From assembly GCA_016219005.1 (NCBI GenBank), contig JACRCN010000003.1, forward strand, positions 1 to 64,000: a stretch of 64,000 nt of DNA. Reading direction: 5' to 3'. Made by a program: the position numbers and the translations under genes. The stretch's first letter is position 1, and the number at the start of each line of letters is the position of its first letter. The notes below the pieces were generated by a model. The model was not told the origin of the DNA. It worked only from the letters and a program-made list of their open reading frames with translations, and did not search any database. Shown piece by piece: positions 1 through 64,000 of the stretch. Source of the DNA: Deltaproteobacteria bacterium (GTDB taxonomy: Bacteria > Desulfobacterota > Desulfobacteria > Desulfobacterales > SpSt-501).

Positions 1-301
1 CGGCTTCCTGCTCGTCCACCCAGGGCAGGAAGTCCTGCGCGGCCAGATCCGGGAAGGTGAGAAGCAGGTTGGGCAGATCGCCCTTGGGGTCGATGGCGAT
101 CACCGGGATGTTGTCGAGCAGCGCCTCCTCCAGCAGGCCGAGCGCCAGGCCGGTCTTGCCGCTGCCGGTCATGCCGATGATCACGGCATGGGTGGTCAGG
201 TCCTTGGAGTCATACAGGATGAGTTCCTCTCCGAGCTTTCCGGACTTCACGTCGAATGCCTTGCCCAGGTAAAAAACGCCGAGCTTTTCGTAGTCCGTCA
301 T
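1..301 (-). CDS. HerA-type (DUF87/DUF853) ATPase, N-terminal part only
   Basis: The gene starts at ATG 301 and runs off the left edge, leaving about 100 N-terminal residues. A Walker A motif GMTGSGKTG lies near residues 43-51, followed by [16 protein letters not shown]. Known family: HerA/VirB4-like hexameric ATPases, where this IDPKGD strand is typical of the DUF853 group and of large bacterial proteins annotated as ATP-binding DUF87 domains. The start is supported by a Shine-Dalgarno sequence AAAGGAGG 7 nt upstream and by a sigma70-like promoter at 353-381. Substrate and partner cannot be judged from the fragment. Confidence 0.8.
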
Positions 302-352
302 GGCGCTGCCTCCTTTCCGCGATCCAACGAGTCCGGTGTCATCCTTCGAAGG

Positions 353-381
353 TTCATAATCGGTGCGATTGCGGAAGTCAA
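353..381 (-). promoter_or_regulatory. Sigma70-type promoter for the HerA-like gene
   Basis: On the minus strand TTGACT (381-376) is followed after exactly 17 nt by TATGAA (358-353). This sits about 50 nt before the start codon at 301. Confidence 0.55.
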
Positions 382-435
382 CGACCACGCGGTACGCGGG
401 GTTTTGGGAAGTGCGGCCGGTTGGCCGGCAGGGGG

Positions 436-499
436 GCATTTCCAAAAGGGACGCAATGCGGGTTACGGTCCGAGGAGCTGTTTTTCAACACCCTGCTAG
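436..499. repeat. Half copy (arm B) of the CAGGGTGTTGAAAAAC repeat
   Basis: Read from 499 downwards it begins CTAGCAGGGTGTTGAAAAAC and continues with blocks related to arm B of the full copies at 11238-11388 and 62907-63058 (an accGTAAcCCGCaTTG core and a CTTTTGgAAaTGC end). No matching opposite arm is visible, so it is a partial copy. Confidence 0.6.
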
Positions 500-564
500 A
501 CGAAGATCAGCCTGGCAAGGGCGGTGAGGGCGATAATGGCGCCAAGAATGTCCTGCATGTTCAT
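496..564 (-). CDS. Possible 22-residue hydrophobic peptide
   Basis: ATG at 564 opens a 22-codon frame (MNMQDILGAIIALTALARLI..., ending FV) that stops at TAG 498-496, directly against the repeat end. The peptide is almost one continuous hydrophobic helix, like known very small membrane subunits (KdpF-like in character, not by clear homology). No strong Shine-Dalgarno sequence precedes it. It could equally be chance in GC-rich DNA. Confidence 0.2.
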   Translation of the reverse strand: MNMQDILGAIIALTALARLIFV

Positions 565-878
565 GGTGGTGTGCTCGCGTTGCAAGTTGATAAGGTTGAC
601 TCGATTCTCAGCATATAGCAATGCAAGATTCGTGCAATGCACGTATATCAAAATTTATTTAGTTAAATAGGCAAGTTATATAATTGCCGGTGGGCGGGTT
701 AGGGTGGGATGTGGAAAACGGGTTATAGAATTGTGGTCGGCTGATGCCACTGCCGGTGGAAAACACGGTCAAGCCGGTCGGAAACTTGTCCCGGGTTTAA
801 AATTCCCGGGGCATCTGCTATGTTGACGGATCCGCAGCGGACAACCGGCCGTTCGCGCAGGACCTGCAGGAGGTTGCC
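565..878. other. Intergenic region with an AT-rich core
   Basis: No convincing gene is visible. Positions 632-690 are strikingly AT-rich for this genome and probably hold divergent promoter elements, though no clean consensus pair is seen. Around 788-810 there is a CCCGGG...CCCGGG dyad with an AT-rich centre, operator-like, upstream of the ferritin-like gene. Confidence 0.35.
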
Positions 879-1352
879 GTGTTTGAAATAAAGGAAATCC
901 TGGAACTGGCCATCCGGCTGGAGAAAAACGGCGAGGCCACCTACCGCAAGGCCATGGCGTCGTCCTCCGATGGGCCCATGAAGGCGCTGCTCCAGTGGAT
1001 GGCGGACGAAGAGGTCAGCCACCGGGAGTGGTTTGCGGCTCTGAAATCAGACCTCGACAAAGGGGCGAAGAACCCGTTTTTCGAGGAAATGGGTCGGCAG
1101 GTGCTCAAGGAGCTGGTCGGCGGGCAGAGCTTCTCTCTCAAGGAAGTGGACTTCTCGAAGGTAGGCAGCACGCGCGAGCTCATCAGCATTTTCATAGAGT
1201 TCGAGCAGGATACCGTGCTGTTCTACGAACTGATCGCGCCCTTCATCGAGGATGAGGAAACGCGCGGGCACCTGCAGCGGATCCTCGCGGAGGAAAATCG
1301 TCACATCGACCGGCTGCGGGAATTCAAGGAAGCGGGGGTTGCGGCCCGCTAG
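879..1352 (+). CDS. Ferritin-like (rubrerythrin-domain) diiron protein
   Basis: This is a 157-residue all-helical protein. Two ExxH motifs, E45-H48 (EEVSH) and E139-H142 (EENRH), together with acidic residues near positions 15-19 and 108-117 (FEQDTVLFYE), match the four-helix diiron site of the rubrerythrin/ferritin-like superfamily. It lacks a C-terminal rubredoxin domain, so it is the ferritin-like core only. It probably acts in cytoplasmic peroxide or iron handling. The GTG start is chosen because AGGAGG lies 5 nt upstream. It stands alone on the plus strand and converges with the next gene. Confidence 0.8.
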   Translation: MFEIKEILELAIRLEKNGEATYRKAMASSSDGPMKALLQWMADEEVSHREWFAALKSDLDKGAKNPFFEEMGRQVLKELVGGQSFSLKEVDFSKVGSTRELISIFIEFEQDTVLFYELIAPFIEDEETRGHLQRILAEENRHIDRLREFKEAGVAAR

Positions 1353-1398
1353 CCCGCGGCTTCATTCCGCCGCCGGCGTGCGGGCGCGGCCTGGGGCC

Positions 1399-2148
1399 TC
1401 AGTCGCGCATCCACGGGGGCTCGCGCTCCTTCAGGTCCGAGAGGATCGCTGCGATGCGCTCTTGGGCTTCGGCTGCATCCGCCGGGATCACTGCCTCCAT
1501 GCGCTCGATCACCTCCCTCAGGAACGTGGCCCCACGCTGCGGCAGGTTGTTGAAGACGCGCAGTTGGATTTCGGGGCTGAAGCCCTTGAAGACCTTGGCG
1601 AGGTCCATGGTGCCGACCTCCCGCAGACAGTGCTGAATTTCCTCATCGTTGAGTCGGCCCATGGTGGCGTTGAGCCCATCCGTCGGGTCCGGGGAAAGGT
1701 TGGCGCGTTCGAGGCCCCGGAGGAAGGATTCCATGTCGCCCGGGGAGGAGTCGGTGAATTGCGCCGCGTAAAGCTGCGCGCCCTCCTCGCCGAAAAATGA
1801 GAGCAGCAGTTCCGTCAGGCGCTTCGGGCTGAGGCCGTTCTGGATGCCCATCAGTCCCTCCAGGATGACACAGCGCTCCAGGAGGTCCTTGCCGCGGTAG
1901 CCCCCCGCGAGGATATAGAGTTCCAGGACCTCGCGCACGGCCTGGGGCTTCTCGCCGTCGACGATCAGCTGCAGCCCCTTCTTGAGGAAATAGTTCGGAC
2001 ACTGGTCCATGTAATCCACCAACGACATCAGCCCGAAGTCTCTGGCCTTATTGGCGAGGGTGATCACCTCGCCCACCAGCCCCAGGCACTGTCGCTTGTC
2101 CTCGCTGCTGCACCTGATTTTGCGGGAGAATATCCAGCCGTAGTCCAT
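1399..2148 (-). CDS. Soluble MotA-loop / FliG-C-like fusion protein
   Basis: This 249-residue protein has no membrane segment. Residues 25-100 resemble the cytoplasmic domain of MotA, including the hallmark FLKKGLQLIVDG (54-65). Residues about 165-240 resemble the C-terminal torque domain of FliG (LNDEEIQHCLREVGTMDLA, then VFKGFSPE and NLPQRGA). By eye, the E. coli FliG torque residues K264 and R281 align with K188 and R205; D288 becomes E212, D289 becomes V213 and R297 is lost. In real motors these two surfaces sit on different proteins and touch each other. Here they are on one chain without the MotA transmembrane helices. No flagellar genes are nearby. Function is unknown; a regulator or decoy of motor assembly, or a non-flagellar scaffold, would both fit. 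Confidence 0.65.
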   Translation of the reverse strand: MDYGWIFSRKIRCSSEDKRQCLGLVGEVITLANKARDFGLMSLVDYMDQCPNYFLKKGLQLIVDGEKPQAVREVLELYILAGGYRGKDLLERCVILEGLMGIQNGLSPKRLTELLLSFFGEEGAQLYAAQFTDSSPGDMESFLRGLERANLSPDPTDGLNATMGRLNDEEIQHCLREVGTMDLAKVFKGFSPEIQLRVFNNLPQRGATFLREVIERMEAVIPADAAEAQERIAAILSDLKEREPPWMRD

Positions 2149-2291
2149 CCTGATCTTCCTAGGCCTGCGGCCTGTTTCGGCACACGTGGCCGTGCGGCCT
2201 GCACGGTGTCCTGAGCACTGTGTCTCGTGGAGGCTTTACGGGGCCATTCCAGGATTAAACTATCGGCAGTTTCCGTGAAAACTTGAGGACA

Positions 2292-3848
2292 TTATTTCCG
2301 TGGACGGGTCGATCGCCGGGCGAGAATCGCCGCGGCCCAGGCACGGCGCCGGCTGAGGAGTGCGAGCAGGGCGGCTGAGGCACCGACGGCGCCGGCCAGC
2401 ACGGCCAGAGTTGCCGGATCCATTCCGGCGGCTGCGCTTGTGAGGAAGCACCCGCCCCCGCCGCCCCCGCCGCCGCTGCTGGGCGCCAGGGCGGTCGATG
2501 AAATCTGGAAGGACCGGTCGGAGCCGTAGCTTGTCCCGGAGGAGTTGGCGGCGACCAGGCGGTAGTGATAGGCCGTATCGGCAGAAAGACCGCCGACGGT
2601 TTCCGCGACCGAGGCATCCGCGTCGGTGGTCCGGATGGGGGTCTGCTGCCCGTAGGCGGAGGTCGTGCCGTATTCAAAATAATAGGTGGTGGTCAGGCCG
2701 TTGGGGATGACGGTGCCGTTCAGGAGCGCCGACGTGAGATCAATGGTTGTGGCTAGGCCCGTATTGGTCTCGGGCACGCTGCTGTCGCCGGCATACGCCA
2801 GGTCCAGGAGCAAGCTGTCCGCGGCCACGCTGACCGTGCGGTCGACCGGTAGCGTGACCATCGAGCCGGAGAAAGTGACCACGTAGTCGCCGGCCGCCGT
2901 GATGGGGATGGCGTAGCCGCCGCTGTTCGCGGTGACTGCAAAGAAGTCGCCCTGGTCCGGCTCCACCCTGACTCCGGCGATGCCCTCGCCGGGATCGTAC
3001 TGACCGTTGGCGTTGCCATCGATCCAGACGGTGCCGACCAGAAAGCGGTTGTAGTGGTTTGCGAACCCCGTGTTGGCGTAACAGAGGTTGCCCGTGATCA
3101 CCTGCGGGCCGACCTGGGTCGCCAGGGCGGTTTCCGCCACCACGGCGTAGCCTACGTTGGCATAGTTGGCGTTGACCGACATGATGGCGTTGCGGTGGCC
3201 GGGGGGATCCTGAGTGCCGTCGCTTCCGGAGCCCCAGTCGATGTTGAAGCCGGCATGGCCGTAGACCGTGTGCTCGGAGTACGAGTACACGATGCCGGCG
3301 GCCGAGGTGAATTCGAATCCAGCCGCATCGATGCGGGCGAACTGCCCGTCGTGGTTCTGCTTGTCGATGCTGATGAGATAATCCGAGTGGGCCTTGGCCG
3401 CGCTGTACAGGCGGACATCAAAGGCGGCCGGCGGCTTGGCCGGAATCGCCGCGAATTCGTTCTGCAGAACGGCGGTGTCGACATGCCAGATGCTCCGCGC
3501 GGCCGCAATATCCGGATCACTCTCCGTGGCAAGCCAGACCCCTTCCTGCGCAGGGTTCGAGCGCGCCCGGTTCATCAGCCACACCATCTGCTGCTCGTTA
3601 CCGTCCGGATGCAGATTGTCGCCGGTCTTGTGATAGGTCCACTCGGTCAGAGCGGACGGCGCCATCCAGTTCGACACCGTTGCCGAACTGGGAGCTTCGG
3701 GCACGTCCCGCTCGAGTGTCGGCGGGTTGGGTTCGGGGATCCGGTCGTAGCGGCTCCGGAAGAGTCCGGGGGATGCGAAGGCCAGGGGGATGCTCAGAAC
3801 CGCCGCCAGCGTCAGCGCAACCCCGAAACCAGAGAGCCATTTTCGCAC
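2292..3848 (-). CDS. Secreted CAP-domain (SCP/PR-1) protein with C-terminal anchor signal
   Basis: This is a 518-residue exported protein. It has an N-terminal signal peptide (residues 1-26). A CAP/SCP domain (about 85-270) shows MVWLMNRAR, AHSDYL, SEHTVYGHAG and PPGHRNAIMS. A short SdrD-B-like segment follows (IDGNANGQYDPGEGIAGV, about 280-350), then a fibronectin-III-like region (about 360-450). The C-terminus is a Gly8 run followed by CFLTSAAAG, a hydrophobic helix and Arg-rich tail, resembling the Gly-rich CFI-box type C-terminal sorting signals common in Desulfobacterota. It is probably surface-attached. CAP catalytic function is unassigned. Confidence 0.8.
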   Translation of the reverse strand: MRKWLSGFGVALTLAAVLSIPLAFASPGLFRSRYDRIPEPNPPTLERDVPEAPSSATVSNWMAPSALTEWTYHKTGDNLHPDGNEQQMVWLMNRARSNPAQEGVWLATESDPDIAAARSIWHVDTAVLQNEFAAIPAKPPAAFDVRLYSAAKAHSDYLISIDKQNHDGQFARIDAAGFEFTSAAGIVYSYSEHTVYGHAGFNIDWGSGSDGTQDPPGHRNAIMSVNANYANVGYAVVAETALATQVGPQVITGNLCYANTGFANHYNRFLVGTVWIDGNANGQYDPGEGIAGVRVEPDQGDFFAVTANSGGYAIPITAAGDYVVTFSGSMVTLPVDRTVSVAADSLLLDLAYAGDSSVPETNTGLATTIDLTSALLNGTVIPNGLTTTYYFEYGTTSAYGQQTPIRTTDADASVAETVGGLSADTAYHYRLVAANSSGTSYGSDRSFQISSTALAPSSGGGGGGGGCFLTSAAAGMDPATLAVLAGAVGASAALLALLSRRRAWAAAILARRSTRPRK

Positions 3849-4004
3849 GCAAGAACCTCGTCGCCGGAAGCCGGATAGGATAAAAAATTGACCAATATAT
3901 CAAACACCGGCGCAATGCAAGATGCTTATTTTATGGATATCGGCCGGCCTTATTTTGAACTTTAGAGCTTCCGGTCGGCTCTCATGTCAAAACATGGTGG
4001 CGGG

Positions 4005-4098
4005 TGCTTGCCTGCGAGCATCCATGCGCATGCTTCGCATTCCAAATCGCCGCATGCCTTGGCTGACGGCCGGATGCTTGTTTTTCAACACCCTGTCA
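4005..4098. repeat. Arm A copy of the TGACAGGGTGTTGAAAAAC repeat
   Basis: Read from 4098 downwards: TGACAGGGTGTTGAAAAAC, then AAGCATCCGGCCGTCAGCCA and AGGCATGCGGCGATTTGGAA. This matches arm A at 10998, 11238 and 63058. The first three bases read on the minus strand (TGA, 4098-4096) are also the stop codon of the adjacent transporter gene. Confidence 0.7.
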
Positions 4099-5004
4099 GT
4101 CGGTCCGCCGGCCGCCCCGACTGGTGAGCGCGAGGGATAGTACGACCAGAAACAGTGCTGCCACCTCGGTTGCCGTCGCGGGCTCTCCCAGAATCAGGGC
4201 GCTGCTGAAGACGCCGATCACCGGGATGCCCAAGGTGCTCAGTGCAGCGACGTTGGCAGGGAATATCTGAACGACCATGAAAAACGCCCAATGGCAGAAG
4301 ATGGTCGGCAGCGCGACTACGAAAATCAGGGCGGCGATGGCCTTCCATGAGACCGCGGCGAGCGCGGTGACCGGATCGATCAGGATTGCGCCCACGACGA
4401 TGGGTATCCCCCCGATCAGAAGCTGCCAGCCCATGACCAGGGTTGCCGGCATGTGCCATTTGAAGAATTTGACCAGCACCGTTCCAGCCCCCCAGCAGAC
4501 GGCGGCACCCAACACCATCAGGGCGCCCAGCGGGGCGGCGCCAAACGCCCGCATGTCGGGAACCAGCAGCAGCGCCAGTCCCGTCCACCCGAAACCGAGA
4601 GCCCACAGCCGGGCGGAGGTGATGTGCTCCTTCAGCAGCAGGCGGCCGAGAAGGATCGCCCACAGGGGCATGGTGTAGGCGATGATCACGGCCCGTCCGG
4701 CTTGCAGCATGGCGAGGCCGTAGGCGGAGAGGATGTGCCAGCCGGTGATGTTGATCAGGGAGGTGATGATGAGCGGCTTGAGATCTCCGGCCGGCACCCG
4801 CAGGGTGGCCCCGCCGGCGCGGGCCAGCGCCAATAGGGCGGCCCCGCCGGCCGCAAGACAGATGGCCCGGAAGGTCCAGGGGCGGATCTCGCCCAGGACG
4901 ATCTTCATGGCCGGCCAGGCCAGGCCCCAGAAAAGGCTGAGCAGGGCGAGCAGCACGATGCCCCTCAGGGGGCTCGCCTTTTTATGGTGCGGGGAAAGTT
5001 GCAT
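4096..5004 (-). CDS. EamA-family (DMT) transporter
   Basis: This is a 302-residue inner-membrane protein with about ten hydrophobic helices in two EamA repeats (approximately 15-145 and 155-298), the usual length and shape of the drug/metabolite transporter superfamily. The first repeat has the typical FWGLAWPAMK start and LLLKEHIT near the end of the repeat; the second ends with ALILGEPAT. Substrate cannot be predicted. It lies 12 nt after the EthD-like gene and is probably the last gene of a minus-strand operon starting at 6839. Its TGA stop is the first base triplet of an intergenic repeat. Confidence 0.85.
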   Translation of the reverse strand: MQLSPHHKKASPLRGIVLLALLSLFWGLAWPAMKIVLGEIRPWTFRAICLAAGGAALLALARAGGATLRVPAGDLKPLIITSLINITGWHILSAYGLAMLQAGRAVIIAYTMPLWAILLGRLLLKEHITSARLWALGFGWTGLALLLVPDMRAFGAAPLGALMVLGAAVCWGAGTVLVKFFKWHMPATLVMGWQLLIGGIPIVVGAILIDPVTALAAVSWKAIAALIFVVALPTIFCHWAFFMVVQIFPANVAALSTLGIPVIGVFSSALILGEPATATEVAALFLVVLSLALTSRGGRRTD

Positions 5005-5016
5005 CCAGACCGGTTG

Positions 5017-5334
5017 TCACCCGATTGTCAGGACTTCACTGATCTGGCGCAGGGGTGTCACATCGGTGAAATTGGGGATATCCGCGCGCAGGACACCCCC
5101 GGAGGCCGCGCCGCCTTTCTCATAGCCGTCGGCCGAGTCGAAATAGAGGTTGCCGATGCAGACATACGGCGCCGGCTGACCGCCGCCGCCGGAGATGCCT
5201 CGCAGGACTTCCGCCCGCAGGAGGCCGAAGGGCTTCATATGCTTTTCCACCAGGGCCATGTGCGTCGTGCGGTAGTATTCCAGATCGAAACGGCTGCCTT
5301 TCTGGTTCGGGTACATCACGCTCACTTTGTACAT
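5017..5334 (-). CDS. EthD family protein
   Basis: This is a 105-residue ferredoxin-fold (dimeric alpha-beta barrel) protein. MYKVSVMYPNQKGSRFDLEY, a tract with YRTTHMALVEKHM, and the later VCIGNLYFDS are typical of EthD proteins, small homodimers named after the ETBE-degradation locus but widespread with unknown roles. The start at 5334 is preferred over the upstream Met at 5361 because AAAGGAG lies 6-7 nt before it and homologous proteins begin at this point. It sits between the DUF1285-like gene and the DMT transporter. Confidence 0.75.
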   Translation of the reverse strand: MYKVSVMYPNQKGSRFDLEYYRTTHMALVEKHMKPFGLLRAEVLRGISGGGGQPAPYVCIGNLYFDSADGYEKGGAASGGVLRADIPNFTDVTPLRQISEVLTIG

Positions 5335-5391
5335 GCCAATCTCCTTTCGGGTGCACTCCATGTTCGGGCGGCGCGCAACTCCTGCCCGTCT

Positions 5392-5892
5392 TCATTCCTG
5401 CGGCAGGCTCAACGCCATCTTGCGGCCGTTTTGGGCCTCCCGGATGCGGTGGCGTCCGCCGCATGCCCGGATGAAGTAAGCGTCCTGCTCGAAATCAAGC
5501 CGGTCGGCCAGCTTCAGCAGAGCCCGGTCCGAGAACTTGATGCGCTCGCCCGCGTCGGTCAGGTAGAGGCTGTCGTTTTCAATCCAGAGGCGGCCGGTAT
5601 CGAGCGGGAGGCGCCGCTGGGTGTTCAGGACGAGAGTAATTTCAGCCCCGATCTGCACGTCGACGACGAACAGGGCGGTGTCCTCGTAGGGGAAATACAC
5701 CTTTTCGACAAAGTGATCGCGCTGCTGGCTGACATAGTAGCCGCCTTCGTCCCGGCGGATGGCGGCGTTAAAGTAGTCGATGATGCGCCGGTTCTGGAAG
5801 AGGCCGGACGCGTTGCGCCAGCGGCCGTTGCGGTCCAGCCGGAACACGGCCTTTTCGCGCGGGATGACGATTTCGGTCGGTGTGTCGGTCAT
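5392..5892 (-). CDS. DUF1285-like protein
   Basis: About 166 residues from Met 5892. The pattern FRLDRNGRWRN, RRIIDYFNAAIRRDEGGYY and VEKVYFPYEDTALFVVDVQI follows the DUF1285 signature (an Arg-Asp-Gly-x-Trp opening, a central single-polymer domain with DEGGYY, then a Val-Glu-Asp-x-Ala strand). Structures of the family are known but no function is established. An upstream GTG start at 5946 would overlap the preceding gene by 34 nt and lacks a Shine-Dalgarno sequence, so 5892 is preferred. It is co-directional with its neighbours. Confidence 0.55.
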   Translation of the reverse strand: MTDTPTEIVIPREKAVFRLDRNGRWRNASGLFQNRRIIDYFNAAIRRDEGGYYVSQQRDHFVEKVYFPYEDTALFVVDVQIGAEITLVLNTQRRLPLDTGRLWIENDSLYLTDAGERIKFSDRALLKLADRLDFEQDAYFIRACGGRHRIREAQNGRKMALSLPQE

Positions 5893-5912
5893 GGGCTGTT
5901 GCGGGCACGCCG

Positions 5913-6839
5913 TCAGTAACGGCTCTGTTTGCGGGGTTTGCGCCACAGGGTTTTACCCATGTCTTCGATGTAGCTGGCCGCCTGGAAGACGGCGTTCAGA
6001 CTGATGGGGGGCAGTTCACGGTCCTGGTCACGACCGTCGCTGAACCGCTGGCGTGACACCGGCGCGAGCCCTCTGCGGCGGCAGACGATGAAGGCCGCTG
6101 CATCGGCTTCGAGGTCGATCCGGTTTAGGTCGAGGTCCTTGCGGTCCACCCACCAGGCATCGCTGTCGATGCCCAGATGCCCGCAGAAAATGCGGCCCAG
6201 CTCGAGTACCAGGCAGGCGTACTTTTCCTCCAGGCTCAGGCCGGCGTCGACGAGGACGAGATAGCGCGTGGTGGCCTCGAGCTCCAGGCTCGCGTAGTTT
6301 TTCCGGACCGAGGCCGTGATGCGGACCACCCTTTCGGCGGCGCTGTTCAGGGTCGGCACCTCGCGCACGGCGATGTGCTGAATGCGGCTGTTGTGCAGCG
6401 TGGCGTCGTAGATTCGGGAAGACAGGCGGTCCCTGGTCTCGGGCGGTCTCAGGGCGCCCCCGGCGACCGGATACCCCTCGGTGTCCTTGAGATCGAAGAC
6501 GAAGAGCACCGGCGACATCGGGGCCAGGATGAGGATCGGCCGGGCGCCCGGCTTCAGCCGCCGCCGGTACTTCCGGGACCAGGTCCTGCCCGTGGCGACG
6601 TGGGTGGCGGCGGGGTTCTGCAGGTAGATGAGAAACCCGTTAAACGGCGAATAGGCCGGGAAGCGGGCGATGAATTCCAGCAGTTCGAGGAATTCGCGGC
6701 GCCCGCGCCAGCGGGCACTCAGACGGAAAAGCTCGTCGAGCGCGCCGGTGCCCTCGTCAAGGTCCGGCTGCGGAACCTCGCCGGGGCTGCCCGGCCCGGG
6801 CGTATCGGAACCCTGAAACAAATTGAGTTGTTCGGGCAT
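5913..6839 (-). CDS. ArdC/ImmA-like protein with a lost zinc motif
   Basis: This is a 308-residue cytoplasmic protein. Residues 60-122 (PFNGFLIYLQNP, THVATGRTWSRKY, VFDLKDTEG) match the ArdC N-terminal ssDNA-binding-like domain. Residues 200-260 match the following ImmA/ArdC metallopeptidase-like domain, including EADAAAFIVCRRRGL (E244). The expected HExxH is LELGR (212-216), so both zinc-binding histidines are gone although the downstream H221 and E244 remain. It is therefore a likely pseudo-protease. ArdC proteins are antirestriction factors of mobile elements, but no other mobile genes are adjacent. It heads a probable four-gene minus-strand operon. Confidence 0.6.
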   Translation of the reverse strand: MPEQLNLFQGSDTPGPGSPGEVPQPDLDEGTGALDELFRLSARWRGRREFLELLEFIARFPAYSPFNGFLIYLQNPAATHVATGRTWSRKYRRRLKPGARPILILAPMSPVLFVFDLKDTEGYPVAGGALRPPETRDRLSSRIYDATLHNSRIQHIAVREVPTLNSAAERVVRITASVRKNYASLELEATTRYLVLVDAGLSLEEKYACLVLELGRIFCGHLGIDSDAWWVDRKDLDLNRIDLEADAAAFIVCRRRGLAPVSRQRFSDGRDQDRELPPISLNAVFQAASYIEDMGKTLWRKPRKQSRY

Positions 6840-6993
6840 CTGCCTGCATCACCCCATGCGTCGGCCGCAGCGGCCGGAGCCCCCGGCGGGCCCTTTTGCC
6901 GGTTGCGGAAAGCCTTCGGGAAACGCCCCCGCCCTTTCCGGCTGCCGGAGTAATAATCCGAAAGTGATTGCGGAGTCAAGGTGATCGCCGGAA

Positions 6994-7021
6994 TTGACAA
7001 GGACGGCGTCGATGATAACCA
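6994..7021 (+). promoter_or_regulatory. Possible ferritin promoter
   Basis: A consensus TTGACA (6994-6999) is followed after 16 nt by a weak -10, TAACCA (7016-7021), 65 nt before the ferritin start. No Fur box is evident. Confidence 0.3.
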
Positions 7022-7086
7022 TTGAGCCTTCCAAAATTGACGGCGATAACGCGTGAGCCTCACACCGGCCAAAAGGAGACTGATAA

Positions 7087-7620
7087 ATGATCGGCAAGAA
7101 ACTCAATGACGCGATGAACGAGCAGATCAAGAACGAATTGGAATCCTACTATATCTATCTGTCGATGGCCGCCTGGCTGCACTCCAAGTCCCTGGACGGG
7201 ATGGGGCATTGGATGCGCGTGCAGGCCCATGAGGAGATGCTCCACGCCATGAAGTTTTTCAATCATCTCATCGATCGCGGCGGGAAGGTCGCTCTGAAGG
7301 ACCTCAAGCAGCTCAAGACCCAGTGGAAGTCGCCGCTCGAAGTGTTCCAGGACGCCTTCGAACACGAGAAGTTCATTTCCAAGAAGATCAACGACCTGAT
7401 GTCGATCACGCGCCAGGAAAAAGAGTACGCCTCCGAACCCCTGCTGGCCTGGTTCACCGACGAGCAGATCGAGGAGGAGTCCAATGCGAGCAAAATCACC
7501 GGGCAGCTGGAAATGGTCGGAACCGACAAGTCCGGGCTGCTGATGCTGGACCGTGAACTGGCGGCGCGGGCCTATCCCCCGGGCAGCCCTCTCAACCCCG
7601 TGGCGGCGCCGGCCGCTTAG
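7087..7620 (+). CDS. ftnA: Bacterial non-haem ferritin
   Basis: This is a 177-residue ferritin subunit for cytoplasmic iron storage in a 24-mer cage. The ferroxidase ligands of the FtnA type are all present: E17, E50, H53, E94, Q127 and E130, within MNEQIKNELESYYIYLSM and RVQAHEEMLHAMKFF. The C-terminal residues after about 165 (PPGSPLNPVAAPAA) are a low-complexity tail longer than in E. coli FtnA. AAGGAGA lies 7 nt before the ATG. It stands alone, convergent with the next gene. Confidence 0.92.
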   Translation: MIGKKLNDAMNEQIKNELESYYIYLSMAAWLHSKSLDGMGHWMRVQAHEEMLHAMKFFNHLIDRGGKVALKDLKQLKTQWKSPLEVFQDAFEHEKFISKKINDLMSITRQEKEYASEPLLAWFTDEQIEEESNASKITGQLEMVGTDKSGLLMLDRELAARAYPPGSPLNPVAAPAA

Positions 7621-7768
7621 TCGCCACGGTTCGGTCCCCCCCTTAAAGCGGGAACCTTGAAGCCGCCTGCTCTGCGGGTGGCGACACACGTGTGTCCGGC
7701 GGATGTGAACGCAACGGCAAGCGTTCCGGCGTCGGAGGCCGACGATCGCGCGGCGACCGTGCGCGGCC

Positions 7769-8131
7769 TCAAGGCACGATGATGCGGGAGCCCGGGCTTT
7801 GAATGATCGGTGGCTGCTTTTCTTCCCGCATTTTCTTGGCTTCTTCCATGAGTTTTTCCATGGCGGTCTGCATGGCCTCCGGGAAGCGCTTGAACGCCTG
7901 GGGAAGGTCTTTGGCCGTGATCACGTTCTGAATCGGCAGGGGGCCGTGCGGCGTGTAGACGTTGGTCTGGCCGACGAAAATGGGATGGCGCTCCTTGTCC
8001 GGGGATCCGTCGGTCTTGACGGGAGAAAATCGCTTGACCGAGCCGGTCTTGAGATCCGTGAACGATTCCTCGAGGTAAAGGTTGGATCGATCGAGATTGA
8101 AGTTGAGGGCGTCTTCCGTTCCTTCAGCCAT
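7769..8131 (-). CDS. Conserved-looking hypothetical protein
   Basis: 120 residues, cytoplasmic, no signal peptide or membrane helix. An N-terminal beta-rich part (LNFNLDRSNLYLEESFTDLK, then HPIFVGQTNVYTPHGPLPIQ) is followed by an amphipathic Lys/Glu-rich helix (about 80-108, MEKLMEEAKKMREEKQ) and a short Pro/Ile tail. GGAGG lies 11 nt upstream of the ATG. Normal codon use supports it as real, but I do not recognise the family. It could be a small regulatory protein. Confidence 0.55.
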   Translation of the reverse strand: MAEGTEDALNFNLDRSNLYLEESFTDLKTGSVKRFSPVKTDGSPDKERHPIFVGQTNVYTPHGPLPIQNVITAKDLPQAFKRFPEAMQTAMEKLMEEAKKMREEKQPPIIQSPGSRIIVP

Positions 8132-8341
8132 TGGCAGGTGCCTCCAAGCGCATCGGGCGGCGCCAGGGCCGCCCGGTCAGTGGGAGGCACCGTAGCAGAT
8201 TGGCATTCAATAGGCAACAGGGCTTTGGCCAAGCCGGGGCCGTTCATTTGCGCACGGCCTTAGGGTCGTGCACCAACGACGTCCGTCCGCCGGACGGCCG
8301 TCTCATCCAAACCGACATTTTTGAAACCAGGAGGAAACGTC

Positions 8342-8536
8342 ATGGCAAAGCGAGTAGTGATCGACACGGATGAGTGCGTGGGATGTCAGACTTGCGTGGA
8401 GCTGTGCCCGGATGTGTTCACGTTCAACGAGGCTGCCGAGAAGGCGGAGGTTGTCAAGGAAGAAGGCGGGCTTGAGGACTGCATCGAAGAGGCCATGAGC
8501 TCCTGCCCGGTGGAATGCATCAAGTGGGAGGAGTGA
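8342..8536 (+). CDS. Single-cluster [4Fe-4S] ferredoxin
   Basis: 64 residues. C12, C15 and C18 in ECVGCQTCVELCP plus C55 in SSCPVECI provide the ligands of one [4Fe-4S] cluster; C22 and C47 sit where Thermotoga-type monocluster ferredoxins form a disulfide. It is a soluble low-potential electron carrier, a plausible partner for PFOR and the tungsten oxidoreductase elsewhere in the window. The start at 8342 is chosen because AGGAGG lies 7 nt upstream. It is monocistronic and convergent with the flippase-like gene. Confidence 0.9.
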   Translation: MAKRVVIDTDECVGCQTCVELCPDVFTFNEAAEKAEVVKEEGGLEDCIEEAMSSCPVECIKWEE

Positions 8537-8556
8537 GGATCAAGGTTGGTTGCGAC

Positions 8557-9891
8557 TCATTGCGCCGCGCCCGGGCCGCCAACGCCATTTCCGCGTGTCA
8601 ACCAGAGCATCACGCGCATCGTCCCGGCGGAGACGAGGCTGCCCAGGGTCAGGCAGCCGGCGCCGATGAAATATCCCGGGACCGTGAGGCCGAGGGCGGC
8701 CAACCCGGTTCCGGCGATGGTCATCAGCAGGGCGGCATGGCCCGCGAGGACCGCGAAGGGCTTCTTCCGCCAGGCGGCCACCCCTTCGCTCTGGGCGCGG
8801 ATTGCCACGACCAGCGGAAACAACACCAGGGCGGCGGCCGTTTTCCGCACCAGGATCAGGTCATCCGGGTGCAGGTTCTGCAGTTGGACGTAGTAGAGTT
8901 CGGCAAGCCCCGGCAGAATGAACGTGAGCGGCAGCAGCCCCATGACCAGACCGGCCACCAGTGCGAAGCGCAGCGTGCGGCGCTGGAACGATGCCGTCTG
9001 TGGAAACGCCAGCATGACGGTCTGGATGCGTGTTGCGGCAAAGGCCAAGGGGTTGACCAGGCCGAGGGCCAGGTAATAGGCCGGCAGCACCCGCTCGGGG
9101 TCGGCCGCCCGCGCGATGAACGCCGCGACGGCGATGGTCGCCAGCACGAGAAAATACCCCCCCACGGTGAGCGGGGTGTTGAACCACAGGATCTCCCGCA
9201 ACCCGGGCGGGCGTTCCGGGCTGGGGGGCAGCGCACGGATGAACCTCTGGGCAAAGCAGCCTGAAGCAACGGCTTCCAAAGCGACCGGGATGGTCAGGGC
9301 CACCACGGCCCATAGCGGTCCCACGAGGTCGATCAGGCAGAACAGGGGCGAGAGCGCGGCCGTGAGGACCACCCGGCCGATGGTCGCGAGACTGGCGATG
9401 CCGGTGGCTCTCCCGATGTACAGGACCACGAAATACGGGATGCGCGAGAAGAAGATCACCTGCAGGGGGATGCTCAGCAGGAGCGTGCTCTGGGCCGGCG
9501 CTTCGATCGAGGGCGGCAGGCCGATTACCTGCGCGAACAGCGCGTGGGAGACCGCCGGGATGCAGAGCAGCGCCTGGATCGTCGTCATGACGAAGCCGAT
9601 GGCCATCGTCAGGCGGTAAAAGCGCCGGTACCCCTCGCGGGTCTGGGCGTAGACCATGCCCGTCGGCACCAGGCTGATCATGGAGATTCCCAGAAAAAAC
9701 AAGACGGTGTTGGATTGGGCCAGACCGGCCAGGTCCAGCGGCCCGCCGGGCCCCCGGGACGCCACCATCGCCACCAGTGGGTAGCACAACGACTGGGAGG
9801 CCGCCTGCACGGCGAGGGGGATGAAGAATCGGGTGAGCCGCCAGGCGTCGGGGGCGGTCGCCGCTTCCGGGTCGGGTCGGTTTTCGTTCAT
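8557..9891 (-). CDS. Polytopic MOP/ANKH-like membrane protein
   Basis: 444 residues, about 12 hydrophobic helices in two halves, resembling the multidrug/oligosaccharidyl-lipid/polysaccharide (MOP, MATE-like) flippase fold. The last third (LVRKTAAALVLFPLVVAIRA and what follows) is reminiscent of the ANKH pyrophosphate/ATP-export family, but the match is by eye only. The start ATG 9891 overlaps the murB stop as ATGA, showing translational coupling to peptidoglycan precursor synthesis. A role in exporting or flipping an envelope precursor is possible but inferred only from position. Confidence 0.6.
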   Translation of the reverse strand: MNENRPDPEAATAPDAWRLTRFFIPLAVQAASQSLCYPLVAMVASRGPGGPLDLAGLAQSNTVLFFLGISMISLVPTGMVYAQTREGYRRFYRLTMAIGFVMTTIQALLCIPAVSHALFAQVIGLPPSIEAPAQSTLLLSIPLQVIFFSRIPYFVVLYIGRATGIASLATIGRVVLTAALSPLFCLIDLVGPLWAVVALTIPVALEAVASGCFAQRFIRALPPSPERPPGLREILWFNTPLTVGGYFLVLATIAVAAFIARAADPERVLPAYYLALGLVNPLAFAATRIQTVMLAFPQTASFQRRTLRFALVAGLVMGLLPLTFILPGLAELYYVQLQNLHPDDLILVRKTAAALVLFPLVVAIRAQSEGVAAWRKKPFAVLAGHAALLMTIAGTGLAALGLTVPGYFIGAGCLTLGSLVSAGTMRVMLWLTRGNGVGGPGAAQ

Positions 9892-10823
9892 TCTTCGAAG
9901 TCGCCCACCAGCCGCACTTCCCGCTCCAGCCGTACTCCGAAGCGCTCGAACACGCACTGCTCGATCCGCCGGATCAGCCGGTGGACATCCGTCGCCGTGG
10001 CGCCGGCGACATTCAGGATGAAGCCGGCATGCCGGCGACTGACCTCCGCGCCGCCGACGCGCTCGCCCTTGAGGCCGGCCGCTTCGATGAGGGCTCCGGC
10101 AAAGTAGCCGGGCGGGCGTTTGAACACGCTGCCGCAGGAGGGGAAGTTGAGCGGCTGCTTCTGCGCGCGCAGAGCGAGGATCTCGTTCATGCGGGTCGCC
10201 AGGACATGGGGGTCTTGCGGCTGAAACCGGAAGCGGGCCGAGGTGATGACGACCCGGTCGAGTTGCGGCGCACACCGGTAGCCGAAGTCCACCTCGTGCC
10301 GCCGGGAGATCCGCCGCGAACCATCGGGCAGACAACCGGCGACCTCGACGGTTAGCGCCTCGATCTCGCGGCCGAAGGCGCCGGCGTTCATGCGCAGAGC
10401 GCCGCCGATACCGCCGGGGATCCCCGCCATGAGTTCCATCCCGCCCATGCCCCGCCCTACGGCGTCGCGGATCAGGTCCATCCAGAGAGTGCCCGCCCGG
10501 ACGGCGGCCTCTTCGTCGTGAAACGCCCACCCGCTGAAATTTTCACCCATGTACAGGGTGACGCCCTGCCAGCCCCGGTCGGAGACCAGCAGGTTGGACC
10601 CCCGGCCCAGGATGAACAGCGGCACGCCTGCCGCGTGGACGGCCTCCAGCACGCGTCGGACCCCTTCCTCCGAGCGCGGTGCCGCCCAGACGGCCGTCGG
10701 GCCGCCGATGCGGTAGGACGTGCAGGGGCCGAGCGGCTTGTCGGTCTCCACCTCGACCTGTTCGATCGAGGACAAGTGCGCCGCCAGTTCCCGCAATTCA
10801 GGGGGTATCGAGGTCCGCCTCAT
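9888..10823 (-). CDS. murB: UDP-N-acetylenolpyruvoylglucosamine reductase MurB
   Basis: 311 residues, cytoplasmic FAD enzyme that reduces UDP-GlcNAc-enolpyruvate to UDP-MurNAc with NADPH. FAD-binding motifs GRGSNLLVSD (about 93-102) and GIPGGIGGALRMNAGA are clear. The catalytic Ser lies in PSCGSVFKRPPGYFAG, the short type II form without the type I insertion loop. HAGFILN near the C-terminus is typical. It is an isolated murB, not in a dcw cluster, and overlaps the following flippase-like gene by 4 nt. No clear Shine-Dalgarno sequence precedes this ATG. Confidence 0.92.
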   Translation of the reverse strand: MRRTSIPPELRELAAHLSSIEQVEVETDKPLGPCTSYRIGGPTAVWAAPRSEEGVRRVLEAVHAAGVPLFILGRGSNLLVSDRGWQGVTLYMGENFSGWAFHDEEAAVRAGTLWMDLIRDAVGRGMGGMELMAGIPGGIGGALRMNAGAFGREIEALTVEVAGCLPDGSRRISRRHEVDFGYRCAPQLDRVVITSARFRFQPQDPHVLATRMNEILALRAQKQPLNFPSCGSVFKRPPGYFAGALIEAAGLKGERVGGAEVSRRHAGFILNVAGATATDVHRLIRRIEQCVFERFGVRLEREVRLVGDFEE

Positions 10824-10997
10824 TTCGCTGGTGCCCGCAAGTTCACTCTGTCGACTGGCGCGCCGAGCGCGGGTGAGGTCCCCGCCATGGTTATCCCATA
10901 TCCCTGCGTGAGGGGTGCAGACAGGCGGTTCGGTGTAGCGGTCAGCGACGACGTCATGGCCGTATCATAAACCACATCAGCGGTGGAAAAGCAATTT

Positions 10998-11104
10998 AAC
11001 CGGATGTTGAAAAACGAGCATCTGGCCTTCAGCCAAGGCCTGCGGCGTTTTGGAAGGCGCGGCCTATTCCCGGCCTCCGGCGCGGTTATTCAACAACCTG
11101 TCGA
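10998..11104. repeat. Short full copy of the TGTTGAAAAAC repeat
   Basis: Left end AACCGGATGTTGAAAAAC followed by arm A (GAGCATCTGGCCTTCAGCCA, GGCCTGCGGCGTTTTGGAAG). Right end GGTTATTCAACAACCTGTCG is the inverted terminal repeat. The central part and most of arm B are missing relative to the roughly 150-nt copies. Confidence 0.7.
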
Positions 11105-11237
11105 GCGGCGGCCTTCCTCGGCGCATGCCGCGGGACGCAGAACCGGGGAGCACCGCGGGATGGCCCTGCCGGGCCGCCCCCACACCGGATGCGACAAACC
11201 ATTCAAGCTCCGGCCGGGTTCGGCCGATATCCTCGAT

Positions 11238-11388
11238 TGACAGGGTATTGAAAAGCAAGCATCGGGTCGCCCGCCCAGGCGTGCTGCGTTTTGGAAAACG
11301 CAGTCCATTCGACGGTAGGTGCGCATTTACAAAAGCCGCACAATGCGCGGATGACGGCCTGCGGCGCGGTTTTTCAACACTCTGTTAA
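11238..11388. repeat. Full-length copy of the TGACAGGGTGTTGAAAAAC repeat
   Basis: About 150 nt. Left terminal repeat TGACAGGGTATTGAAAAGC with arm A (CGTGCTGCGTTTTGGAAAAC); right part is arm B (TTTACAAAAGCCGCACAATG) ending in GTTTTTCAACACTCTGTTA. The ends are inverted repeats. It is in the opposite orientation to the copy at 62907-63058. Confidence 0.75.
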
Positions 11389-11483
11389 GTCGGAGCAGCC
11401 CGCCGGGCCGCCGGATGGATTGGGCGGCGGTGGGATTTTTGGGGAATGTCGCACGTATTGCACCGCGAGGGGGAAAAAAGACC

Positions 11484-11717
11484 ATGGAAGCCGAGGAGTT
11501 TCTGAACGTCATCAACGAGTGCGATGTCCTGCGGGACGACATCGACGACATCCGGGGGCGGGTTTCGCTGACCAAGGCCGAGGGGGGCAAGCTCACCCAG
11601 GCCACTGAACATGTCGACAAGGCCAAATTCATCCTGACAGGGCTTTTTCCGACCATCCGGTCGTTGGACGACGAGGTGCGGGAAGATCTCTCAGAGGAGC
11701 TGAACGAAACCGACTAA
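11484..11717 (+). CDS. Small acidic helical hypothetical protein
   Basis: 77 residues, strongly acidic, predicted mostly helical with heptad-like spacing (EEFLNVINECDVLRDDIDDI; KLTQATEHVDKAKFILTGLF). There is no signal peptide or known motif. The start is set at Met 11484 because GAGGGGGA lies about 10 nt upstream; a longer frame back to 11415 has no ribosome site. It sits alone between a repeat copy and the envelope operon. Function unknown. Confidence 0.5.
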   Translation: MEAEEFLNVINECDVLRDDIDDIRGRVSLTKAEGGKLTQATEHVDKAKFILTGLFPTIRSLDDEVREDLSEELNETD

Positions 11718-11860
11718 ATTAGTGTCCCGGAAGTATTCAACTCAAGGACAAGGTCCCCGGCGCAGCTCCGGTGGAGGACATTACCGGGCAAAATTCGAAC
11801 CACGAAGCTCGGAATCCGGAACAATCCCTCAAATGTTTCAGCCCCGCCCTCGGGCGGTGG

Positions 11861-11889
11861 TTGACAGCCGGCCCCGCGGGTTCTAAACT
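11861..11889 (+). promoter_or_regulatory. Near-consensus sigma70 promoter of the envelope operon
   Basis: TTGACA (11861-11866), 17-nt spacer, TAAACT (11884-11889), 70 nt before the lipoprotein start at 11959. It is the only strong promoter seen ahead of the five-gene operon 11959-18232. Confidence 0.65.
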
Positions 11890-11958
11890 AACTTTCGCCC
11901 GGACCCGCCGCCGCGGCCTTCGCGTGCGGCTCTCGACCCCATGCGAAAGGACCTCGTC

Positions 11959-13305
11959 ATGACTTCCCGGTTGACTCGCTGGATCCTGCTGGGCCTGCTC
12001 CTGGCGGCGGGTGGATGCTCGTCCGGCATTTCCGGCTGGCGCTATTTCCACGGGAACCTGCCGGGCGAGGGCTTCCGCGATGTGAAGAGCGGCTTTGCAA
12101 TTTCCCCCGCATGGATCTCCGAGTCGCTGCGGATCGTCAGCTCTTCCCCCGTGATCGGCCGGGACGAACAGGGCCTGGAGGTGGTTTACGTCGGCACGGT
12201 CGACGCCCAGCTCGTGGCCGTGGATGCCGTGGGGGGGAGGGTCCAGTGGAAGCTCAGTCTGGACGGCCCGTCCGAAAAGGCACGGGTGACCTCCGCGCCG
12301 GCGCTCGGTCCGGACGGGGGCATCATCATCGCCACCACCCGGGAACTCGACGGCGGCAGGCTGCAGACGACGTTGCACAAGGTCGACCCGCGGGGCAACC
12401 TGCGCTGGTCATACGCCTTCCCGGATCAGGGTTGGTCCACCGGCTCCCCGAAGGTGTTCGTGCACGACCGGCAGACGCTGGTGGTGGCCGCGGCGACGGT
12501 GCGCGTCACCCCGGGGGGCGTTCGATCCGAGTTGCTGGTGCTGCGCGACCTCGGGCAACGGACCGAGCTGCTGGCCCGCAAGCCGCTGGGAGATTGCCCC
12601 GCCGGCGGTGGCCGTGCAGGGGATCCGGCCGGCCTCCGCGGGGCGTGGCTCGGGCTCGCCTCGTTTCCCGCGGCGGCCGGCGGCTTTCCCGGGCATGGCT
12701 TTCTGGACCCCACCCCGGTGGTGGTGGCCAGCCGTTCCAAGCCCCTGATCGCGGTAGCCGACCATGTTTGCCGGATCGAGGCCTATGAGTGGGACGGGCG
12801 CGAGCTCGCCGTAGTCTGGCAGGCATCCCACGGCGGGCGGACGCTCTCTTCGCCGGCCGTGGTGTCCGGCAATCTCCTGGTCATCGGAAGCGACCGCGGG
12901 CTGCTCATGGCCCATGACGTCGAGACCGGTGTCAAAATGTGGGAATACGATGCGGGCGAACCCGTGCTGGCGACACCGGCCGGATCGTCCAAAGGAATTG
13001 TCTTCGTCGTCTCCGAGACGCAGATGCACGCCATCTCAGGCGCCAACGGGGCTCCCGTCATCCAGGGCGGGTCCCCTCAGCGTTTCCGGCTTCCGGGCGT
13101 CAGCCGCTCGTCTCCGGCCGTGACCGCCGACTGTGTTTACGTGGCCACCCGGGAGATGGTGACCGTCTCCCACGATTTCAAAGCGCGCAGCCACAACACG
13201 GGGTTCGCCGGCACCGGCGTTTCATCGCTGGCAGTGGGCGATGACGGCTCCGTCTATGCCGTGGCACGCAACGGCGCCATCTGGAAGTTCAAGGGCTCCA
13301 ATTAA
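11959..13305 (+). CDS. PQQ/WD-like beta-propeller lipoprotein (BamB-like)
   Basis: 448 residues. A lipoprotein signal peptide ends in LAAGGC (C20). The rest is a repeated propeller pattern (VYVGTVDAQLVAVDAVGGRV, SSPAVVSGNLLVIGSDRGLL, VYAVARNGAIWKF) of the PQQ/BamB type. Probably outer-membrane-anchored in the periplasm; in this operon with a PBP and a SPOR protein it could be a scaffold for peptidoglycan or outer-membrane assembly, but true BamB identity is not shown. The start at 11959 is preferred (GAAAGGA upstream) over an in-frame ATG at 11941. It overlaps the next gene by one base (TAATG). Confidence 0.75.
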   Translation: MTSRLTRWILLGLLLAAGGCSSGISGWRYFHGNLPGEGFRDVKSGFAISPAWISESLRIVSSSPVIGRDEQGLEVVYVGTVDAQLVAVDAVGGRVQWKLSLDGPSEKARVTSAPALGPDGGIIIATTRELDGGRLQTTLHKVDPRGNLRWSYAFPDQGWSTGSPKVFVHDRQTLVVAAATVRVTPGGVRSELLVLRDLGQRTELLARKPLGDCPAGGGRAGDPAGLRGAWLGLASFPAAAGGFPGHGFLDPTPVVVASRSKPLIAVADHVCRIEAYEWDGRELAVVWQASHGGRTLSSPAVVSGNLLVIGSDRGLLMAHDVETGVKMWEYDAGEPVLATPAGSSKGIVFVVSETQMHAISGANGAPVIQGGSPQRFRLPGVSRSSPAVTADCVYVATREMVTVSHDFKARSHNTGFAGTGVSSLAVGDDGSVYAVARNGAIWKFKGSN

Positions 13306-14195
13306 TGGACTGGCTGGAACCGAGAAGTCCGAGCGAATGGGCCGGCCGCGCATTCAGCCTGCCTACCATCCTGCTCGCCGTCGCCGCTCTGACATTGTTG
13401 CTGACGGAGCTGAAATTCGACTGGCTGGAGCGGGCGGTGGGCGAGACCCTCGTTTCCACGAACGCCGAGCGGCCTGAATCCGGCGCCATCTGGGAGAAGG
13501 GGCGCAAGACCCAGGCCGCGCGGACAACCGTGGAGCGGCTGGCCACCGACCGGGAGGTCTATCAGCGGATGGCCCGCAACGCCGGGACCCTCAACGAGGT
13601 CGTCGGCACGCTCGCCCCCGGCCAGGGCGTCATGCTGTCCGCCGAGCATTTCCGGGAGCTCTACCAGAAGCTGCCCCAGGGTTTTACCGCCGAGCTGCTG
13701 TCGCCCTTCGATCTGCTGCGGCTGGTCAGCGAGGGCCGCTGGAACCGCACCTACCTGGAGAAGTCGGCCGATGGGCTCATGGTGTATCTGCTCGAGCCGA
13801 ACAACAACGTCTTGCGCCAGGTCAAGGTGGGCGCTGCGTCCCTCGCTGTGCTGGCCCGGGGAAGCACGGCGGCCAGCCGCTCCCTGGAGGACCTGTCCAA
13901 CTTTCAGAATCGCATCTACCCGGCCGAACGGTTTTTTGCCGTGCTGGCATCGCTGCCAGCGGACGTGCAACGCAGCCTGATTCCGCAGCCCGAGCGGCTG
14001 CTGGAGATTCCCGGCCAGATCAGGCGGGTGGGCATATCCGACGAGTCGGCCGCGGGGCTGGTCGAGATCGGTTTCGAAACCCGTTCCGGCTCCCAGCAGC
14101 GCGTGTTTCTGGTGCAGGCGCAGGACTGGGCGGTCTGGCGGCTGCGCTCCCTCCTGGAAGGCCGGAAGGGCGGGGCGGCATCGACCGAAGGCTGA
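13305..14195 (+). CDS. One-TM membrane protein of unknown function
   Basis: 296 residues. One hydrophobic helix near residues 18-36 (FSLPTILLAVAALTLLLTEL) with a positively charged segment after about residue 66; the remaining 250 residues form a soluble alpha/beta domain with no family I recognise. It is translationally coupled to the propeller lipoprotein (TAATG) and precedes the class A PBP by 60 nt, so it likely belongs to the same envelope machine. Confidence 0.6.
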   Translation: MDWLEPRSPSEWAGRAFSLPTILLAVAALTLLLTELKFDWLERAVGETLVSTNAERPESGAIWEKGRKTQAARTTVERLATDREVYQRMARNAGTLNEVVGTLAPGQGVMLSAEHFRELYQKLPQGFTAELLSPFDLLRLVSEGRWNRTYLEKSADGLMVYLLEPNNNVLRQVKVGAASLAVLARGSTAASRSLEDLSNFQNRIYPAERFFAVLASLPADVQRSLIPQPERLLEIPGQIRRVGISDESAAGLVEIGFETRSGSQQRVFLVQAQDWAVWRLRSLLEGRKGGAASTEG

Positions 14196-14255
14196 TATCG
14201 CGATGACGACGCCGGCCCACAGACCCAGTGGCATATGCATTGCGAGGCTGTCTTG

Positions 14256-16325
14256 ATGCGGCGGCTCAGAGCGCTGTTCTACGGGTGTCTTCTGCTGCTC
14301 GGGGTCGGGACGGCGGCCCTGCTCATCTTTTTCTTCGTCGTCATCCGCGAATTGCCGCAGGTGCCCGAACCGTTGAGCCGGATCATCGAAACCCCGCCGA
14401 CGGAGATCTACGCGGCCACCGGAGAGCGGATCATGCTGATCGGCGGGCGGGAAGTGGTTCCCCTGGATCGCGTCTCACCCCTTTTCATCCAGGCCGTCAC
14501 CGCCACCGAGGATCACCGGTTCTGGGAGCACCACGGCTTCGACAAGCTGCGCACGGTGAAGGCCTTCTGGGTGACGCTGGCAAGCGGCGGCCGGGTCGAA
14601 GGCGCCTCCACCATCACCCAGCAGCTGGCCAAGAACCTGTTCTTCAGCTTTCACCGCACCTACATGCGCAAGTTCCGTGAGCTGCTCGTGGCCCTGCAGA
14701 TCGAGTCGCGCTACTCGAAACGTGAGATCCTCGAGGCCTACATCAACCAGATTCCCTTCGGTGTCGGCGCCCACGGCGTGGAGCAGGCGTCCCAGGTGTT
14801 CTTCGGCAAGCCCGCCCTGCAGCTGACCCTGCCGGAGGCGGCGCTGCTTGCGGGCCTGCCGAAATCACCGACCCGCTACCACCCCTTCCGCTATTTCGAG
14901 CGGGCCAAGGAGCGCCAGAAGGTGGTTTTGTCCCGCATGGCGGCCGTCGGCGCCATCACCGCCGAGCAGGCCGAGAAGGCTCACCAGGTCCGGTTGCAGT
15001 TGCGCGAACCGGGCGGCGGCGAACCCGCCGGCAGCTACTTTCTGGACGCCCTGCTGAAGGATCTGGAGGAACGCTACGGTACGGACGTCGTGCACCACGC
15101 AGGACTCAAGGTCTTCACCACCATGGATTCCCAGCTGCAGGCCTGGGCCATCGACGCAGTTCAAGCCGGGCTGGCACGCCTGGATCAGGTCCTGGGCGTG
15201 CCCGCACCGGTCGGCGGCAGGACGGCCGGTCGACCCCAGGGGGCGCTGGTGGCGGTCGAGGCGCACTCCGGGGCGGTGCGGGCGCTGGTGGGCGGCCGGG
15301 ACCACGCCGAGTCCGAATTCAACCGCGCCCTGCAGAGCAACCGCCAGCCCGGTTCCGGGTTCAAGCCCTTCGTCTACTACGCGGCCTTCGAGAAGCTGGG
15401 GATGAACCCGGCCACGGTCCTCATCGACCGCAAGGTCGCGGTCCCGATCCCGGGGCAGGCGCCTTGGATCCCCCGGAACTTCAGCGGCGAACACGATGGG
15501 CCGATGATCCTGAAACGCGGTCTGGCCCACAGCGTCAACGCGATTGCGGCCCAGCTCGTGGAACGCACCGGGCCGGCCGCGGTCATCGACGTGGCCCGGC
15601 GCTGCGGCATCCGTAGCCCGCTCGCGCCGGTGCACTCGGTGGCCCTGGGAACTTCGGGAGTGAGCCCGCTCGAGATGGCGGCCGCGTTTGCCACGTTCGC
15701 CACCGGCGGTATTTACCACGAGCCCTTCTTTATCCGCCGGGTCGAGGACTACCAGGGGCGCATCCTGGAGGAGCGCCTCCTCACCGGCCGCCGGGCGCTT
15801 GATGCCGCCATCACGTTTCAGCTCGTCGACATGATGCGCGCCGTGCTCGACGAGGGCACGGGCAGCGTGATCCGCCAGATGGGGTTTGCCCTGCCGGCCG
15901 CCGGCAAGACCGGGACCACGGACGAGTTCAACGACGTCTGGTTCACCGGTTTCACACCGACGCTGAGCGTGTCGGTGTGGGCGGGGTTCGACCGCGCGGT
16001 CAGCATGCGCGACTCCCATGGGCGCGGGGTCACCGGCGCCCGCGGGGCGGCGCCGATCTGGGCGGATTTCATGCGCAAGGCCACCGAAGGCGGCCCGCAG
16101 CGGGAGTTTCCCGTGCCCGGCAACATCCGCTTTGCTCCGGTCAACCCCATCACGGGGCAGGCCCCGCTGCCCGGTGGGCCGCGGGGCATGGAGGTTGCCT
16201 TGCGAGAGGGGCAGTCGAAACCCTCCGGTGCACCTGGCGGAGGCCGGGAGGAGTTGCCGGACGGTGAGCGGCCGGCGAAGGGCACGGCCGGAGGCGCTCC
16301 GGAAAGAAGGCCGGACGGAAATTGA
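14256..16325 (+). CDS. Class A penicillin-binding protein (PBP1A family)
   Basis: About 689 residues. An N-terminal TM anchor (about 8-30) is followed by a GT51 glycosyltransferase with TEDHRFWEHHGFD, GASTITQQLAKNLFF and REILEAYINQIPFG. The transpeptidase domain has GSGFKPF (SxxK), SVN (SxN) and KTGTTDEFNDVWF (KTG). It polymerises and crosslinks peptidoglycan in the periplasm. The C-terminus ends in a Gly/Pro-rich tail (after about residue 640). Met 14256 is favoured over 14235 because GAGG is suitably placed and the TM segment then starts normally. Confidence 0.92.
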   Translation: MRRLRALFYGCLLLLGVGTAALLIFFFVVIRELPQVPEPLSRIIETPPTEIYAATGERIMLIGGREVVPLDRVSPLFIQAVTATEDHRFWEHHGFDKLRTVKAFWVTLASGGRVEGASTITQQLAKNLFFSFHRTYMRKFRELLVALQIESRYSKREILEAYINQIPFGVGAHGVEQASQVFFGKPALQLTLPEAALLAGLPKSPTRYHPFRYFERAKERQKVVLSRMAAVGAITAEQAEKAHQVRLQLREPGGGEPAGSYFLDALLKDLEERYGTDVVHHAGLKVFTTMDSQLQAWAIDAVQAGLARLDQVLGVPAPVGGRTAGRPQGALVAVEAHSGAVRALVGGRDHAESEFNRALQSNRQPGSGFKPFVYYAAFEKLGMNPATVLIDRKVAVPIPGQAPWIPRNFSGEHDGPMILKRGLAHSVNAIAAQLVERTGPAAVIDVARRCGIRSPLAPVHSVALGTSGVSPLEMAAAFATFATGGIYHEPFFIRRVEDYQGRILEERLLTGRRALDAAITFQLVDMMRAVLDEGTGSVIRQMGFALPAAGKTGTTDEFNDVWFTGFTPTLSVSVWAGFDRAVSMRDSHGRGVTGARGAAPIWADFMRKATEGGPQREFPVPGNIRFAPVNPITGQAPLPGGPRGMEVALREGQSKPSGAPGGGREELPDGERPAKGTAGGAPERRPDGN

Positions 16326-16338
16326 TGGGGGTCAAGGG

Positions 16339-17775
16339 ATGATTCACTTTCTGCGCCACGCTGCCGCCCGTCTCTGGATTACGCTCCTGATCGGGACGAC
16401 GGCAAGCCTGTGGGCGTTTCCGCTGCTTCCGCCGCACATCGGCCTGGAGGCGGCTCCGGTCCTGGCCGCCATCCTGCTGGCCGCGCTCTTCTTCGCGGTG
16501 GGTTGGGCCGCCAACCGCCTGGGCCTGGCATGGGTCCGCCGGTGGGTGCGTTCCGCCGGGCGGGCGGAGCGGGACGGGCTTCACGTCGAGGCCGAGGCCG
16601 CCTTTCGCCGCGCCCTGTCCATGCTTGACAGTTTCCTCGTGTCCCCGGCCGTCCGGCGCCGGAACCTGGCGCCGCTGACCGCGCGGCTGGCGCGGTTTTA
16701 TCTGGCGCGCCCCCGGGGTGGCGCCGAGATCGAGGAGTTGATCGCCGGGTATCTCGCGGCCCACCCGGACGACGAGGAAGTCGCCGAGCAGTGGGTGTTG
16801 CGGGTCGAACCCCGAGGCGAGCTGCGCGAAGATTACCAGGTGCTGGCGACGCGGCTGGGGGCCGTCCACCCACGCAACGGGGCCATTCAGAGCGTCTTGG
16901 CCCGGCTCTACCTGATGCTGGAGCGGACGGATTACCCCGCACTCCAGTGCTACCGGCGGGTATGCGAAGCCGCGGCAGAGATGCCGCCGGAGTTCTGCCG
17001 GGACCTGACGCGCCTGCTGCGCCGGGACGGCCGGACCGATGCCTGGGTGCAGCAGTTCTACCGGCGGCCTATAGGGCCGTTGCCGGCAGCGCCGGAAGCC
17101 CCTGCCTCGGCCGCACCCACACCCGGGACCGGGCCGGGCCGGGCGGTATATGAGGCGCCGGCGGAAGCGGCCCCTGCAGCCGCCGCGGACGGCGCGTTCC
17201 GGATGAGTGTAATGATTGACGAGGTGCAGGACGAGGAAGGCGAGGCGCACCCATCCGCGTGGGTGCGCCCCCGCAGGTGGCCGCCGGTGTGGAAACGGCT
17301 GGCCCGCCTGCGGGGAGAAATCGCCGTGGTCGCGGCGCACGGCGCGCACCGGATGTTCCAGGAGTCGGCCGCGGCGCTGCGCGCCGTCCTGCGGCCGCCG
17401 GCGATGCTATATGTGCTGGGCGCGGTGATCGCCGCCGGTGCCGCCGCCGGCGGGATCTGGCTTTTCGTGAACGCCGGCGACGGATTCTTCCGGCCCGCCG
17501 CCATCCCCGCGGCTGCCGAACCCGCGGTGGTGAGGGATCCTTACACGCTGCAGGTGGCCGCCTACCTCAAGTCGGAATATGCGGTTAAATTTGTGGACGA
17601 TCTCAAGCAGCGAGGGTATGACGCGTATAGGATCGAAACCGCGAGCGGCGGCAAGACCTGGTATCAGGTCCGTATCGCCCATTTCCCCGACCCGCAGTCG
17701 GCGCGGGATTTCGGGGCCAGGCTCAAGCAGAAGGGGATCATCGAGGATTTTTATGTCACCAACTACACCCGCTGA
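16339..17775 (+). CDS. SPOR-domain membrane protein
   Basis: 478 residues. Two N-terminal TM helices (about 12-30 and 38-60), a cytoplasmic helical repeat-like region (about 75-235, TPR-like), a Pro/Ala linker, a third TM helix (about 355-377, MLYVLGAVIAAGAAAGGIWL) and a C-terminal SPOR domain (about 400-475, YTLQVAAYLKSEYAVKFVDD). SPOR domains bind denuded glycan strands, often at division sites. It follows the PBP by 13 nt and overlaps the CULT gene by 23 nt. The upstream in-frame extension is PBP antisense-frame noise; ATG 16339 follows AAGGG. Confidence 0.8.
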   Translation: MIHFLRHAAARLWITLLIGTTASLWAFPLLPPHIGLEAAPVLAAILLAALFFAVGWAANRLGLAWVRRWVRSAGRAERDGLHVEAEAAFRRALSMLDSFLVSPAVRRRNLAPLTARLARFYLARPRGGAEIEELIAGYLAAHPDDEEVAEQWVLRVEPRGELREDYQVLATRLGAVHPRNGAIQSVLARLYLMLERTDYPALQCYRRVCEAAAEMPPEFCRDLTRLLRRDGRTDAWVQQFYRRPIGPLPAAPEAPASAAPTPGTGPGRAVYEAPAEAAPAAAADGAFRMSVMIDEVQDEEGEAHPSAWVRPRRWPPVWKRLARLRGEIAVVAAHGAHRMFQESAAALRAVLRPPAMLYVLGAVIAAGAAAGGIWLFVNAGDGFFRPAAIPAAAEPAVVRDPYTLQVAAYLKSEYAVKFVDDLKQRGYDAYRIETASGGKTWYQVRIAHFPDPQSARDFGARLKQKGIIEDFYVTNYTR

Positions 17776-18232
17776 TAGCCGGTGGCGATGGTGGCGGGGA
17801 TCCGTAATCACGCCCGCTGGATATCGCCTGCATGGCTTCCGGCAGCCGTCCCGGGAGCCATCGGCGGAAAATGAGCCCACGCCCGCCAGCGCCGTTTCCG
17901 AGGAAGAAAGCCCGGAAGCGGAACCTTACATTCTCTGCCGCGATTGCCTGCACCCGGTCACACGGGTGCAGGAACGCATCGTGGTGAACGGCGCCCACCA
18001 TCACACTTTCGCCAACCCCCATGGCATCGTGTTTGAAATCGGCTGCTTCAGGAAGGCGTCGGGCTGCGCGGCGGTCGGCCCGGCCAGCGCGGAATTCACC
18101 TGGTTTGCCGGGTACCGCTGGCGGGTGGGTCTGTGTTTTGCCTGCCTGATCCACCTGGGCTGGGTGTTCACCGCCGCGGGCGGGGAGGGTTTTCACGGTC
18201 TGATACTCGAGCGCCTGATCGAACCGTCCTGA
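17753..18232 (+). CDS. Cereblon-type CULT-domain protein
   Basis: 159 residues. After a low-complexity N-terminus (1-57), residues 58-155 match the CULT domain of cereblon and of the bacterial protein MsCI4. Zinc ligands are C62/C65 and C128/C131. The three cage tryptophans W117, W123 and W137 have the same spacing (6 and 14) as human cereblon W380, W386 and W400, and F139 matches F402. FTWFAGYRWRVGLC and HLGWVF are diagnostic. It should bind a small uracil- or glutarimide-like ligand. ATG 17753 lies inside the SPOR gene (23-nt overlap), making it the last gene of the operon. Confidence 0.85.
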   Translation: MSPTTPADSRWRWWRGSVITPAGYRLHGFRQPSREPSAENEPTPASAVSEEESPEAEPYILCRDCLHPVTRVQERIVVNGAHHHTFANPHGIVFEIGCFRKASGCAAVGPASAEFTWFAGYRWRVGLCFACLIHLGWVFTAAGGEGFHGLILERLIEPS

Positions 18233-18241
18233 CAGGCTCTA

Positions 18242-18868
18242 TCAACATTCCTCGGGCAGATCATTCCCGGAGCACAGCGTCAGGCGACGATACACGTCCA
18301 GGGTCTGGGCGCGGGTGCGCTCCCGGGAGCCGGAGTTGTCGATGACCCGCGTGGCCAGGGCCTTTTTGTGCTCGATCGGCATCTGGGACCGGATGCGGGC
18401 CAGGGCCTCGGCCGGCGCGAGGCGGTCGCGGGCCACGAGGCGCGCAAGTTGGACGGACTCCGGCGCAACCACGACGATGATCTCCTTCAGACCGTGGTGC
18501 ATGCCGGTTTCGAAGAGCAGCGGCACCTCCAGGATCACCACCGCATTCGGCTCGTCGCAGCGGATGCGCTCCAGGCGGCGGGCGGTCTCCTCCCGCACCC
18601 ACGGGTGGATGAAGCCCTCGAGCACCCGTTTTTCAACGGGGTCGTTGAAGACGATGTCGCCCAGCCGCCGCCGGTCGATCTCACCGTCCGGCAGCAGGAT
18701 GCCCCGGCCGAAGTGCGCGACGATGTCGGCGTGGACGGCAGTGCCCTTGCGGGCCGCCTCCCGCGCGATCCGGTCGGCATCGATGACCCGGGCCCCGGCC
18801 TCCGCCAGCACGGCGGACACCGTCGATTTGCCGCTTGCGATCCCTCCTGTCAGTCCGGCGGTCAGCAC
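18242..18868 (-). CDS. coaE: Dephospho-CoA kinase
   Basis: 208 residues, a P-loop kinase for the last step of coenzyme A synthesis. Walker A is GLTGGIASGKST (6-17), followed by DADRIAR (30-36), the substrate-site VFNDPVEKRVLEGFIHP and the lid VARDRL. Length is normal. It converges with the envelope operon 9 nt away and is otherwise alone on the minus strand. Confidence 0.93.
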   Translation of the reverse strand: MLTAGLTGGIASGKSTVSAVLAEAGARVIDADRIAREAARKGTAVHADIVAHFGRGILLPDGEIDRRRLGDIVFNDPVEKRVLEGFIHPWVREETARRLERIRCDEPNAVVILEVPLLFETGMHHGLKEIIVVVAPESVQLARLVARDRLAPAEALARIRSQMPIEHKKALATRVIDNSGSRERTRAQTLDVYRRLTLCSGNDLPEEC

Positions 18869-19051
18869 CTGCGCGTCCTTAATCCTGGATGAGAGCGTCG
18901 ACGTGCACCGAAGCCATATGCGAGGCCGGGAGGGTTGTCAACACCATCCGGGGATGCCGGCTTGCGTTGTCCTGATTCGGCCTTACTTTTTAGCGCATCG
19001 GATTCGACAATCCGGTCCAATAACCAACCATCCTCCAAGGAGGTTACGATT

Positions 19052-19354
19052 ATGGCCAAAGAGAAACTCAAGATGGCCGCAGATGTCTGCTCTTACGTGG
19101 ATGAGGAAAAAAACCAGATCAACCTTGAGATTTGCGTTCCGGGGGTCAAGAAGGAAAACATCCATCTGAAGATGCTGGACGACAGCTTCAACCTGTTTGC
19201 GACGCGGGAGGACTTCGATTACGTGGCCGCGTCGGCCTTCTGCTGCCCGGTGAAATCCAAGTCCGCCAAGGCGAGCTACAAGGATGGAATGCTCAAAGTG
19301 AGCATCAAGCTGAAAGATCCCATGGCAGGCGCTCACACGGTGGCCATCCACTAA
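19052..19354 (+). CDS. Small Hsp20-like (alpha-crystallin fold) protein
   Basis: 100 residues. NQINLEICVPGVKKENIHLK and the final YKDGMLKVSIKLKDP follow the alpha-crystallin domain beta-sandwich (normally PGV.KE.I.V and the GxLxI motif), but it lacks the long N-terminal arm and C-terminal IxI extension, so it is a minimal member (HSP20/p23-like). An AAGGAGG ribosome site lies 8 nt before ATG 19052. It is monocistronic, closed by a strong terminator. Likely a small chaperone; cannot exclude a CS-domain-like co-chaperone. Confidence 0.75.
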   Translation: MAKEKLKMAADVCSYVDEEKNQINLEICVPGVKKENIHLKMLDDSFNLFATREDFDYVAASAFCCPVKSKSAKASYKDGMLKVSIKLKDPMAGAHTVAIH

Positions 19355-19377
19355 CCGAGCCGGATCGCAACGGCTGA

Positions 19378-19408
19378 AACCGCAGGCTTACGGCCTGCGG
19401 TTTTTTTT
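19378..19408 (+). terminator. Rho-independent terminator
   Basis: Stem CCGCAGGC (19380-19387) / GCCTGCGG (19393-19400), 5-nt loop, then eight T. It ends the Hsp20-like transcript and insulates the rrf2-hmc promoter. Confidence 0.9.
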
Positions 19409-19473
19409 ATGCCCGGGCCGCTCTCGCCCCCGCCCGGGCCGCATACCGCGTCCGCGCTCGCCCAAAAAAAAGT

Positions 19474-19502
19474 TTGACAGCCTCTCGTATCTTGACTAAT
19501 AA
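19474..19502 (+). promoter_or_regulatory. Strong promoter of the rrf2-hmc operon
   Basis: TTGACA (19474-19479), 17-nt spacer, TAATAA (19497-19502). It is 68 nt upstream of the Rrf2 start at 19570. Confidence 0.75.
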
Positions 19503-19509
19503 GGTCAGG
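19491..19509 (+). promoter_or_regulatory. Putative Rrf2 operator overlapping the -10 box
   Basis: Dyad CTTGAC-N7-GTCAGG (one mismatch in six) whose centre is the -10 hexamer. A dyad at this position would allow the protein to block its own promoter, as is known for IscR/Rrf2 regulators. Confidence 0.45.
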
Positions 19510-19569
19510 AAACTTCCCGACTGCATCTGTCAACAAACAACCCTTTCCCAGGCTGAGCAAAAAGAAGGC

Positions 19570-20058
19570 ATGGCACAAATCACGCCCAAGAAAAACCAGT
19601 ACGCCCTACGGGCGGTATTCGAGCTCGCCAAACACCAGGGGCGGGGTCCCACTAAGATTTCCCATATCGCTGATGCCCAGGCCATTCCGGCCCGGTTCCT
19701 GGAGGTCATCCTGAACAAGCTCAAGCACAGCGGCCTGATCGCCTCCAAGCGGGGCTTTACAGGCGGTTATTTTCTGACCCGTTCCCCGGATGAGATCACG
19801 GTGGGTGACATCATGAACTTCATGCAGGGGCCCACCCGAACGGTGGACTGCGCCGCCTGCCTGTCCAAGGTCAACTGCCCGTCAAGCCGCCGCGGCTGCG
19901 CATTCTCGTCGATGTGGAACCGGGTCAGCCGCGCCATTTTGAAGGTCTACGACGAAACCACGATCCAGGACCTGCTGGACAACGACCGCCGTCTCCAGGA
20001 CAAACGGCGGCAGTCTCCCACGCGAGCCTCCCAGACGAAACAAGGACAGTGCTTATGA
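19570..20058 (+). CDS. rrf2: Rrf2-family Fe-S transcriptional regulator
   Basis: 162 residues. An N-terminal winged helix (YALRAVFELAKHQG..., helix KISHIADAQAIPARFLEVIL, wing GLIASKRGFTGGYFL) and cysteines C94, C97, C103 and C110 fit an Fe-S-sensing Rrf2/IscR protein. In Desulfovibrio vulgaris, Rrf2 represses the hmc operon; there it is the last gene, here it is first and its TGA overlaps the hmcA ATG. The start is set by AGAAGG before ATG 19570; the TTG further up lies in the promoter. Likely autoregulates through the dyad at its own -10. Confidence 0.88.
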   Translation: MAQITPKKNQYALRAVFELAKHQGRGPTKISHIADAQAIPARFLEVILNKLKHSGLIASKRGFTGGYFLTRSPDEITVGDIMNFMQGPTRTVDCAACLSKVNCPSSRRGCAFSSMWNRVSRAILKVYDETTIQDLLDNDRRLQDKRRQSPTRASQTKQGQCL

Positions 20059-21632
20059 CACAGGAACGATCTCTGGCTCTCCGGGCCATAGCCTGCTTGA
20101 CGGTCGCCGCCGCACTGGTGCTTGCGGCCGTCATCGGCTGCCACACTCCGACCGGCACCCCCGAGGATGCGAACAAGCCACGGGCCGACGTCGTCCGCAT
20201 CGACGGCCTCAAGCAGTTCGGCAGCCTGGAAAGACCCGCGGTGGTCTATCTGCACGAGAAGCACACTCAGGCCCTGGCCAAGAAAGGCAAGGACTGCGCC
20301 ACCTGCCATCTGCCCGACCAAAAATACATGTCCACCAAATTCATGCGCCTGAAGGACGCCTCCAAGCAGCAGTCGATGGACATCTACCACAACAACTGCA
20401 CGGCCTGCCACCGCCAGACGGCCGCCGCCGGCGAGAAAGCCGGCCCCGTGGCGTGCAACGAGTGCCACGTCGACAAGACGATCCCGTCCTCCTGGACGGC
20501 GATCGACATGGACAAGTCCCTGCATTACCGCCACGTGAAGGCCCAGGAGAACAAATGCGAGGTCTGCCATCACCAGGCCGACCCGGCCACCAAGAAACTC
20601 GTCTACGTCAAGGGCAAGGAGGATGACTGCCGCTACTGCCATCTCGACCGGACGGTCGATAACGTCATCTCCATGCGCCTGGCCTCCCACGAACAGTGCA
20701 TCGATTGCCACCGCAAGCGGCTCGCCCAGAATCAGGACGCCGGTCCGGCCTTTTGCGGCGGTTGCCACGATGCCGGACTGCAGGCGAAGATCCAGAAGCT
20801 GAAGGATGTCCCCCGGCTGATGCGGGGCCAGCCGGATGTCGCCATCGTCCAGGCGGTCAAAAGCGACGGGCAGAAAGTGGAACCGTTTACCCGTTTGAGC
20901 GTGGTGCCCTTCAACCATATCGGCCACGAAACCTATAACAGCACCTGCCGGGCCTGCCACCACGCATCGATGGAGGCTTGCGGCAAGTGCCACACGCTGC
21001 AGGGGTCCAAGGACGGCAAGTTCGTCAACCTGCAGACCGCCATGCACCACGGGAGCGCCAAGGCCAGCTGCCTGGGCTGTCATGACGGATTCCAGGCCGA
21101 GAAGCGCTGTGCCGGCTGCCATGCCTCGATGGCGCGCAAGGACCCGCCGGAGCTTGCCGGCTGCGTCAGCTGTCACATGCCCAAGCCCGTAGCGGCTACC
21201 CCACAGACCGAGCCCAAGGTCATGGCGGCCATGCTGCTGGAGGCCCGCAAGCCGGTCACGGCCACCTATGCCGACGAGGACATTCCGGAGACGGTGGAAA
21301 TCAAGTCCTTGAGCAAGCAGTACCAACTCGTAAAGCTGCCGCACCGCAAGATCGTCCAGGCTCTGGCGAAGAACCTAAAGGATAACAAACTCGCCGGCGC
21401 CTTCCACCGGGATCCCGGGACCATTTGCCAGGGCTGCCATCACAACAGCCCGATCGCCAAGAAACCACCGGCCTGCGCGAGCTGTCACGGCCAGCCCTTC
21501 GACGGCCGCAACCTCTTCAAGCCGGGGCTCCAGGCGGCCTATCACCTGCAGTGCATGGAGTGCCACAAGGACATGGGGATCGAGAAGCCGGTCGCGACCA
21601 ACTGCACCGGTTGCCATCAAGAAAAGCTCTAA
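20055..21632 (+). CDS. hmcA: High-molecular-weight 16-haem cytochrome c HmcA
   Basis: 525 residues. I count sixteen CxxCH haem motifs, the number in Desulfovibrio HmcA; many upstream histidines provide bis-His ligation. The N-terminus is a signal peptide with a lipobox-like AAVIGC (C29), so this copy may be a membrane-tethered lipoprotein, unlike the soluble Desulfovibrio form. It takes electrons in the periplasm (from type I cytochrome c3/hydrogenases) and passes them to the membrane HmcBCDEF complex. Start ATG 20055 is coupled to rrf2 as ATGA; the longer upstream frame is only overlap with rrf2. Confidence 0.93.
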   Translation: MTQERSLALRAIACLTVAAALVLAAVIGCHTPTGTPEDANKPRADVVRIDGLKQFGSLERPAVVYLHEKHTQALAKKGKDCATCHLPDQKYMSTKFMRLKDASKQQSMDIYHNNCTACHRQTAAAGEKAGPVACNECHVDKTIPSSWTAIDMDKSLHYRHVKAQENKCEVCHHQADPATKKLVYVKGKEDDCRYCHLDRTVDNVISMRLASHEQCIDCHRKRLAQNQDAGPAFCGGCHDAGLQAKIQKLKDVPRLMRGQPDVAIVQAVKSDGQKVEPFTRLSVVPFNHIGHETYNSTCRACHHASMEACGKCHTLQGSKDGKFVNLQTAMHHGSAKASCLGCHDGFQAEKRCAGCHASMARKDPPELAGCVSCHMPKPVAATPQTEPKVMAAMLLEARKPVTATYADEDIPETVEIKSLSKQYQLVKLPHRKIVQALAKNLKDNKLAGAFHRDPGTICQGCHHNSPIAKKPPACASCHGQPFDGRNLFKPGLQAAYHLQCMECHKDMGIEKPVATNCTGCHQEKL

Positions 21633-21668
21633 GAGGGAAACTTCATTCAACGTTCGAGGGGAACCGTC

Positions 21669-22760
21669 ATGTCAATCTCACGCAGAACGTTTCTCGGGTG
21701 GTTGGGCGCCGCGGGGGCCGGCACGAGCCTAGGCCGGTCGGCGCATGCCGCCGGAACGGCGAACTTCACCGGGTATCCGGACTCCCTGGGGGTACTGTTC
21801 GACGCCACCCGCTGCATCGGCTGCCGCAAGTGCGAGGAGGCCTGCAACAGGGTCAATGAGCTGCCCGCGCCCGCCAAACCCTTCAGCGACCTTGCCGTGC
21901 TGGATCGCAAACGCCGGACCGACGCCAAGACCTACATGGTGATCAACCGCTATGACAACATCCCGGGTGCGAAGGGCCCGGTGTACCGCAAAATTCAGTG
22001 CAACCATTGCCTGGAGCCGGCCTGCGCCTCGGCCTGTTTCGTGCGCGCCTTCGCCAAAAACAGCAACGGCGCCGTGACGTATGACGAATCGGTGTGCGTG
22101 GGCTGCCGCTACTGTATGATCGCCTGCCCCTTTGAAATACCGACCTACGAGTACGACAGGGCGTTCACGCCGCGCATTATGAAGTGCACCTTCTGCCAGC
22201 CCCGGCTCCTCAAGGGTCAGCTGCCGGGCTGTGTCGAGATCTGTCCGGCCGAGGCCCTGACCTTCGGCAGACGGCGCCACCTGCTCAAGATCGCCCGCGA
22301 GCGCATCGGCTTGTTCCCGGCGCGCTACATCGATCACATCTACGGCGAAACGGAGATGGGCGGGACCACCTGGTTGACCATCTCCGGGGTGCCGTTCCGG
22401 GAACTCGGCATGCGCGAGGACCTGGGCACCACATCGGCCCCCGAGCTCACCAAGGGTGCCCTGAGTGTCGTCCCCATCGTGGCGGGCTTGTGGCCCGTGC
22501 TGCTGACCGGGATCTACGCCATCTCCCAGCGCAAGGACCGGATCGCCCGGGAGGAAAAGGCGGCCGCCGTCGACGAGGCCGTAACCCGGGCCCGGGCCGA
22601 AGCCAAGGCCAAGCTCGCCGAAGCCCTGGCCAAGGCCGACAAGGATAAGAAGGCAGCCATCGACAAGGAAGTCAAGAAGGCCCTGGCCGATGCGGCCAAG
22701 GCCAAGGTTCAGGAGACCGCCGCCGCGTCCGCGGCCGCCCCCGAGAAGAAGTCCAGCTGA
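21669..22760 (+). CDS. hmcB: Periplasmic-facing four-cluster ferredoxin subunit HmcB
   Basis: 363 residues. A Tat signal ([10 protein letters not shown], residues 4-13) is followed by sixteen cysteines for four [4Fe-4S] clusters: C49-C59, C111-C123, C143-C153 and C173/C176/C188/C192. One membrane helix lies near 265-284. After it comes a 70-residue Ala/Lys/Glu coiled tail (about 290-363) on the cytoplasmic side that I do not know from standard HmcB. It relays electrons between HmcA and HmcC. It follows hmcA after 36 nt and precedes hmcC by 12 nt. Confidence 0.9.
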
Positions 22761-22772
22761 GGAGAGAGTCAG

Positions 22773-23942
22773 ATGCCCGAGCGCAAATTCGCAATCCAAA
22801 AGCCCGCGTTGACCCCCTTCAATGTGGTGGCCGGCATCATCGTGGTGATCGGCGTGGCCATAACGGGGATCCGGTTCACCCAGGGGCTGGCGGCCACCAC
22901 CAACCTTTCCGACTATAACCCGTGGGGGATCTGGATCGGCTTCGACCTCCTGGTCGGCGTCGCGCTGGCGGCCGGCGGGTATGTCACCTCCGCGGCCTGT
23001 TACCTCTTCGGCCTGAAGCGGTTCCACTCCGCGGTGCGGCCGGCGATCCTGACGGGATTCCTGGGGTATGCGCTGGTCGTGCTCGCCCTGCACTACGACG
23101 TCGGCCGCCCCTGGCGACTGCCGTACCCCTTCATCGTCCAGTCGGGCACGACCTCGCTGCTTTTCGAAGTGGCGGCCTGCGTCGCCCTGTACCTGACCGT
23201 GCTCTTCATCGAGTTTACCCCGGCGGCGCTGGAGTGGCTGGGGCTCAAGCGGGCCCGCCGCATCGTGAACAAACTGACGCTGGTGCTGACCATTTTCGGG
23301 GTGGTCCTCTCCACCCTGCACCAGTCTTCACTCGGAGCGCTTTTTCTGATCGCGCCGTCCAAACTGCACCCGCTCTGGTATTCGCCCTACCTGGCGCTTT
23401 ACTTTTTCGTCTCCAGCATCGTCGCCGGGCTGTCCATGGTGATCTTCGAGAGCACACTCTCCCATCGCTACTTTCACGACAAGATGGACACGGAACATCT
23501 CCAGGAGGCGGACGGGGTTGCGCTCGGGTTCGGCAAGGCGGCTGCCTTTGTCCTGGCCGGCTATTTTGTCATGAAGGTGATCGGGCTGGCCCAGACCAAT
23601 GCCTGGAGCTATCTTTCCACCGGGTACGGCCTGTGGTTCCTGGTGGAGCTGCTGGGCTTCGTGCTGCTGCCGTGCTACGCATACGCCATCGGCGTGCGGG
23701 AGAAGAACCTGAAGGTCATCCGCTGGACCGCGGCCTGGACGGTGCTCGGGATCGTTGTCAACCGCTTCAACGTCGGCTTGATCGCCTTCAACTGGCATCT
23801 GCCCTCGAGCGAGCGGTATTTCCCGCACTGGATGGAAATCGGGATTTCGGTGTTCGTCGTGACCCTGGGCGTGCTGGCCTACCGCTTCATCGTGACCCAC
23901 ATGCCGATCCTGTATGCCCACCCGGATTACGACAAGCATTGA
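22773..23942 (+). CDS. hmcC: NrfD-like integral membrane subunit HmcC
   Basis: 389 residues, about ten TM helices, of the NrfD/PsrC quinone-interacting family. Typical parts include FTQGLAATTNLSDYNPWGIW (residues about 30-49), YVTSAACYLFGLKRF, LHYDVGRPWRLPYPF and LHQSSLGALFLIAPSKLHPL. With HmcB it forms the membrane electron and possibly proton-translocating core. It is preceded by GGAGAGAGTC and lies 12 nt from hmcB. Confidence 0.92.
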   Translation: MPERKFAIQKPALTPFNVVAGIIVVIGVAITGIRFTQGLAATTNLSDYNPWGIWIGFDLLVGVALAAGGYVTSAACYLFGLKRFHSAVRPAILTGFLGYALVVLALHYDVGRPWRLPYPFIVQSGTTSLLFEVAACVALYLTVLFIEFTPAALEWLGLKRARRIVNKLTLVLTIFGVVLSTLHQSSLGALFLIAPSKLHPLWYSPYLALYFFVSSIVAGLSMVIFESTLSHRYFHDKMDTEHLQEADGVALGFGKAAAFVLAGYFVMKVIGLAQTNAWSYLSTGYGLWFLVELLGFVLLPCYAYAIGVREKNLKVIRWTAAWTVLGIVVNRFNVGLIAFNWHLPSSERYFPHWMEIGISVFVVTLGVLAYRFIVTHMPILYAHPDYDKH

Positions 23943-23981
23943 CGGAGGCGTCAACCGGCAACCCACTGAAGGACAAGCCAC

Positions 23982-24155
23982 ATGACCCACACCATCAACA
24001 CCCTGCATGATTTCATGGTTCGCACCGAAGGCATCACGTACATCCTGATCGTCGTGGCGCTCGTCGGCTTCGTGGTCTTCTGGCGGTTTCTGACCGAGCG
24101 GGACGAGGACGGAGAGCGGCTTGGCGCCGATCGTCCCGATGAAAACCCGCATTGA
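23982..24155 (+). CDS. hmcD: Small membrane subunit HmcD
   Basis: 57 residues (MTHTINTLHDFMV..., one TM helix about 18-35, YILIVVALVGFVVFWRFL, and an acidic/Arg-rich tail DEDGERLGADRP). The size and position between hmcC and hmcE match HmcD of Desulfovibrio, a 5-6 kDa membrane protein. It is easy to miss because of its length. Confidence 0.8.
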   Translation: MTHTINTLHDFMVRTEGITYILIVVALVGFVVFWRFLTERDEDGERLGADRPDENPH

Positions 24156-24171
24156 AGGACCGGGCATGGAA

Positions 24172-24202
24172 AAAAGCACTTTTCGTAGTCAAAAGTGATT
24201 TT
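24172..24202 (+). other. Intercistronic hairpin between hmcD and hmcE
   Basis: CACTTTT (24177-24183) pairs with AAAAGTG (24191-24197), flanked by an A-tract and TTTT. It could be a weak attenuator or an mRNA stabiliser inside the hmc operon. The 118-nt gap here is the longest within hmcABCDEF. Confidence 0.35.
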
Positions 24203-24273
24203 GGATCGCTGAGGAGCAACCACCAATCTTTGGCTTTGAGCCTTGAGCTTCGAATTCATCTTAGGAGTCGCCC

Positions 24274-24951
24274 ATGTACGAATTCGTGACCGGTCCGCTG
24301 GCGTGGCTGGCCTTCATCGTCTTTTTTGTCGGGATCGTCGTGAAGCTGGTCCTTTACATCCGGGGTCTCGACTGGAAGCTGGATCGCGTGACCTACTCGG
24401 TCAACACGTCTTACGGCGTGCGGGGGGCCCTGCGGTCCATCGGCTTCTGGCTGATGCCTTACGGCACCCAAAGCTACCGTAACAACCCGGGGTTCACGCT
24501 GGCGCTCTTCGTGATGCACATCGGGCTGATCCTGACCCCGATCTTCCTGCTCGGGCACAACATCCTGTTGGCGGAGCGCTGGGGCGTGAGCCTGCCGAGC
24601 CTGCCCGAGGGCGCAACCGACGTGCTGACCGTCTGCGTCATCGCCGCGGCCCTGGTGCTGCTGCTGCGGCGGATCGCGCTGCCCGAGGTCCGCATCATCA
24701 CCACGGCCTACGACGTCCTGCTGCTGGCGATCGCCGTTGCGCCCTTCGTCTCGGGGCTGCTCGCCCACTACGCCCACGACAACGGCCAGCTCTGGACGAT
24801 CGTGCACGTGCTGTGCGGCGAGGTCTTTCTGGTGGCCATCCCGCTCACCAAGCTGTCGCACTTCGTGCTGTTCTTCGCCACCCGGGCGCAGCTGGGGATG
24901 GACTACGGGATCAAACGTGGCGGGATGAAGAGCAAGGGGATCGCGTGGTGA
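24274..24951 (+). CDS. hmcE: Cytochrome b-like membrane subunit HmcE
   Basis: 225 residues with about five TM helices, related to the NarI/DsrM gamma subunit fold. Histidines in TM segments (LFVMHIGLILTPIFLLGHN; LWTIVHVLCGEVFLV; KLSHFVLFF) are candidates for b-haem ligation. In the Hmc complex it links the periplasmic side to HmcF on the cytoplasmic side. GGAG precedes the ATG. Confidence 0.88.
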   Translation: MYEFVTGPLAWLAFIVFFVGIVVKLVLYIRGLDWKLDRVTYSVNTSYGVRGALRSIGFWLMPYGTQSYRNNPGFTLALFVMHIGLILTPIFLLGHNILLAERWGVSLPSLPEGATDVLTVCVIAAALVLLLRRIALPEVRIITTAYDVLLLAIAVAPFVSGLLAHYAHDNGQLWTIVHVLCGEVFLVAIPLTKLSHFVLFFATRAQLGMDYGIKRGGMKSKGIAW

Positions 24952-25026
24952 CGGCCGCAGGGCTTCGGGCCTGACGCCGTCCCGGGAGTTGGATGAAACC
25001 ACCGAACGATTCAGAGGAAAGAGACC

Positions 25027-26409
25027 ATGCCTGAAGGAGTTCTCTGCAATAAAAACAAGGTGAACACCCTGGAGCAGCTGCAGGCGCTTCTGGCCGACAA
25101 GAGCGGCAAGCAGTACTACCAGGAGATGAACAACCTCGACGTCGACTCCAAGGCCTTGTGGGACCTCGTTCAGAAGACCTGCAAGTCCAGGACCCGAACC
25201 TGGCTGGAGATCTGCACCCACTGCGGGCTGTGCGCCGAAAGCTGTTTCTACTACCTGTCCAACCACCGCGACCCCACGCAGGTGCCCTCCTACAAGATCC
25301 AGTCGACCCTGGGCGAGATCGTCCGGCGCAAGGGCAAGGTGGACAATGCCTTCATGCAGATGGCGATGGACACCGCCTTTTCCAAGTGCACCTGCTGCAC
25401 GCGCTGCGGCGTCTACTGCCCGATGGGAATCGACATGGGCGTTATGTTCAGCTACCTGCGCGGCCTGCTCTTCTCCCAGGGGTTCACGCCCTGGGAGATG
25501 AAGATCGGCACGGGCATGCACCGCATCTACCGGGCGCAGATGGACGTCACCACCGAGGATTGGGTGGAGACCTGCTCGTGGATGGCCGAGGAGAACGCCG
25601 ATGAGTGGCCAGGGCTCGAGATCCCCGTCGACAAGGAGAACGCCGACATCCTTTACACCGTCAACGCCCGCGAACCCAAGCACTACCCCGAGGACATCGC
25701 CCAGGCCGCGATCCTGTTCCACGTGGCCGGCGAGAACTGGACCGTGCCGAGCGAGGGCTGGGAAGAGACGAGTCTGGCCATGTTCGCGGGCGATTGGGAA
25801 GCCTGCAAGATGCAGGTGGAGGGCGTCTACGGCGCCATGGCCAAGCTCAAGCCCAAGCGCATGGTGGTGACCGAGTGCGGCCACGCCTACCGGGCCACCG
25901 TCATCGAGGGGCCGTACTGGGCGGGACGAACGAGCGGTAAGCCCCCGGTTGACAGCTTCCATTATGTCGAATGGGTGGCCGAGGCGTTGCGCAGCGGCAA
26001 ACTCAAGATCGACCCGGCTAAAAAGATCAAGGAACCCGTCACCTACCAGGACTCCTGTAACTACATCCGCAACGCCGGGTTGTGGGATTCCGCCCGCTAC
26101 ATCATGAGCCAGATCGCCGAAGACTTCCGCGAGATGACCCCTTCCCGCGAGCACAATTTCTGCTGCGGCGGCGGCGGCGGGCTGAACGGCATCGGCCGCT
26201 ACCGGGAGCAGCGCAACATCGGCCTGAAGGTGAAGCGCGACCAGATCCTGGCGACCGGGGCGAAATTGGTGGTCGCCCCCTGCCACAACTGCTGGGACGC
26301 CATCCGGGACCTGGAGGAAGTCTATGAAATTGGCATCCGCTGGAGCTTTTTAAAGCCGCTGCTGATCAATATGATTGAGGTGCCGGCGGGCATGCGGGGT
26401 GAGGAATGA
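25027..26409 (+). CDS. hmcF: Cytoplasmic Fe-S/CCG subunit HmcF
   Basis: 460 residues. Two [4Fe-4S] motifs lie at C63/C66/C69/C73 ([11 protein letters not shown]) and C121/C124/C127/C131 ([11 protein letters not shown]). CCG-domain cysteines follow near [32 protein letters not shown] and [10 protein letters not shown]. Such HdrD/DsrK-like subunits act at the cytoplasmic face, often with a thiol/disulfide or menaquinol partner. AGGAAAGAGA precedes ATG 25027. It is the last canonical hmc gene. Confidence 0.92.
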
Positions 26410-26443
26410 TGATTTCAAATTTTGAATTTCAAGTTTCAAAACC

Positions 26444-26980
26444 ATGAACACGATAATTCTCAAATCCGACGGCTCCTTCGTACAGAACGATGCACCGGTT
26501 TCCGCCGATCCCCTGATGTTTCTCGGCCACAAAGTCGAGCTCGGGCGGGATTACACCCTGCGGAGCTTTTTCAAAATGGTCGACCACTACCCGGTTTTCG
26601 CCAAGCTCAGCGCGTTTCTTCCGGAATGTCTCCAGCAGTACCGAGCCTGCCCGGAAAGCGAATGCCTCGCTCCCGGCGTCGGGCATCTGGAGCTTTACAA
26701 GACGGTGGAGATGACCGGGTTTCCGGGCGAGCCGCGGCTGGACATTTATCACACCCTGTGCGGTGTTGCCGGCCAGGACACGTGCGAGATCAAGGCGTTT
26801 CCCCTGGAAAACCTGCTGGACATGCCGGTGCGCATCGGCAAGCTCAAGCATATCGTGTTCGGCGACCAGGTGGATGCGCTGGAGTTCGACACCATTTTTA
26901 ATTTGTTCGAGTTCATCGAGGGAATCGTCTGGCAGCTGAGCTTTCACCGGAGCCCGAAAGAGTGCACCCTGAGGAGATGA
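26444..26980 (+). CDS. Unknown protein linked to the hmc operon (orf178)
   Basis: 178 residues, cytoplasmic, no TM or signal. A tract YRACPESECLAPGVGHLEL contains two cysteines, and a third and fourth occur later (LCGVAGQDTCEI), so a metal site is possible. It has no recognised family and no counterpart in the classical Desulfovibrio hmc operon. It lies 34 nt after hmcF with an AT-rich leader and no Shine-Dalgarno sequence, and 3 nt before the Usp gene, so it is very likely cotranscribed and related to Hmc function. Confidence 0.6.
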   Translation: MNTIILKSDGSFVQNDAPVSADPLMFLGHKVELGRDYTLRSFFKMVDHYPVFAKLSAFLPECLQQYRACPESECLAPGVGHLELYKTVEMTGFPGEPRLDIYHTLCGVAGQDTCEIKAFPLENLLDMPVRIGKLKHIVFGDQVDALEFDTIFNLFEFIEGIVWQLSFHRSPKECTLRR

Positions 26981-26983
26981 TCT

Positions 26984-27907
26984 ATGTTTAAGAAACTTCT
27001 GTTTGCGACGACGGCCTCTCCCGTTTGCGACAATGCGGCCAAAGTGGCCTTCGATCTCGAGGTGAAGTGGGAGGCCAAGCTTCTCATCCTGCACGTGATG
27101 GGAGTGCCGGGCCGGGCCTTCAGCCTGCAGTTCACCGATGTGCGTACCGGCCAGCGCGAGGACATCAGCCCGGACTACGTCGAATGGGTGAAGGAGGAGA
27201 TGAACAACACCTACGGCAAGCTGCTCGAAGACAGCAACGCCGAAATCGTGACCGCCATCGGCGACCCCTACCGGGAGATCCTGCGACTGGCACGCAAGGA
27301 GGACGTCGACATGATCATCATGGGCGCCCACTCGCGCGAAGAGGATATCGGCGCCACCAAGCACCGGTCGGTGACCGGCAGCACCATGCGCAAGGTCGCC
27401 AAGGCGGCGCGCTGCGCCGTGGTGGTCGTCAATCGGCCCTGCACGACCTGCTGGCGACTGTTCTCCAACATCGTCGTCGGCACCGATTTCTCCAAAGCCT
27501 CTTTTTCGGCATTTCTCTGGGCCTTCAAACTGGCCCGCGAAGTCGGCGCCAAGCTGCACATTTTTCACTCCATCGACATCACCGCGGAGGGGTTGACCCT
27601 GCCGGCCGGCCAGACGACCATCGAGCAGCGGGTCAAGGAAGCCCGGCGGCGGATCGAACAGACATACATTCCCAAGTTGCAGGGCTATGACAAGTACAGC
27701 ATGGAGGTCTGGGAGGGGATCCCCTACGTCGAGATCCTGAAGTTTGCCCGCGACCGCCAGGCCGACCTGATCGTCATGGCGCACCACACCCGCGAGATCG
27801 ACCCCGAGGAGGCCGAGCTCGGCAGCACGGTCGAGCAGGTGGTCCTGCGAGCGGCCTGCCCCGTGGCGAGCGTCACCCACCCGGACAAGGTGGCCGACCT
27901 GGTGTAG
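26984..27907 (+). CDS. Tandem universal stress protein
   Basis: 307 residues with two UspA domains (1-150 and 158-305). The first ends GSTMRKVAKAARCAVVVVNR, the second VVLRAACPVASVTHP. GAHSREEDIGATKH lies in the first ATP loop region; the canonical G-2x-G-9x-G-S/T motif is only partly retained, so nucleotide binding is uncertain. Tandem Usps are common beside anaerobic redox operons. GAGGAGATGATCT precedes the ATG; it lies 3 nt after orf178. Confidence 0.85.
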   Translation: MFKKLLFATTASPVCDNAAKVAFDLEVKWEAKLLILHVMGVPGRAFSLQFTDVRTGQREDISPDYVEWVKEEMNNTYGKLLEDSNAEIVTAIGDPYREILRLARKEDVDMIIMGAHSREEDIGATKHRSVTGSTMRKVAKAARCAVVVVNRPCTTCWRLFSNIVVGTDFSKASFSAFLWAFKLAREVGAKLHIFHSIDITAEGLTLPAGQTTIEQRVKEARRRIEQTYIPKLQGYDKYSMEVWEGIPYVEILKFARDRQADLIVMAHHTREIDPEEAELGSTVEQVVLRAACPVASVTHPDKVADLV

Positions 27908-27963
27908 GGCCGCGGCCTTCGCCTGGGTTGCTCTGCGTGGGTGCGCGATCCTGGAGACCTGCC

Positions 27964-28359
27964 GTGGAGAAGCAAACCATTCTCTTCGTGGACGATGAGC
28001 TCGATATGCGGATTTTCCTGTCCACGGTGCTAAAATCCGCGGGGTATGCCGCCGTTTCCGCGCGCAACGCGCTGGAGGGGCTGGAGCGGGCGCGCGAACG
28101 CGCGCCCGACCTGGTCATCATGGATGTGATGATGCCCCAGGCCGGCGGGGTCACCATGCTCCACGAACTCAAGGGCGACAAGCATCTGCGGCACATCCCG
28201 ATCATCATGCTGTCGGGGGTCAACCCCAAGGCCTTTGCCCACCACCTGAAGATGGTCAATGTCCGCGCCGGCAAAGCCCTGCCGCCGCCGGACGCCTACC
28301 TGGAAAAACCTCTCGACCCGGAGATGCTGCTGCGCACCATCCGGCAGCTCCTGCCGTAG
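27964..28359 (+). CDS. rrf1: Response regulator receiver protein Rrf1
   Basis: 131 residues, a stand-alone REC domain: acidic pair in ILFVDDELDM, phospho-acceptor Asp in LVIMDVMMPQ, then IIMLSGV and YLEKPLDPE (switch Thr is Ser; the Lys is conserved). No output domain. Rrf1 is the receiver encoded in the Desulfovibrio hmc operon. The GTG start at 27964 is chosen as the first codon that gives a full beta1; sequence before it is unrelated. It is followed 13 nt later by the first kinase. Confidence 0.78.
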   Translation: MEKQTILFVDDELDMRIFLSTVLKSAGYAAVSARNALEGLERARERAPDLVIMDVMMPQAGGVTMLHELKGDKHLRHIPIIMLSGVNPKAFAHHLKMVNVRAGKALPPPDAYLEKPLDPEMLLRTIRQLLP

Positions 28360-28372
28360 GCCGGTCACGGTT

Positions 28373-29977
28373 ATGGACAACACGCTGCTGCTGGCGGACG
28401 ACGAAGAGGGTATCCGCCGGGTGCTGAGCATTGCCCTGGCAGACAGCGGCTTCGACGTGCTGACGGCCGAAAACGGCCTGGAGGCCCTGGAGATTTTCCG
28501 CCGGGTCATGCCGGACATCGTTCTCACCGACATCAAGATGCCGGGGCTGGACGGGATTGGGCTTTTGCGCGCCATCAAGGCGGAGCGGCCGGAGACCGAA
28601 GTCATCATGATCACCGGCCACGGCGATGTCGCTCTGGCCATCGAGAGCCTCAAGCTCGAGGCGACCGACTTCGTCACCAAGCCCATCAACGACGACGTGC
28701 TGGCGATCGCCCTGAAGCGGGCGCGGGAACGCATCGCCATGCGCCGGCAACTCCGGCAATACACCGAGAACTTGGAGGAGCGGGTCCAAAAACAGGCCGA
28801 ACGCCTGGTGGAGGTGGAGCGGCTGGCCGCCATCGGCCAGGCCATCGAAGGGCTGTCCACGGCCTTCCGCGACATGGCGGGCGACCTGGAAGGCAGCGTA
28901 CGCTATTTCAACGAGATGCCCTGCTTCGTGTCGGTCCATGACCGCCATCTCACGGTGGTGGCCACCAACGCGCTCTACCGGGACCGGCTGGGCGACATGG
29001 TCGGCCGCCGCAGCTGGGAAATTTACGGCAACCGGGAAGACCCGGCCGGCACCTGCCCGGTCGCGCAGACCCTGCGCGCCGGAGCGGGCCAGCGCCGCCA
29101 GGAGACTGTCATTCACCGCGACGGCAGCCACCACCCGGCCATGGTGCACACGGCCCCGATTCGCAGCAGCCGGGGGGATCTGGAACTGGTGCTCGAGTTC
29201 GCGGTGGACATCTCCGAGGTGGAACGGCTGCGGGAAGAGCTGCACGCGGCTCAGGACCGGCTGACTTCTCTGGGCCTGATGGTGAGCTCGGTCTCCCACG
29301 GGATCAAGGGGATCCTGACGGGACTCGATGCCGGGGTGTATCTGACGGAATCCGCACTCCGCAAATCCGACCTTGCCCAGGCCCGGGAGGGTGTCGCCAC
29401 GGTCAAGGCGATGGTGGAGCGGATCCGCGGGGTGGTGCTCGATGTGCTCTATTTCGCCAAGGAGCGGCCGCTCGAGCGCCGACGCACGGACGTGAGGGAC
29501 TTCACCGAAGGGCTGCTGGCCGTGTCCGCCCCCAAGATCCGCAAACGCGCGATCGATTTTGCCACCGAGCTTGCTCCCGGGCTGGGTGAATTCGAGATTG
29601 ATGCAGCGGTTGCCGCGCCGGCGATCAACAATATTCTAGATAACGCCGTTGACGCCTGCGAAGAGCGTGCCCAGACGCCCCACCGGATCACCTTCCGGGC
29701 CCGCGGGACCCCGGAACACGTCATCTTCGACATTCAGGACGACGGGGTCGGCATGACCCGCGAAGCCCGGGCCAAGATCTTCGACCTCTTTTACTCCTCC
29801 AAGGGCCGGGCCGGCACCGGCCTCGGGCTCTTCATCACCCGCCAGATCGTCGGTCAGCACGGGGGCCGCATCGAGGTTGAGTCGACCCCCGGCCAGGGCT
29901 CCCTTTTCCGGATATTTCTGCCACGCCGCGCAACCCAGGACCTGAGCGCAACGCCGTCCGGGCCCGATCGGGATTGA
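28373..29977 (+). CDS. REC-PAS-histidine kinase
   Basis: 534 residues, soluble. REC domain (1-120, LADDEEG, VLTDIKMPG, KPINDD), a coiled linker, a PAS domain (about 180-290), a HisKA-like helix pair with H309 (VSSVSHGIKG) and an HATPase domain (about 415-525, NILDNAVDA, GVGMTREA, GTGLGLFI). Its REC and linker are closely related in sequence to those of the protein at 32428-33567, implying a duplication. The receiver at the N-terminus suggests control by another kinase. It is cotranscribed with rrf1. Confidence 0.8.
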   Translation: MDNTLLLADDEEGIRRVLSIALADSGFDVLTAENGLEALEIFRRVMPDIVLTDIKMPGLDGIGLLRAIKAERPETEVIMITGHGDVALAIESLKLEATDFVTKPINDDVLAIALKRARERIAMRRQLRQYTENLEERVQKQAERLVEVERLAAIGQAIEGLSTAFRDMAGDLEGSVRYFNEMPCFVSVHDRHLTVVATNALYRDRLGDMVGRRSWEIYGNREDPAGTCPVAQTLRAGAGQRRQETVIHRDGSHHPAMVHTAPIRSSRGDLELVLEFAVDISEVERLREELHAAQDRLTSLGLMVSSVSHGIKGILTGLDAGVYLTESALRKSDLAQAREGVATVKAMVERIRGVVLDVLYFAKERPLERRRTDVRDFTEGLLAVSAPKIRKRAIDFATELAPGLGEFEIDAAVAAPAINNILDNAVDACEERAQTPHRITFRARGTPEHVIFDIQDDGVGMTREARAKIFDLFYSSKGRAGTGLGLFITRQIVGQHGGRIEVESTPGQGSLFRIFLPRRATQDLSATPSGPDRD

Positions 29978-29989
29978 GCTGCCCGCCGG

Positions 29990-30018
29990 TTGCAATCTTT
30001 GGTGATCTCCGGTATTCT
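29990..30018 (+). promoter_or_regulatory. Promoter for the haem-sensor kinase
   Basis: TTGCAA (29990-29995), 17-nt spacer, TATTCT (30013-30018), in the 161-nt gap before the gene at 30139. Confidence 0.5.
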
Positions 30019-30138
30019 GAGCCCTTCCCCGCCGGGCCGGCAAGGCTTCAATTTGCGCCCGCAACCCGTTGCCGTCCGTCGCGGGTGGTTCCTCCGGGGC
30101 GGTAGATCCCACCGCCCCCGTCGTACAGGTGTTCGGCC

Positions 30139-32421
30139 ATGGTCCCATTCATTCAGAAAATCCGCAGCAGCCTGGTTTCCAAGCTCATCCTGAGCGCCGG
30201 GTTCATTCTCCTGCTCACGATTTCCACCTGGTCGTATTTCAGCATTGCCTACCAGAAAACGTATTTGCAGGATGAGGTCGTTTCCCAGACGGAACGGCTC
30301 GGCAACACCATCAAGCTCGGCACGCATTACGCCATGATGCTGAACTCCCGGGACGAGATCAACCAGATCATCATCAACATCGCCCGTTTGAAAGAGATTC
30401 AGAACATCCGCATTTACAACAAAGAGGGGGCCATCAAGTTTTCCAACCACCCGGAGGAAGTCGAGCAAATCACCAACATCAAATCCGAGGCCTGTCACAT
30501 CTGCCACCACTCCGAGCCGCCACGGGTGGATGTCGACCTGGCGGAACGGACGCGGGCCTTCACCGCCGCCGACGGCCAGCGCCTGCTCGGCGTCATCACG
30601 CCGATTCACAACGAGACCGGCTGTTCCACCGGCGATTGCCATTTCCACTCGCCGGACAAGAAGATCCTCGGGGCTCTCGACGTCGTGGTGTCCCTGGAGA
30701 AGACCGATCAGGAAATTCTTTTCATGGAAAAAGGGGTCATCGGGCTGGCGCTGGTCGCCTTTCTGGTGACCGCCGCGATCATCTTCGTTTTCGTCCTGAG
30801 ATTCGTCAACCGGCCCATCCAGAAGCTTATCTCCGGCACCCGCGCCATATCCCAGGGGGATTATTCCGCCCGGGTGGCGGTGACGCAGCAGGACGAGATG
30901 GGGCAGCTGGCGGCGGCGATGAACCTGATGGGCCAGGAGATCGGGGAAAAGCAGGCGGAACTGAACCGGCAACGCGACGAATACCAGAGCCTCTTCAACA
31001 CCGTGCCCTGCATCATCACCGTTCAGGATCGCGACTATCGGCTCATCGGCTACAACCGCGAATTCTCGGATCTCTTCGCCCCCCGGCCGGGAGATTTCTG
31101 CTACTTCGCCTACAAGGGCCGAACGAACAAGTGCCCCAACTGCCCGGTGGAAAAGACTTTCGCGGACGGCCAATCCCATTACAGCGAAGAGACGGGCATC
31201 AACAAGGACGGAACACCGGCCTACTGGATCGTCAAGACCTCGCCGATCCGCAATGCCGCGGGCGACGTCGTGGCCGCCATGGAGGTGAATCTCGACATCA
31301 CCCACCGCAAACTTCTCGAACAGAAGCTCGAGAATTCCGAAAAGAAATACCACGAAATTTTCAACAGCATCCCGAACCCGGTCTTTGTCCTGGACGCGGA
31401 GTCCCTGGAGATCCGGGACTGCAACGAGGCCGTGCGGACCGTCTACGGATTTGAACCACAGGAGATTCTGTTCCACCGCTTCATCGAGCTCTTCCCGCCG
31501 GAGAGCCGGGACCGCTACACCGCCGAATTGCGAGCGGCCAACGTCATTCACCAGGCCCGGCAGACGCACAAGGACGGATCCGCCCTGTTCGTCGACATGT
31601 GGATTTCCCCGGCGGAGTACCCGGGACGGCGCGCGCTGCTGGTCACCACCAGCGACATCACCAAGCGGCTGCAGGCCGAGCAGCAGCTGATCCAGGCGAG
31701 CAAGATGGCCACCCTGGGGGAGATGGCCACCGGGGTCGCCCATGAGCTCAACCAGCCGCTTGCCGTAATCAAGACCGCCAGCCGGTATTTCATCAAGAAG
31801 ACGCGCCGCCAGGAGCCCATCCCGGACGACATCCTGTCCACCATGTCCGAGGAGATCGACAGCCACGTCGACCGGGCCACCAAGATCATCAATCACATGC
31901 GCGAGTTCGGCCGCAAAACCGACCTGAAACTGGACGAGGTATTTCTCAACGAGGTGGTGAAAAGATCCTTCGAAATTTTCAGCCAGCAGCTGAAAGTGCG
32001 CGGCATCGAGGTGATCTGGGACCTGGCGGCCGACCTGCCGCCGATCAAGGCCGACGCCAACCGTCTGGAGCAGGTCTTCATTAACCTGCTCATCAATGCC
32101 CGGGACGCGATCGAGACCGTATCCGAGGGGAACACCGCGCGGCCGGGCGACAAGACCATCACCCTGGCGACCCGGCGGCTGGACGGAGAGGTGCAGGCGT
32201 CGGTCCGCGACACGGGTGCGGGCATTCCGAATTCGATCATCGACAAGATCTTCGAACCGTTTTTCACTACCAAGGAGGTCGGCAAGGGGACCGGCCTGGG
32301 GCTGTCGATCAGCTACCAGATCGTTCAGGATTTCGGAGGCGCGATCCGAGCCGTTTCCCGGGAAGGCGAAGGGGCCACCTTCCTCATCACTTTTCCGGCG
32401 CCGGATCGCAGCGGGACTTAG
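30139..32421 (+). CDS. Membrane histidine kinase with periplasmic c-type haem sensor
   Basis: 760 residues. TM1 (about 16-38) and TM2 (about 199-221) enclose a periplasmic domain carrying CHICH (119-123, a CxxCH haem motif) and CSTGDCH (162-168, a CX4CH haem-type motif). Then come a HAMP domain (about 222-275), two PAS domains (about 285-395, with CPNCPVEKT, and 405-520), HisKA with H535 ([10 protein letters not shown]) and an HATPase domain (about 640-755, [22 protein letters not shown]). One or two c haems on the periplasmic side would sense redox state or a gas. It sits directly after the hmc/rrf1 region, consistent with control of periplasmic electron flow. Confidence 0.83.
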
Positions 32422-32427
32422 CAAGCC

Positions 32428-33567
32428 ATGGACAATCGGATTCTGCTGGTGGATGACGAGGCCGGGATCCGCAAGGTGCTCAGCATCGCCCTGACGGACG
32501 GCGGCTACGCGGTCACGACGGCCGAAAACGGGGCGGAGGCCTTACGGTTATTCCGGGAGCTCTCGCCGGCCATCGTGCTCACCGACATCAAAATGTCCGG
32601 CATGGACGGCATCGAACTCCTGCGACACATCAAGGCCGAAAGTCCGGACACCGAGGTGATCATGTTCACCGGCCACGGCGACATGGACCTCGCCATCAAG
32701 AGCCTCAAATACGAGGCCACCGATTTCGTCACCAAGCCGATCAACGACGAAATCCTCGAAATCGCCTTGAAGCGGGCACGCGAGCGGATCCTCATGCGCC
32801 GGCAGCTGCGGGAGTACACCGAAAAACTGGAACACCTGGTGGAGGAAAAGGCGCGGAAGCTGATCGAGGCCGAGCGCATGGCGGCTGTCGGGCAGACCGT
32901 CTCCGAGCTCGCCCACACGATCAAGAACATCGCCAACGGCCTGAAAGGCAGCATTTTCGTGCTGGGACAAGGGATCGAGCTCGACGAGAGAGAATACCTG
33001 CTGCAAGGCTGGCGCATGGTGGAGAGCAACGTTGAGAAAATCAAAAACCTCTCGCTGGACCTGCTCAATTTCGGCAAGTACGCCAACGTCAGCCCCTGCC
33101 CCTGCGACCCCAACGGGCCGGCCGCCGAGGTGGTCCGGTTGTTGGAGAGCCGGGCCCGGGAACTGGGGGTGGATCTCACGGCGGAGCTGCACGCCGGCCT
33201 TCCGCCGGTGCCCCTCGATGCCGGCGGCATCCACTGCTGTCTGCTCAACCTCGTCGGCAATGCCGTCGACGCCTGCCGTGCCGACGCGGGCGGCGGCACC
33301 GACCGGCGGGTCGTTGTCCGCACCCTCCCGGCGCCGGGAGGAGGAGTGGAATCCCTGGTCGCCGACACCGGCTGCGGCATGGAGGATGACGTGCGGTTGC
33401 GGCTGTTCCAGAGCTTTTTCAGCACCAAAGGGACGGAGGGCACCGGCATCGGCTTGATGGTGACCCGGCGCATCGTCGACCAGCATCAGGGGGGCATTGA
33501 GGTTCGCAGCGAAAAAGGTCGGGGATCGACCTTCACGATCAGGCTGCCTGGTAAAGCTCGAAGCTGA
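32428..33567 (+). CDS. REC-histidine kinase
   Basis: 379 residues. REC domain (1-120, LVDDEAG, VLTDIKMSG, KPINDE), HisKA with H163 (SELAHTIKN) and an HATPase domain (about 265-375, NLVGNAVDA, GTGIGLMVTRR). It is a PAS-less paralogue of the REC-PAS-kinase at 28373; the receiver and linker are the most alike parts. It starts 6 nt after the haem-sensor kinase gene, so the two are cotranscribed and the sensor probably phosphorylates this receiver. No DNA-binding output is present. Confidence 0.82.
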   Translation: MDNRILLVDDEAGIRKVLSIALTDGGYAVTTAENGAEALRLFRELSPAIVLTDIKMSGMDGIELLRHIKAESPDTEVIMFTGHGDMDLAIKSLKYEATDFVTKPINDEILEIALKRARERILMRRQLREYTEKLEHLVEEKARKLIEAERMAAVGQTVSELAHTIKNIANGLKGSIFVLGQGIELDEREYLLQGWRMVESNVEKIKNLSLDLLNFGKYANVSPCPCDPNGPAAEVVRLLESRARELGVDLTAELHAGLPPVPLDAGGIHCCLLNLVGNAVDACRADAGGGTDRRVVVRTLPAPGGGVESLVADTGCGMEDDVRLRLFQSFFSTKGTEGTGIGLMVTRRIVDQHQGGIEVRSEKGRGSTFTIRLPGKARS

Positions 33568-33675
33568 AGGCCGGTCGGGGTATTATGGAATTTGGGGGAT
33601 GGGGTGGTTTGGCCAACTGCCGAAAACCAACAACGAAACACCCATTCGGACAAACACCCGACTCCCCGAATCCCC

Positions 33676-33704
33676 TTGACACTGCGCATGGCCTCTAGTA
33701 AACA
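33676..33704 (+). promoter_or_regulatory. Fumarase promoter
   Basis: TTGACA (33676-33681), 17-nt spacer, weak -10 TAAACA (33699-33704); 40 nt before the fumarase ATG. Confidence 0.5.
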
Positions 33705-33726
33705 TAACCCCTTTTGGTGCTTACTA
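33696..33726 (+). promoter_or_regulatory. Operator-like dyad at the fumarase promoter
   Basis: TAGTAAACA (33696-33704) and TGCTTACTA (33718-33726) form an inverted repeat (eight of nine positions), spacer 13, covering the -10 and the likely +1. Confidence 0.35.
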
Positions 33727-33743
33727 AAAACCGGAGATCCGTG

Positions 33744-35354
33744 ATGGCTGAGTTCACGTTTCAGGAGATGTTTCCCCTGCCGGAGGACGCGACCGAATAC
33801 CGGCTGCTCGGCACGGGTCATGTCGCTGCCGGCACGTTTGAAGGTGCCCAGATCCTCAAGGTGGCACCGGAGGCCTTGACACTGCTCGCCGAGCAGGCGT
33901 TTACGGACGTTTCGCACCTGTTTCGGCCGTCCCAGCTCAAGCTGCTTGCGCAGATTATCAAGGACCCGGAAAGTTCGGCCAACGACCGTTACATCGCTCT
34001 GGAGCTACTGAAGAACGCCGTCATCTCGGCCGAGATGGTCTTCCCCATGTGTCAGGACACCGGCACGGCCATCATCCTGGGCAAGAAGGGACAACGGGTT
34101 TTCAGCGGCGACCGTGACGAGGAAGCCCTGTCCCGCGGCGTCTTCAACGCCTTCACCCAGGGGAACCTGCGCTATTCCCAGAACGCGCCCCTGACCATGT
34201 ACGCGGAGCAGAACACCGCCTGCAACCTGCCGGCTCAGGTCGAGATCTACGCCACCGGCGGGGGCGAGTACAAGTTTCTCTTCATTGCCAAGGGCGGAGG
34301 CTCCGCGAATAAGACGTTTCTTTTCCAGGAAACCCCGGCGGCCCTGAACGCGAAGACGCTGCCCGAGTTCATGCGCGCCAAGATGAAGACGCTGGGTACC
34401 GCGGCCTGTCCGCCCTACCACCTGGCCTTCGTCATCGGCGGGACCTCGGCCGAATTGAACCTGAAGACCGTTAAACTGGCTTCAGCGGGCTACCTGGACG
34501 GACTGCCCACGCAAGGCGGCGCGGGCGGCCACGCCTTCAGGGACCTTGCACTCGAGGCCGAGGCGCTCAAAATCTCACGCGACATCGGGCTGGGGGCCCA
34601 GTTCGGCGGCAAGTGGTTCTGCCTGGACGCGCGGGTGATCCGGCTGCCGCGGCACGGCGCCTCCTGCCCCATCGGTCTCGGGGTGAGCTGCAGCGCCGAC
34701 CGCAACATCAAGGCCAAGATCGCACGCCAGGGAATCTTCCTCGAGAAGCTGGAGACGGACCCGGCCCGGTATCTGCCCGAGGTCAAACTGGAGGGGGCTT
34801 CGGCGGTGGCGGTGGACCTCAACCGGCCCATGACGCAGATTCGCGCGCAGCTCAGCCGCTACCCGGTGGCGACCCCGCTGCTGCTGACCGGCAAGATCAT
34901 CGTTGCCCGGGACATCGCCCACGCCCGGCTGAAGGAGCGCTTCGACCGCGGGGAGGGCCTGCCCGACTATTTCAAGAACCACATCATCTACTACGCCGGT
35001 CCGGCCAAGACCCCCCCAGGCCACGCTGCGGGCTCCTTCGGCCCCACCACCGCCGGCCGGATGGACGCCTACGTGCTCTTGTTCCAGGCACAGGGGGCGT
35101 CGCTGGTCATGCTGGCGAAGGGCAACCGCAGCAAAGTGGTGACCGACGCCTGCAGGCAGCACGGAGGGTTTTACCTGGGCTCCATCGGCGGTGTTGCGGC
35201 CCGGTTCGGGAAGGACTGCATCACCGGCATGGAGGTGCTCGAGTTCCCCGAACTCGGCATGGAGGCCGTCTACCGGATCACCGTCAGGGACTTCCCGGCC
35301 TTCATCATCGTCGACGACAAGGGCAATGATTTCTTTGAAGCGATTTTGAAGTGA
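33744..35354 (+). CDS. fumA: Class I (Fe-S) fumarate hydratase
   Basis: 536 residues, the alpha and beta parts of class I fumarase on one chain. The catalytic part shows [23 protein letters not shown] and [16 protein letters not shown], giving cysteines for the [4Fe-4S] centre; the C-terminal swivelling domain has [28 protein letters not shown] and RVTD-type [13 protein letters not shown]. It hydrates fumarate to malate in the cytoplasm. ATG 33744 is used (GGAG upstream) rather than the upstream Met at 33714, which lies in the promoter dyad. Confidence 0.92.
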
Positions 35355-35356
35355 GA

Positions 35357-39030
<3,674 letters not shown>

Positions 39031-39048
39031 CAGCTGAGCCCCTAAACG

Positions 39049-39087
39049 AACGACGCCGTCCGGGCTCCGGATGGCGTCGTTGGTTTT
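39049..39087 (+). terminator. Terminator after PFOR
   Basis: AACGACGCCGTCCGG / CCGGATGGCGTCGTT: a 15-bp stem (one G-T pair) with a 3-nt loop (39049-39081), then GG and TTTT. Confidence 0.75.
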
Positions 39088-39202
39088 AAGCGATGATCTG
39101 TTCCAACCACTCGCTTGATTCTGGCCAGGGAATGGCCGGGTTATAGTCCGGGATGGCGCGCGGTGTGCTGACTCCGCAAACGATGACGCCTTGCTCCGCG
39201 GC
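39086..39202 (-). pseudogene. Possible C-terminal remnant of a lost gene
   Basis: On the minus strand an open stretch without its own start reads ALKEAAEQGVIVCGVSTPRA, then IPDYNPAIPWPESSEWLEQI and a TAA at 39088-39086. The composition is protein-like rather than random, but the frame is closed upstream at about 39203 by TAA. It may be a decayed gene end. I cannot name a family. Confidence 0.25.
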
Positions 39203-39207
39203 CTCCT

Positions 39208-39825
39208 TTAGGGCTTACGGCCTAACTCCTCGATACCTTCCCCGATGCTTTTAAACCACTTATTGACTTCTTCAGTGCCTGTTTTTACGCCTTTCGCTGT
39301 GCTTTTACCGAGCTTTTTGACCGCTTCTACGGAAGCCTGCGCACCTTCTTTTAGCTGGTTGCCAGACCACTTGGCCGCGCCCTCGAGACTTGCACCGGCT
39401 TTCTTGAGCGCATCGCTCGAATCCTTGCCCGCCTTTTTGGCCTCCTCCGCAGTCCTATGCCAGGCCTTGGCGAGCTCATGGTCCACCTTGCTATAGGCTG
39501 CATTCAACTCGTCGCTCGACTTAACGGTGCCCTTCTTGACATTTTGCCCGAGTTGGCCCAGTTCGTCACCGGCCTTCCTCACGCCCTCCTTGGCGTCCTT
39601 GGCGACTTTATCCGCCTCCTGCTCTACATAATCTGCTGCCTTGCCGATCTGCTCGGCCGCCTTGTTCATGTCTTTTTTAGCGAATGATTCATGGGCGGCT
39701 GCCATCGTCTTGTCGGGCTCGCCCGCGAAATCGGCAGGCGATGTCTGTGCGTAAACCGCCGGGATGCCGGCTACCAATGAAGTGACGATGAGCATGCTCA
39801 AAACTGAACAGACCTTCTTTGTCAT
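39208..39825 (-). CDS. Exported Lys/Ala-rich helical protein
   Basis: 205 residues. A signal peptide (1-26, VCSVLSMLIVTSLVAGIPAV...AQT) is followed by a single long helical region with repeated 11-residue-like periodicity (AAEQIGKAADYVEQEADKVA, KAGDELGQLGQNVKKGTVKS), resembling apolipoprotein/LEA-type amphipathic repeats. Likely periplasmic, maybe a stress or envelope-associated protein. GAGGGGGA lies 5 nt before ATG 39825; the Met at 39876 lies upstream of that ribosome site and would add 17 hydrophilic residues ahead of the signal peptide. Confidence 0.7.
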   Translation of the reverse strand: MTKKVCSVLSMLIVTSLVAGIPAVYAQTSPADFAGEPDKTMAAAHESFAKKDMNKAAEQIGKAADYVEQEADKVAKDAKEGVRKAGDELGQLGQNVKKGTVKSSDELNAAYSKVDHELAKAWHRTAEEAKKAGKDSSDALKKAGASLEGAAKWSGNQLKEGAQASVEAVKKLGKSTAKGVKTGTEEVNKWFKSIGEGIEELGRKP

Positions 39826-39985
39826 TTGAATCCCCCTCATTTCTTTCTGATACGCTTGAGCCTGACTATCATTCAAATTCCACCGCCCAAATCAGGATTA
39901 CGCATTAAGATTTGCATCCGTATCATAAGTTCAACTTAATACGGCCTTCGTTTTGTAAATGGGTCTGCTTTGTTATGCCATTTAT

Positions 39986-40462
39986 TCAATCTCTTCCGTC
40001 GTTATCGTTTCCGTCGCCACTCATCCACGGCGTACCCGTCGTGATGAAGACGACCTTGGTGTTCGGGTCGACGCTTATGCCGGCGCCCATGCTCGAATAC
40101 CAGACACCGATCCGGTCTCCTTTTGCATCCAGGATGTACGCACCGTATGTTCTGGAACCCGGAACCGGGAAACTCTCGACGAGTCCGACCACCTTCCGAA
40201 ACACCTCTGAACTTGGATCCACCTCGGTCCACATGATGTCCTCGATACGGTACTCGCGATTCAGGCCGAGCACGGCATACGGGGAGTTCTCCAGATACAG
40301 ATACCAGTATCGATAGTCCGAAGAAACGTGCAGCGTTTCAAAAGCCCGGCCGACTTCCGGGCTGTTCCGAAGCCATCCGAGATTGGCGAACGAACAAGCG
40401 GAAAAAAGAATCGTCAAGACGGCCGCAACCCCCAAATTATCCCTGACAATGTTTTTCGTCAT
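39986..40462 (-). CDS. Putative lipoprotein, unknown function
   Basis: 158 residues. The N-terminus is a signal peptide ending LFSAC (C23), an imperfect lipobox. The body (YRYWYLYLENSPYAVLGLNR, TEVDPSSEVFRKVVGLVESF) contains a WYSSM strand with an AKGDRIGVWYSS pattern and looks like a small beta-sandwich. It is not a family I recognise. It lies in the accessory stretch with other exported proteins. Confidence 0.6.
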   Translation of the reverse strand: MTKNIVRDNLGVAAVLTILFSACSFANLGWLRNSPEVGRAFETLHVSSDYRYWYLYLENSPYAVLGLNREYRIEDIMWTEVDPSSEVFRKVVGLVESFPVPGSRTYGAYILDAKGDRIGVWYSSMGAGISVDPNTKVVFITTGTPWMSGDGNDNDGRD

Positions 40463-40624
40463 GGAGATGTTCCTTTTCTACAGCCTTCGTTTTGGACAGA
40501 GTTTCGAATTATAGGTCCAGCGTACGAAAAATAGGACACATCTCAGAAAGATCAAATGAATCTATCGCCGCAGGATATTCTTTTGGTTGTAGCTGGTCGG
40601 CAGGATGGAAGGACTGCCGCATGA

Positions 40625-42718
40625 TCATTTTTCTTCTTTTTCTGGGAATTTTTGAGGGCCGGGCACTGTCTCACCATGCCTTGAGCAGGATGTGAAATAG
40701 GCCTTGAGGCTTTCCCAGGCGTGGCCGGGGTCTGCAGCGGCGACCGAATCGAGCAGGCAAGCCATGGTGCTCGGGCTGACTGTAACCGTGACTCCCGCCC
40801 CTGGCGGCTCGATGTTGCCGCTATCGTCAACAGCCCGGCTGAGCACCGTCAGCGTCCGAGGGCTGCCCGACTGCCAGGCATACGTCCAGTTCTGTGTTCT
40901 CTTGGCCAGGTGCCAGTTCGTACCTCCATCGACGGACACTTCCACCGCGGTCACCGTTCCGCCGCCCGCATCCGCGGCGGTGCCAGACACGACTACCGTC
41001 GAGAACGCCGGTACGATGCCCGAGACCGGCGCCCCGATCGTTGACGTCGGCGCCAAGGTGTCGGTCGAGGCCGACGACGAGACGAGGCCGCTCTGCAGCG
41101 TCCGCGGTTGCGCCCCCATGTCCGCCAGCAGGTTCACGGTCGCCTGCTGGATCGTCACGCTCGGCGTCGGGACAGCCGCTGTCGTCTTATCCGGGTCGTG
41201 GGTCACGTCGAGCGCCCACGACCACCGTATCGTCCCCGCGCCGAAAACGAGCGCGCCGCTCGCGTGCCGGTACAGCGTCAGCGCGTGCGTAATCGGGCCC
41301 GCGCCGTAGGTCGACCCGTTGTCGAGCAGCGTCGACCTTGAGTTGATCAGGCTCGTCGACAGCCGCATCAGCCCCGCCGGCCGGGCCCCGTTCTCCAGGT
41401 CCGCATCGTACTCATAGCCGATCACCCCCGGCGCCACCGTTGCCGACTGGCCGGCCGGCAATGAGGCGAGATTCGTCGACCGCCAGAACCGGAACCGCCC
41501 CTGGGTCGACGACACCGTCAGCGGCACCGGCGCGGTCGAGCAGCAATTGCCCAGGAAGATCGTGCCGGTCAAGGCATTCTCCGGCCGTCCGCCATCGGCC
41601 GGGGGACTGAACCGGGCATCCCGCCACGTGCCCGTCCAGACGTTGGGCAGCGGATCGATCTTCGCGTTCGCCTTTGTTTCCTTGTAGCACACCAGCGTCC
41701 GATACGGCGCATTCCCCGCCGCGATGCTGTTTTCCCAGCGCGTCTTCCAGAACACTTCGTCCCCGCTGAAGAACGCCAGGTGCACCCCCGCCGCCCGCGC
41801 CGCTTCGACGTTGGCCCGCTGCCCCGCAGACCAGTATTCGTCGTGCCCCACTGACAGGAAGACCCGGTGCCCCAACAGCTCCCCGCCGCGCCGGTCCGTG
41901 TCCACCCCCGCGGTGTAGCTCACGGAATAGCCGTTTGCTTCCAGCCACCGGATCATCGGATGCTCCGCGCCAAACAGCCACGCGCGTGCATACTGATTTC
42001 CGCGCGTCGCGAAGGGGCGGTTGTAGCTGACCTTGTAGGCCCGCTTGGCAGGCCATCCAGTATAGAGACTGTTGCCGCCGTAGTCGTTGTATGCCTGCCA
42101 GGTCGTATCCGACGTCTGGAACAGCAGGTCCGACCGGCCGTCGTCATCCCGCACGATGAAGACGATGTGACTGGCACCACCCGTATCCGGGCGGACCAGC
42201 CTCGCAAGATAGACACCCGAGGCGGCCGTCGCCGGCACCGCCCACGACGCCGACTCCTCCCAGCCGCCGCAGTCCAGCAGGCCCGTCGCGGGATCGCTCA
42301 GGCAGGCCGGCTGGCTCTGCGGCAACGTTGCCGTCGGCAGCACGGTCGTGACCTTGCGCGCCCCGAACCCGCCGTAATACCCGAGGCGATAAACATCCAG
42401 GCGATAGTTTGCTGCCGTCGTCTTGACCTTGAAGCTGATTGTCTCGCCGTGATTCACGCTGATCTCGGTTGCAAACCCCTGAATACTGGGATCCCCCGCG
42501 CCGACGATGTCCCACTCGCTCGCCGGCGCGCCGGGCTGCAGGTTTTCACACACAATCGGATTGCCGTTCGGCAGCTCACACGGCCCCGGCTCCTGCGCGC
42601 GTGGTGCGCTCCCCGCGCCGCCAATCAAGGCCGCTCCAAACGCCATCGCGACGAGGACTATCTTCTGTGCTCTAAAGTGAATAGCCAAGGGCGAGTCGCT
42701 TTCTGTCGTCAGTCCCAT
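40625..42718 (-). CDS. Secreted protein with N,N-dimethylformamidase beta-like domain
   Basis: About 697 residues. A signal peptide (KIVLVAMAFGAALIGGAGSA) precedes a large domain (about 75-540) like the C-terminal domain of N,N-dimethylformamidase large subunit (DmfA2-like): YRLDVYRLGYYGGFGARKV, YNDYGGNSLY, SVGHDEYWSAGQR, FFSGDEVFWKTRWE. After about 560 an Ig-like repeat follows (VVVSGTAADAGGGTVTAVEV). Such proteins are widespread; the real activity of this group is unknown. The ATG at 42718 is used; GTG 42736 and TTG 42688 are alternatives. Confidence 0.7.
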   Translation of the reverse strand: MGLTTESDSPLAIHFRAQKIVLVAMAFGAALIGGAGSAPRAQEPGPCELPNGNPIVCENLQPGAPASEWDIVGAGDPSIQGFATEISVNHGETISFKVKTTAANYRLDVYRLGYYGGFGARKVTTVLPTATLPQSQPACLSDPATGLLDCGGWEESASWAVPATAASGVYLARLVRPDTGGASHIVFIVRDDDGRSDLLFQTSDTTWQAYNDYGGNSLYTGWPAKRAYKVSYNRPFATRGNQYARAWLFGAEHPMIRWLEANGYSVSYTAGVDTDRRGGELLGHRVFLSVGHDEYWSAGQRANVEAARAAGVHLAFFSGDEVFWKTRWENSIAAGNAPYRTLVCYKETKANAKIDPLPNVWTGTWRDARFSPPADGGRPENALTGTIFLGNCCSTAPVPLTVSSTQGRFRFWRSTNLASLPAGQSATVAPGVIGYEYDADLENGARPAGLMRLSTSLINSRSTLLDNGSTYGAGPITHALTLYRHASGALVFGAGTIRWSWALDVTHDPDKTTAAVPTPSVTIQQATVNLLADMGAQPRTLQSGLVSSSASTDTLAPTSTIGAPVSGIVPAFSTVVVSGTAADAGGGTVTAVEVSVDGGTNWHLAKRTQNWTYAWQSGSPRTLTVLSRAVDDSGNIEPPGAGVTVTVSPSTMACLLDSVAAADPGHAWESLKAYFTSCSRHGETVPGPQKFPEKEEK

Positions 42719-42818
42719 CACGGTCGCACACCGCACAACCCGAGAAGGAACTGAGCTGGTTGGCCAATTCTACGCATAGACTATTGGCACGCTTTGATTG
42801 AAATTTGTCTTGTACCAT
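42672..42818 (-). CDS. Candidate 48-residue leader ORF
   Basis: AGGAGG lies 6 nt before ATG 42818, the best ribosome site for 2 kb, opening a 48-codon frame that overlaps the 5' end of the DMF-like gene and stops at 42672. The peptide (MVQDKFQSKRANSLC...) is not obviously protein-like; the ribosome site and overlap suggest translational coupling of the exported protein downstream. Confidence 0.35.
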   Translation of the reverse strand: MVQDKFQSKRANSLCVELANQLSSFSGCAVCDRDGTDDRKRLALGYSL

Positions 42819-42945
42819 GATCCACCTCCTGGGGCGGAAGGTTTGGCAAAATCCGGAATGAGAGAGGGTCTCCAAAATAAAACCCGCTGAGATTGGGACC
42901 ACCTAACGAAATCAAAGTCCGCTTCAGGTACGGTGGAAATATTTT

Positions 42946-43698
42946 TCACTTAAATTCTTCTATTTTCATTTTTAATTCCTTTATCCAAATTTTATACCCA
43001 TAATAATTTAAGTGTACCCCGTCACCGATGTGATATTCATTCGATAAGTTGCCCGTTTCATCTTTTAACAACTTGGCAATGTTAATGAAATTAACATTTG
43101 AATATTTAGAACATAATTGTTTTAAGCCAGAATTAAGTTGATCAATTCTCTCGTTGCTTCTCCCTTGCTGTTTATAAAAATTTTCGTTAACTGGATGTAC
43201 AGCGCTAAAAACTATATCAATGTTTGGAGGAATAGAGTTAATGATATTTTCGTTATTCTTTATAACTTCATTAGGGTCCATCATACTTAGATCATTAAGC
43301 CCTATCGCAATTATGACGATTTTTGCCCGTCTAATTGATGAATACTGTTTAAGCCTTTTGGTGATTGCAAGTGACGTGTCATTGCCAATGCCAAAATTAA
43401 CTCCTAATGGCGTTATTGCCGAAACAGGAAGACTTTGCGTTAAACTATCACCCATGAAAATTATTGCATTTTCCGGAATGTTACTATCCATCATGCTATG
43501 ATAGGCTATCATAGCATGATAACGTTCTGTAAGCTCTGGCTTTAAATCTGCTTCAGAATAACGTTCTGTAAGCTCTGGTTTTAAATTTATTAAACCGAAC
43601 TTAGTCTGGACACGGCCTATAAAATCTGATTTTAATAAAACCAGAACAACAAAAGCATGAACTAACAAAACGTAAATTATAAACACTTTTTTTGGCAT
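42946..43698 (-). CDS. SGNH/GDSL hydrolase, AT-rich
   Basis: 250 residues. One N-terminal TM/signal anchor (about 5-22). Block I GDSLTQ (S85), then GIGND, GLND and a final DGVHLN give Ser, Gly, Asn and the Asp/His of an SGNH esterase. A 13-residue unit LKPELTERYSEAD is directly duplicated in part (39-nt DNA duplication). The codon use is clearly AT-rich against all neighbours, so it was probably acquired horizontally. It may deacetylate a glycan; substrate unknown. Confidence 0.82.
   Translation of the reverse strand: MPKKVFIIYVLLVHAFVVLVLLKSDFIGRVQTKFGLINLKPELTERYSEADLKPELTERYHAMIAYHSMMDSNIPENAIIFMGDSLTQSLPVSAITPLGVNFGIGNDTSLAITKRLKQYSSIRRAKIVIIAIGLNDLSMMDPNEVIKNNENIINSIPPNIDIVFSAVHPVNENFYKQQGRSNERIDQLNSGLKQLCSKYSNVNFINIAKLLKDETGNLSNEYHIGDGVHLNYYGYKIWIKELKMKIEEFK
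43490..43520. repeat. 31-bp perfect palindrome inside the SGNH gene
   Basis: ATCATGCTATGATAG (43490-43504), one base, CTATCATAGCATGAT (43506-43520). Arms are exactly complementary. It codes for part of the region between the TM anchor and GDSL. Confidence 0.9.
43521..43590. repeat. 39-nt direct duplication in the SGNH gene
   Basis: AACGTTCTGTAAGCTCTGG starts at 43521 and again at 43560, a 39-nt spacing, giving the 13-residue protein repeat. The second copy differs by one base near its end. Confidence 0.85.
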
Positions 43699-43818
43699 AA
43701 TTTATTTAATCCCAACAATTATCATGCCGTCTAAATGAAACAGCAAACACAGATCGTCTCCTTAATGGTTAAATGGTGAGAGCGTCCCGGAATGTCTCCA
43801 GTATGTCTGCGCCCTCCG

Positions 43819-44379
43819 CTATTGGGCGGCGAGTGACCAGAGCATTTCTTTCGTTGTAGCGATCGCTTCACCCGGTTTAGCTGCTTTTATCCCTTTGAAA
43901 TGCAGCGAAACCCCTCGTCCCTGGCAGGCCTCGACCAACTCCTGGATGAGCACACCTCGCCCGGGTTCCTCTTGCCTCTCTGCCCAGATCGTTTCTACAC
44001 CGCAGGTAGGCGAGCCATTGATGCCAAGCATTCCGCCGACCTCGAACCCGTTCTTCAAGTATTCCTGAACCTGATATGCCGCCTCCTCTGCAATTTGGCG
44101 GCAACATGACCTTCCCGCGTTCTCGGACATCAACCGCGCGACTCGGGTGTCTTCCGCTTCGATCGTGCGGGCCGACTGCCTGTCGACGCGTCGGTCCAGC
44201 CCAAGATGCATGAGTTCAGGACAGGGCAACTGCACGATGCCGCAGCCTGCGCTCATCAGAAGTTCCGCCACCCCCTTTATTGGACCTGGATAATAGGCAC
44301 AGCCATCGATCTTCGAATTCTGATTTAAAATGCAATGTGCAACCAGAACGATCATTTTGCTTCTCTTGTCCTTGAACAT
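43819..44379 (-). CDS. TudS-related [4Fe-4S] desulfidase (DUF523-like)
   Basis: 186 residues. Three cysteines C16 (AHCILNQNSK), C53 (LPCPE) and C126 (SPTCGVET) match the open-site [4Fe-4S] desulfidase group related to TudS/DUF523, in which an all-Cys3 cluster removes sulfur from thiolated substrates such as thiouracil. AGGG lies 7 nt before ATG 44379; a TTG at 44385 is an alternative. It is alone in the accessory stretch. The substrate is unknown. Confidence 0.75.
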   Translation of the reverse strand: MFKDKRSKMIVLVAHCILNQNSKIDGCAYYPGPIKGVAELLMSAGCGIVQLPCPELMHLGLDRRVDRQSARTIEAEDTRVARLMSENAGRSCCRQIAEEAAYQVQEYLKNGFEVGGMLGINGSPTCGVETIWAERQEEPGRGVLIQELVEACQGRGVSLHFKGIKAAKPGEAIATTKEMLWSLAAQ

Positions 44380-44660
44380 AGCCAAGCCCTCGTTCCTAAC
44401 TTCAACCGTACAAAGCCTTCACCGCCTCTCCCGGACTATTTTAAGGATTCGTAAGCGCAAAGACCTCGCCTGATATTCTGGTTTATCGCAATAGGAAACG
44501 CATTGCGTCATCGATCCACAATAGGTGTGTTGAGCGATTGTGTTTAGCGGTCGATATCGCATATTTCTTAGGGGCGAGTTTTCGCTGATATTTCCAACAG
44601 TTGAGTTCAGCGGCGGCCGAAGGCAGTCCGCTGGAAAGCAGGGTTCCCATTGAATTCGGA

Positions 44661-46454
44661 TCATTCTTCTTTTCCCATTTTGCGGGTTTTGGCATCGGCG
44701 CCGCCAGCTTGTGCGGCTTCGATTGCAAGCGAGCGGATGCGGCGGCTGTACTCTGTCTTCAGCGCCGACAGGTACTGCCCATCGATCGGGCCTTTCCAGG
44801 TCACGACCTCCGAGAACCGCCGCGGGATCACGACGCGCTCGGGCTCGTAGCCCGTTTCCAGCCGCAGCCGCCAGCGCTCGCTCTGGATCCGCCGCGACAC
44901 CGTTAGGACGTTCTCGGCCAACCGGGTGTAGCCCACCGCCTTCAGGCAGTCCGCCAGGCGGGCTTCGGAGTAAATCCCGCGTGCGAACAGGCAGGACACC
45001 ATGGCGGTAAGAAAGCAGCGGCTGGCTTCATCGGTTATAAGGAACTCGACGGCCTTGACTGCGTCCTTATCGGTGTGCTTCTGGTCGAAGGAGTAACCGC
45101 CGGAATCCAAATGGGAGTGCCTGAGCCCCAGGGCCTGGGAGACGAAGAAAACTTCGCCGGTCGCGTAGCCTGCCATCTCCTGCCCCAGCACGCAGGCGAA
45201 GTCCTTACCGCCGAAACGCTCGGCGGCTCTCAGCGTGCCGGAGGCGAGCAGGCGGTAGAACTCGTTTTCCCCGCGCGCCAGATGCCACATGGCCTGCTGG
45301 TAGGCGGCCGCGTCCCCGAAACGCAGGGGCACGATGGTTTCGGCCTTGGAGACGAGGCCCTTTTCGCTCGCCTCTGTGGCCCAGGCCAGCGCTACACCGG
45401 CCGACATCACGTCCAGACCCACCTTGTCCGCTTCCTCCATGATGTCGAGAGCCGCGAAGGGGTCGGTCACCGCCAGCATGCAGCCAACGGCGAAAATCGG
45501 CTCGTGGTCATAGGACACCTGGCGGTAGAGGTACTGGTTGGGTTCCATGAATTTCTCGCGTACGAACCCCAGGTGGATGCAGCCGACCGGGCAGCCGGCG
45601 CAGGCCGCGTTGCGCAGCAGCGTCTTCTCCGCGAATTTTTCCCCGCTGATCTCGACGGCCGACGGGTCGCTCGTGCGTTGCAGGTTGCGGAAGGGAAGTG
45701 CCTTGAGCTCGTTCATCACGATCACGTTCTCTGCCGTCCCCAGGTTGTGATACTTGTGCATCATCTCGGTGCCGGTCAGGAGGCTATAGACGTCCTGGAA
45801 AAGCTTGGGGTAGTCCTTGCCCTCCGGCAGCGGGAAGGACCCGTCTCCCTGGATGGCGATGCCCTTGAGGTTCTTGGCGCCCATAACGGCGCCTGCGCCC
45901 AGGCGGCCGAAGTGGCGGTAGGTGTCGACGATGATGCCGGCCATGGCCGAAAGGGCCTCGCCTGCCGGCCCGATGCGCAGGATGCTGCGATGTCCGGCGC
46001 CGGGGAACATGCGACGGAAGAGCTTGCCCGTGGCGTGGATGTCGAAACCGCGCATGAAGTGCACATCCTTGACTTCCATGTGGCGGGAGCCGATGGAAAG
46101 GCAGCTGAGGGTGCGTGCCTTGCCCGTGATGACCAGGGCGTCGAGGTCGACAAAGCGCAAAGCGAGGGCCGAGCGTCCACCGCCGTGGCTCTCGGCGAAC
46201 TGGTCGTGGTAGGGGGACTTGAACGCGCAGACCGTTTTGCTCATGAGGGGGAAGAGGCCGGTCAGCGGCCCGATGGCGAAAATGAGCGGCTGGCCGGGGT
46301 CGTCCCAGGGTTTGTCCGGCCGGGCGAACTTGGAAAACAGGAGAGCCGCCAGGCCGCTGCCACCCGCGTAAAGATCACGGCCCTCCAGCGTCTGGATCTC
46401 GCCCCGCCCCGTGTTCAGGTCAACCCGCATCACGCGAAAATGGTCCCGGATCAT
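44661..46454 (-). CDS. Tungsten aldehyde/GAP ferredoxin oxidoreductase, large subunit (GOR-L-like)
   Basis: 597 residues, AOR family. C285/C288/C292 (CAGCPVGC) and a later Cys in FLTAMVSCLF give the [4Fe-4S] centre; the N-terminal part has the pterin motifs (LNTGRGEI, YAGGSGLAA, GRLGAGAVMGAKNLKGIA). It oxidises an aldehyde with ferredoxin reduction. The start ATG 46454 overlaps the stop of the four-cluster ferredoxin gene (ATGA). Pairing of a 65-kDa AOR-type subunit with a small polyferredoxin inside a glycolytic gene run resembles the Caldicellulosiruptor GOR (glyceraldehyde-3-phosphate oxidoreductase). A plain aldehyde oxidase is the alternative. Confidence 0.85.
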   Translation of the reverse strand: MIRDHFRVMRVDLNTGRGEIQTLEGRDLYAGGSGLAALLFSKFARPDKPWDDPGQPLIFAIGPLTGLFPLMSKTVCAFKSPYHDQFAESHGGGRSALALRFVDLDALVITGKARTLSCLSIGSRHMEVKDVHFMRGFDIHATGKLFRRMFPGAGHRSILRIGPAGEALSAMAGIIVDTYRHFGRLGAGAVMGAKNLKGIAIQGDGSFPLPEGKDYPKLFQDVYSLLTGTEMMHKYHNLGTAENVIVMNELKALPFRNLQRTSDPSAVEISGEKFAEKTLLRNAACAGCPVGCIHLGFVREKFMEPNQYLYRQVSYDHEPIFAVGCMLAVTDPFAALDIMEEADKVGLDVMSAGVALAWATEASEKGLVSKAETIVPLRFGDAAAYQQAMWHLARGENEFYRLLASGTLRAAERFGGKDFACVLGQEMAGYATGEVFFVSQALGLRHSHLDSGGYSFDQKHTDKDAVKAVEFLITDEASRCFLTAMVSCLFARGIYSEARLADCLKAVGYTRLAENVLTVSRRIQSERWRLRLETGYEPERVVIPRRFSEVVTWKGPIDGQYLSALKTEYSRRIRSLAIEAAQAGGADAKTRKMGKEE

Positions 46455-46894
46455 GATTCCCCTCCGCCGCCCGCCTCTGCGGCGGCCGCTTCGCCCCCGA
46501 TCTCCTTGTGCTCCAGGCAGTCGTGGGGGCAGAAGGGCACGCAGCGGCCGCAGTGGATGCACACGAAGGGCTCCCCGTCTGGCGCCAGGTAGACGGCATC
46601 CACCGGGCAGGCGCGGGCGCACTCCCCGCAGCGGATGCAGAGCTTCTTGCGGACGACCACCCCGCCGCCCTTGCGCTGCGAGTAGGCGCCGGTGGGGCAG
46701 GCGGCGGCGCAGGGCGCCGGGTAGCAGGCGAGGCAGGTGCGGGCCTCGAAACCGGTGGACAGGCCGCCGGAGGAGGCGATGCGGATGCCGGCCGTGTTCC
46801 AGGACAGGTTCTTGTTCACTTGGCGTGCGCAGGCAAGCGAGCAGGAGTGGCAGCCGATGCAGCGTTCCATGCGGGGGGCGGTGAGGATTTTCAT
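46451..46894 (-). CDS. Four-cluster polyferredoxin (GOR-S/HycB-like)
   Basis: 147 residues with sixteen cysteines in four motifs: CIGCHSCSLAC, CLACYPAPCAAAC, CIRCGECARAC and CIHCGRCVPFC, i.e. four [4Fe-4S] clusters. The last 15 residues are Ala/Gly/Glu. It is the electron-transfer subunit for the coupled tungsten enzyme, linking it to ferredoxin. AAAGGAG is 6 nt before the ATG. It follows pgi after 99 nt. Confidence 0.9.
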   Translation of the reverse strand: MKILTAPRMERCIGCHSCSLACARQVNKNLSWNTAGIRIASSGGLSTGFEARTCLACYPAPCAAACPTGAYSQRKGGGVVVRKKLCIRCGECARACPVDAVYLAPDGEPFVCIHCGRCVPFCPHDCLEHKEIGGEAAAAEAGGGGES

Positions 46895-46993
46895 GCCGGA
46901 CTCCTTTTACGCGTTAGCGCACATCAACAGCGCTGATAAGTCGGCAAAGAGAATAGGAGTTATCTCATAATTTTTAACTCTAGGCCCCGGGCG

Positions 46994-48652
46994 CTAGGCT
47001 CTCTGCCGCATCTCTTTATACGCATTGATCAGTCCGTTGGTGGACGCGTCGTGCCCCGTGACCGGCTCCTCGTCGCGCAGCTCGGGCAGTATCCGGCCGG
47101 CCAGTTGCTTGCCGAGCTCCACCCCCCAGTGGTCGAAGCTGAAGATGTTCCAGATGACGCCCTGGACGAAGATCTTGTGCTCGTACAGGGCGACCAGGCT
47201 GCCGAGCACGCGCGGAGAGAGGCTTCGGAACAGGATGGAGTTGGTCGGCCGGTTGCCGTCGAAAACTTTGTGAGGCAGCAGGCGCTGGATGTCTTCCTCG
47301 CTCTTGCCTTCCCGGCGCAGCTCGGCGGCGGCCTGCTCGGCCGACTTGCCGTTCATGAGCGCCTCGGTTTGGGCGAAGAAATTCGACAGCAGGATGCGGT
47401 GGTGCTCGCCGACCGGGTTGTGGCTGATGGCCGGCGCGAGAAAGTCGGCCGGGACCAGGCGGGTGCCCTGGTGAATCATCTGGTAGAAAGCGTGCTGGCC
47501 GTTGGTCCCGGGCTCGCCCCAGACGATCGGTCCCGTGGCGCAGGCGACGCGGTCGCCGCTGCGGTCGGCCGATTTGCCGTTGCTCTCCATGTTGCCCTGC
47601 TGGAAATAAGCCGGGAAGCGATGCATGTACTGGTCATAGGGGAGGATGACCTCGGTCTCGGCGTCGAAGAAGTTGGTGTACCAGATGCCGATCAGGGCCA
47701 GGATCACCGGGAGGTTGCGCTCGAAGGGCGCTTCGCGGAAGTGCCGGTCCATGTCGTGGGCGCCGGCGAGCAGCTCCTCGAAGCGCTCGAAGCCGATCGC
47801 GCAGGCGATGGACAGCCCGATGGACGACCACAGCGAGTAGCGGCCTCCGACCCAGTCCCAGAAGACGAACATGTTGTCCGGGTGGATGCCGAAGGCTTCC
47901 ACCTGGGCCCGGTTCGTCGAGATGGCGACAAAGTGCTTTGCCACGTGGGACGCGTCCTGCGCCTGCGCCAGGAACCAGTCCCGGGCGGTGAGGGCGTTGG
48001 TCATCGTCTCCTGGGTGGTGAAGGTCTTGGAGGCGATCATGAAGAGGGTCTTTTCCGGGTTCAGACCCTTGAGCGTCTCGGCGATGTGGGTGCCGTCGAC
48101 GTTGGACACGAAATGCATGCGCAGCTTCGGGTTGGCGTAGGGCCGCAGGCACTCGGTGGCCATCACCGGCCCGAGGTCCGAGCCGCCGATGCCGATGTTG
48201 ACGATGTCGGTGATGCGTTTACCGGTGAAGCCCTTCCACTTGCCCGAGTCGACCCGCCGGGAGAAATCCCGCATGCGGGACAGTACCGCGTTGACTTCGG
48301 GCATCACATCCGATCCATCCGCGTGGATCGGCGTATTGGCGCGGTTGCGCAGGGCTATGTGGAGCACGGCGCGGTTTTCGGTTTCGTTGATCCGCCCGCC
48401 TGCGAACATCTGCGCGATGGCCTCCGGCAGACCGCATTCCCCGGCCAGCTCGATCAGCAGCCCCAGCGTTTCGGCGGTGATCCGGTTCTTGGAAAAATCC
48501 ACCAGGATGTCGTTGAAACGGATGGAGAACCGCTCGAACCGCCGGGGGTCTTCGGCGAAAAGGTTTTTCATCTGAAGACCGCTGACGGTCTCGTGGTGGG
48601 CGGCAAGCTTCTTCCAGGCGGCGGTGGTGGTGGGGTTGATCTTCGGCAGCAT
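46994..48652 (-). CDS. pgi: Glucose-6-phosphate isomerase
   Basis: 552 residues. Interconverts glucose-6-P and fructose-6-P. The family signatures are present: [63 protein letters not shown] and [13 protein letters not shown]. Length and motifs are those of the long bacterial form. It lies 50 nt after pyk in the same orientation. Confidence 0.95.
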
Positions 48653-48702
48653 GGCTTTCCCTCGTTTCAGATTTTGGGAGTTCGGATGCCCTCCCGACCC
48701 TT

Positions 48703-50130
48703 CTATCCCTCGAGATCAATGATTTCCATCCGGTGGTTGCGGTCCGGGTGCTTCCGCGAAGGGCCTTCGGTCAGCACGACGAAGCGGCCCTGCAGGTCCT
48801 GGGCTTTCAGCCAGGCCGCGGCCCACGCTTTCCAGTTGTCCGGGTGCTCGGTTTCGTGGACCGGATGGACACCGTAGGAGAAGAGCAGCTCCTGGCAGGT
48901 CCTAGCCTGCGAGCTCACGGCCGTGATCCACACCGGCAGCCGGAAGCGGGCGATGCCCCGGGCCGTGGAGCCGCTGTGGGTCGGGACGATGGCCGTCGCC
49001 GGGGTGATGCGGTGGATGGTGGCCGCCGCACTTGAGGCGATCAGCTTTTCCGTCGGGACGGCCTCCTCCAATGCTGCGGTCTGGCCGGCGTGGACCAGGC
49101 CGAAGTCGGCGCGGTGGGGCTCGATGGTGGCCGCGATCCCGGCCAGCATGGCCACGGCGTCCACCGGGTAGCTGCCCATGGCCGATTCGCCCGAGAGCAT
49201 CACGCAGTCCGTGCCGTCCAGGATGGCGTTGGCCACGTCGGTGACCTCGGCCCGGGTCGGCCGGCGGTTGCCGATCATGGACTCCAGCATCTGGGTTGCG
49301 GTGATCACCGGTTTGCCTTTCAGGTTGGCCAGGCGCATCAACCGCTTCTGGGCCAGGGCGATTTCCTCGATGGGGATCTCCACCCCCAGGTCGCCACGGG
49401 CCACCATGATGCCGTCGGCGGCGTCCATGATCGCATCGATGCGCTCCAGGGCCCGCGAGCGCTCGATTTTGGCGATGACGAACGGCTGGTAACCCAGGTC
49501 GGCGGCCGCGGACCGCACGGCGACGATATCCTCGGCCCGGTCCACGAAGCTCTGGCTCACGGCGTCGACGCCGTGCGTCAGGGCAAACCGCAGGCATTTC
49601 CGGTCGTGGTCGGTGAAGGCGCTGATCCCCAGGTCGATTCCGGGCAGGTTGAGGCCCTTGCGCGCCCTGAGCTCGCCGCCGACCAGCACCGCGCAGCGGA
49701 CGTCGTTGCCGGCGACCTGCTCGACGGCGAGCTGAATCAGCCCGTCGTTCAGGAACAGGCGGTCGCCGGCCTTGACCACGCGGGGCAGCGCGGGCAGGCT
49801 GACCGACACCCGCTGTGCGGTTCCGGCGACGTCGTCGGAGCTCAGGATGAAGCGGTCTCCGGGGGTGATAAAGACGGGCTCTTCCTGGAATTTGCCGATG
49901 CGGATCTTGGGCCCGGGCAGGTCCGCCATGATCGCCACCCGGCGGCCGACCGCCTGCGCGGCGGCGCGGATCCGGGTGATGATCTCGGCATGGCCGGAGA
50001 AATCACCGTGGGAGAAATTGAGGCGGGCCACGTTCATCCCCGCCAGGATCAGCTGCTGCAATATCGCCGGGGAATCCGAGGCCGGGCCGATGGTGGCCAC
50101 GATCTTGGTCTTGTTCAGGGGAAACGGCAT
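48703..50130 (-). CDS. pyk: Pyruvate kinase
   Basis: 475 residues. PEP to pyruvate with ATP formation. [15 protein letters not shown] at the N-terminus, the substrate-site LDWVS-type region and [22 protein letters not shown] and [16 protein letters not shown] mark the TIM barrel; the C-terminal domain lacks a PEP-utiliser extension. ATG 50130 is used because GAGGAAA precedes it closely; the frame extends 20 codons upstream without a ribosome site. Confidence 0.94.
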
Positions 50131-50208
50131 GGAATTTCCTCGCGGAATGGCGCCGCCACTCTCGCCTTTGATGGAAGACGTGGGCCTCAAGGACGGCCTC
50201 CGGCGGGT

Positions 50209-52320
50209 TCACTGCAGTTCGAGATACTCCATGATCCCCGCGCCGTAGCGGGCCTTGAACGCCTGCTCGACCTTCTGCACCGGGTTGGCCCCCAGGAACT
50301 TGAGTTGTGCGGCCAGCTGCTGCGCGCGGCTGTCGCGGTTGCCGACCGTCTTCAGGCGCGCGATGTCCTCCTCGATCTCGAAGTAGCGCATCTTGTCCAT
50401 GAGCGGCAGCTGCCAGAACAGCAGGAAGCCGCGTTCCGGAAAATCCACGCCGATCAGGCGGTAGCAGTAGCGCATGAAAATCCGTTCGAGTCGCTCGCGG
50501 ATGTCGACGAGCGCCTGTTTGGCGGCGTCGAGGTCCCGGCGCGCGCATGGCTTGCCGATCACCTCGAAGTACATCTTGATCTTGGGTTCGGTGCCGGAGG
50601 GCCGCACCGTGACGCGCAGGCCGGTCGTCTCGGCCGCATTCTGCAGGTGCAGGATGATGACGTTGCGGGCCGAAGTGTCGGTCTCCGAGAGGTGCGGCGA
50701 CGGCTCGCCCGCCCAGCGGTCGATTTTGGCGGTCACGGCGAATGCGCCGATCGCCTCCACCGGCTCGTTGCGGAAGTGGTTCATCATGGCTGCGATCTGC
50801 TCCATGCCCTTGGCCCCGAGCAGGCGGATCTCGGTGAGATAGTTGTGGCAGTAGCCGTAGGCGGCGTAGACCTCGTCGAGGGCGTCTACCAACGTCCGGC
50901 CCTGCTGTTTCAGCTCTGCGGCATACTCGGCGATCCACACCGCAGCACCGGCCGCGTCCTTGTCGCGCGCGTAGGCCCCGGTAAGGTAGCCGTGGCTTTC
51001 CTCGCACCCGAAAATGAAGTCGGCCATGCGGCCGTCGGCCTGCAGCGTGTTCATCTCTTCGGCGACGTACTTGAAGCCGACGAGCAGGTCGCCGATGCAG
51101 CGGATCCGGTTCTCGCGCGCCATCTTGTCGATCAGGGCCGTGGTGACGTCGGTCTTGATGATGGTGCTGCCGGCGCTGAGCTTGCCGGCCATCCGCAGCT
51201 TGGACAGGGAGTAGTTGGCGAGGAGGACGGCGATCTCGTTGCCGGTGAGAAACTTCCAGTCGCCGCCGTGGTTCACCAGGATGCCGATGCGGTCTGCGTC
51301 CGGGTCGGTGCTGAGCAGGATGTCGGCTCCGGACATGCGGGCGAAGGGCAGCGTGGTGCCGAAGGACTCCACTACTTCCGGGTTGGGAATGTTGAAGGTC
51401 ACGTTTTCGAACGCCCCGCTCAGGTTGGAGGTGCGGGGGCACAGGCTCACCTTGAATCCGAGCTGCTGAAGCACCGGATAGACCGTGGTGAGGCCGGTGC
51501 CGTGCAGCGGGGAATACACGATGGAAAGATCCCGCGCCGTCGAGAGGGAGACCGCGCGCGCGGCCGCGTGGTAGGCGCGGTCGATCTCCTCGCCGACGAA
51601 GACGACGAGGCCCTGCGCGCAGGCGTCATCGAAGTCCAGGCGCCGGATCTGCCGGACGTTCGTCGCGACCTCGTCCACCAGGGCCTGGTCGTGGGGCGGG
51701 ATGAGCTGGCCGCCATGCTCGTCGTAGACCTTTTTGCCGTTGTCGGGCGGCAGGTTGTGGCTGGCACTGAACATGTCGCCGGAGACTGCCTTCAGATACC
51801 GGATGGCGAAAGAAAGCTCCGGCGTGCTGCGGCTGGTCTTGAACAGAAGCACCCGGATTCCGTTGGCGGTGTAGACTTCGGCCGCGGCCCGGGCCAACGC
51901 CCATCCGTCGAGGTCCTTGACCGGGTTGGGCCTGTCGGGGGCGTAGATTCCCTTCTGGGTGTACTTCCGCACGTCGAAGGCCATCACCACCCCACGGCGC
52001 TTCGCCTCCTGCCCGTACTGCTTGAGCAGGAATTGGGAGTGCCCCTGGGCTGAGGCCTGGATGGCCCAGGCGTTGATCCGGTTGGGGCCGATGCCGACCG
52101 GGCCCCGGCGGCCCCCGGTTCCGAAGGGGATCACCTGGTAGAACGAATCCAGCAGGACCTCCCACTTGCCGGACTCGATCAGGTACCGGATCTGCGGCAC
52201 GTATTCGGCGAAGGCCGGGTCGGTCAGCCAGGTGCGCAGGTGGCCGAGCGCGCTCGCTTTGACTTTCTCGGAGACGTCCAGGCGGGCGACCCCGTCGCGG
52301 GCTTTTTCAACCATTTCCAT
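50209..52320 (-). CDS. Phosphoglucomutase/phosphomannomutase-family phosphohexomutase
   Basis: 703 residues, longer than usual for the alpha-D-phosphohexomutase family because of an extra C-terminal tail (after about 575). Phosphoserine loop FSASHNLPPDNG (serine near 180; the usual following Pro-containing NP is NLP), metal loop TDPDADRIG, sugar loop GCEESHGYL and phosphate loop RPSGTEPKIKMYF are intact. Likely interconverts hexose-1- and 6-phosphate for storage sugars. It lies 78 nt before pyk. Start Met 52320 chosen as the one closest after GAGGAGG. Confidence 0.85.
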   Translation of the reverse strand: MEMVEKARDGVARLDVSEKVKASALGHLRTWLTDPAFAEYVPQIRYLIESGKWEVLLDSFYQVIPFGTGGRRGPVGIGPNRINAWAIQASAQGHSQFLLKQYGQEAKRRGVVMAFDVRKYTQKGIYAPDRPNPVKDLDGWALARAAAEVYTANGIRVLLFKTSRSTPELSFAIRYLKAVSGDMFSASHNLPPDNGKKVYDEHGGQLIPPHDQALVDEVATNVRQIRRLDFDDACAQGLVVFVGEEIDRAYHAAARAVSLSTARDLSIVYSPLHGTGLTTVYPVLQQLGFKVSLCPRTSNLSGAFENVTFNIPNPEVVESFGTTLPFARMSGADILLSTDPDADRIGILVNHGGDWKFLTGNEIAVLLANYSLSKLRMAGKLSAGSTIIKTDVTTALIDKMARENRIRCIGDLLVGFKYVAEEMNTLQADGRMADFIFGCEESHGYLTGAYARDKDAAGAAVWIAEYAAELKQQGRTLVDALDEVYAAYGYCHNYLTEIRLLGAKGMEQIAAMMNHFRNEPVEAIGAFAVTAKIDRWAGEPSPHLSETDTSARNVIILHLQNAAETTGLRVTVRPSGTEPKIKMYFEVIGKPCARRDLDAAKQALVDIRERLERIFMRYCYRLIGVDFPERGFLLFWQLPLMDKMRYFEIEEDIARLKTVGNRDSRAQQLAAQLKFLGANPVQKVEQAFKARYGAGIMEYLELQ

Positions 52321-52393
52321 GGGATGCCGGTACCTCCTCACATCTGTGCATGATTGTTTCATAAACACCGGCTGCAGGTCAAGCCGTCCGCGC

Positions 52394-53146
52394 TCAACGC
52401 TTTGACTTTTTCAGCTGGTCGGCCACGGCCTGAGCGGCTTTCTGCACTACCTCGGGGTCCCCGAGGTAATAGCTGCGGATCGGGGTGAGGTCTTCCCTCA
52501 GCTCGTAGACCAGCGGGATGCCGGTGGGGATGTTGAGTTCGAGAATGTCCTTGTCCGATATGCGGTCGAGGTACTTGACCAGCGCCCGCAGGCTGTTGCC
52601 GTGAGCGGCGATGATGACGCGCTGCCCGGCCTTCACGGCCGGGGAGATGGTTTCGTGCCAGTAAGGCAAGAAGCGTGCGACGGTGTCCTTCAGGCACTCC
52701 GTCAGCGGCAGCTCATGCGGCCCGAGGCCGGCGTAGCGCGGATCGCGGCCCGGGTAGCGCGGGTCGTCGCGGGTGAGCGCCGGGGGGCGGGTGTCGTAGC
52801 TGCGGCGCCAGATCAGCACCTGGTCCATGCCGTGCCGTTCGGCGGTTTCGGCCTTGTTGAGGCCCTGCAGGGCGCCGTAATGCCGCTCGTTCAGACGCCA
52901 GCTCAAGTGCACCGGGATCCACATCCGGTCCATCTCCTCCAGCGCGAGCCACAGGGTCTTGATGGCACGGCTCAGCACCGAAGTGAAGGCCGTGTCGAAC
53001 TCATAGCCCTCCGCCTTGAGGGTGCGGCCGGCGGCGACGGCTTCTTCCACCCCCTTGGGAGTGAGCCCGACGTCGGTCCAGCCGGTGAAACGGTTTTCCT
53101 TGTTCCAGGCACTCTCGCCGTGGCGCAGCAGAACGACCTTTTTCAT
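52394..53146 (-). CDS. gpmA: 2,3-bisphosphoglycerate-dependent phosphoglycerate mutase
   Basis: 250 residues. [38 protein letters not shown] and [15 protein letters not shown] hold the catalytic His/Arg/Glu of the dPGM group. It interconverts 3- and 2-phosphoglycerate. AAGGAGGC lies upstream. It is the first gene of the minus-strand run gpmA-pgm-pyk-pgi-GOR and diverges from mlaE. Confidence 0.94.
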
Positions 53147-53275
53147 GCAAGCCTCCTTGGGTTGCCCCGTGATCGGGCGTCGAGACGGGGCGGCCGCATT
53201 CGTGCACCCGGATTATGCTGTCGTCCGCCGGTGCGGAAGGCTCAGCCGGTCCGGGCGCCGGTGGTGAAACCGCGC

Positions 53276-53305
53276 TTGATTTCTTAGTATCTGATGCTAT
53301 ACTAA
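53276..53305 (+). promoter_or_regulatory. mla promoter with overlapping dyad
   Basis: TTGATT (53276-53281), 16-nt spacer, TATACT (53298-53303). A perfect dyad TTAGTAT (53284-53290) / ATACTAA (53299-53305), spacer 8, sits on the -10, suggesting a repressor site. Confidence 0.55.
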
Positions 53306-53385
53306 AAAACGTTTGGACTCCTGTGAGATACCGAATCCCCAGCAGGTTTGTCAACCTTCGATGACGATCCCATGGAGCTTTCGTG

Positions 53386-54234
53386 ATGGGTGAAGAATCC
53401 TTGCCTGAAATTTCCGGCGCGCCGGCAGCAGCCAAAGAAAAAGGGTCCATCGTGGCGACCCTCTTCAACCCGTTCGGCGGCTTCGCCATCCGCCTGAACA
53501 ACGACCTCGGCGCCATGTTCATCTTCTTCACCCGGGCTTTTGCGCTGATCTTCCATCCGAAGCAGTTCGTCGAGATCATCAACCAAATCTACTTCATCGG
53601 CGCGCGCTCCGCAAGCATTGTCATGCTCGTGGGCTTTTTTACGGGCATGGTCCTGGGGCTTCAGCTCTACTACGTCATGAACAAATTCGGAGCGGTCGGT
53701 TTTCTGGGCACGGCGGTGGCCCTGTCCCTGATCCGGGAACTCGGCCCTGTGCTCTGCGCGATCATGATCACCGCCCGGGCCGGTTCGGCCATGACCGCCG
53801 AAATCGGCATTCAGCGTATCTCCGAACAGATCGACGCCCTCACCACCATGCGGATCGATCCCCTGGGCTACCTCATCAGTCCGCGGATCGCGGCCGCCAT
53901 CATCAGCTTCCCGATTCTAACGGCCTTGTTCGACCTGGTCGGCATCTTCGGCGGTTATGTCAGCGGGGTGGTGCTCCTCGGGGGCGATTCCGGAGCCTAC
54001 CTTTACCGGATGGACGCCAGCGTCGATTGGGTAGACGTGCGGGGCGGATTCATCAAATCGGTCGTGTTCGCGATCCTGGTGATCACCCTGTGCTGCTTCC
54101 AGGGGTACTTCACCCACATGCGCCGGGACAGCTACGGGGCCAAAAGCGTCAGCCTTTCCACCACCTCGGCGGTGGTCCTGTCGTGCGTCATGATCCTGGT
54201 GTCCGACTATGTCGTCACCTCTTTTCTCCTTTAA
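53386..54234 (+). CDS. mlaE: Phospholipid ABC transporter permease MlaE
   Basis: 282 residues, about five to six TM helices, MlaE/TTG2B family. GLQLYYVMNKFGAVGFLGTA, LIRELGPVLCAIMITARAGS and AEIGIQRISEQIDALTTMRI are the conserved loop. With MlaF and MlaD it moves phospholipids between outer and inner membranes. GGAG is 8 nt before ATG 53386; GTG 53383 immediately before is an alternative. First gene of the mla operon. Confidence 0.93.
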   Translation: MGEESLPEISGAPAAAKEKGSIVATLFNPFGGFAIRLNNDLGAMFIFFTRAFALIFHPKQFVEIINQIYFIGARSASIVMLVGFFTGMVLGLQLYYVMNKFGAVGFLGTAVALSLIRELGPVLCAIMITARAGSAMTAEIGIQRISEQIDALTTMRIDPLGYLISPRIAAAIISFPILTALFDLVGIFGGYVSGVVLLGGDSGAYLYRMDASVDWVDVRGGFIKSVVFAILVITLCCFQGYFTHMRRDSYGAKSVSLSTTSAVVLSCVMILVSDYVVTSFLL

Positions 54235-54246
54235 TCGGGGAACCGC

Positions 54247-55500
54247 ATGGACCAGCAGCCCTTAATCGAGTTCCGGAACGTCACCAAGCGCTTTGGCGAG
54301 CGGACCATCCTGGATGGAGTGAATCTTTCGATCTACGCGGGCGAGGTGACCACGATCATCGGCCTGAGCGGCACGGGCAAGAGCGTCACCCTGAAGCATA
54401 TCATCGGCCTGCTCAAGCCGGACTCGGGCGAGATCCTCTACCGGGGCCAGCCCATCAACCGCATGAGCAAGCAGGAGTGGACCGACTACATCAGCCGCAT
54501 CAGCTACATGTTCCAGAACAACGCCCTCTTCGACTCCATGACGGTCTTCGAGAACGTGGCGCTGCCGCTGAAGCGTACGACCAATCTCAGCCGCAAGGAG
54601 ATCGAGAGCAAGGCCATGACCCGCATCGAGCAGGCCGAGCTCCGGGAGGTCGCCCACAAGTACCCCTCGGAAATCTCGGGCGGCATGCAGAAACGCGCAG
54701 CACTGGCCCGGGCCATGGTGACCGATCCGCAGATCGTGCTCTTCGACGAGCCGACCACCGGGCAGGACCCCATCCGCAAGAACGCGATCCTGCAGATGAT
54801 CGCCCAGTACAAGAAAAAGTTCGGATTCACGGCCATCCTCATCAGCCACGAAATTCCGGATGTGTTCTTCATCTCCAACCGGGTCCTGGCCCTCTATGGC
54901 AAGCAAATTGTCTTTCAGGGGACGCCCGAGGAGCTGGAAAATTTTGATCACCCTTTCCAAGACGAGATCGTCCGGAGCCTGGAGAACTTCGCGGAGGAGC
55001 TGACCGGCCTTTACTCCAGGCGCCATTTCAAGATTCGCTACCAAACGGACCTCGCCAAGCGCAGCGACGACAGCTACGCCGTGCTGGTGTTCTCCTTCGA
55101 CAACATGGACGCCATCGGAGAAGCCGTCAACCAGGACGCGGCTCAGCAGGTTCTGCGCTCGCTCGGCACTTACATCCGCAAACACTTCGGGGCCGTGGGC
55201 GGCTTCTCCACCCGGCAGACCATCAACGAGTTCGCCACCATCCTGCCGTTTTCAGACCTCGACGAGGCCAAGCGCATCCTGGATAATTTCGTCAAGGATT
55301 TCCGGGAGCAGGGGATGGCCGAAGTCTCCAGCGTCTTCAACGAGAAGGTCAACGCGGACGCCTGCTTCGATTTCTCGATTTCGGTCGGCATGGCCCAGGG
55401 CAAGTCGCAGGTAGAGATCGAATCCGTCATCGAATTCGCCCGGTTCAACAAGCAACCGATCGCCAATTTCCAGTGCGAGGCTCGGAGGATACCATCATGA
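54247..55500 (+). CDS. mlaF: MlaF ATPase with degenerate GGDEF-like C-terminal domain
   Basis: 417 residues, whereas plain MlaF is about 270. Residues 1-240 are an ABC ATPase: Walker A GLSGTGKS (39-46), Q90, signature SGGMQ (144-148), Walker B LFDEPT (165-170), H201. Residues 250-400 resemble a diguanylate cyclase domain: LTGLYSRRHF (252-261) is the usual opening, and the signature position reads GGFSTRQTINEF (318-329) rather than GG(D/E)EF, so it is probably not catalytic. It could act as a nucleotide-sensing or dimerisation module on the lipid transporter. Its TGA overlaps the mlaD ATG. Confidence 0.82.
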   Translation: MDQQPLIEFRNVTKRFGERTILDGVNLSIYAGEVTTIIGLSGTGKSVTLKHIIGLLKPDSGEILYRGQPINRMSKQEWTDYISRISYMFQNNALFDSMTVFENVALPLKRTTNLSRKEIESKAMTRIEQAELREVAHKYPSEISGGMQKRAALARAMVTDPQIVLFDEPTTGQDPIRKNAILQMIAQYKKKFGFTAILISHEIPDVFFISNRVLALYGKQIVFQGTPEELENFDHPFQDEIVRSLENFAEELTGLYSRRHFKIRYQTDLAKRSDDSYAVLVFSFDNMDAIGEAVNQDAAQQVLRSLGTYIRKHFGAVGGFSTRQTINEFATILPFSDLDEAKRILDNFVKDFREQGMAEVSSVFNEKVNADACFDFSISVGMAQGKSQVEIESVIEFARFNKQPIANFQCEARRIPS

Positions 55501-55949
55501 GGAAATATTCCAAGGAAACCACGGTCGGCATCTTTGTGGTCATCGGTCTCTTTGCCATCGGTTACCTGACGATCAATCTGGGCGACATGAGCTTTCTCGG
55601 GGACAACACCTATCCCCTCTATGCCCGTTTCAGCAGCGTGACCGGCCTGCGCGAGGGCAGCGCCGTCAACTTGCTCGGGCTCGAAGTCGGCAAAGTCGGC
55701 CGCCTGACGCTCGACCAGGACAAGCAGCAGGCGGTGGTGGAGCTCAGGATCCGCAAGGGCATCAAGGTGTACGATGACGCCATCGCCTCGATCAAGACCG
55801 AGGGTCTGATCGGCGACAAACTGGTGAGCATCGACGCGGGCGGCTCCGGGGACGTACTCAATCCGGGGGCGGCCATCGTCGACACCCAGTCCCCCACCGA
55901 CCTGATGGAACTCATCAGCAAGTATGCATTCGGCGATGTTAAAAAATAG
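55497..55949 (+). CDS. mlaD: MCE-domain protein MlaD
   Basis: 150 residues. One N-terminal TM helix (about 8-28) then one MCE domain: NTYPLYARFSSVTGLREGS, VNLLGLEVGKVGRLTLDQDK, IKTEGLIGDKLVSIDAGG. It forms the periplasmic hexameric ring of the Mla transporter. Start ATG 55497 overlaps the mlaF stop (ATGA). It ends 198 nt before mlaC. Confidence 0.93.
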   Translation: MRKYSKETTVGIFVVIGLFAIGYLTINLGDMSFLGDNTYPLYARFSSVTGLREGSAVNLLGLEVGKVGRLTLDQDKQQAVVELRIRKGIKVYDDAIASIKTEGLIGDKLVSIDAGGSGDVLNPGAAIVDTQSPTDLMELISKYAFGDVKK

Positions 55950-55952
55950 CAG

Positions 55953-56087
55953 CTGCTCAGGCAGATCGACTGAAGGACACGACCAGCGCGATCACACAAC
56001 GCCAAAATCGTATGGAACCGTTGACAGGTGATGGTGTCATGGATGATCATTAGCGCCCTTCCGTCTTCAGCCTAAACATCCGGGCAG
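55953..56087. repeat. Copy 1 of a second intergenic repeat family
   Basis: Begins CTGCTCAGGCAGATCGACTG and ends CTTCAGCCTAAACATCCGGG plus CAG, matching 59606-59702. About 50 nt inside it (55995-56044 region) is absent from the other copy and is flanked by a direct GATCA. Confidence 0.5.
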
Positions 56088-56147
56088 TTACAAACCGGCA
56101 TCGCATTATCGTAACCAACCAAAGGGCAGGATAAAAGGGAGGCTTTT

Positions 56148-56753
56148 ATGCGTTCAACCAGAATCCATTCGATCGTTTCGATTACCCTCATGCTGACGCT
56201 GGTCCTGCCGCTGGCTGCACTGGCCGCGTCCCCCAAGCAGGCGGTGGAGGTCCAGGTCCAGAAGGTGATCACGACCCTGGCAGAACCCGCCTTCAAGGAC
56301 CAGAGCCGGGATGCCAAGATCGCCAAGATCCGCTCGATCATCAACGAGGTTTTCGACTACACGGAGCTGTCCAGGCGCACCCTGGGCCGGGAGTGGGCCA
56401 AGTTCAACGCCGCCCAGCAGGCGGAGTTCATCAAGCTGTTCGGCGACCTGCTCGAAAAAACTTACGCCGACCGGCTGCTGGCCTATTCCAACGAGAAGGT
56501 GGTCTTCGACAAGGAGAACATGCTGAACGAGGGCCAGGCCGAAGTCTTCAGCAACGTCCTCACCGGCGACGGCAAGAAGATTCCTCTGGATTACCGGCTG
56601 GTGCTGAAGGAAGGCAAGTGGAGGGTCTATGACGTCATCATCGAGGGCATCAGCATGGTCAAGAACTACCGCGACCAGTTCCGGGACATCCTGGCCAAGG
56701 ATTCCCCCGAGCAGGTGCTGAAAATGCTGCGGGAGAAGGTGAGCAAGGGGTAG
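56148..56753 (+). CDS. mlaC: Periplasmic phospholipid carrier MlaC
   Basis: 201 residues with a signal peptide (1-27, ending LAALAA). The body (NEVFDYTELSRRTLGREWAK, FIKLFGDLLEKTYADRLLAY, YRLVLKEGKWRVYDVIIEGI, SMVKNYRDQF) is the MlaC/Ttg2D fold that carries phospholipid between the membranes. GGGAGG precedes the ATG closely. It is separated from mlaD by 198 nt including a repeat copy. No mlaB (STAS) gene is present. Confidence 0.92.
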   Translation: MRSTRIHSIVSITLMLTLVLPLAALAASPKQAVEVQVQKVITTLAEPAFKDQSRDAKIAKIRSIINEVFDYTELSRRTLGREWAKFNAAQQAEFIKLFGDLLEKTYADRLLAYSNEKVVFDKENMLNEGQAEVFSNVLTGDGKKIPLDYRLVLKEGKWRVYDVIIEGISMVKNYRDQFRDILAKDSPEQVLKMLREKVSKG

Positions 56754-56848
56754 GAGCCTTTTCGGGGACGGCCATTCGGCAACGCGCTGAGGGGATTCAC
56801 GTGTTCGAGGGGCGATGGTTCCGGCTGACAGGTCGGCCAGCCCCTCGA

Positions 56849-56870
56849 GCTGTTTTCAACACCCTGTCAA
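56849..56870. repeat. Terminal fragment of the TGACAGGGTGTTGAAAAAC repeat
   Basis: TTTTCAACACCCTGTCAA is the inverted end of the family; the rest of the element is not recognisable here (a TGACAGG lies 25 nt to the left and may be the remains of the other end). Confidence 0.55.
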
Positions 56871-56933
56871 GGCAGGAACGCGGGGTGGATCGACCCATGC
56901 GGCGGACGCGCGGATTCCGTTCGCCGGCCGCGC

Positions 56934-57329
56934 CTACGGCAGCAGCTTCGTTTGAGACAGCCATTCCTCTCCGCGGCCCGAAGCGATGCTCTCGATCTCG
57001 AACCCCGTCGGGGTGTAATCCGCGCTGACCAGGAAGTAGTATCGACGGCCCTTCTCGAAAGCGGCGCTGGTGCTGGATCCCGCGATGCCAACGCTGTAGA
57101 GGCCGGGCGGCAGGCGCAGGACGATGTGTTCGCCGGCCTGGAGGTGGGCGATCGCCACCTCGTTCAGCGTCACCGTGACCGACAGACCCCACCCGAAGAG
57201 GTTGCTGTTACGGATGACATAGACCTGGGCCGAGTCGGCGGGGTCAGCCGCGGCTGGAAAATCGGCCGTTTTTCCGTGGGCGCAGGCAGCGAGCAGCGCG
57301 GCGGCGCACAGGGCGAGCAGGTTCTTCAT
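56934..57329 (-). CDS. Small lipoprotein (DUF2846-like)
   Basis: 131 residues. A signal peptide with lipobox LLAAC (C16). The mature part (AQVYVIRNSNLFGWGLSVTV, VAIAHLQAGEHIVLRLPPGL, KGRRYYFLVSADY) is the beta-sandwich pattern of DUF2846-type lipoproteins. Likely in the outer or inner membrane; function unknown. Confidence 0.7.
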   Translation of the reverse strand: MKNLLALCAAALLAACAHGKTADFPAAADPADSAQVYVIRNSNLFGWGLSVTVTLNEVAIAHLQAGEHIVLRLPPGLYSVGIAGSSTSAAFEKGRRYYFLVSADYTPTGFEIESIASGRGEEWLSQTKLLP

Positions 57330-57411
57330 GCGGGGGCTCCTTGTCGGCGCACAGCGCTTTGCATGGCGTCCATCGTGGTTGCAATAGCCCTGACCGGTCG
57401 CTGGCGCCGGC

Positions 57412-57966
57412 TCATCCGGCGCCGAACCAGCGGGTGAAAAACGATTTCAGCGACCCCTGGCCGGGGCTTCCCGCCGCGGGCGGTGCCGTTTGCGGCGGGC
57501 CTGCCGGCCACCAGTCCACGGCGTCTATGGTGATCGGCAGAACGCACGCCAGGGCCGGCAGCAGTTTCTCCTCCAGCATCACGCTGTCCCGCTCCTCGGT
57601 GTGGCGGAAATGGAAGTTCAGTTCGGTGATGAGCCAGCCCGGGTGCCGGGCGAAGGCATCGAGCGGCATGGTCACGAGGCGGTCGAACCCCTGGCCGAGG
57701 TGTGGGCGAAAGAGGTCTGCACACAGGTGTTGAACGAGGGCGTCCAGCTGCGCCTTGACGGCGGGTTGGCTCTCCGTGTCCACGATGACGGTGAGCGTGT
57801 ACTGCCCGCCACCGTAAGGGTGCCGCTGGACGGCGATTTTGATGACCCCTTCCCGGGACTGGCCGCCATCCAGCCGGATGCCAAAACTCGCATATCCGAT
57901 CATGTTCTCGTGGGCCTTGAGGGACAGGTAGCTCTTTTTCGGGTCGAACGGCGGTGTCGCGGTCAT
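57412..57966 (-). CDS. Unknown soluble protein
   Basis: 184 residues, no signal or TM, normal codon use for this genome. An alpha/beta body (IGYASFGIRLDGGQSREGVI, GGGQYTLTVIVDTESQPAVK) is followed by a Pro/Ala linker and a short amphipathic end (SLKSFFTRWFG). AGAGAG lies upstream of the ATG. Family not recognised. Confidence 0.55.
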   Translation of the reverse strand: MTATPPFDPKKSYLSLKAHENMIGYASFGIRLDGGQSREGVIKIAVQRHPYGGGQYTLTVIVDTESQPAVKAQLDALVQHLCADLFRPHLGQGFDRLVTMPLDAFARHPGWLITELNFHFRHTEERDSVMLEEKLLPALACVLPITIDAVDWWPAGPPQTAPPAAGSPGQGSLKSFFTRWFGAG

Positions 57967-58112
57967 CTCTCTCAGCCCCCTTGCCCGAACATCTCATGAA
58001 AATTCTTCAGATTTTCTATTAATCAACGGAGCCGGTGAAAAGCAAGAACATTTTGGACGGTGCCCGCCCGGCCGCGGTGGACCCGGCGGCTGGTTGCCCT
58101 TGCGGCGGCGGC

Positions 58113-59012
58113 TCAGGCCGGCGGCGGGGTGTCCTCGTTTTTGTAGTGCCGGCGGTCGAATTCGGAGATCACCTGGGCCCCGAGCAGCAGAATGATCACC
58201 GCCACCTCGATGCTGAGCAGGGCCACGACGGTGGTCGCCAGCGAGCCGTAGATGACGTTCACCAGGGACAGCTTGGAGTAGTACCAGACCAGGATGCGAC
58301 GGATGATTTCCCACAGGACCGTGGCGGTGACGGCCCCGCTCAGCGCATGCCGGAAGGAAACGCGGCCGACCGGCATGATCAGGTAGAAGGAGGTCAGCAT
58401 CAGCACCATGCCCCCCATGCCCAACAGATAGAGGAGAATCCTTGAGGAACCCTGCAGGCTCAGGTTGTGACCCAGCAGAAACATCTGTTTGCTCTCCAGC
58501 GCATCCAGGGCGCCCGAGATGATCGTTACCAGGAAGAACCCCAGTCCGAGCAGCAGGATAAAGACAAAGGGGATGATGGCTGAAATGAAAAAGGGCCGTC
58601 GCAGAGAGTGCTTGCGGTGGGAGAAGATGACCGCCATCGTGCTCTCCAGCACGGAGAAGGCCATGGAGCTGAAAAAGAGCATGATGAAAAATCCTACGGC
58701 GCCGACCAGATGCCGTCTGGCCAGAAACGCGCGCACCTGGTTCGCCAGGCTGTCGGCATAGCCCGGCACCAGCAGTTCCAGGTTGCGGGCGATGACCTGG
58801 ATCAGCGCCTCCTCCTGGACGAAGTGGGACAGCCCGACCAGGATGATGGCGAGCAAGGGCACGATGGAAAGCAGGGTGTAGTAGGCCACCGCACCGGCTA
58901 GGAGCAGCCCCTGGCGGCGCTGAAAGTCCCCCAGGACACGCAGCGCGAACCCGGACGCCCGGCGCAACATGCCCGGATGTTCGGAGTCCGCTGACGTGCG
59001 ATGGTTTTTCAT
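58113..59012 (-). CDS. YihY/BrkB-family membrane protein
   Basis: 299 residues, about six TM helices, the family once misnamed ribonuclease BN. LLAGAVAYYTLLSIVPLLAI and LVPGYADSLANQVRAFLAR are characteristic, followed by the conserved helical bundle and SLVNVIYGSLATTVVALLSI. Function in the family is uncertain (transport or envelope). Met 59012 is used because the upstream frame back to 59063 overlaps the YceD gene. It lies directly downstream of yceD. Confidence 0.85.
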   Translation of the reverse strand: MKNHRTSADSEHPGMLRRASGFALRVLGDFQRRQGLLLAGAVAYYTLLSIVPLLAIILVGLSHFVQEEALIQVIARNLELLVPGYADSLANQVRAFLARRHLVGAVGFFIMLFFSSMAFSVLESTMAVIFSHRKHSLRRPFFISAIIPFVFILLLGLGFFLVTIISGALDALESKQMFLLGHNLSLQGSSRILLYLLGMGGMVLMLTSFYLIMPVGRVSFRHALSGAVTATVLWEIIRRILVWYYSKLSLVNVIYGSLATTVVALLSIEVAVIILLLGAQVISEFDRRHYKNEDTPPPA

Positions 59013-59025
59013 GGCGCGTTTCCGG

Positions 59026-59577
59026 TCAGTCTTTGCCCAGCCGGAGGTGGCGCAGGGCGGCAAACGGACCGGCCGGGTGCTCTCGGCGGCAATCGCATTC
59101 GCCTAAATTCAGGTCGGCGCCGCAGGCAGCGCAGAGCCCTTTACAGTCCTCGCGGCACAGCGGCCGCAGCGGCAGGCAGAGAACTACCTGCTCCTGGATG
59201 CCTTCGGTCAGATCGATCTCATCGCCCCAAAAGCCGATGAGGCCAGCGTCCTCAGCCTCGACCCGCTTTTCTGCCGGCGCCCCTTCGGTGGGCATGCCGT
59301 GCGCCTGCCGGACATAGGTGATGGCGAATTCCGTTGCGAGCGGCCCGAGGAATTCGGTCAGACAGCGGCCGCACGTCAGCCGGAGCGTCGTCTCCAGGTT
59401 CCCCTCCACTTCCACCATCTCCCCGATGCGGGCGGCCTTCAGGTGGATGCGGATCGGGGCGGTGAATTCGCACTCGCGCTGGCGGATCAACTCTTGAAGC
59501 ACCGGGAACACCTCGGCCTTTTGTTCGAACTCGAGCGCGAGGCTGCTCTCCTTGAATCCTTCGGTATGGATGCGCAT
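59026..59577 (-). CDS. yceD: YceD/DUF177 family protein
   Basis: About 183 residues. The DUF177 core shows GEMVEVEGNLETTLRLTCGR, then CLTEF and DEIDLTEGIQEQVVLCLPLR, ending with a Cys-rich tail (PLCREDCKGLCAACGADLNL, GECDC) that could bind zinc. In most genomes it lies directly before rpmF and plsX; here rpmF is not next to it. Implicated in 23S rRNA accumulation in E. coli. The start is uncertain: Met 59577, 59580 or 59592. Confidence 0.8.
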   Translation of the reverse strand: MRIHTEGFKESSLALEFEQKAEVFPVLQELIRQRECEFTAPIRIHLKAARIGEMVEVEGNLETTLRLTCGRCLTEFLGPLATEFAITYVRQAHGMPTEGAPAEKRVEAEDAGLIGFWGDEIDLTEGIQEQVVLCLPLRPLCREDCKGLCAACGADLNLGECDCRREHPAGPFAALRHLRLGKD

Positions 59578-59580
59578 CAT

Positions 59581-59955
59581 AACGGGTATCATTTCTTGTC
59601 GGAAACTACTCGGGTAGATAGACTGAAGGCAGATAGGCTGACTGAAGAAAAACAAGCGCGATCATTATTGCCTTTCAGTCCGTAGCCTAAACACCGGAGT
59701 AGATACTCTAATTATACCCAAACGCCGCCGGAATACAAACGATTGTTGGTGCGCGCTCAGCGTTTCCGGGCTGCCCGTCATGCCGACGAGATCAGCCGGC
59801 TTGCCATGCCGGGCGGCCTCTGGTATAGGCGAAAGGGCATCGCGCAGCGGACATGCGGCATGGGCTTGAATGCAAGCGTCAGCACATCTGATCTCCCCAT
59901 GCCGGCCCAGAGGGGTTGCGAACCGTCGATTGCCCGCGGCGATTTTCGGCAGGTC
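59581..59955. other. Gene-free stretch with a repeat
   Basis: Holds the second-family repeat (59606-59702), then about 250 nt up to the Cys-cluster gene in which I see no supported gene or riboswitch. Confidence 0.5.
59606..59702. repeat. Copy 2 of the second intergenic repeat family
   Basis: CTACTCGGGTAGATAGACTG at the left and CCTAAACACCGGAGTAG at the right form inverted ends; the inside contains GACTGAAGG and CCTTTCAGTC, also inverted. Related to 55953-56087. Confidence 0.55.
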
Positions 59956-60639
59956 ATGAAAACCTCATCCTCCCCACGACCATCCTGTTCCCGCTGCGGC
60001 ACCTGCTGCCGGAAGGGCGGCCCCGCTCTGCACCGGGAAGACCGCCATCTGGTCGAACAGGGCCTGATCCACACACGCCATCTCTATACCATTCGCCGGG
60101 GGGAATGGGTGCATGACCCGGTCACGGGTGTGCTGGTGCAGGCCTCGGGCGACATCATCAAGATCAAGGGAGGAAGCGGCACGTGGGCCTGCCGCTTTTT
60201 AGAAGACGGCCCCAATGCCTGCCGAATTTACGCGGATCGACCGCTGGAATGCCGGACACTCACGTGCTGGAACACGGCCGGGATCGAGCGGGTTTACGCC
60301 ATCGGCCGACTCACCCGGGAGGATTTGATCTCCGGTATCGCGGGCCTGTGGGAGCTGATCATTGAGCACCAGGAACGCTGCGATGTCGAGCGCATTCGCA
60401 GGCTGCGGATGCAGGCGGATGGTCCACCAGCGGGTCGGCGGGCGCGTGAGCTGGCGGAGATACTCCGCTATGACACCGAGCTTCGCAACCTGGTGGTCTG
60501 CCGCGCCGGGCTCGAGGCGGGCATGACGGACTTTCTGTTCGGGCGCCCCGTGCAACAGGTCCTGCGCGCGATGGAGCGGGCGGTGTCGGGACTGATGACG
60601 GCGCCCACCGGGACCCCGGACCGGCTGCCGCCCGGCTGA
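59956..60639 (+). CDS. YkgJ-type Cys-cluster protein
   Basis: 227 residues. The N-terminal CSRCGTCCRKGGPALH and later CRIYADRPLECRTLTC are the conserved CxxCxxC...C pattern of YkgJ/UPF0153 zinc- or iron-chelating proteins. The C-terminal half is helical. Start Met 59956 is chosen since the upstream 71 codons are not protein-like. Function unknown. Confidence 0.75.
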   Translation: MKTSSSPRPSCSRCGTCCRKGGPALHREDRHLVEQGLIHTRHLYTIRRGEWVHDPVTGVLVQASGDIIKIKGGSGTWACRFLEDGPNACRIYADRPLECRTLTCWNTAGIERVYAIGRLTREDLISGIAGLWELIIEHQERCDVERIRRLRMQADGPPAGRRARELAEILRYDTELRNLVVCRAGLEAGMTDFLFGRPVQQVLRAMERAVSGLMTAPTGTPDRLPPG

Positions 60640-60648
60640 ATTTATCGG

Positions 60649-61752
60649 TCAAACGGCCGCGGCAGAGGAAGGTGCGGGCCAGTCCTGTTTTTGGGTCTGC
60701 GGCGCGTCGTCGCCCGCCTTGCCGACGGCCCCGGCGCCCCAGATGAACTTGCCGTACTTCACGTAGCCGAACACATTGTTGAGCCGGGAATCGGTGTGGG
60801 GCTCCAAGGGGACAACGTTGCCGGCGATCATCGGCCGCAGATGTTTGGCCAGCTCGCGGGAGCCGCCGCCGGTCAGCAGGATCATGTCCATGTCCCAATC
60901 GTCGGTCCACAGGCGGTCGATCTCGCCGGCGATGGAGCCGGCCAATTGCTCGAACACCTGGTCGCGGATCGCGGCGAAATTGATGGGTTTGCCGCGCATG
61001 CGGATGGTGCCATCCTCGACCGCCTGGTAGAGGCGGTAAAGCTCGACGGCGATGCCGCATTTCTCCTGCAATTTTTGGGCGATGAGCCCGAAGGCCTTGG
61101 ATATCCCGATGTCGATGGTGCGGCTGCCGCGGTCGATGTGGCGCAGGCGGTCCATGATACTGAAATCCGTGGTGCGAAACCCGATATCCACCACCCCGAT
61201 CTTCTGCGAAGCGATTTCCCGCTGGGCGATGCGCCCTTGGTCGTCCATGAGCAGGTTCAGGATGCTGCCGAGAGGCTGCGGCAACATGCGCACCTTGTTG
61301 ATGTAAATGGCCCGGGAGATGGTCTGGCCGTTGGGATAGTGGTAGGTGACCGAATGATGGCCCGCCAGGATTCCGGGGAACCGTTCGTGATGGCGTTTGA
61401 AATAGCCGATCGGCAGGCCCGAAACGAGGTTCACCGGCACGTTCACCGTCCCGCTTTTGATGAGCAGCCCGGCCGCGGTCAGGGCCAGGATGCGGACATA
61501 ATCCGTGATGAGCCGCTCCTGATCCAGGGTGTATTTCGGGGCGCTGGACTGCTGCTCGGCCAGCTCGCCGATGAAATACGATTTGCCGTCGATGGTGACG
61601 TGGATGTGTTCGACCGGCCTGCTGTCGCCGAAGTCGGCCCAGTATTGAATATCGGCCGCGTCGCCGGACAGCGACTTGAAGATGATGGTGTCCCGGCCGT
61701 TGGTGGCCTTGGTGAAACCGAACCCGATATCGATTCCCAGAATCTGCTGCAT
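60649..61752 (-). CDS. ParM/Ta0583-type actin-like ATPase
   Basis: 367 residues. Actin-fold motifs are clear: phosphate-1 GIDIGFGFTKA (residues 6-16), phosphate-2 GVVDIGFRTTDFSI and adenosine LLTGGGSRELAKHLRP. It belongs to the ParM/StbA/archaeal actin group, which forms filaments for plasmid partition or unknown chromosomal jobs. AGAGGGAGA lies before ATG 61752. It diverges from the quinone oxidoreductase gene. No obvious parR or parC-like tandem site is nearby. Confidence 0.82.
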   Translation of the reverse strand: MQQILGIDIGFGFTKATNGRDTIIFKSLSGDAADIQYWADFGDSRPVEHIHVTIDGKSYFIGELAEQQSSAPKYTLDQERLITDYVRILALTAAGLLIKSGTVNVPVNLVSGLPIGYFKRHHERFPGILAGHHSVTYHYPNGQTISRAIYINKVRMLPQPLGSILNLLMDDQGRIAQREIASQKIGVVDIGFRTTDFSIMDRLRHIDRGSRTIDIGISKAFGLIAQKLQEKCGIAVELYRLYQAVEDGTIRMRGKPINFAAIRDQVFEQLAGSIAGEIDRLWTDDWDMDMILLTGGGSRELAKHLRPMIAGNVVPLEPHTDSRLNNVFGYVKYGKFIWGAGAVGKAGDDAPQTQKQDWPAPSSAAAV

Positions 61753-61895
61753 GGCTCGTCTCCCTCTGGTGCGTTGCGCTGAAAAAGGGTGTGCGCCGAC
61801 CGGCAGAGCCTCCGATGCTGCGGTCCCCTTGCCTTCATCGGTAAATATCGGCAGGTTTCTCAATTTCTTGAGAACTTTAAGGAGGAGTTCACAGC

Positions 61896-62882
61896 ATGAA
61901 AGCGATCGTCGTCACGCCGGGCCATTCGGCGCCGCGGTGCGTATGGGCGGAGGTGCCGGAGGTTGAAATCGGGCCGGCAGAGGTTCTCGTCGAAGTGCGG
62001 GCCACCGCCGTGAACCGGGCGGACCTGTTGCAGGCGCGGGGCCTTTATCCCCCTCCGCCGGGTGCTTCGCCGATTCTGGGCCTGGAGGTGGCCGGCGTGA
62101 TCATGGCCACGGGGGCTGCTGTTGACGGGTGGAAGGCGGGAGACCGGGTGCTGGGGCTGGTGGATGGCGGCGGGTACGCCGAGCGGGCCGCCGTCCACCC
62201 CGGCCTGCTGCTGGGGCTTCCCGAGGACTGGTCGTTCGCTCAGGGGGCGGCCATCCCGGAGGTCTGGCTGACGGCCTTTTTGAACCTGTTCATCGAGGGC
62301 GGGCTGGCGGCCGGGCAGGCCGTCCTGATCCACGCCGGGGCAAGCGGGGTGGGCACGGCGGCGATCCAGATGGCGCGTGAGGCCGGCGCCGTCGTGTTCG
62401 CCACGGCCGGCTCCGAGCCCAAGCGCGACACCTGCCGCGAACTCGGTGCCAGCCTGGTCATCGACTACCGGACCCGGGACTTCGCCGCCGAAATCATGGC
62501 CCACACGTCCGGAAAGGGCGTGGATCTGATCCTAGACCCGGTGGGCGGGGCCCATCTGGGCCGCAACCTATCCGTGCTTACTCCCGGCGGGCGGCTGGTG
62601 CTCATCGGCCTGCTGGGCGGCAACCGGTCGGAGATCGACCTGGGTCTGGTCCTCGGCAAGAGCCTGCGCCTGATCGGGTCCCGGTTGCGGCATCGCCCGG
62701 TTTCCGAAAAAGCCCGCATCACCCGGGCATTCGCGGAGCGGTGCTGGCCGCTATTGGTCTCGGGCCGGCTGCACCCCGTCATCGACCGTGTATTCCCGAT
62801 CCTCCAGGCCGAAGCCGCGCACGCCTACGTGCGGGAAAACCGCAATGTTGGCAAAGTGGTCCTGGAGATCGGCCCGGCCTGA
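61896..62882 (+). CDS. Zinc-free quinone oxidoreductase (MDR family)
   Basis: 328 residues. GroES-like N-terminal part (VRATAVNRADLLQARGLYPP), NADPH-binding HAGASGVGTAAIQMAREAGA (about 148-167) and the family end (GRLVLIGLLGGN). The Zn ligands of classical alcohol dehydrogenases are absent, as in PIG3/QorA-type quinone oxidoreductases. AAGGAGGAG is 6 nt before the ATG. Cytoplasmic; probable NADPH:quinone or enone reductase. Confidence 0.9.
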   Translation: MKAIVVTPGHSAPRCVWAEVPEVEIGPAEVLVEVRATAVNRADLLQARGLYPPPPGASPILGLEVAGVIMATGAAVDGWKAGDRVLGLVDGGGYAERAAVHPGLLLGLPEDWSFAQGAAIPEVWLTAFLNLFIEGGLAAGQAVLIHAGASGVGTAAIQMAREAGAVVFATAGSEPKRDTCRELGASLVIDYRTRDFAAEIMAHTSGKGVDLILDPVGGAHLGRNLSVLTPGGRLVLIGLLGGNRSEIDLGLVLGKSLRLIGSRLRHRPVSEKARITRAFAERCWPLLVSGRLHPVIDRVFPILQAEAAHAYVRENRNVGKVVLEIGPA

Positions 62883-62906
62883 GGCGGGTCCGGACGCTCC
62901 GGGCCC

Positions 62907-63058
62907 TAACAGGGCGTTGAAAACCCTGCGTGAGGCCGTAAGCCCGCGTTGTGCGGCTTTTGCAATTGCTCACCTATCAGCAGCTGAATAGGCTGCGCTT
63001 TCCAAAACGCCGCACGCCTTGGCGGACGGCCCGGTGCTGGTTTTTCAACACCCTGTCA
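62907..63058. repeat. Full-length copy of the TGACAGGGTGTTGAAAAAC repeat
   Basis: Left end TAACAGGGCGTTGAAAACCC with arm B (GTTGTGCGGCTTTTGCAATT); right end in reverse is TGACAGGGTGTTGAAAAAC with arm A (CGTGCGGCGTTTTGGAAAGC). The outermost TCA (63056-63058) is the stop codon (TGA) of the sigma-54 activator on the minus strand. Confidence 0.75.
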
Positions 63059-64000
63059 TGGCGATGGCTGCAGCGGTAGGTTGTATTTCTTCATCTTCTT
63101 GTAGAGCAGGGTGCGGTGGATCCCGAGGATGCGGGCAGCGCGCGCTTTCTGGAAGTCGGCCTCTTTCAGGGCCAGCCAGATGGCCTCGCGCTCGCTGCGG
63201 GACTGAAGCTCGCGCAGGGACGTCTGCTCGCGCCGCGCGGCGTTTTTCTGACCGCGCTGGATGTAGAAGGGCAGGTCCGCCACGCGAATGGTGGACCCTT
63301 CGAGGGCGGAGACGCTGCGCTCGAGCGCATTGACGAGTTCCCGCACGTTCCCGGGCCAGTCGCAAGAGCGCAACGCCCGTTCCGCCTCCCGGTCGATTTC
63401 GATTCCCGCCAAACCCGCTTCGCGTGCCGTCTGCTCCAGAAAGCTGCGCATGATGCTGAGGATGTCAGCGCGGCGCTCCCGCAAGGGCGGAATGTGGAGG
63501 GGCATGACGTTTAGGCGGTAGAAAAGATCCTTGCGGAACCGGCCGCTGGTAAGCATGGTCTCCAGGTGCTGGTTGGTGGCGGCGATCACCCGGAAGTCCG
63601 AGCGCACCACCCGGGTCCCGCCGACCCGCTCGAATTCCTTGTCCTCGATGGCGCGCAGCAGCTTGGGCTGCATTTCGACAGGCAGGTCCCCGATTTCATC
63701 CAGGAATATGGTGCCCTGGTGCGCCAGCTCGAACTTTCCGGGCTTGCCCTCGGTCTTGGCACCCGTGAAGGCGCCCCTCTCGTAACCGAACAGCTCGGAT
63801 TCAAGCAGGTCGCGCGGGATGGCGGCACAGTTGATGCGCACGAAGGGGTACAGACGCCGTCCGCTCGCGTGGTGAATGGCCTGGGCAAACAGCTCCTTGC
63901 CCGTGCCGCTCTCTCCGGTGATGAGCACCGGGAAGCTGTTGCCGGCGGCCTTGAGGGCTTCGCCTTTTACGGAGCGGATCGCTTCGCTCACGCCGATGAT
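63056..64000 (-). CDS. Sigma-54-dependent transcriptional activator, N-terminus outside the window
   Basis: At least 314 residues are visible; the frame is open through 64000 (IIGVSEAIRS...), so the sensor/receiver part lies beyond the edge. The AAA+ domain has GESGTGKE (Walker A), GAFTGAKTEG (sigma-54 contact loop GAFTGA), GTIFLDEIGDLP (Walker B) and RFRKDLFYRLNVMPL; a Fis-type HTH ends the protein (ARAARILGIHRTLLYKKMKK). It activates sigma-54 promoters. Its stop codon is provided by the adjacent repeat. Confidence 0.93.
   Translation of the reverse strand: MIGVSEAIRSVKGEALKAAGNSFPVLITGESGTGKELFAQAIHHASGRRLYPFVRINCAAIPRDLLESELFGYERGAFTGAKTEGKPGKFELAHQGTIFLDEIGDLPVEMQPKLLRAIEDKEFERVGGTRVVRSDFRVIAATNQHLETMLTSGRFRKDLFYRLNVMPLHIPPLRERRADILSIMRSFLEQTAREAGLAGIEIDREAERALRSCDWPGNVRELVNALERSVSALEGSTIRVADLPFYIQRGQKNAARREQTSLRELQSRSEREAIWLALKEADFQKARAARILGIHRTLLYKKMKKYNLPLQPSP

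Follow-up and report, generated by a model that had tools for sequence, protein, structure and literature searches.

A single membrane-free chain, encoded in the window (the whole 64,000-nucleotide stretch of Desulfobacterales DNA analysed here), joins the part of MotA that faces the rotor to the part of FliG that faces the stator, a conclusion that is well supported by profile searches, alignments and a family of full-length relatives. Judged from the sequences of these relatives, the chimera is a real conserved family and not a one-off.

Architecture of the chimera

An earlier note on this DNA had described a 249-residue chain carrying a MotA hallmark; the open reading frame was confirmed, and the hallmark FLKKGLQLIVDG occupies residues 54-65 of the chimera. 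The features of the gene are as follows.

1399..2148, minus strand: gene for the soluble chimera of the MotA cytoplasmic domain and the FliG torque head; ORF of 249 aa with an ATG start
1423..1656, minus strand: FliG C-terminal torque head only, residues 165-242 (Pfam 4.8e-14, TIGR00207, alignment)
1657..1758, minus strand: variable linker, residues 131-164, with helices predicted at low confidence
1759..2091, minus strand: MotA/PomA-type cytoplasmic domain, residues 20-130 (phmmer, pLDDT, VIA-align)
2157..2160, minus strand: Shine-Dalgarno-like AGGA, 8 nt 5' of the chimera ATG (by eye)
2260..2286, minus strand: sigma-28 (FliA)-type promoter TCAAGTTT-N11-GCCGATAG, 111 bp upstream of the chimera ATG

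In the N-terminal half, the NCBIfam models of MotP, MotA and PomA match approximately residues 18-81 with E-values down to 1.1e-12, the scores of these models, like that of the fliG model given below, being far under the full-length cut-offs. Among PDB sequences, MotA was matched at 1.4e-12 (6ysf, phmmer). The alignment to 6ysf falls into two pieces, chimera 22-80 on 6ysf 78-136 and chimera 87-128 on 6ysf 216-257, the latter weak by itself (0.43), and two separate matches indicate that the chimera fuses the loop preceding TM3 straight to the tail that follows TM4. The maximal 19-residue Kyte-Doolittle mean of the chimera is 0.85, compared with 2.04-2.64 in three real MotAs, so that a transmembrane helix is not expected, as the earlier note had held.

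The predicted structure agrees with this assignment. In a model built from the chimera and eight relatives, the mean pLDDT per ten-residue block was 74-93 for residues 11-120 and 63 for residues 121-130; over the entire chain the model reached a pLDDT of 66.6 and a pTM of 0.52, with low confidence after residue 120. VIA-align superposed chimera 20..120 on PomA 8brd_D 72..243 with Z 16.8 (rmsd 1.1 A, 99 residues) and returned Z 10.4-16.3 for nine further stator structures (8ucs_C, Z 15.7). It is VIA-align, not Foldseek, that gives the strong structural score for this half: given the whole chimera model, Foldseek stayed above E 0.001 throughout (best 0.04, 8ucs_C), and the top-ranked chains for the two-domain model were MotA/PomA and FliG, with weak E-values. 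By sequence and by model, chimera residues ~20-130 are the MotA/PomA cytoplasmic domain minus its four transmembrane helices.

The C-terminal half is recognised as FliG by several profiles and alignments. Pfam FliG_C (PF01706) matches chimera 165-242 with a score that passes the gathering threshold and covers positions 26-103 of its 108; TIGR00207 (fliG) matches at 2e-9 over positions 246-323 of 338, with 37 of 226.7 bits; and chimera 165-241 aligns with the PDB sequence of FliG 1qc7 at 6.6e-11. With phmmer, chimera 166-236 was placed on residues 242-312 of Salmonella FliG (8umd_B), two segments of equal length, and this alignment equates chimera K188 with FliG K264 and chimera R205 with FliG R281, in agreement with what had been noticed from the letters. 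The presence of both halves on one chain, also claimed there, is borne out by the Pfam FliG_C and NCBIfam MotA-type matches. FliG_N, FliG_M and the MFxF motif are absent from the chimera according to Pfam, NCBIfam and the alignment.

The structural comparison of this half was less informative. FliG structures aligned to it with VIA-align Z 3.6-4.6, no better than the unrelated helical proteins listed. Modelled alone from one sequence, the half reached a mean pLDDT of 62.3 and found no clear fold match; FliG was not among the best 50 rows of this fold search, where MgtE cytosolic domains appeared with Z 5.7-7.3. A search of viral contigs for FliG relatives that would deepen the structure alignment found none. 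Because the model of the C-terminal half is poor, its FliG fold rests on sequence, and the proposed check by structure prediction succeeded for the MotA half (Z 16.8 to PomA) and not for the FliG half.

Three trivial or external origins were considered and rejected. A frame artefact or chance similarity was rejected on the two independent halves and the ten full-length copies described below. The idea that motA and fliG of the host fused recently was rejected on the type of the stator, the host stator being of the MotA1 type and the MotA half of the chimera scoring with MotP/MotA/PomA-type models. A phage or plasmid gene was rejected on searches of phages (no match at E <= 0.01), viral contigs (no relative) and plasmid records (one with a chimera match, covering 21% of the query).

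The chimera family

When 321 genomes were drawn from the order, full-length copies were found in eight genomes including that of the window, amounting to ten copies and one partial; the partial copy (L133, 121 aa) is excluded from all counts of ten. The full-length copies are 245-250 aa long, are 37-45% identical to the window protein and can be aligned over their whole length; 28 positions, distributed over the two halves, are invariant. All ten are matched by Pfam FliG_C at E <= 0.01, and all ten by the LIC10244, MotA-type and fliG models of NCBIfam. A class draw of 389 genomes gave seven carriers of the domain, all of which are carriers in the order draw too, and a phylum draw of 395 genomes contained the fusion in one, the genome of the window. 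The phylum draw had suggested a singleton, a reading that was withdrawn after the class and order draws revealed the family. Within the genus, one of seven genomes has the chimera and all six others have a FliG match, so the motor can do without the chimera. Two genomes hold two full-length copies each, belonging to different sequence groups (L127 and L131 in G549, L125 and L126 in G706), and from these double copies the family seems to have paralogues.

The closest named relative is the LIC10244 family (NF047717), hypothetical proteins of Leptospira whose profile has 252 positions, a length like that of the chimera. This profile matches all ten chimera copies (best 8.5e-27); the window protein reaches 75.1 bits, where the cut-off is 475, with chimera 10-220 lying on profile 9-225. 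The N-terminal half of the window protein alone scores 69.8 bits, with residues 10-122 on profile 9-122, which leaves no room for transmembrane helices, and its C-terminal half alone gives no match. Among the other C-terminal halves, those of L125 (4.5e-5), L124 (6.4e-5) and L127 (1.7e-4), three copies that are close to each other, and that of L132 (0.036) match the C-terminal part of the profile when used alone, and the remaining five do not. Three FliG and three MotA controls gave no match to the profile at E <= 10. Judged from the profile, LIC10244 probably, though not certainly, shares the two-part architecture. Table 1 of PMC8638967 lists LIC10244 only as a hypothetical cytoplasmic protein; the same paper reports it as 6.61-fold upregulated by PerRA/PerRB in leptospires in dialysis membrane chambers, and its main text contains no occurrence of MotA or FliG. 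The earlier statement that no protein of this kind was known thus needs amending, since the LIC10244 family exists, named solely for its PerRA/PerRB regulation, and it holds to the extent that we found no description of LIC10244 as a MotA/FliG chimera in the literature.

A second set of relatives consists of seven genes of 132-135 aa that encode a MotA domain without transmembrane helices and without a FliG half (L038-L044, e.g. L038:5965-6363; hereafter mini-MotA). They come from Desulfobacterota MAGs labelled Desulfocapsa, Desulfocapsaceae, Desulfobulbaceae, Desulfoarculaceae and one "Proteobacteria bacterium". Like the chimera, mini-MotA is free of transmembrane helices, and it aligns without gaps on the start of the chimera over its 132 residues; unlike the chimera, it keeps the equivalent of MotA E98 and has no FliG half. 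FliG was found in all seven mini-MotA genomes, and no sigma-28-type site lies within 400 bp of the seven genes (best, 5 mismatches). In the phylum draw, the whole MotA-like domain occurs in 3 of 395 genomes among the matches listed, namely that of the window and two mini-MotA carriers, and the other matches listed cover the MotA loop only, in frames of at least 222 aa. A PilZ gene stands convergent to mini-MotA within ~350 bp in L038 (PF07238, 1.6e-9) and, by eye, likewise in L040.

Charged residues at the stator-rotor contacts

Two salt-bridge pairs have been described between stator and rotor of Salmonella, of which MotA R90-FliG D289 matters more for stator placement and MotA E98-FliG R281 matters more for torque, as reported in PMC7564593. 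The chimeras retain one member of each pair. The positions of R90 and R281 are basic in 10/10 copies, R36 of the window protein corresponding to MotA R90, and the other two positions are never acidic: that of E98 holds V, V, V, V, V, V, I, A, G and G, and that of D289 holds V, T, T, V, T, A, T, T, A and A, although the ten copies are related and so do not represent ten independent events. Of the other charges, D288 is represented by an acid in all ten, K264 is kept in seven (missing in L130-L132) and R297 in three.

For comparison we used 34 MotA and 26 FliG rows, loci that match the window protein at BLAST E <= 1e-3 and are therefore selected by similarity, including two pairs of loci for the same gene (L034/L105 and L028/L094) and two FliG rows from mini-MotA genomes (L110 and L111). 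In these MotA rows the R90 position is R in 33/33 (one further row is gapped) and the E98 position is E in 33/34; in the FliG rows R281 is R, and the D289 position acidic, in 26/26. The host's MotA1-type MotA (L048) did not match the window protein and thus stands outside the MotA rows; by eye, its E98 position carries E and its R90 position Q.

Because each half lacks the acid of its published pair, neither pair can form within the chain. As far as the alignments tell, each half still has one charge to present to a component of the real motor that bears the matching acid. The loss of the acids may have been selected, either to stop self-pairing or to kill torque.

A sigma-28-type promoter and the flagellar setting

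The sequence TCAAGTTT-N11-GCCGATAG upstream of the chimera differs at two positions from what we take to be the sigma-28 consensus. It is the only match in the window with <=3 mismatches, and 11 of 100 whole-window shuffles have one somewhere. When 143-bp upstream gaps were simulated, a site with <=2 mismatches appeared in 1 of 20000, and a second base model gave 0 of 20000. The genome of the window holds 23 sites with <=2 mismatches vs 2 for the reversed pattern; at <=3 mismatches the contrast is weak (60 vs 42). Genes behind the 23 sites include flgM (PF04316, 3.3e-20), motA, two chemoreceptor genes and two HDOD genes, together with many others of no known flagellar link. The other nine copies have no sigma-28-type site within 350 bp upstream, the best candidate having 4 mismatches and a 10-bp spacer. 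One of their genomes, G618, has at least 14 such sites elsewhere in its sampled third, a lower bound because the scan used a prefilter on the second element. Since nine copies are without the site even though G618 has such sites elsewhere, sigma-28 control is not universal in the family.

Some of the sites in the window genome lie before genes of other kinds. One-mismatch sites precede type IV pilus-type genes at two loci (L056, G000:C89:18380; L052, G000:C16:48567; MshEN/T2SSE by Pfam, PilC-like by eye), hinting from sequence that flagella and pili share control in this genome. At a third locus (L054, G000:C54:503-679), two sites 150 bp apart stand before an HTH_17 gene, and one of them closely resembles the chimera promoter, spacer included.

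The genome of the window contains fliF-fliG-fliH-fliI in a row (fliG by NCBIfam, the rest by eye). Its single motA, which is of the E. coli MotA1 type, is followed by motB (the latter by eye). The earlier remark that no flagellar genes are nearby therefore stands for the window, where we saw none beside the chimera, and not for the genome; the gliding or ExbB-like setting suggested with it is at odds with the genome's own flagellar cluster and motA. In G618, a genome in a single contig, one sampled tile matches FlgE, FlgD, FliK and FliI of the window genome, and the next stretch matches FliF, FliG and FliH, with the FliG 58.9% identical to that of the window genome (names other than FliG were assigned by eye). 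Judged by their genes, both carriers examined, two of the eight, are flagellated, which answers for these two the question whether homologues sit in flagellated genomes.

The immediate neighbours of the chimera in the window encode a rubrerythrin-like protein (PF02915, 1.4e-11) and a 518-aa protein for which no Pfam match over the cut-off was found. None of the other nine copies was seen beside flagellar genes (by eye; three of the contigs are < 5 kb), and their neighbours include LptA-like, MurJ-like, leuS and glycosyltransferase genes (by eye). Several neighbours recur. A conserved gene of 362-365 aa lies directly upstream of the chimera in two loci (L131:7944-9035 and L132:462-1550), and a gene of the same family lies directly downstream in another (L130:8168-9265); a conserved gene of 147-198 aa with the motif MKQKY is found ~0.7-1.1 kb upstream in three loci (L126:10685-11128, L128:10151-10681 and L129:4601-5197); and in L126 and L129 the gene after the chimera is LptA-like, all by eye. 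Elsewhere in the window, 19914-26409 resembles, by eye, a DsrMKJOP-type cluster with multihaem cytochrome, ferredoxin-type, NrfD-type and HdrD-type proteins.

Discussion

From these observations, we consider it an even call that the chimera mimics stator and rotor in soluble form and acts on the flagellar motor as a torque-dead decoy, a brake or a clutch. In the organism of the window, it would be made alongside the late (sigma-28) flagellar genes and would then enter the gap between stator and rotor. There the MotA-like half, which keeps R36 and is without the torque acid, would meet Asp-289 of FliG, and the FliG-like half, which keeps R205 and is without the stator-placing acid, would meet E98 of the stator MotA, so that the chimera would occupy the rotor and/or the stator, transmitting no torque. 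As each salt bridge is short of one partner in the chain, the two halves are not expected to pair via them and would stay free for the motor.

Support for a decoy or brake comes from the recognition of both halves by sequence, and of the MotA half by predicted structure, as well as from the full-length family, the loss of the acids, the sigma-28-type promoter, the flagella of two carriers and the precedent of YcgR. It is weakened by the nine copies that have neither a sigma-28-type site nor flagellar neighbours, by the missing K264 in 3/10, by the poor model of the FliG half, by the mismatch in stator type between the host and the mimic, and by the six FliG-bearing members of the genus without the chimera. 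The proposal in the earlier note that such a protein titrates or regulates the motor is plausible in view of the promoter, the acid loss and the two flagellated carriers.

The likeness to the motor's own components is partial on both sides. The chimera shares with the MotA/PomA/MotP stator the cytoplasmic domain, by sequence and by predicted fold (Z 10.4-16.8 over ten structures), and a basic equivalent of R90, but it is without a transmembrane helix, a channel, an adjacent motB and an equivalent of E98. With FliG it shares a torque head bearing the equivalents of R281 and D288 in 10/10 and of K264 in 7/10, but it is without FliG_N, FliG_M, the MFxF motif and an equivalent of D289. As to mode of action, the nearest parallel is YcgR, which is soluble, binds MotA as well as FliG and slows the motor (PMC10140304; PMC12713396). 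By analogy with the brakes and clutches YcgR, MotI and EpsE, the chimera probably works alike, being soluble, meeting MotA and/or FliG and slowing or uncoupling the motor; it differs from them in having neither a PilZ domain (none in Pfam at E <= 1) nor a glycosyltransferase domain (Pfam search), and it would copy the motor's own faces. To our knowledge, the known motor brakes reach MotA and FliG via unrelated folds. The wider proposition, that the family represents a new class of motor regulator in Desulfobacterota and, via LIC10244, in Leptospira, which would use the motor's own mating faces with the acids removed by selection as a torque-dead decoy, we put at just short of an even chance.

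The same two binding surfaces and the sigma-28-type timing of the window gene would also suit a factor for assembly or quality control, whose MotA-like half would keep a place on FliG (or its FliG-like half on new MotA) until real stators displace it, letting stators engage only finished rotors, and loss of the torque acid would fit such a placeholder. We think this unlikely, as the chimera is absent from most of the genomes drawn, including the six FliG-bearing genus members, and the other copies were not seen in flagellar operons (by eye). We are equally doubtful that the family was co-opted for a role outside flagella, for instance in envelope or surface machinery, its folds serving merely as protein-binding helical domains. 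The non-flagellar appearance of the other copies' neighbours (by eye), the lack of the K264 equivalent in L130-L132, the nine copies without a sigma-28-type site and the response of LIC10244 to PerRA/PerRB in the host-like culture of PMC8638967 all point in that direction, but both flagellar faces are still recognisable as MotA and FliG in 10/10 copies, both carriers examined are flagellated and the window gene has its sigma-28-type promoter.

A signal-switched modulator, whose halves would alternate between packing on each other and binding the motor, would make use of having a stator face and a rotor face on the same chain, separated by a variable linker of ~34 residues. Both published salt-bridge pairs, however, are without one partner in cis in 10/10, and no ligand-binding domain was found in the chimera by Pfam at E <= 1, which makes this reading quite improbable. 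A chance fusion or a functionless, decaying remnant is scarcely credible: the chimera is indeed present in just 1/7 genus genomes, but full-length copies with 37-45% identity and 28 invariant positions occur in 8/321 genomes of the order, and the remnant reading is left for the window copy alone, whose frame is open and whose promoter is well formed.

Evolution has seemingly excised the two mating surfaces themselves and linked them within a single soluble protein. The consistent absence of E98 and D289 together with basic R90 and R281 would mean that nature has separated docking from torque, and it makes a pair of salt bridges that has long been studied testable in trans. For the LIC10244 family of Leptospira, so far only hypothetical proteins, the chimera provides a first functional lead.
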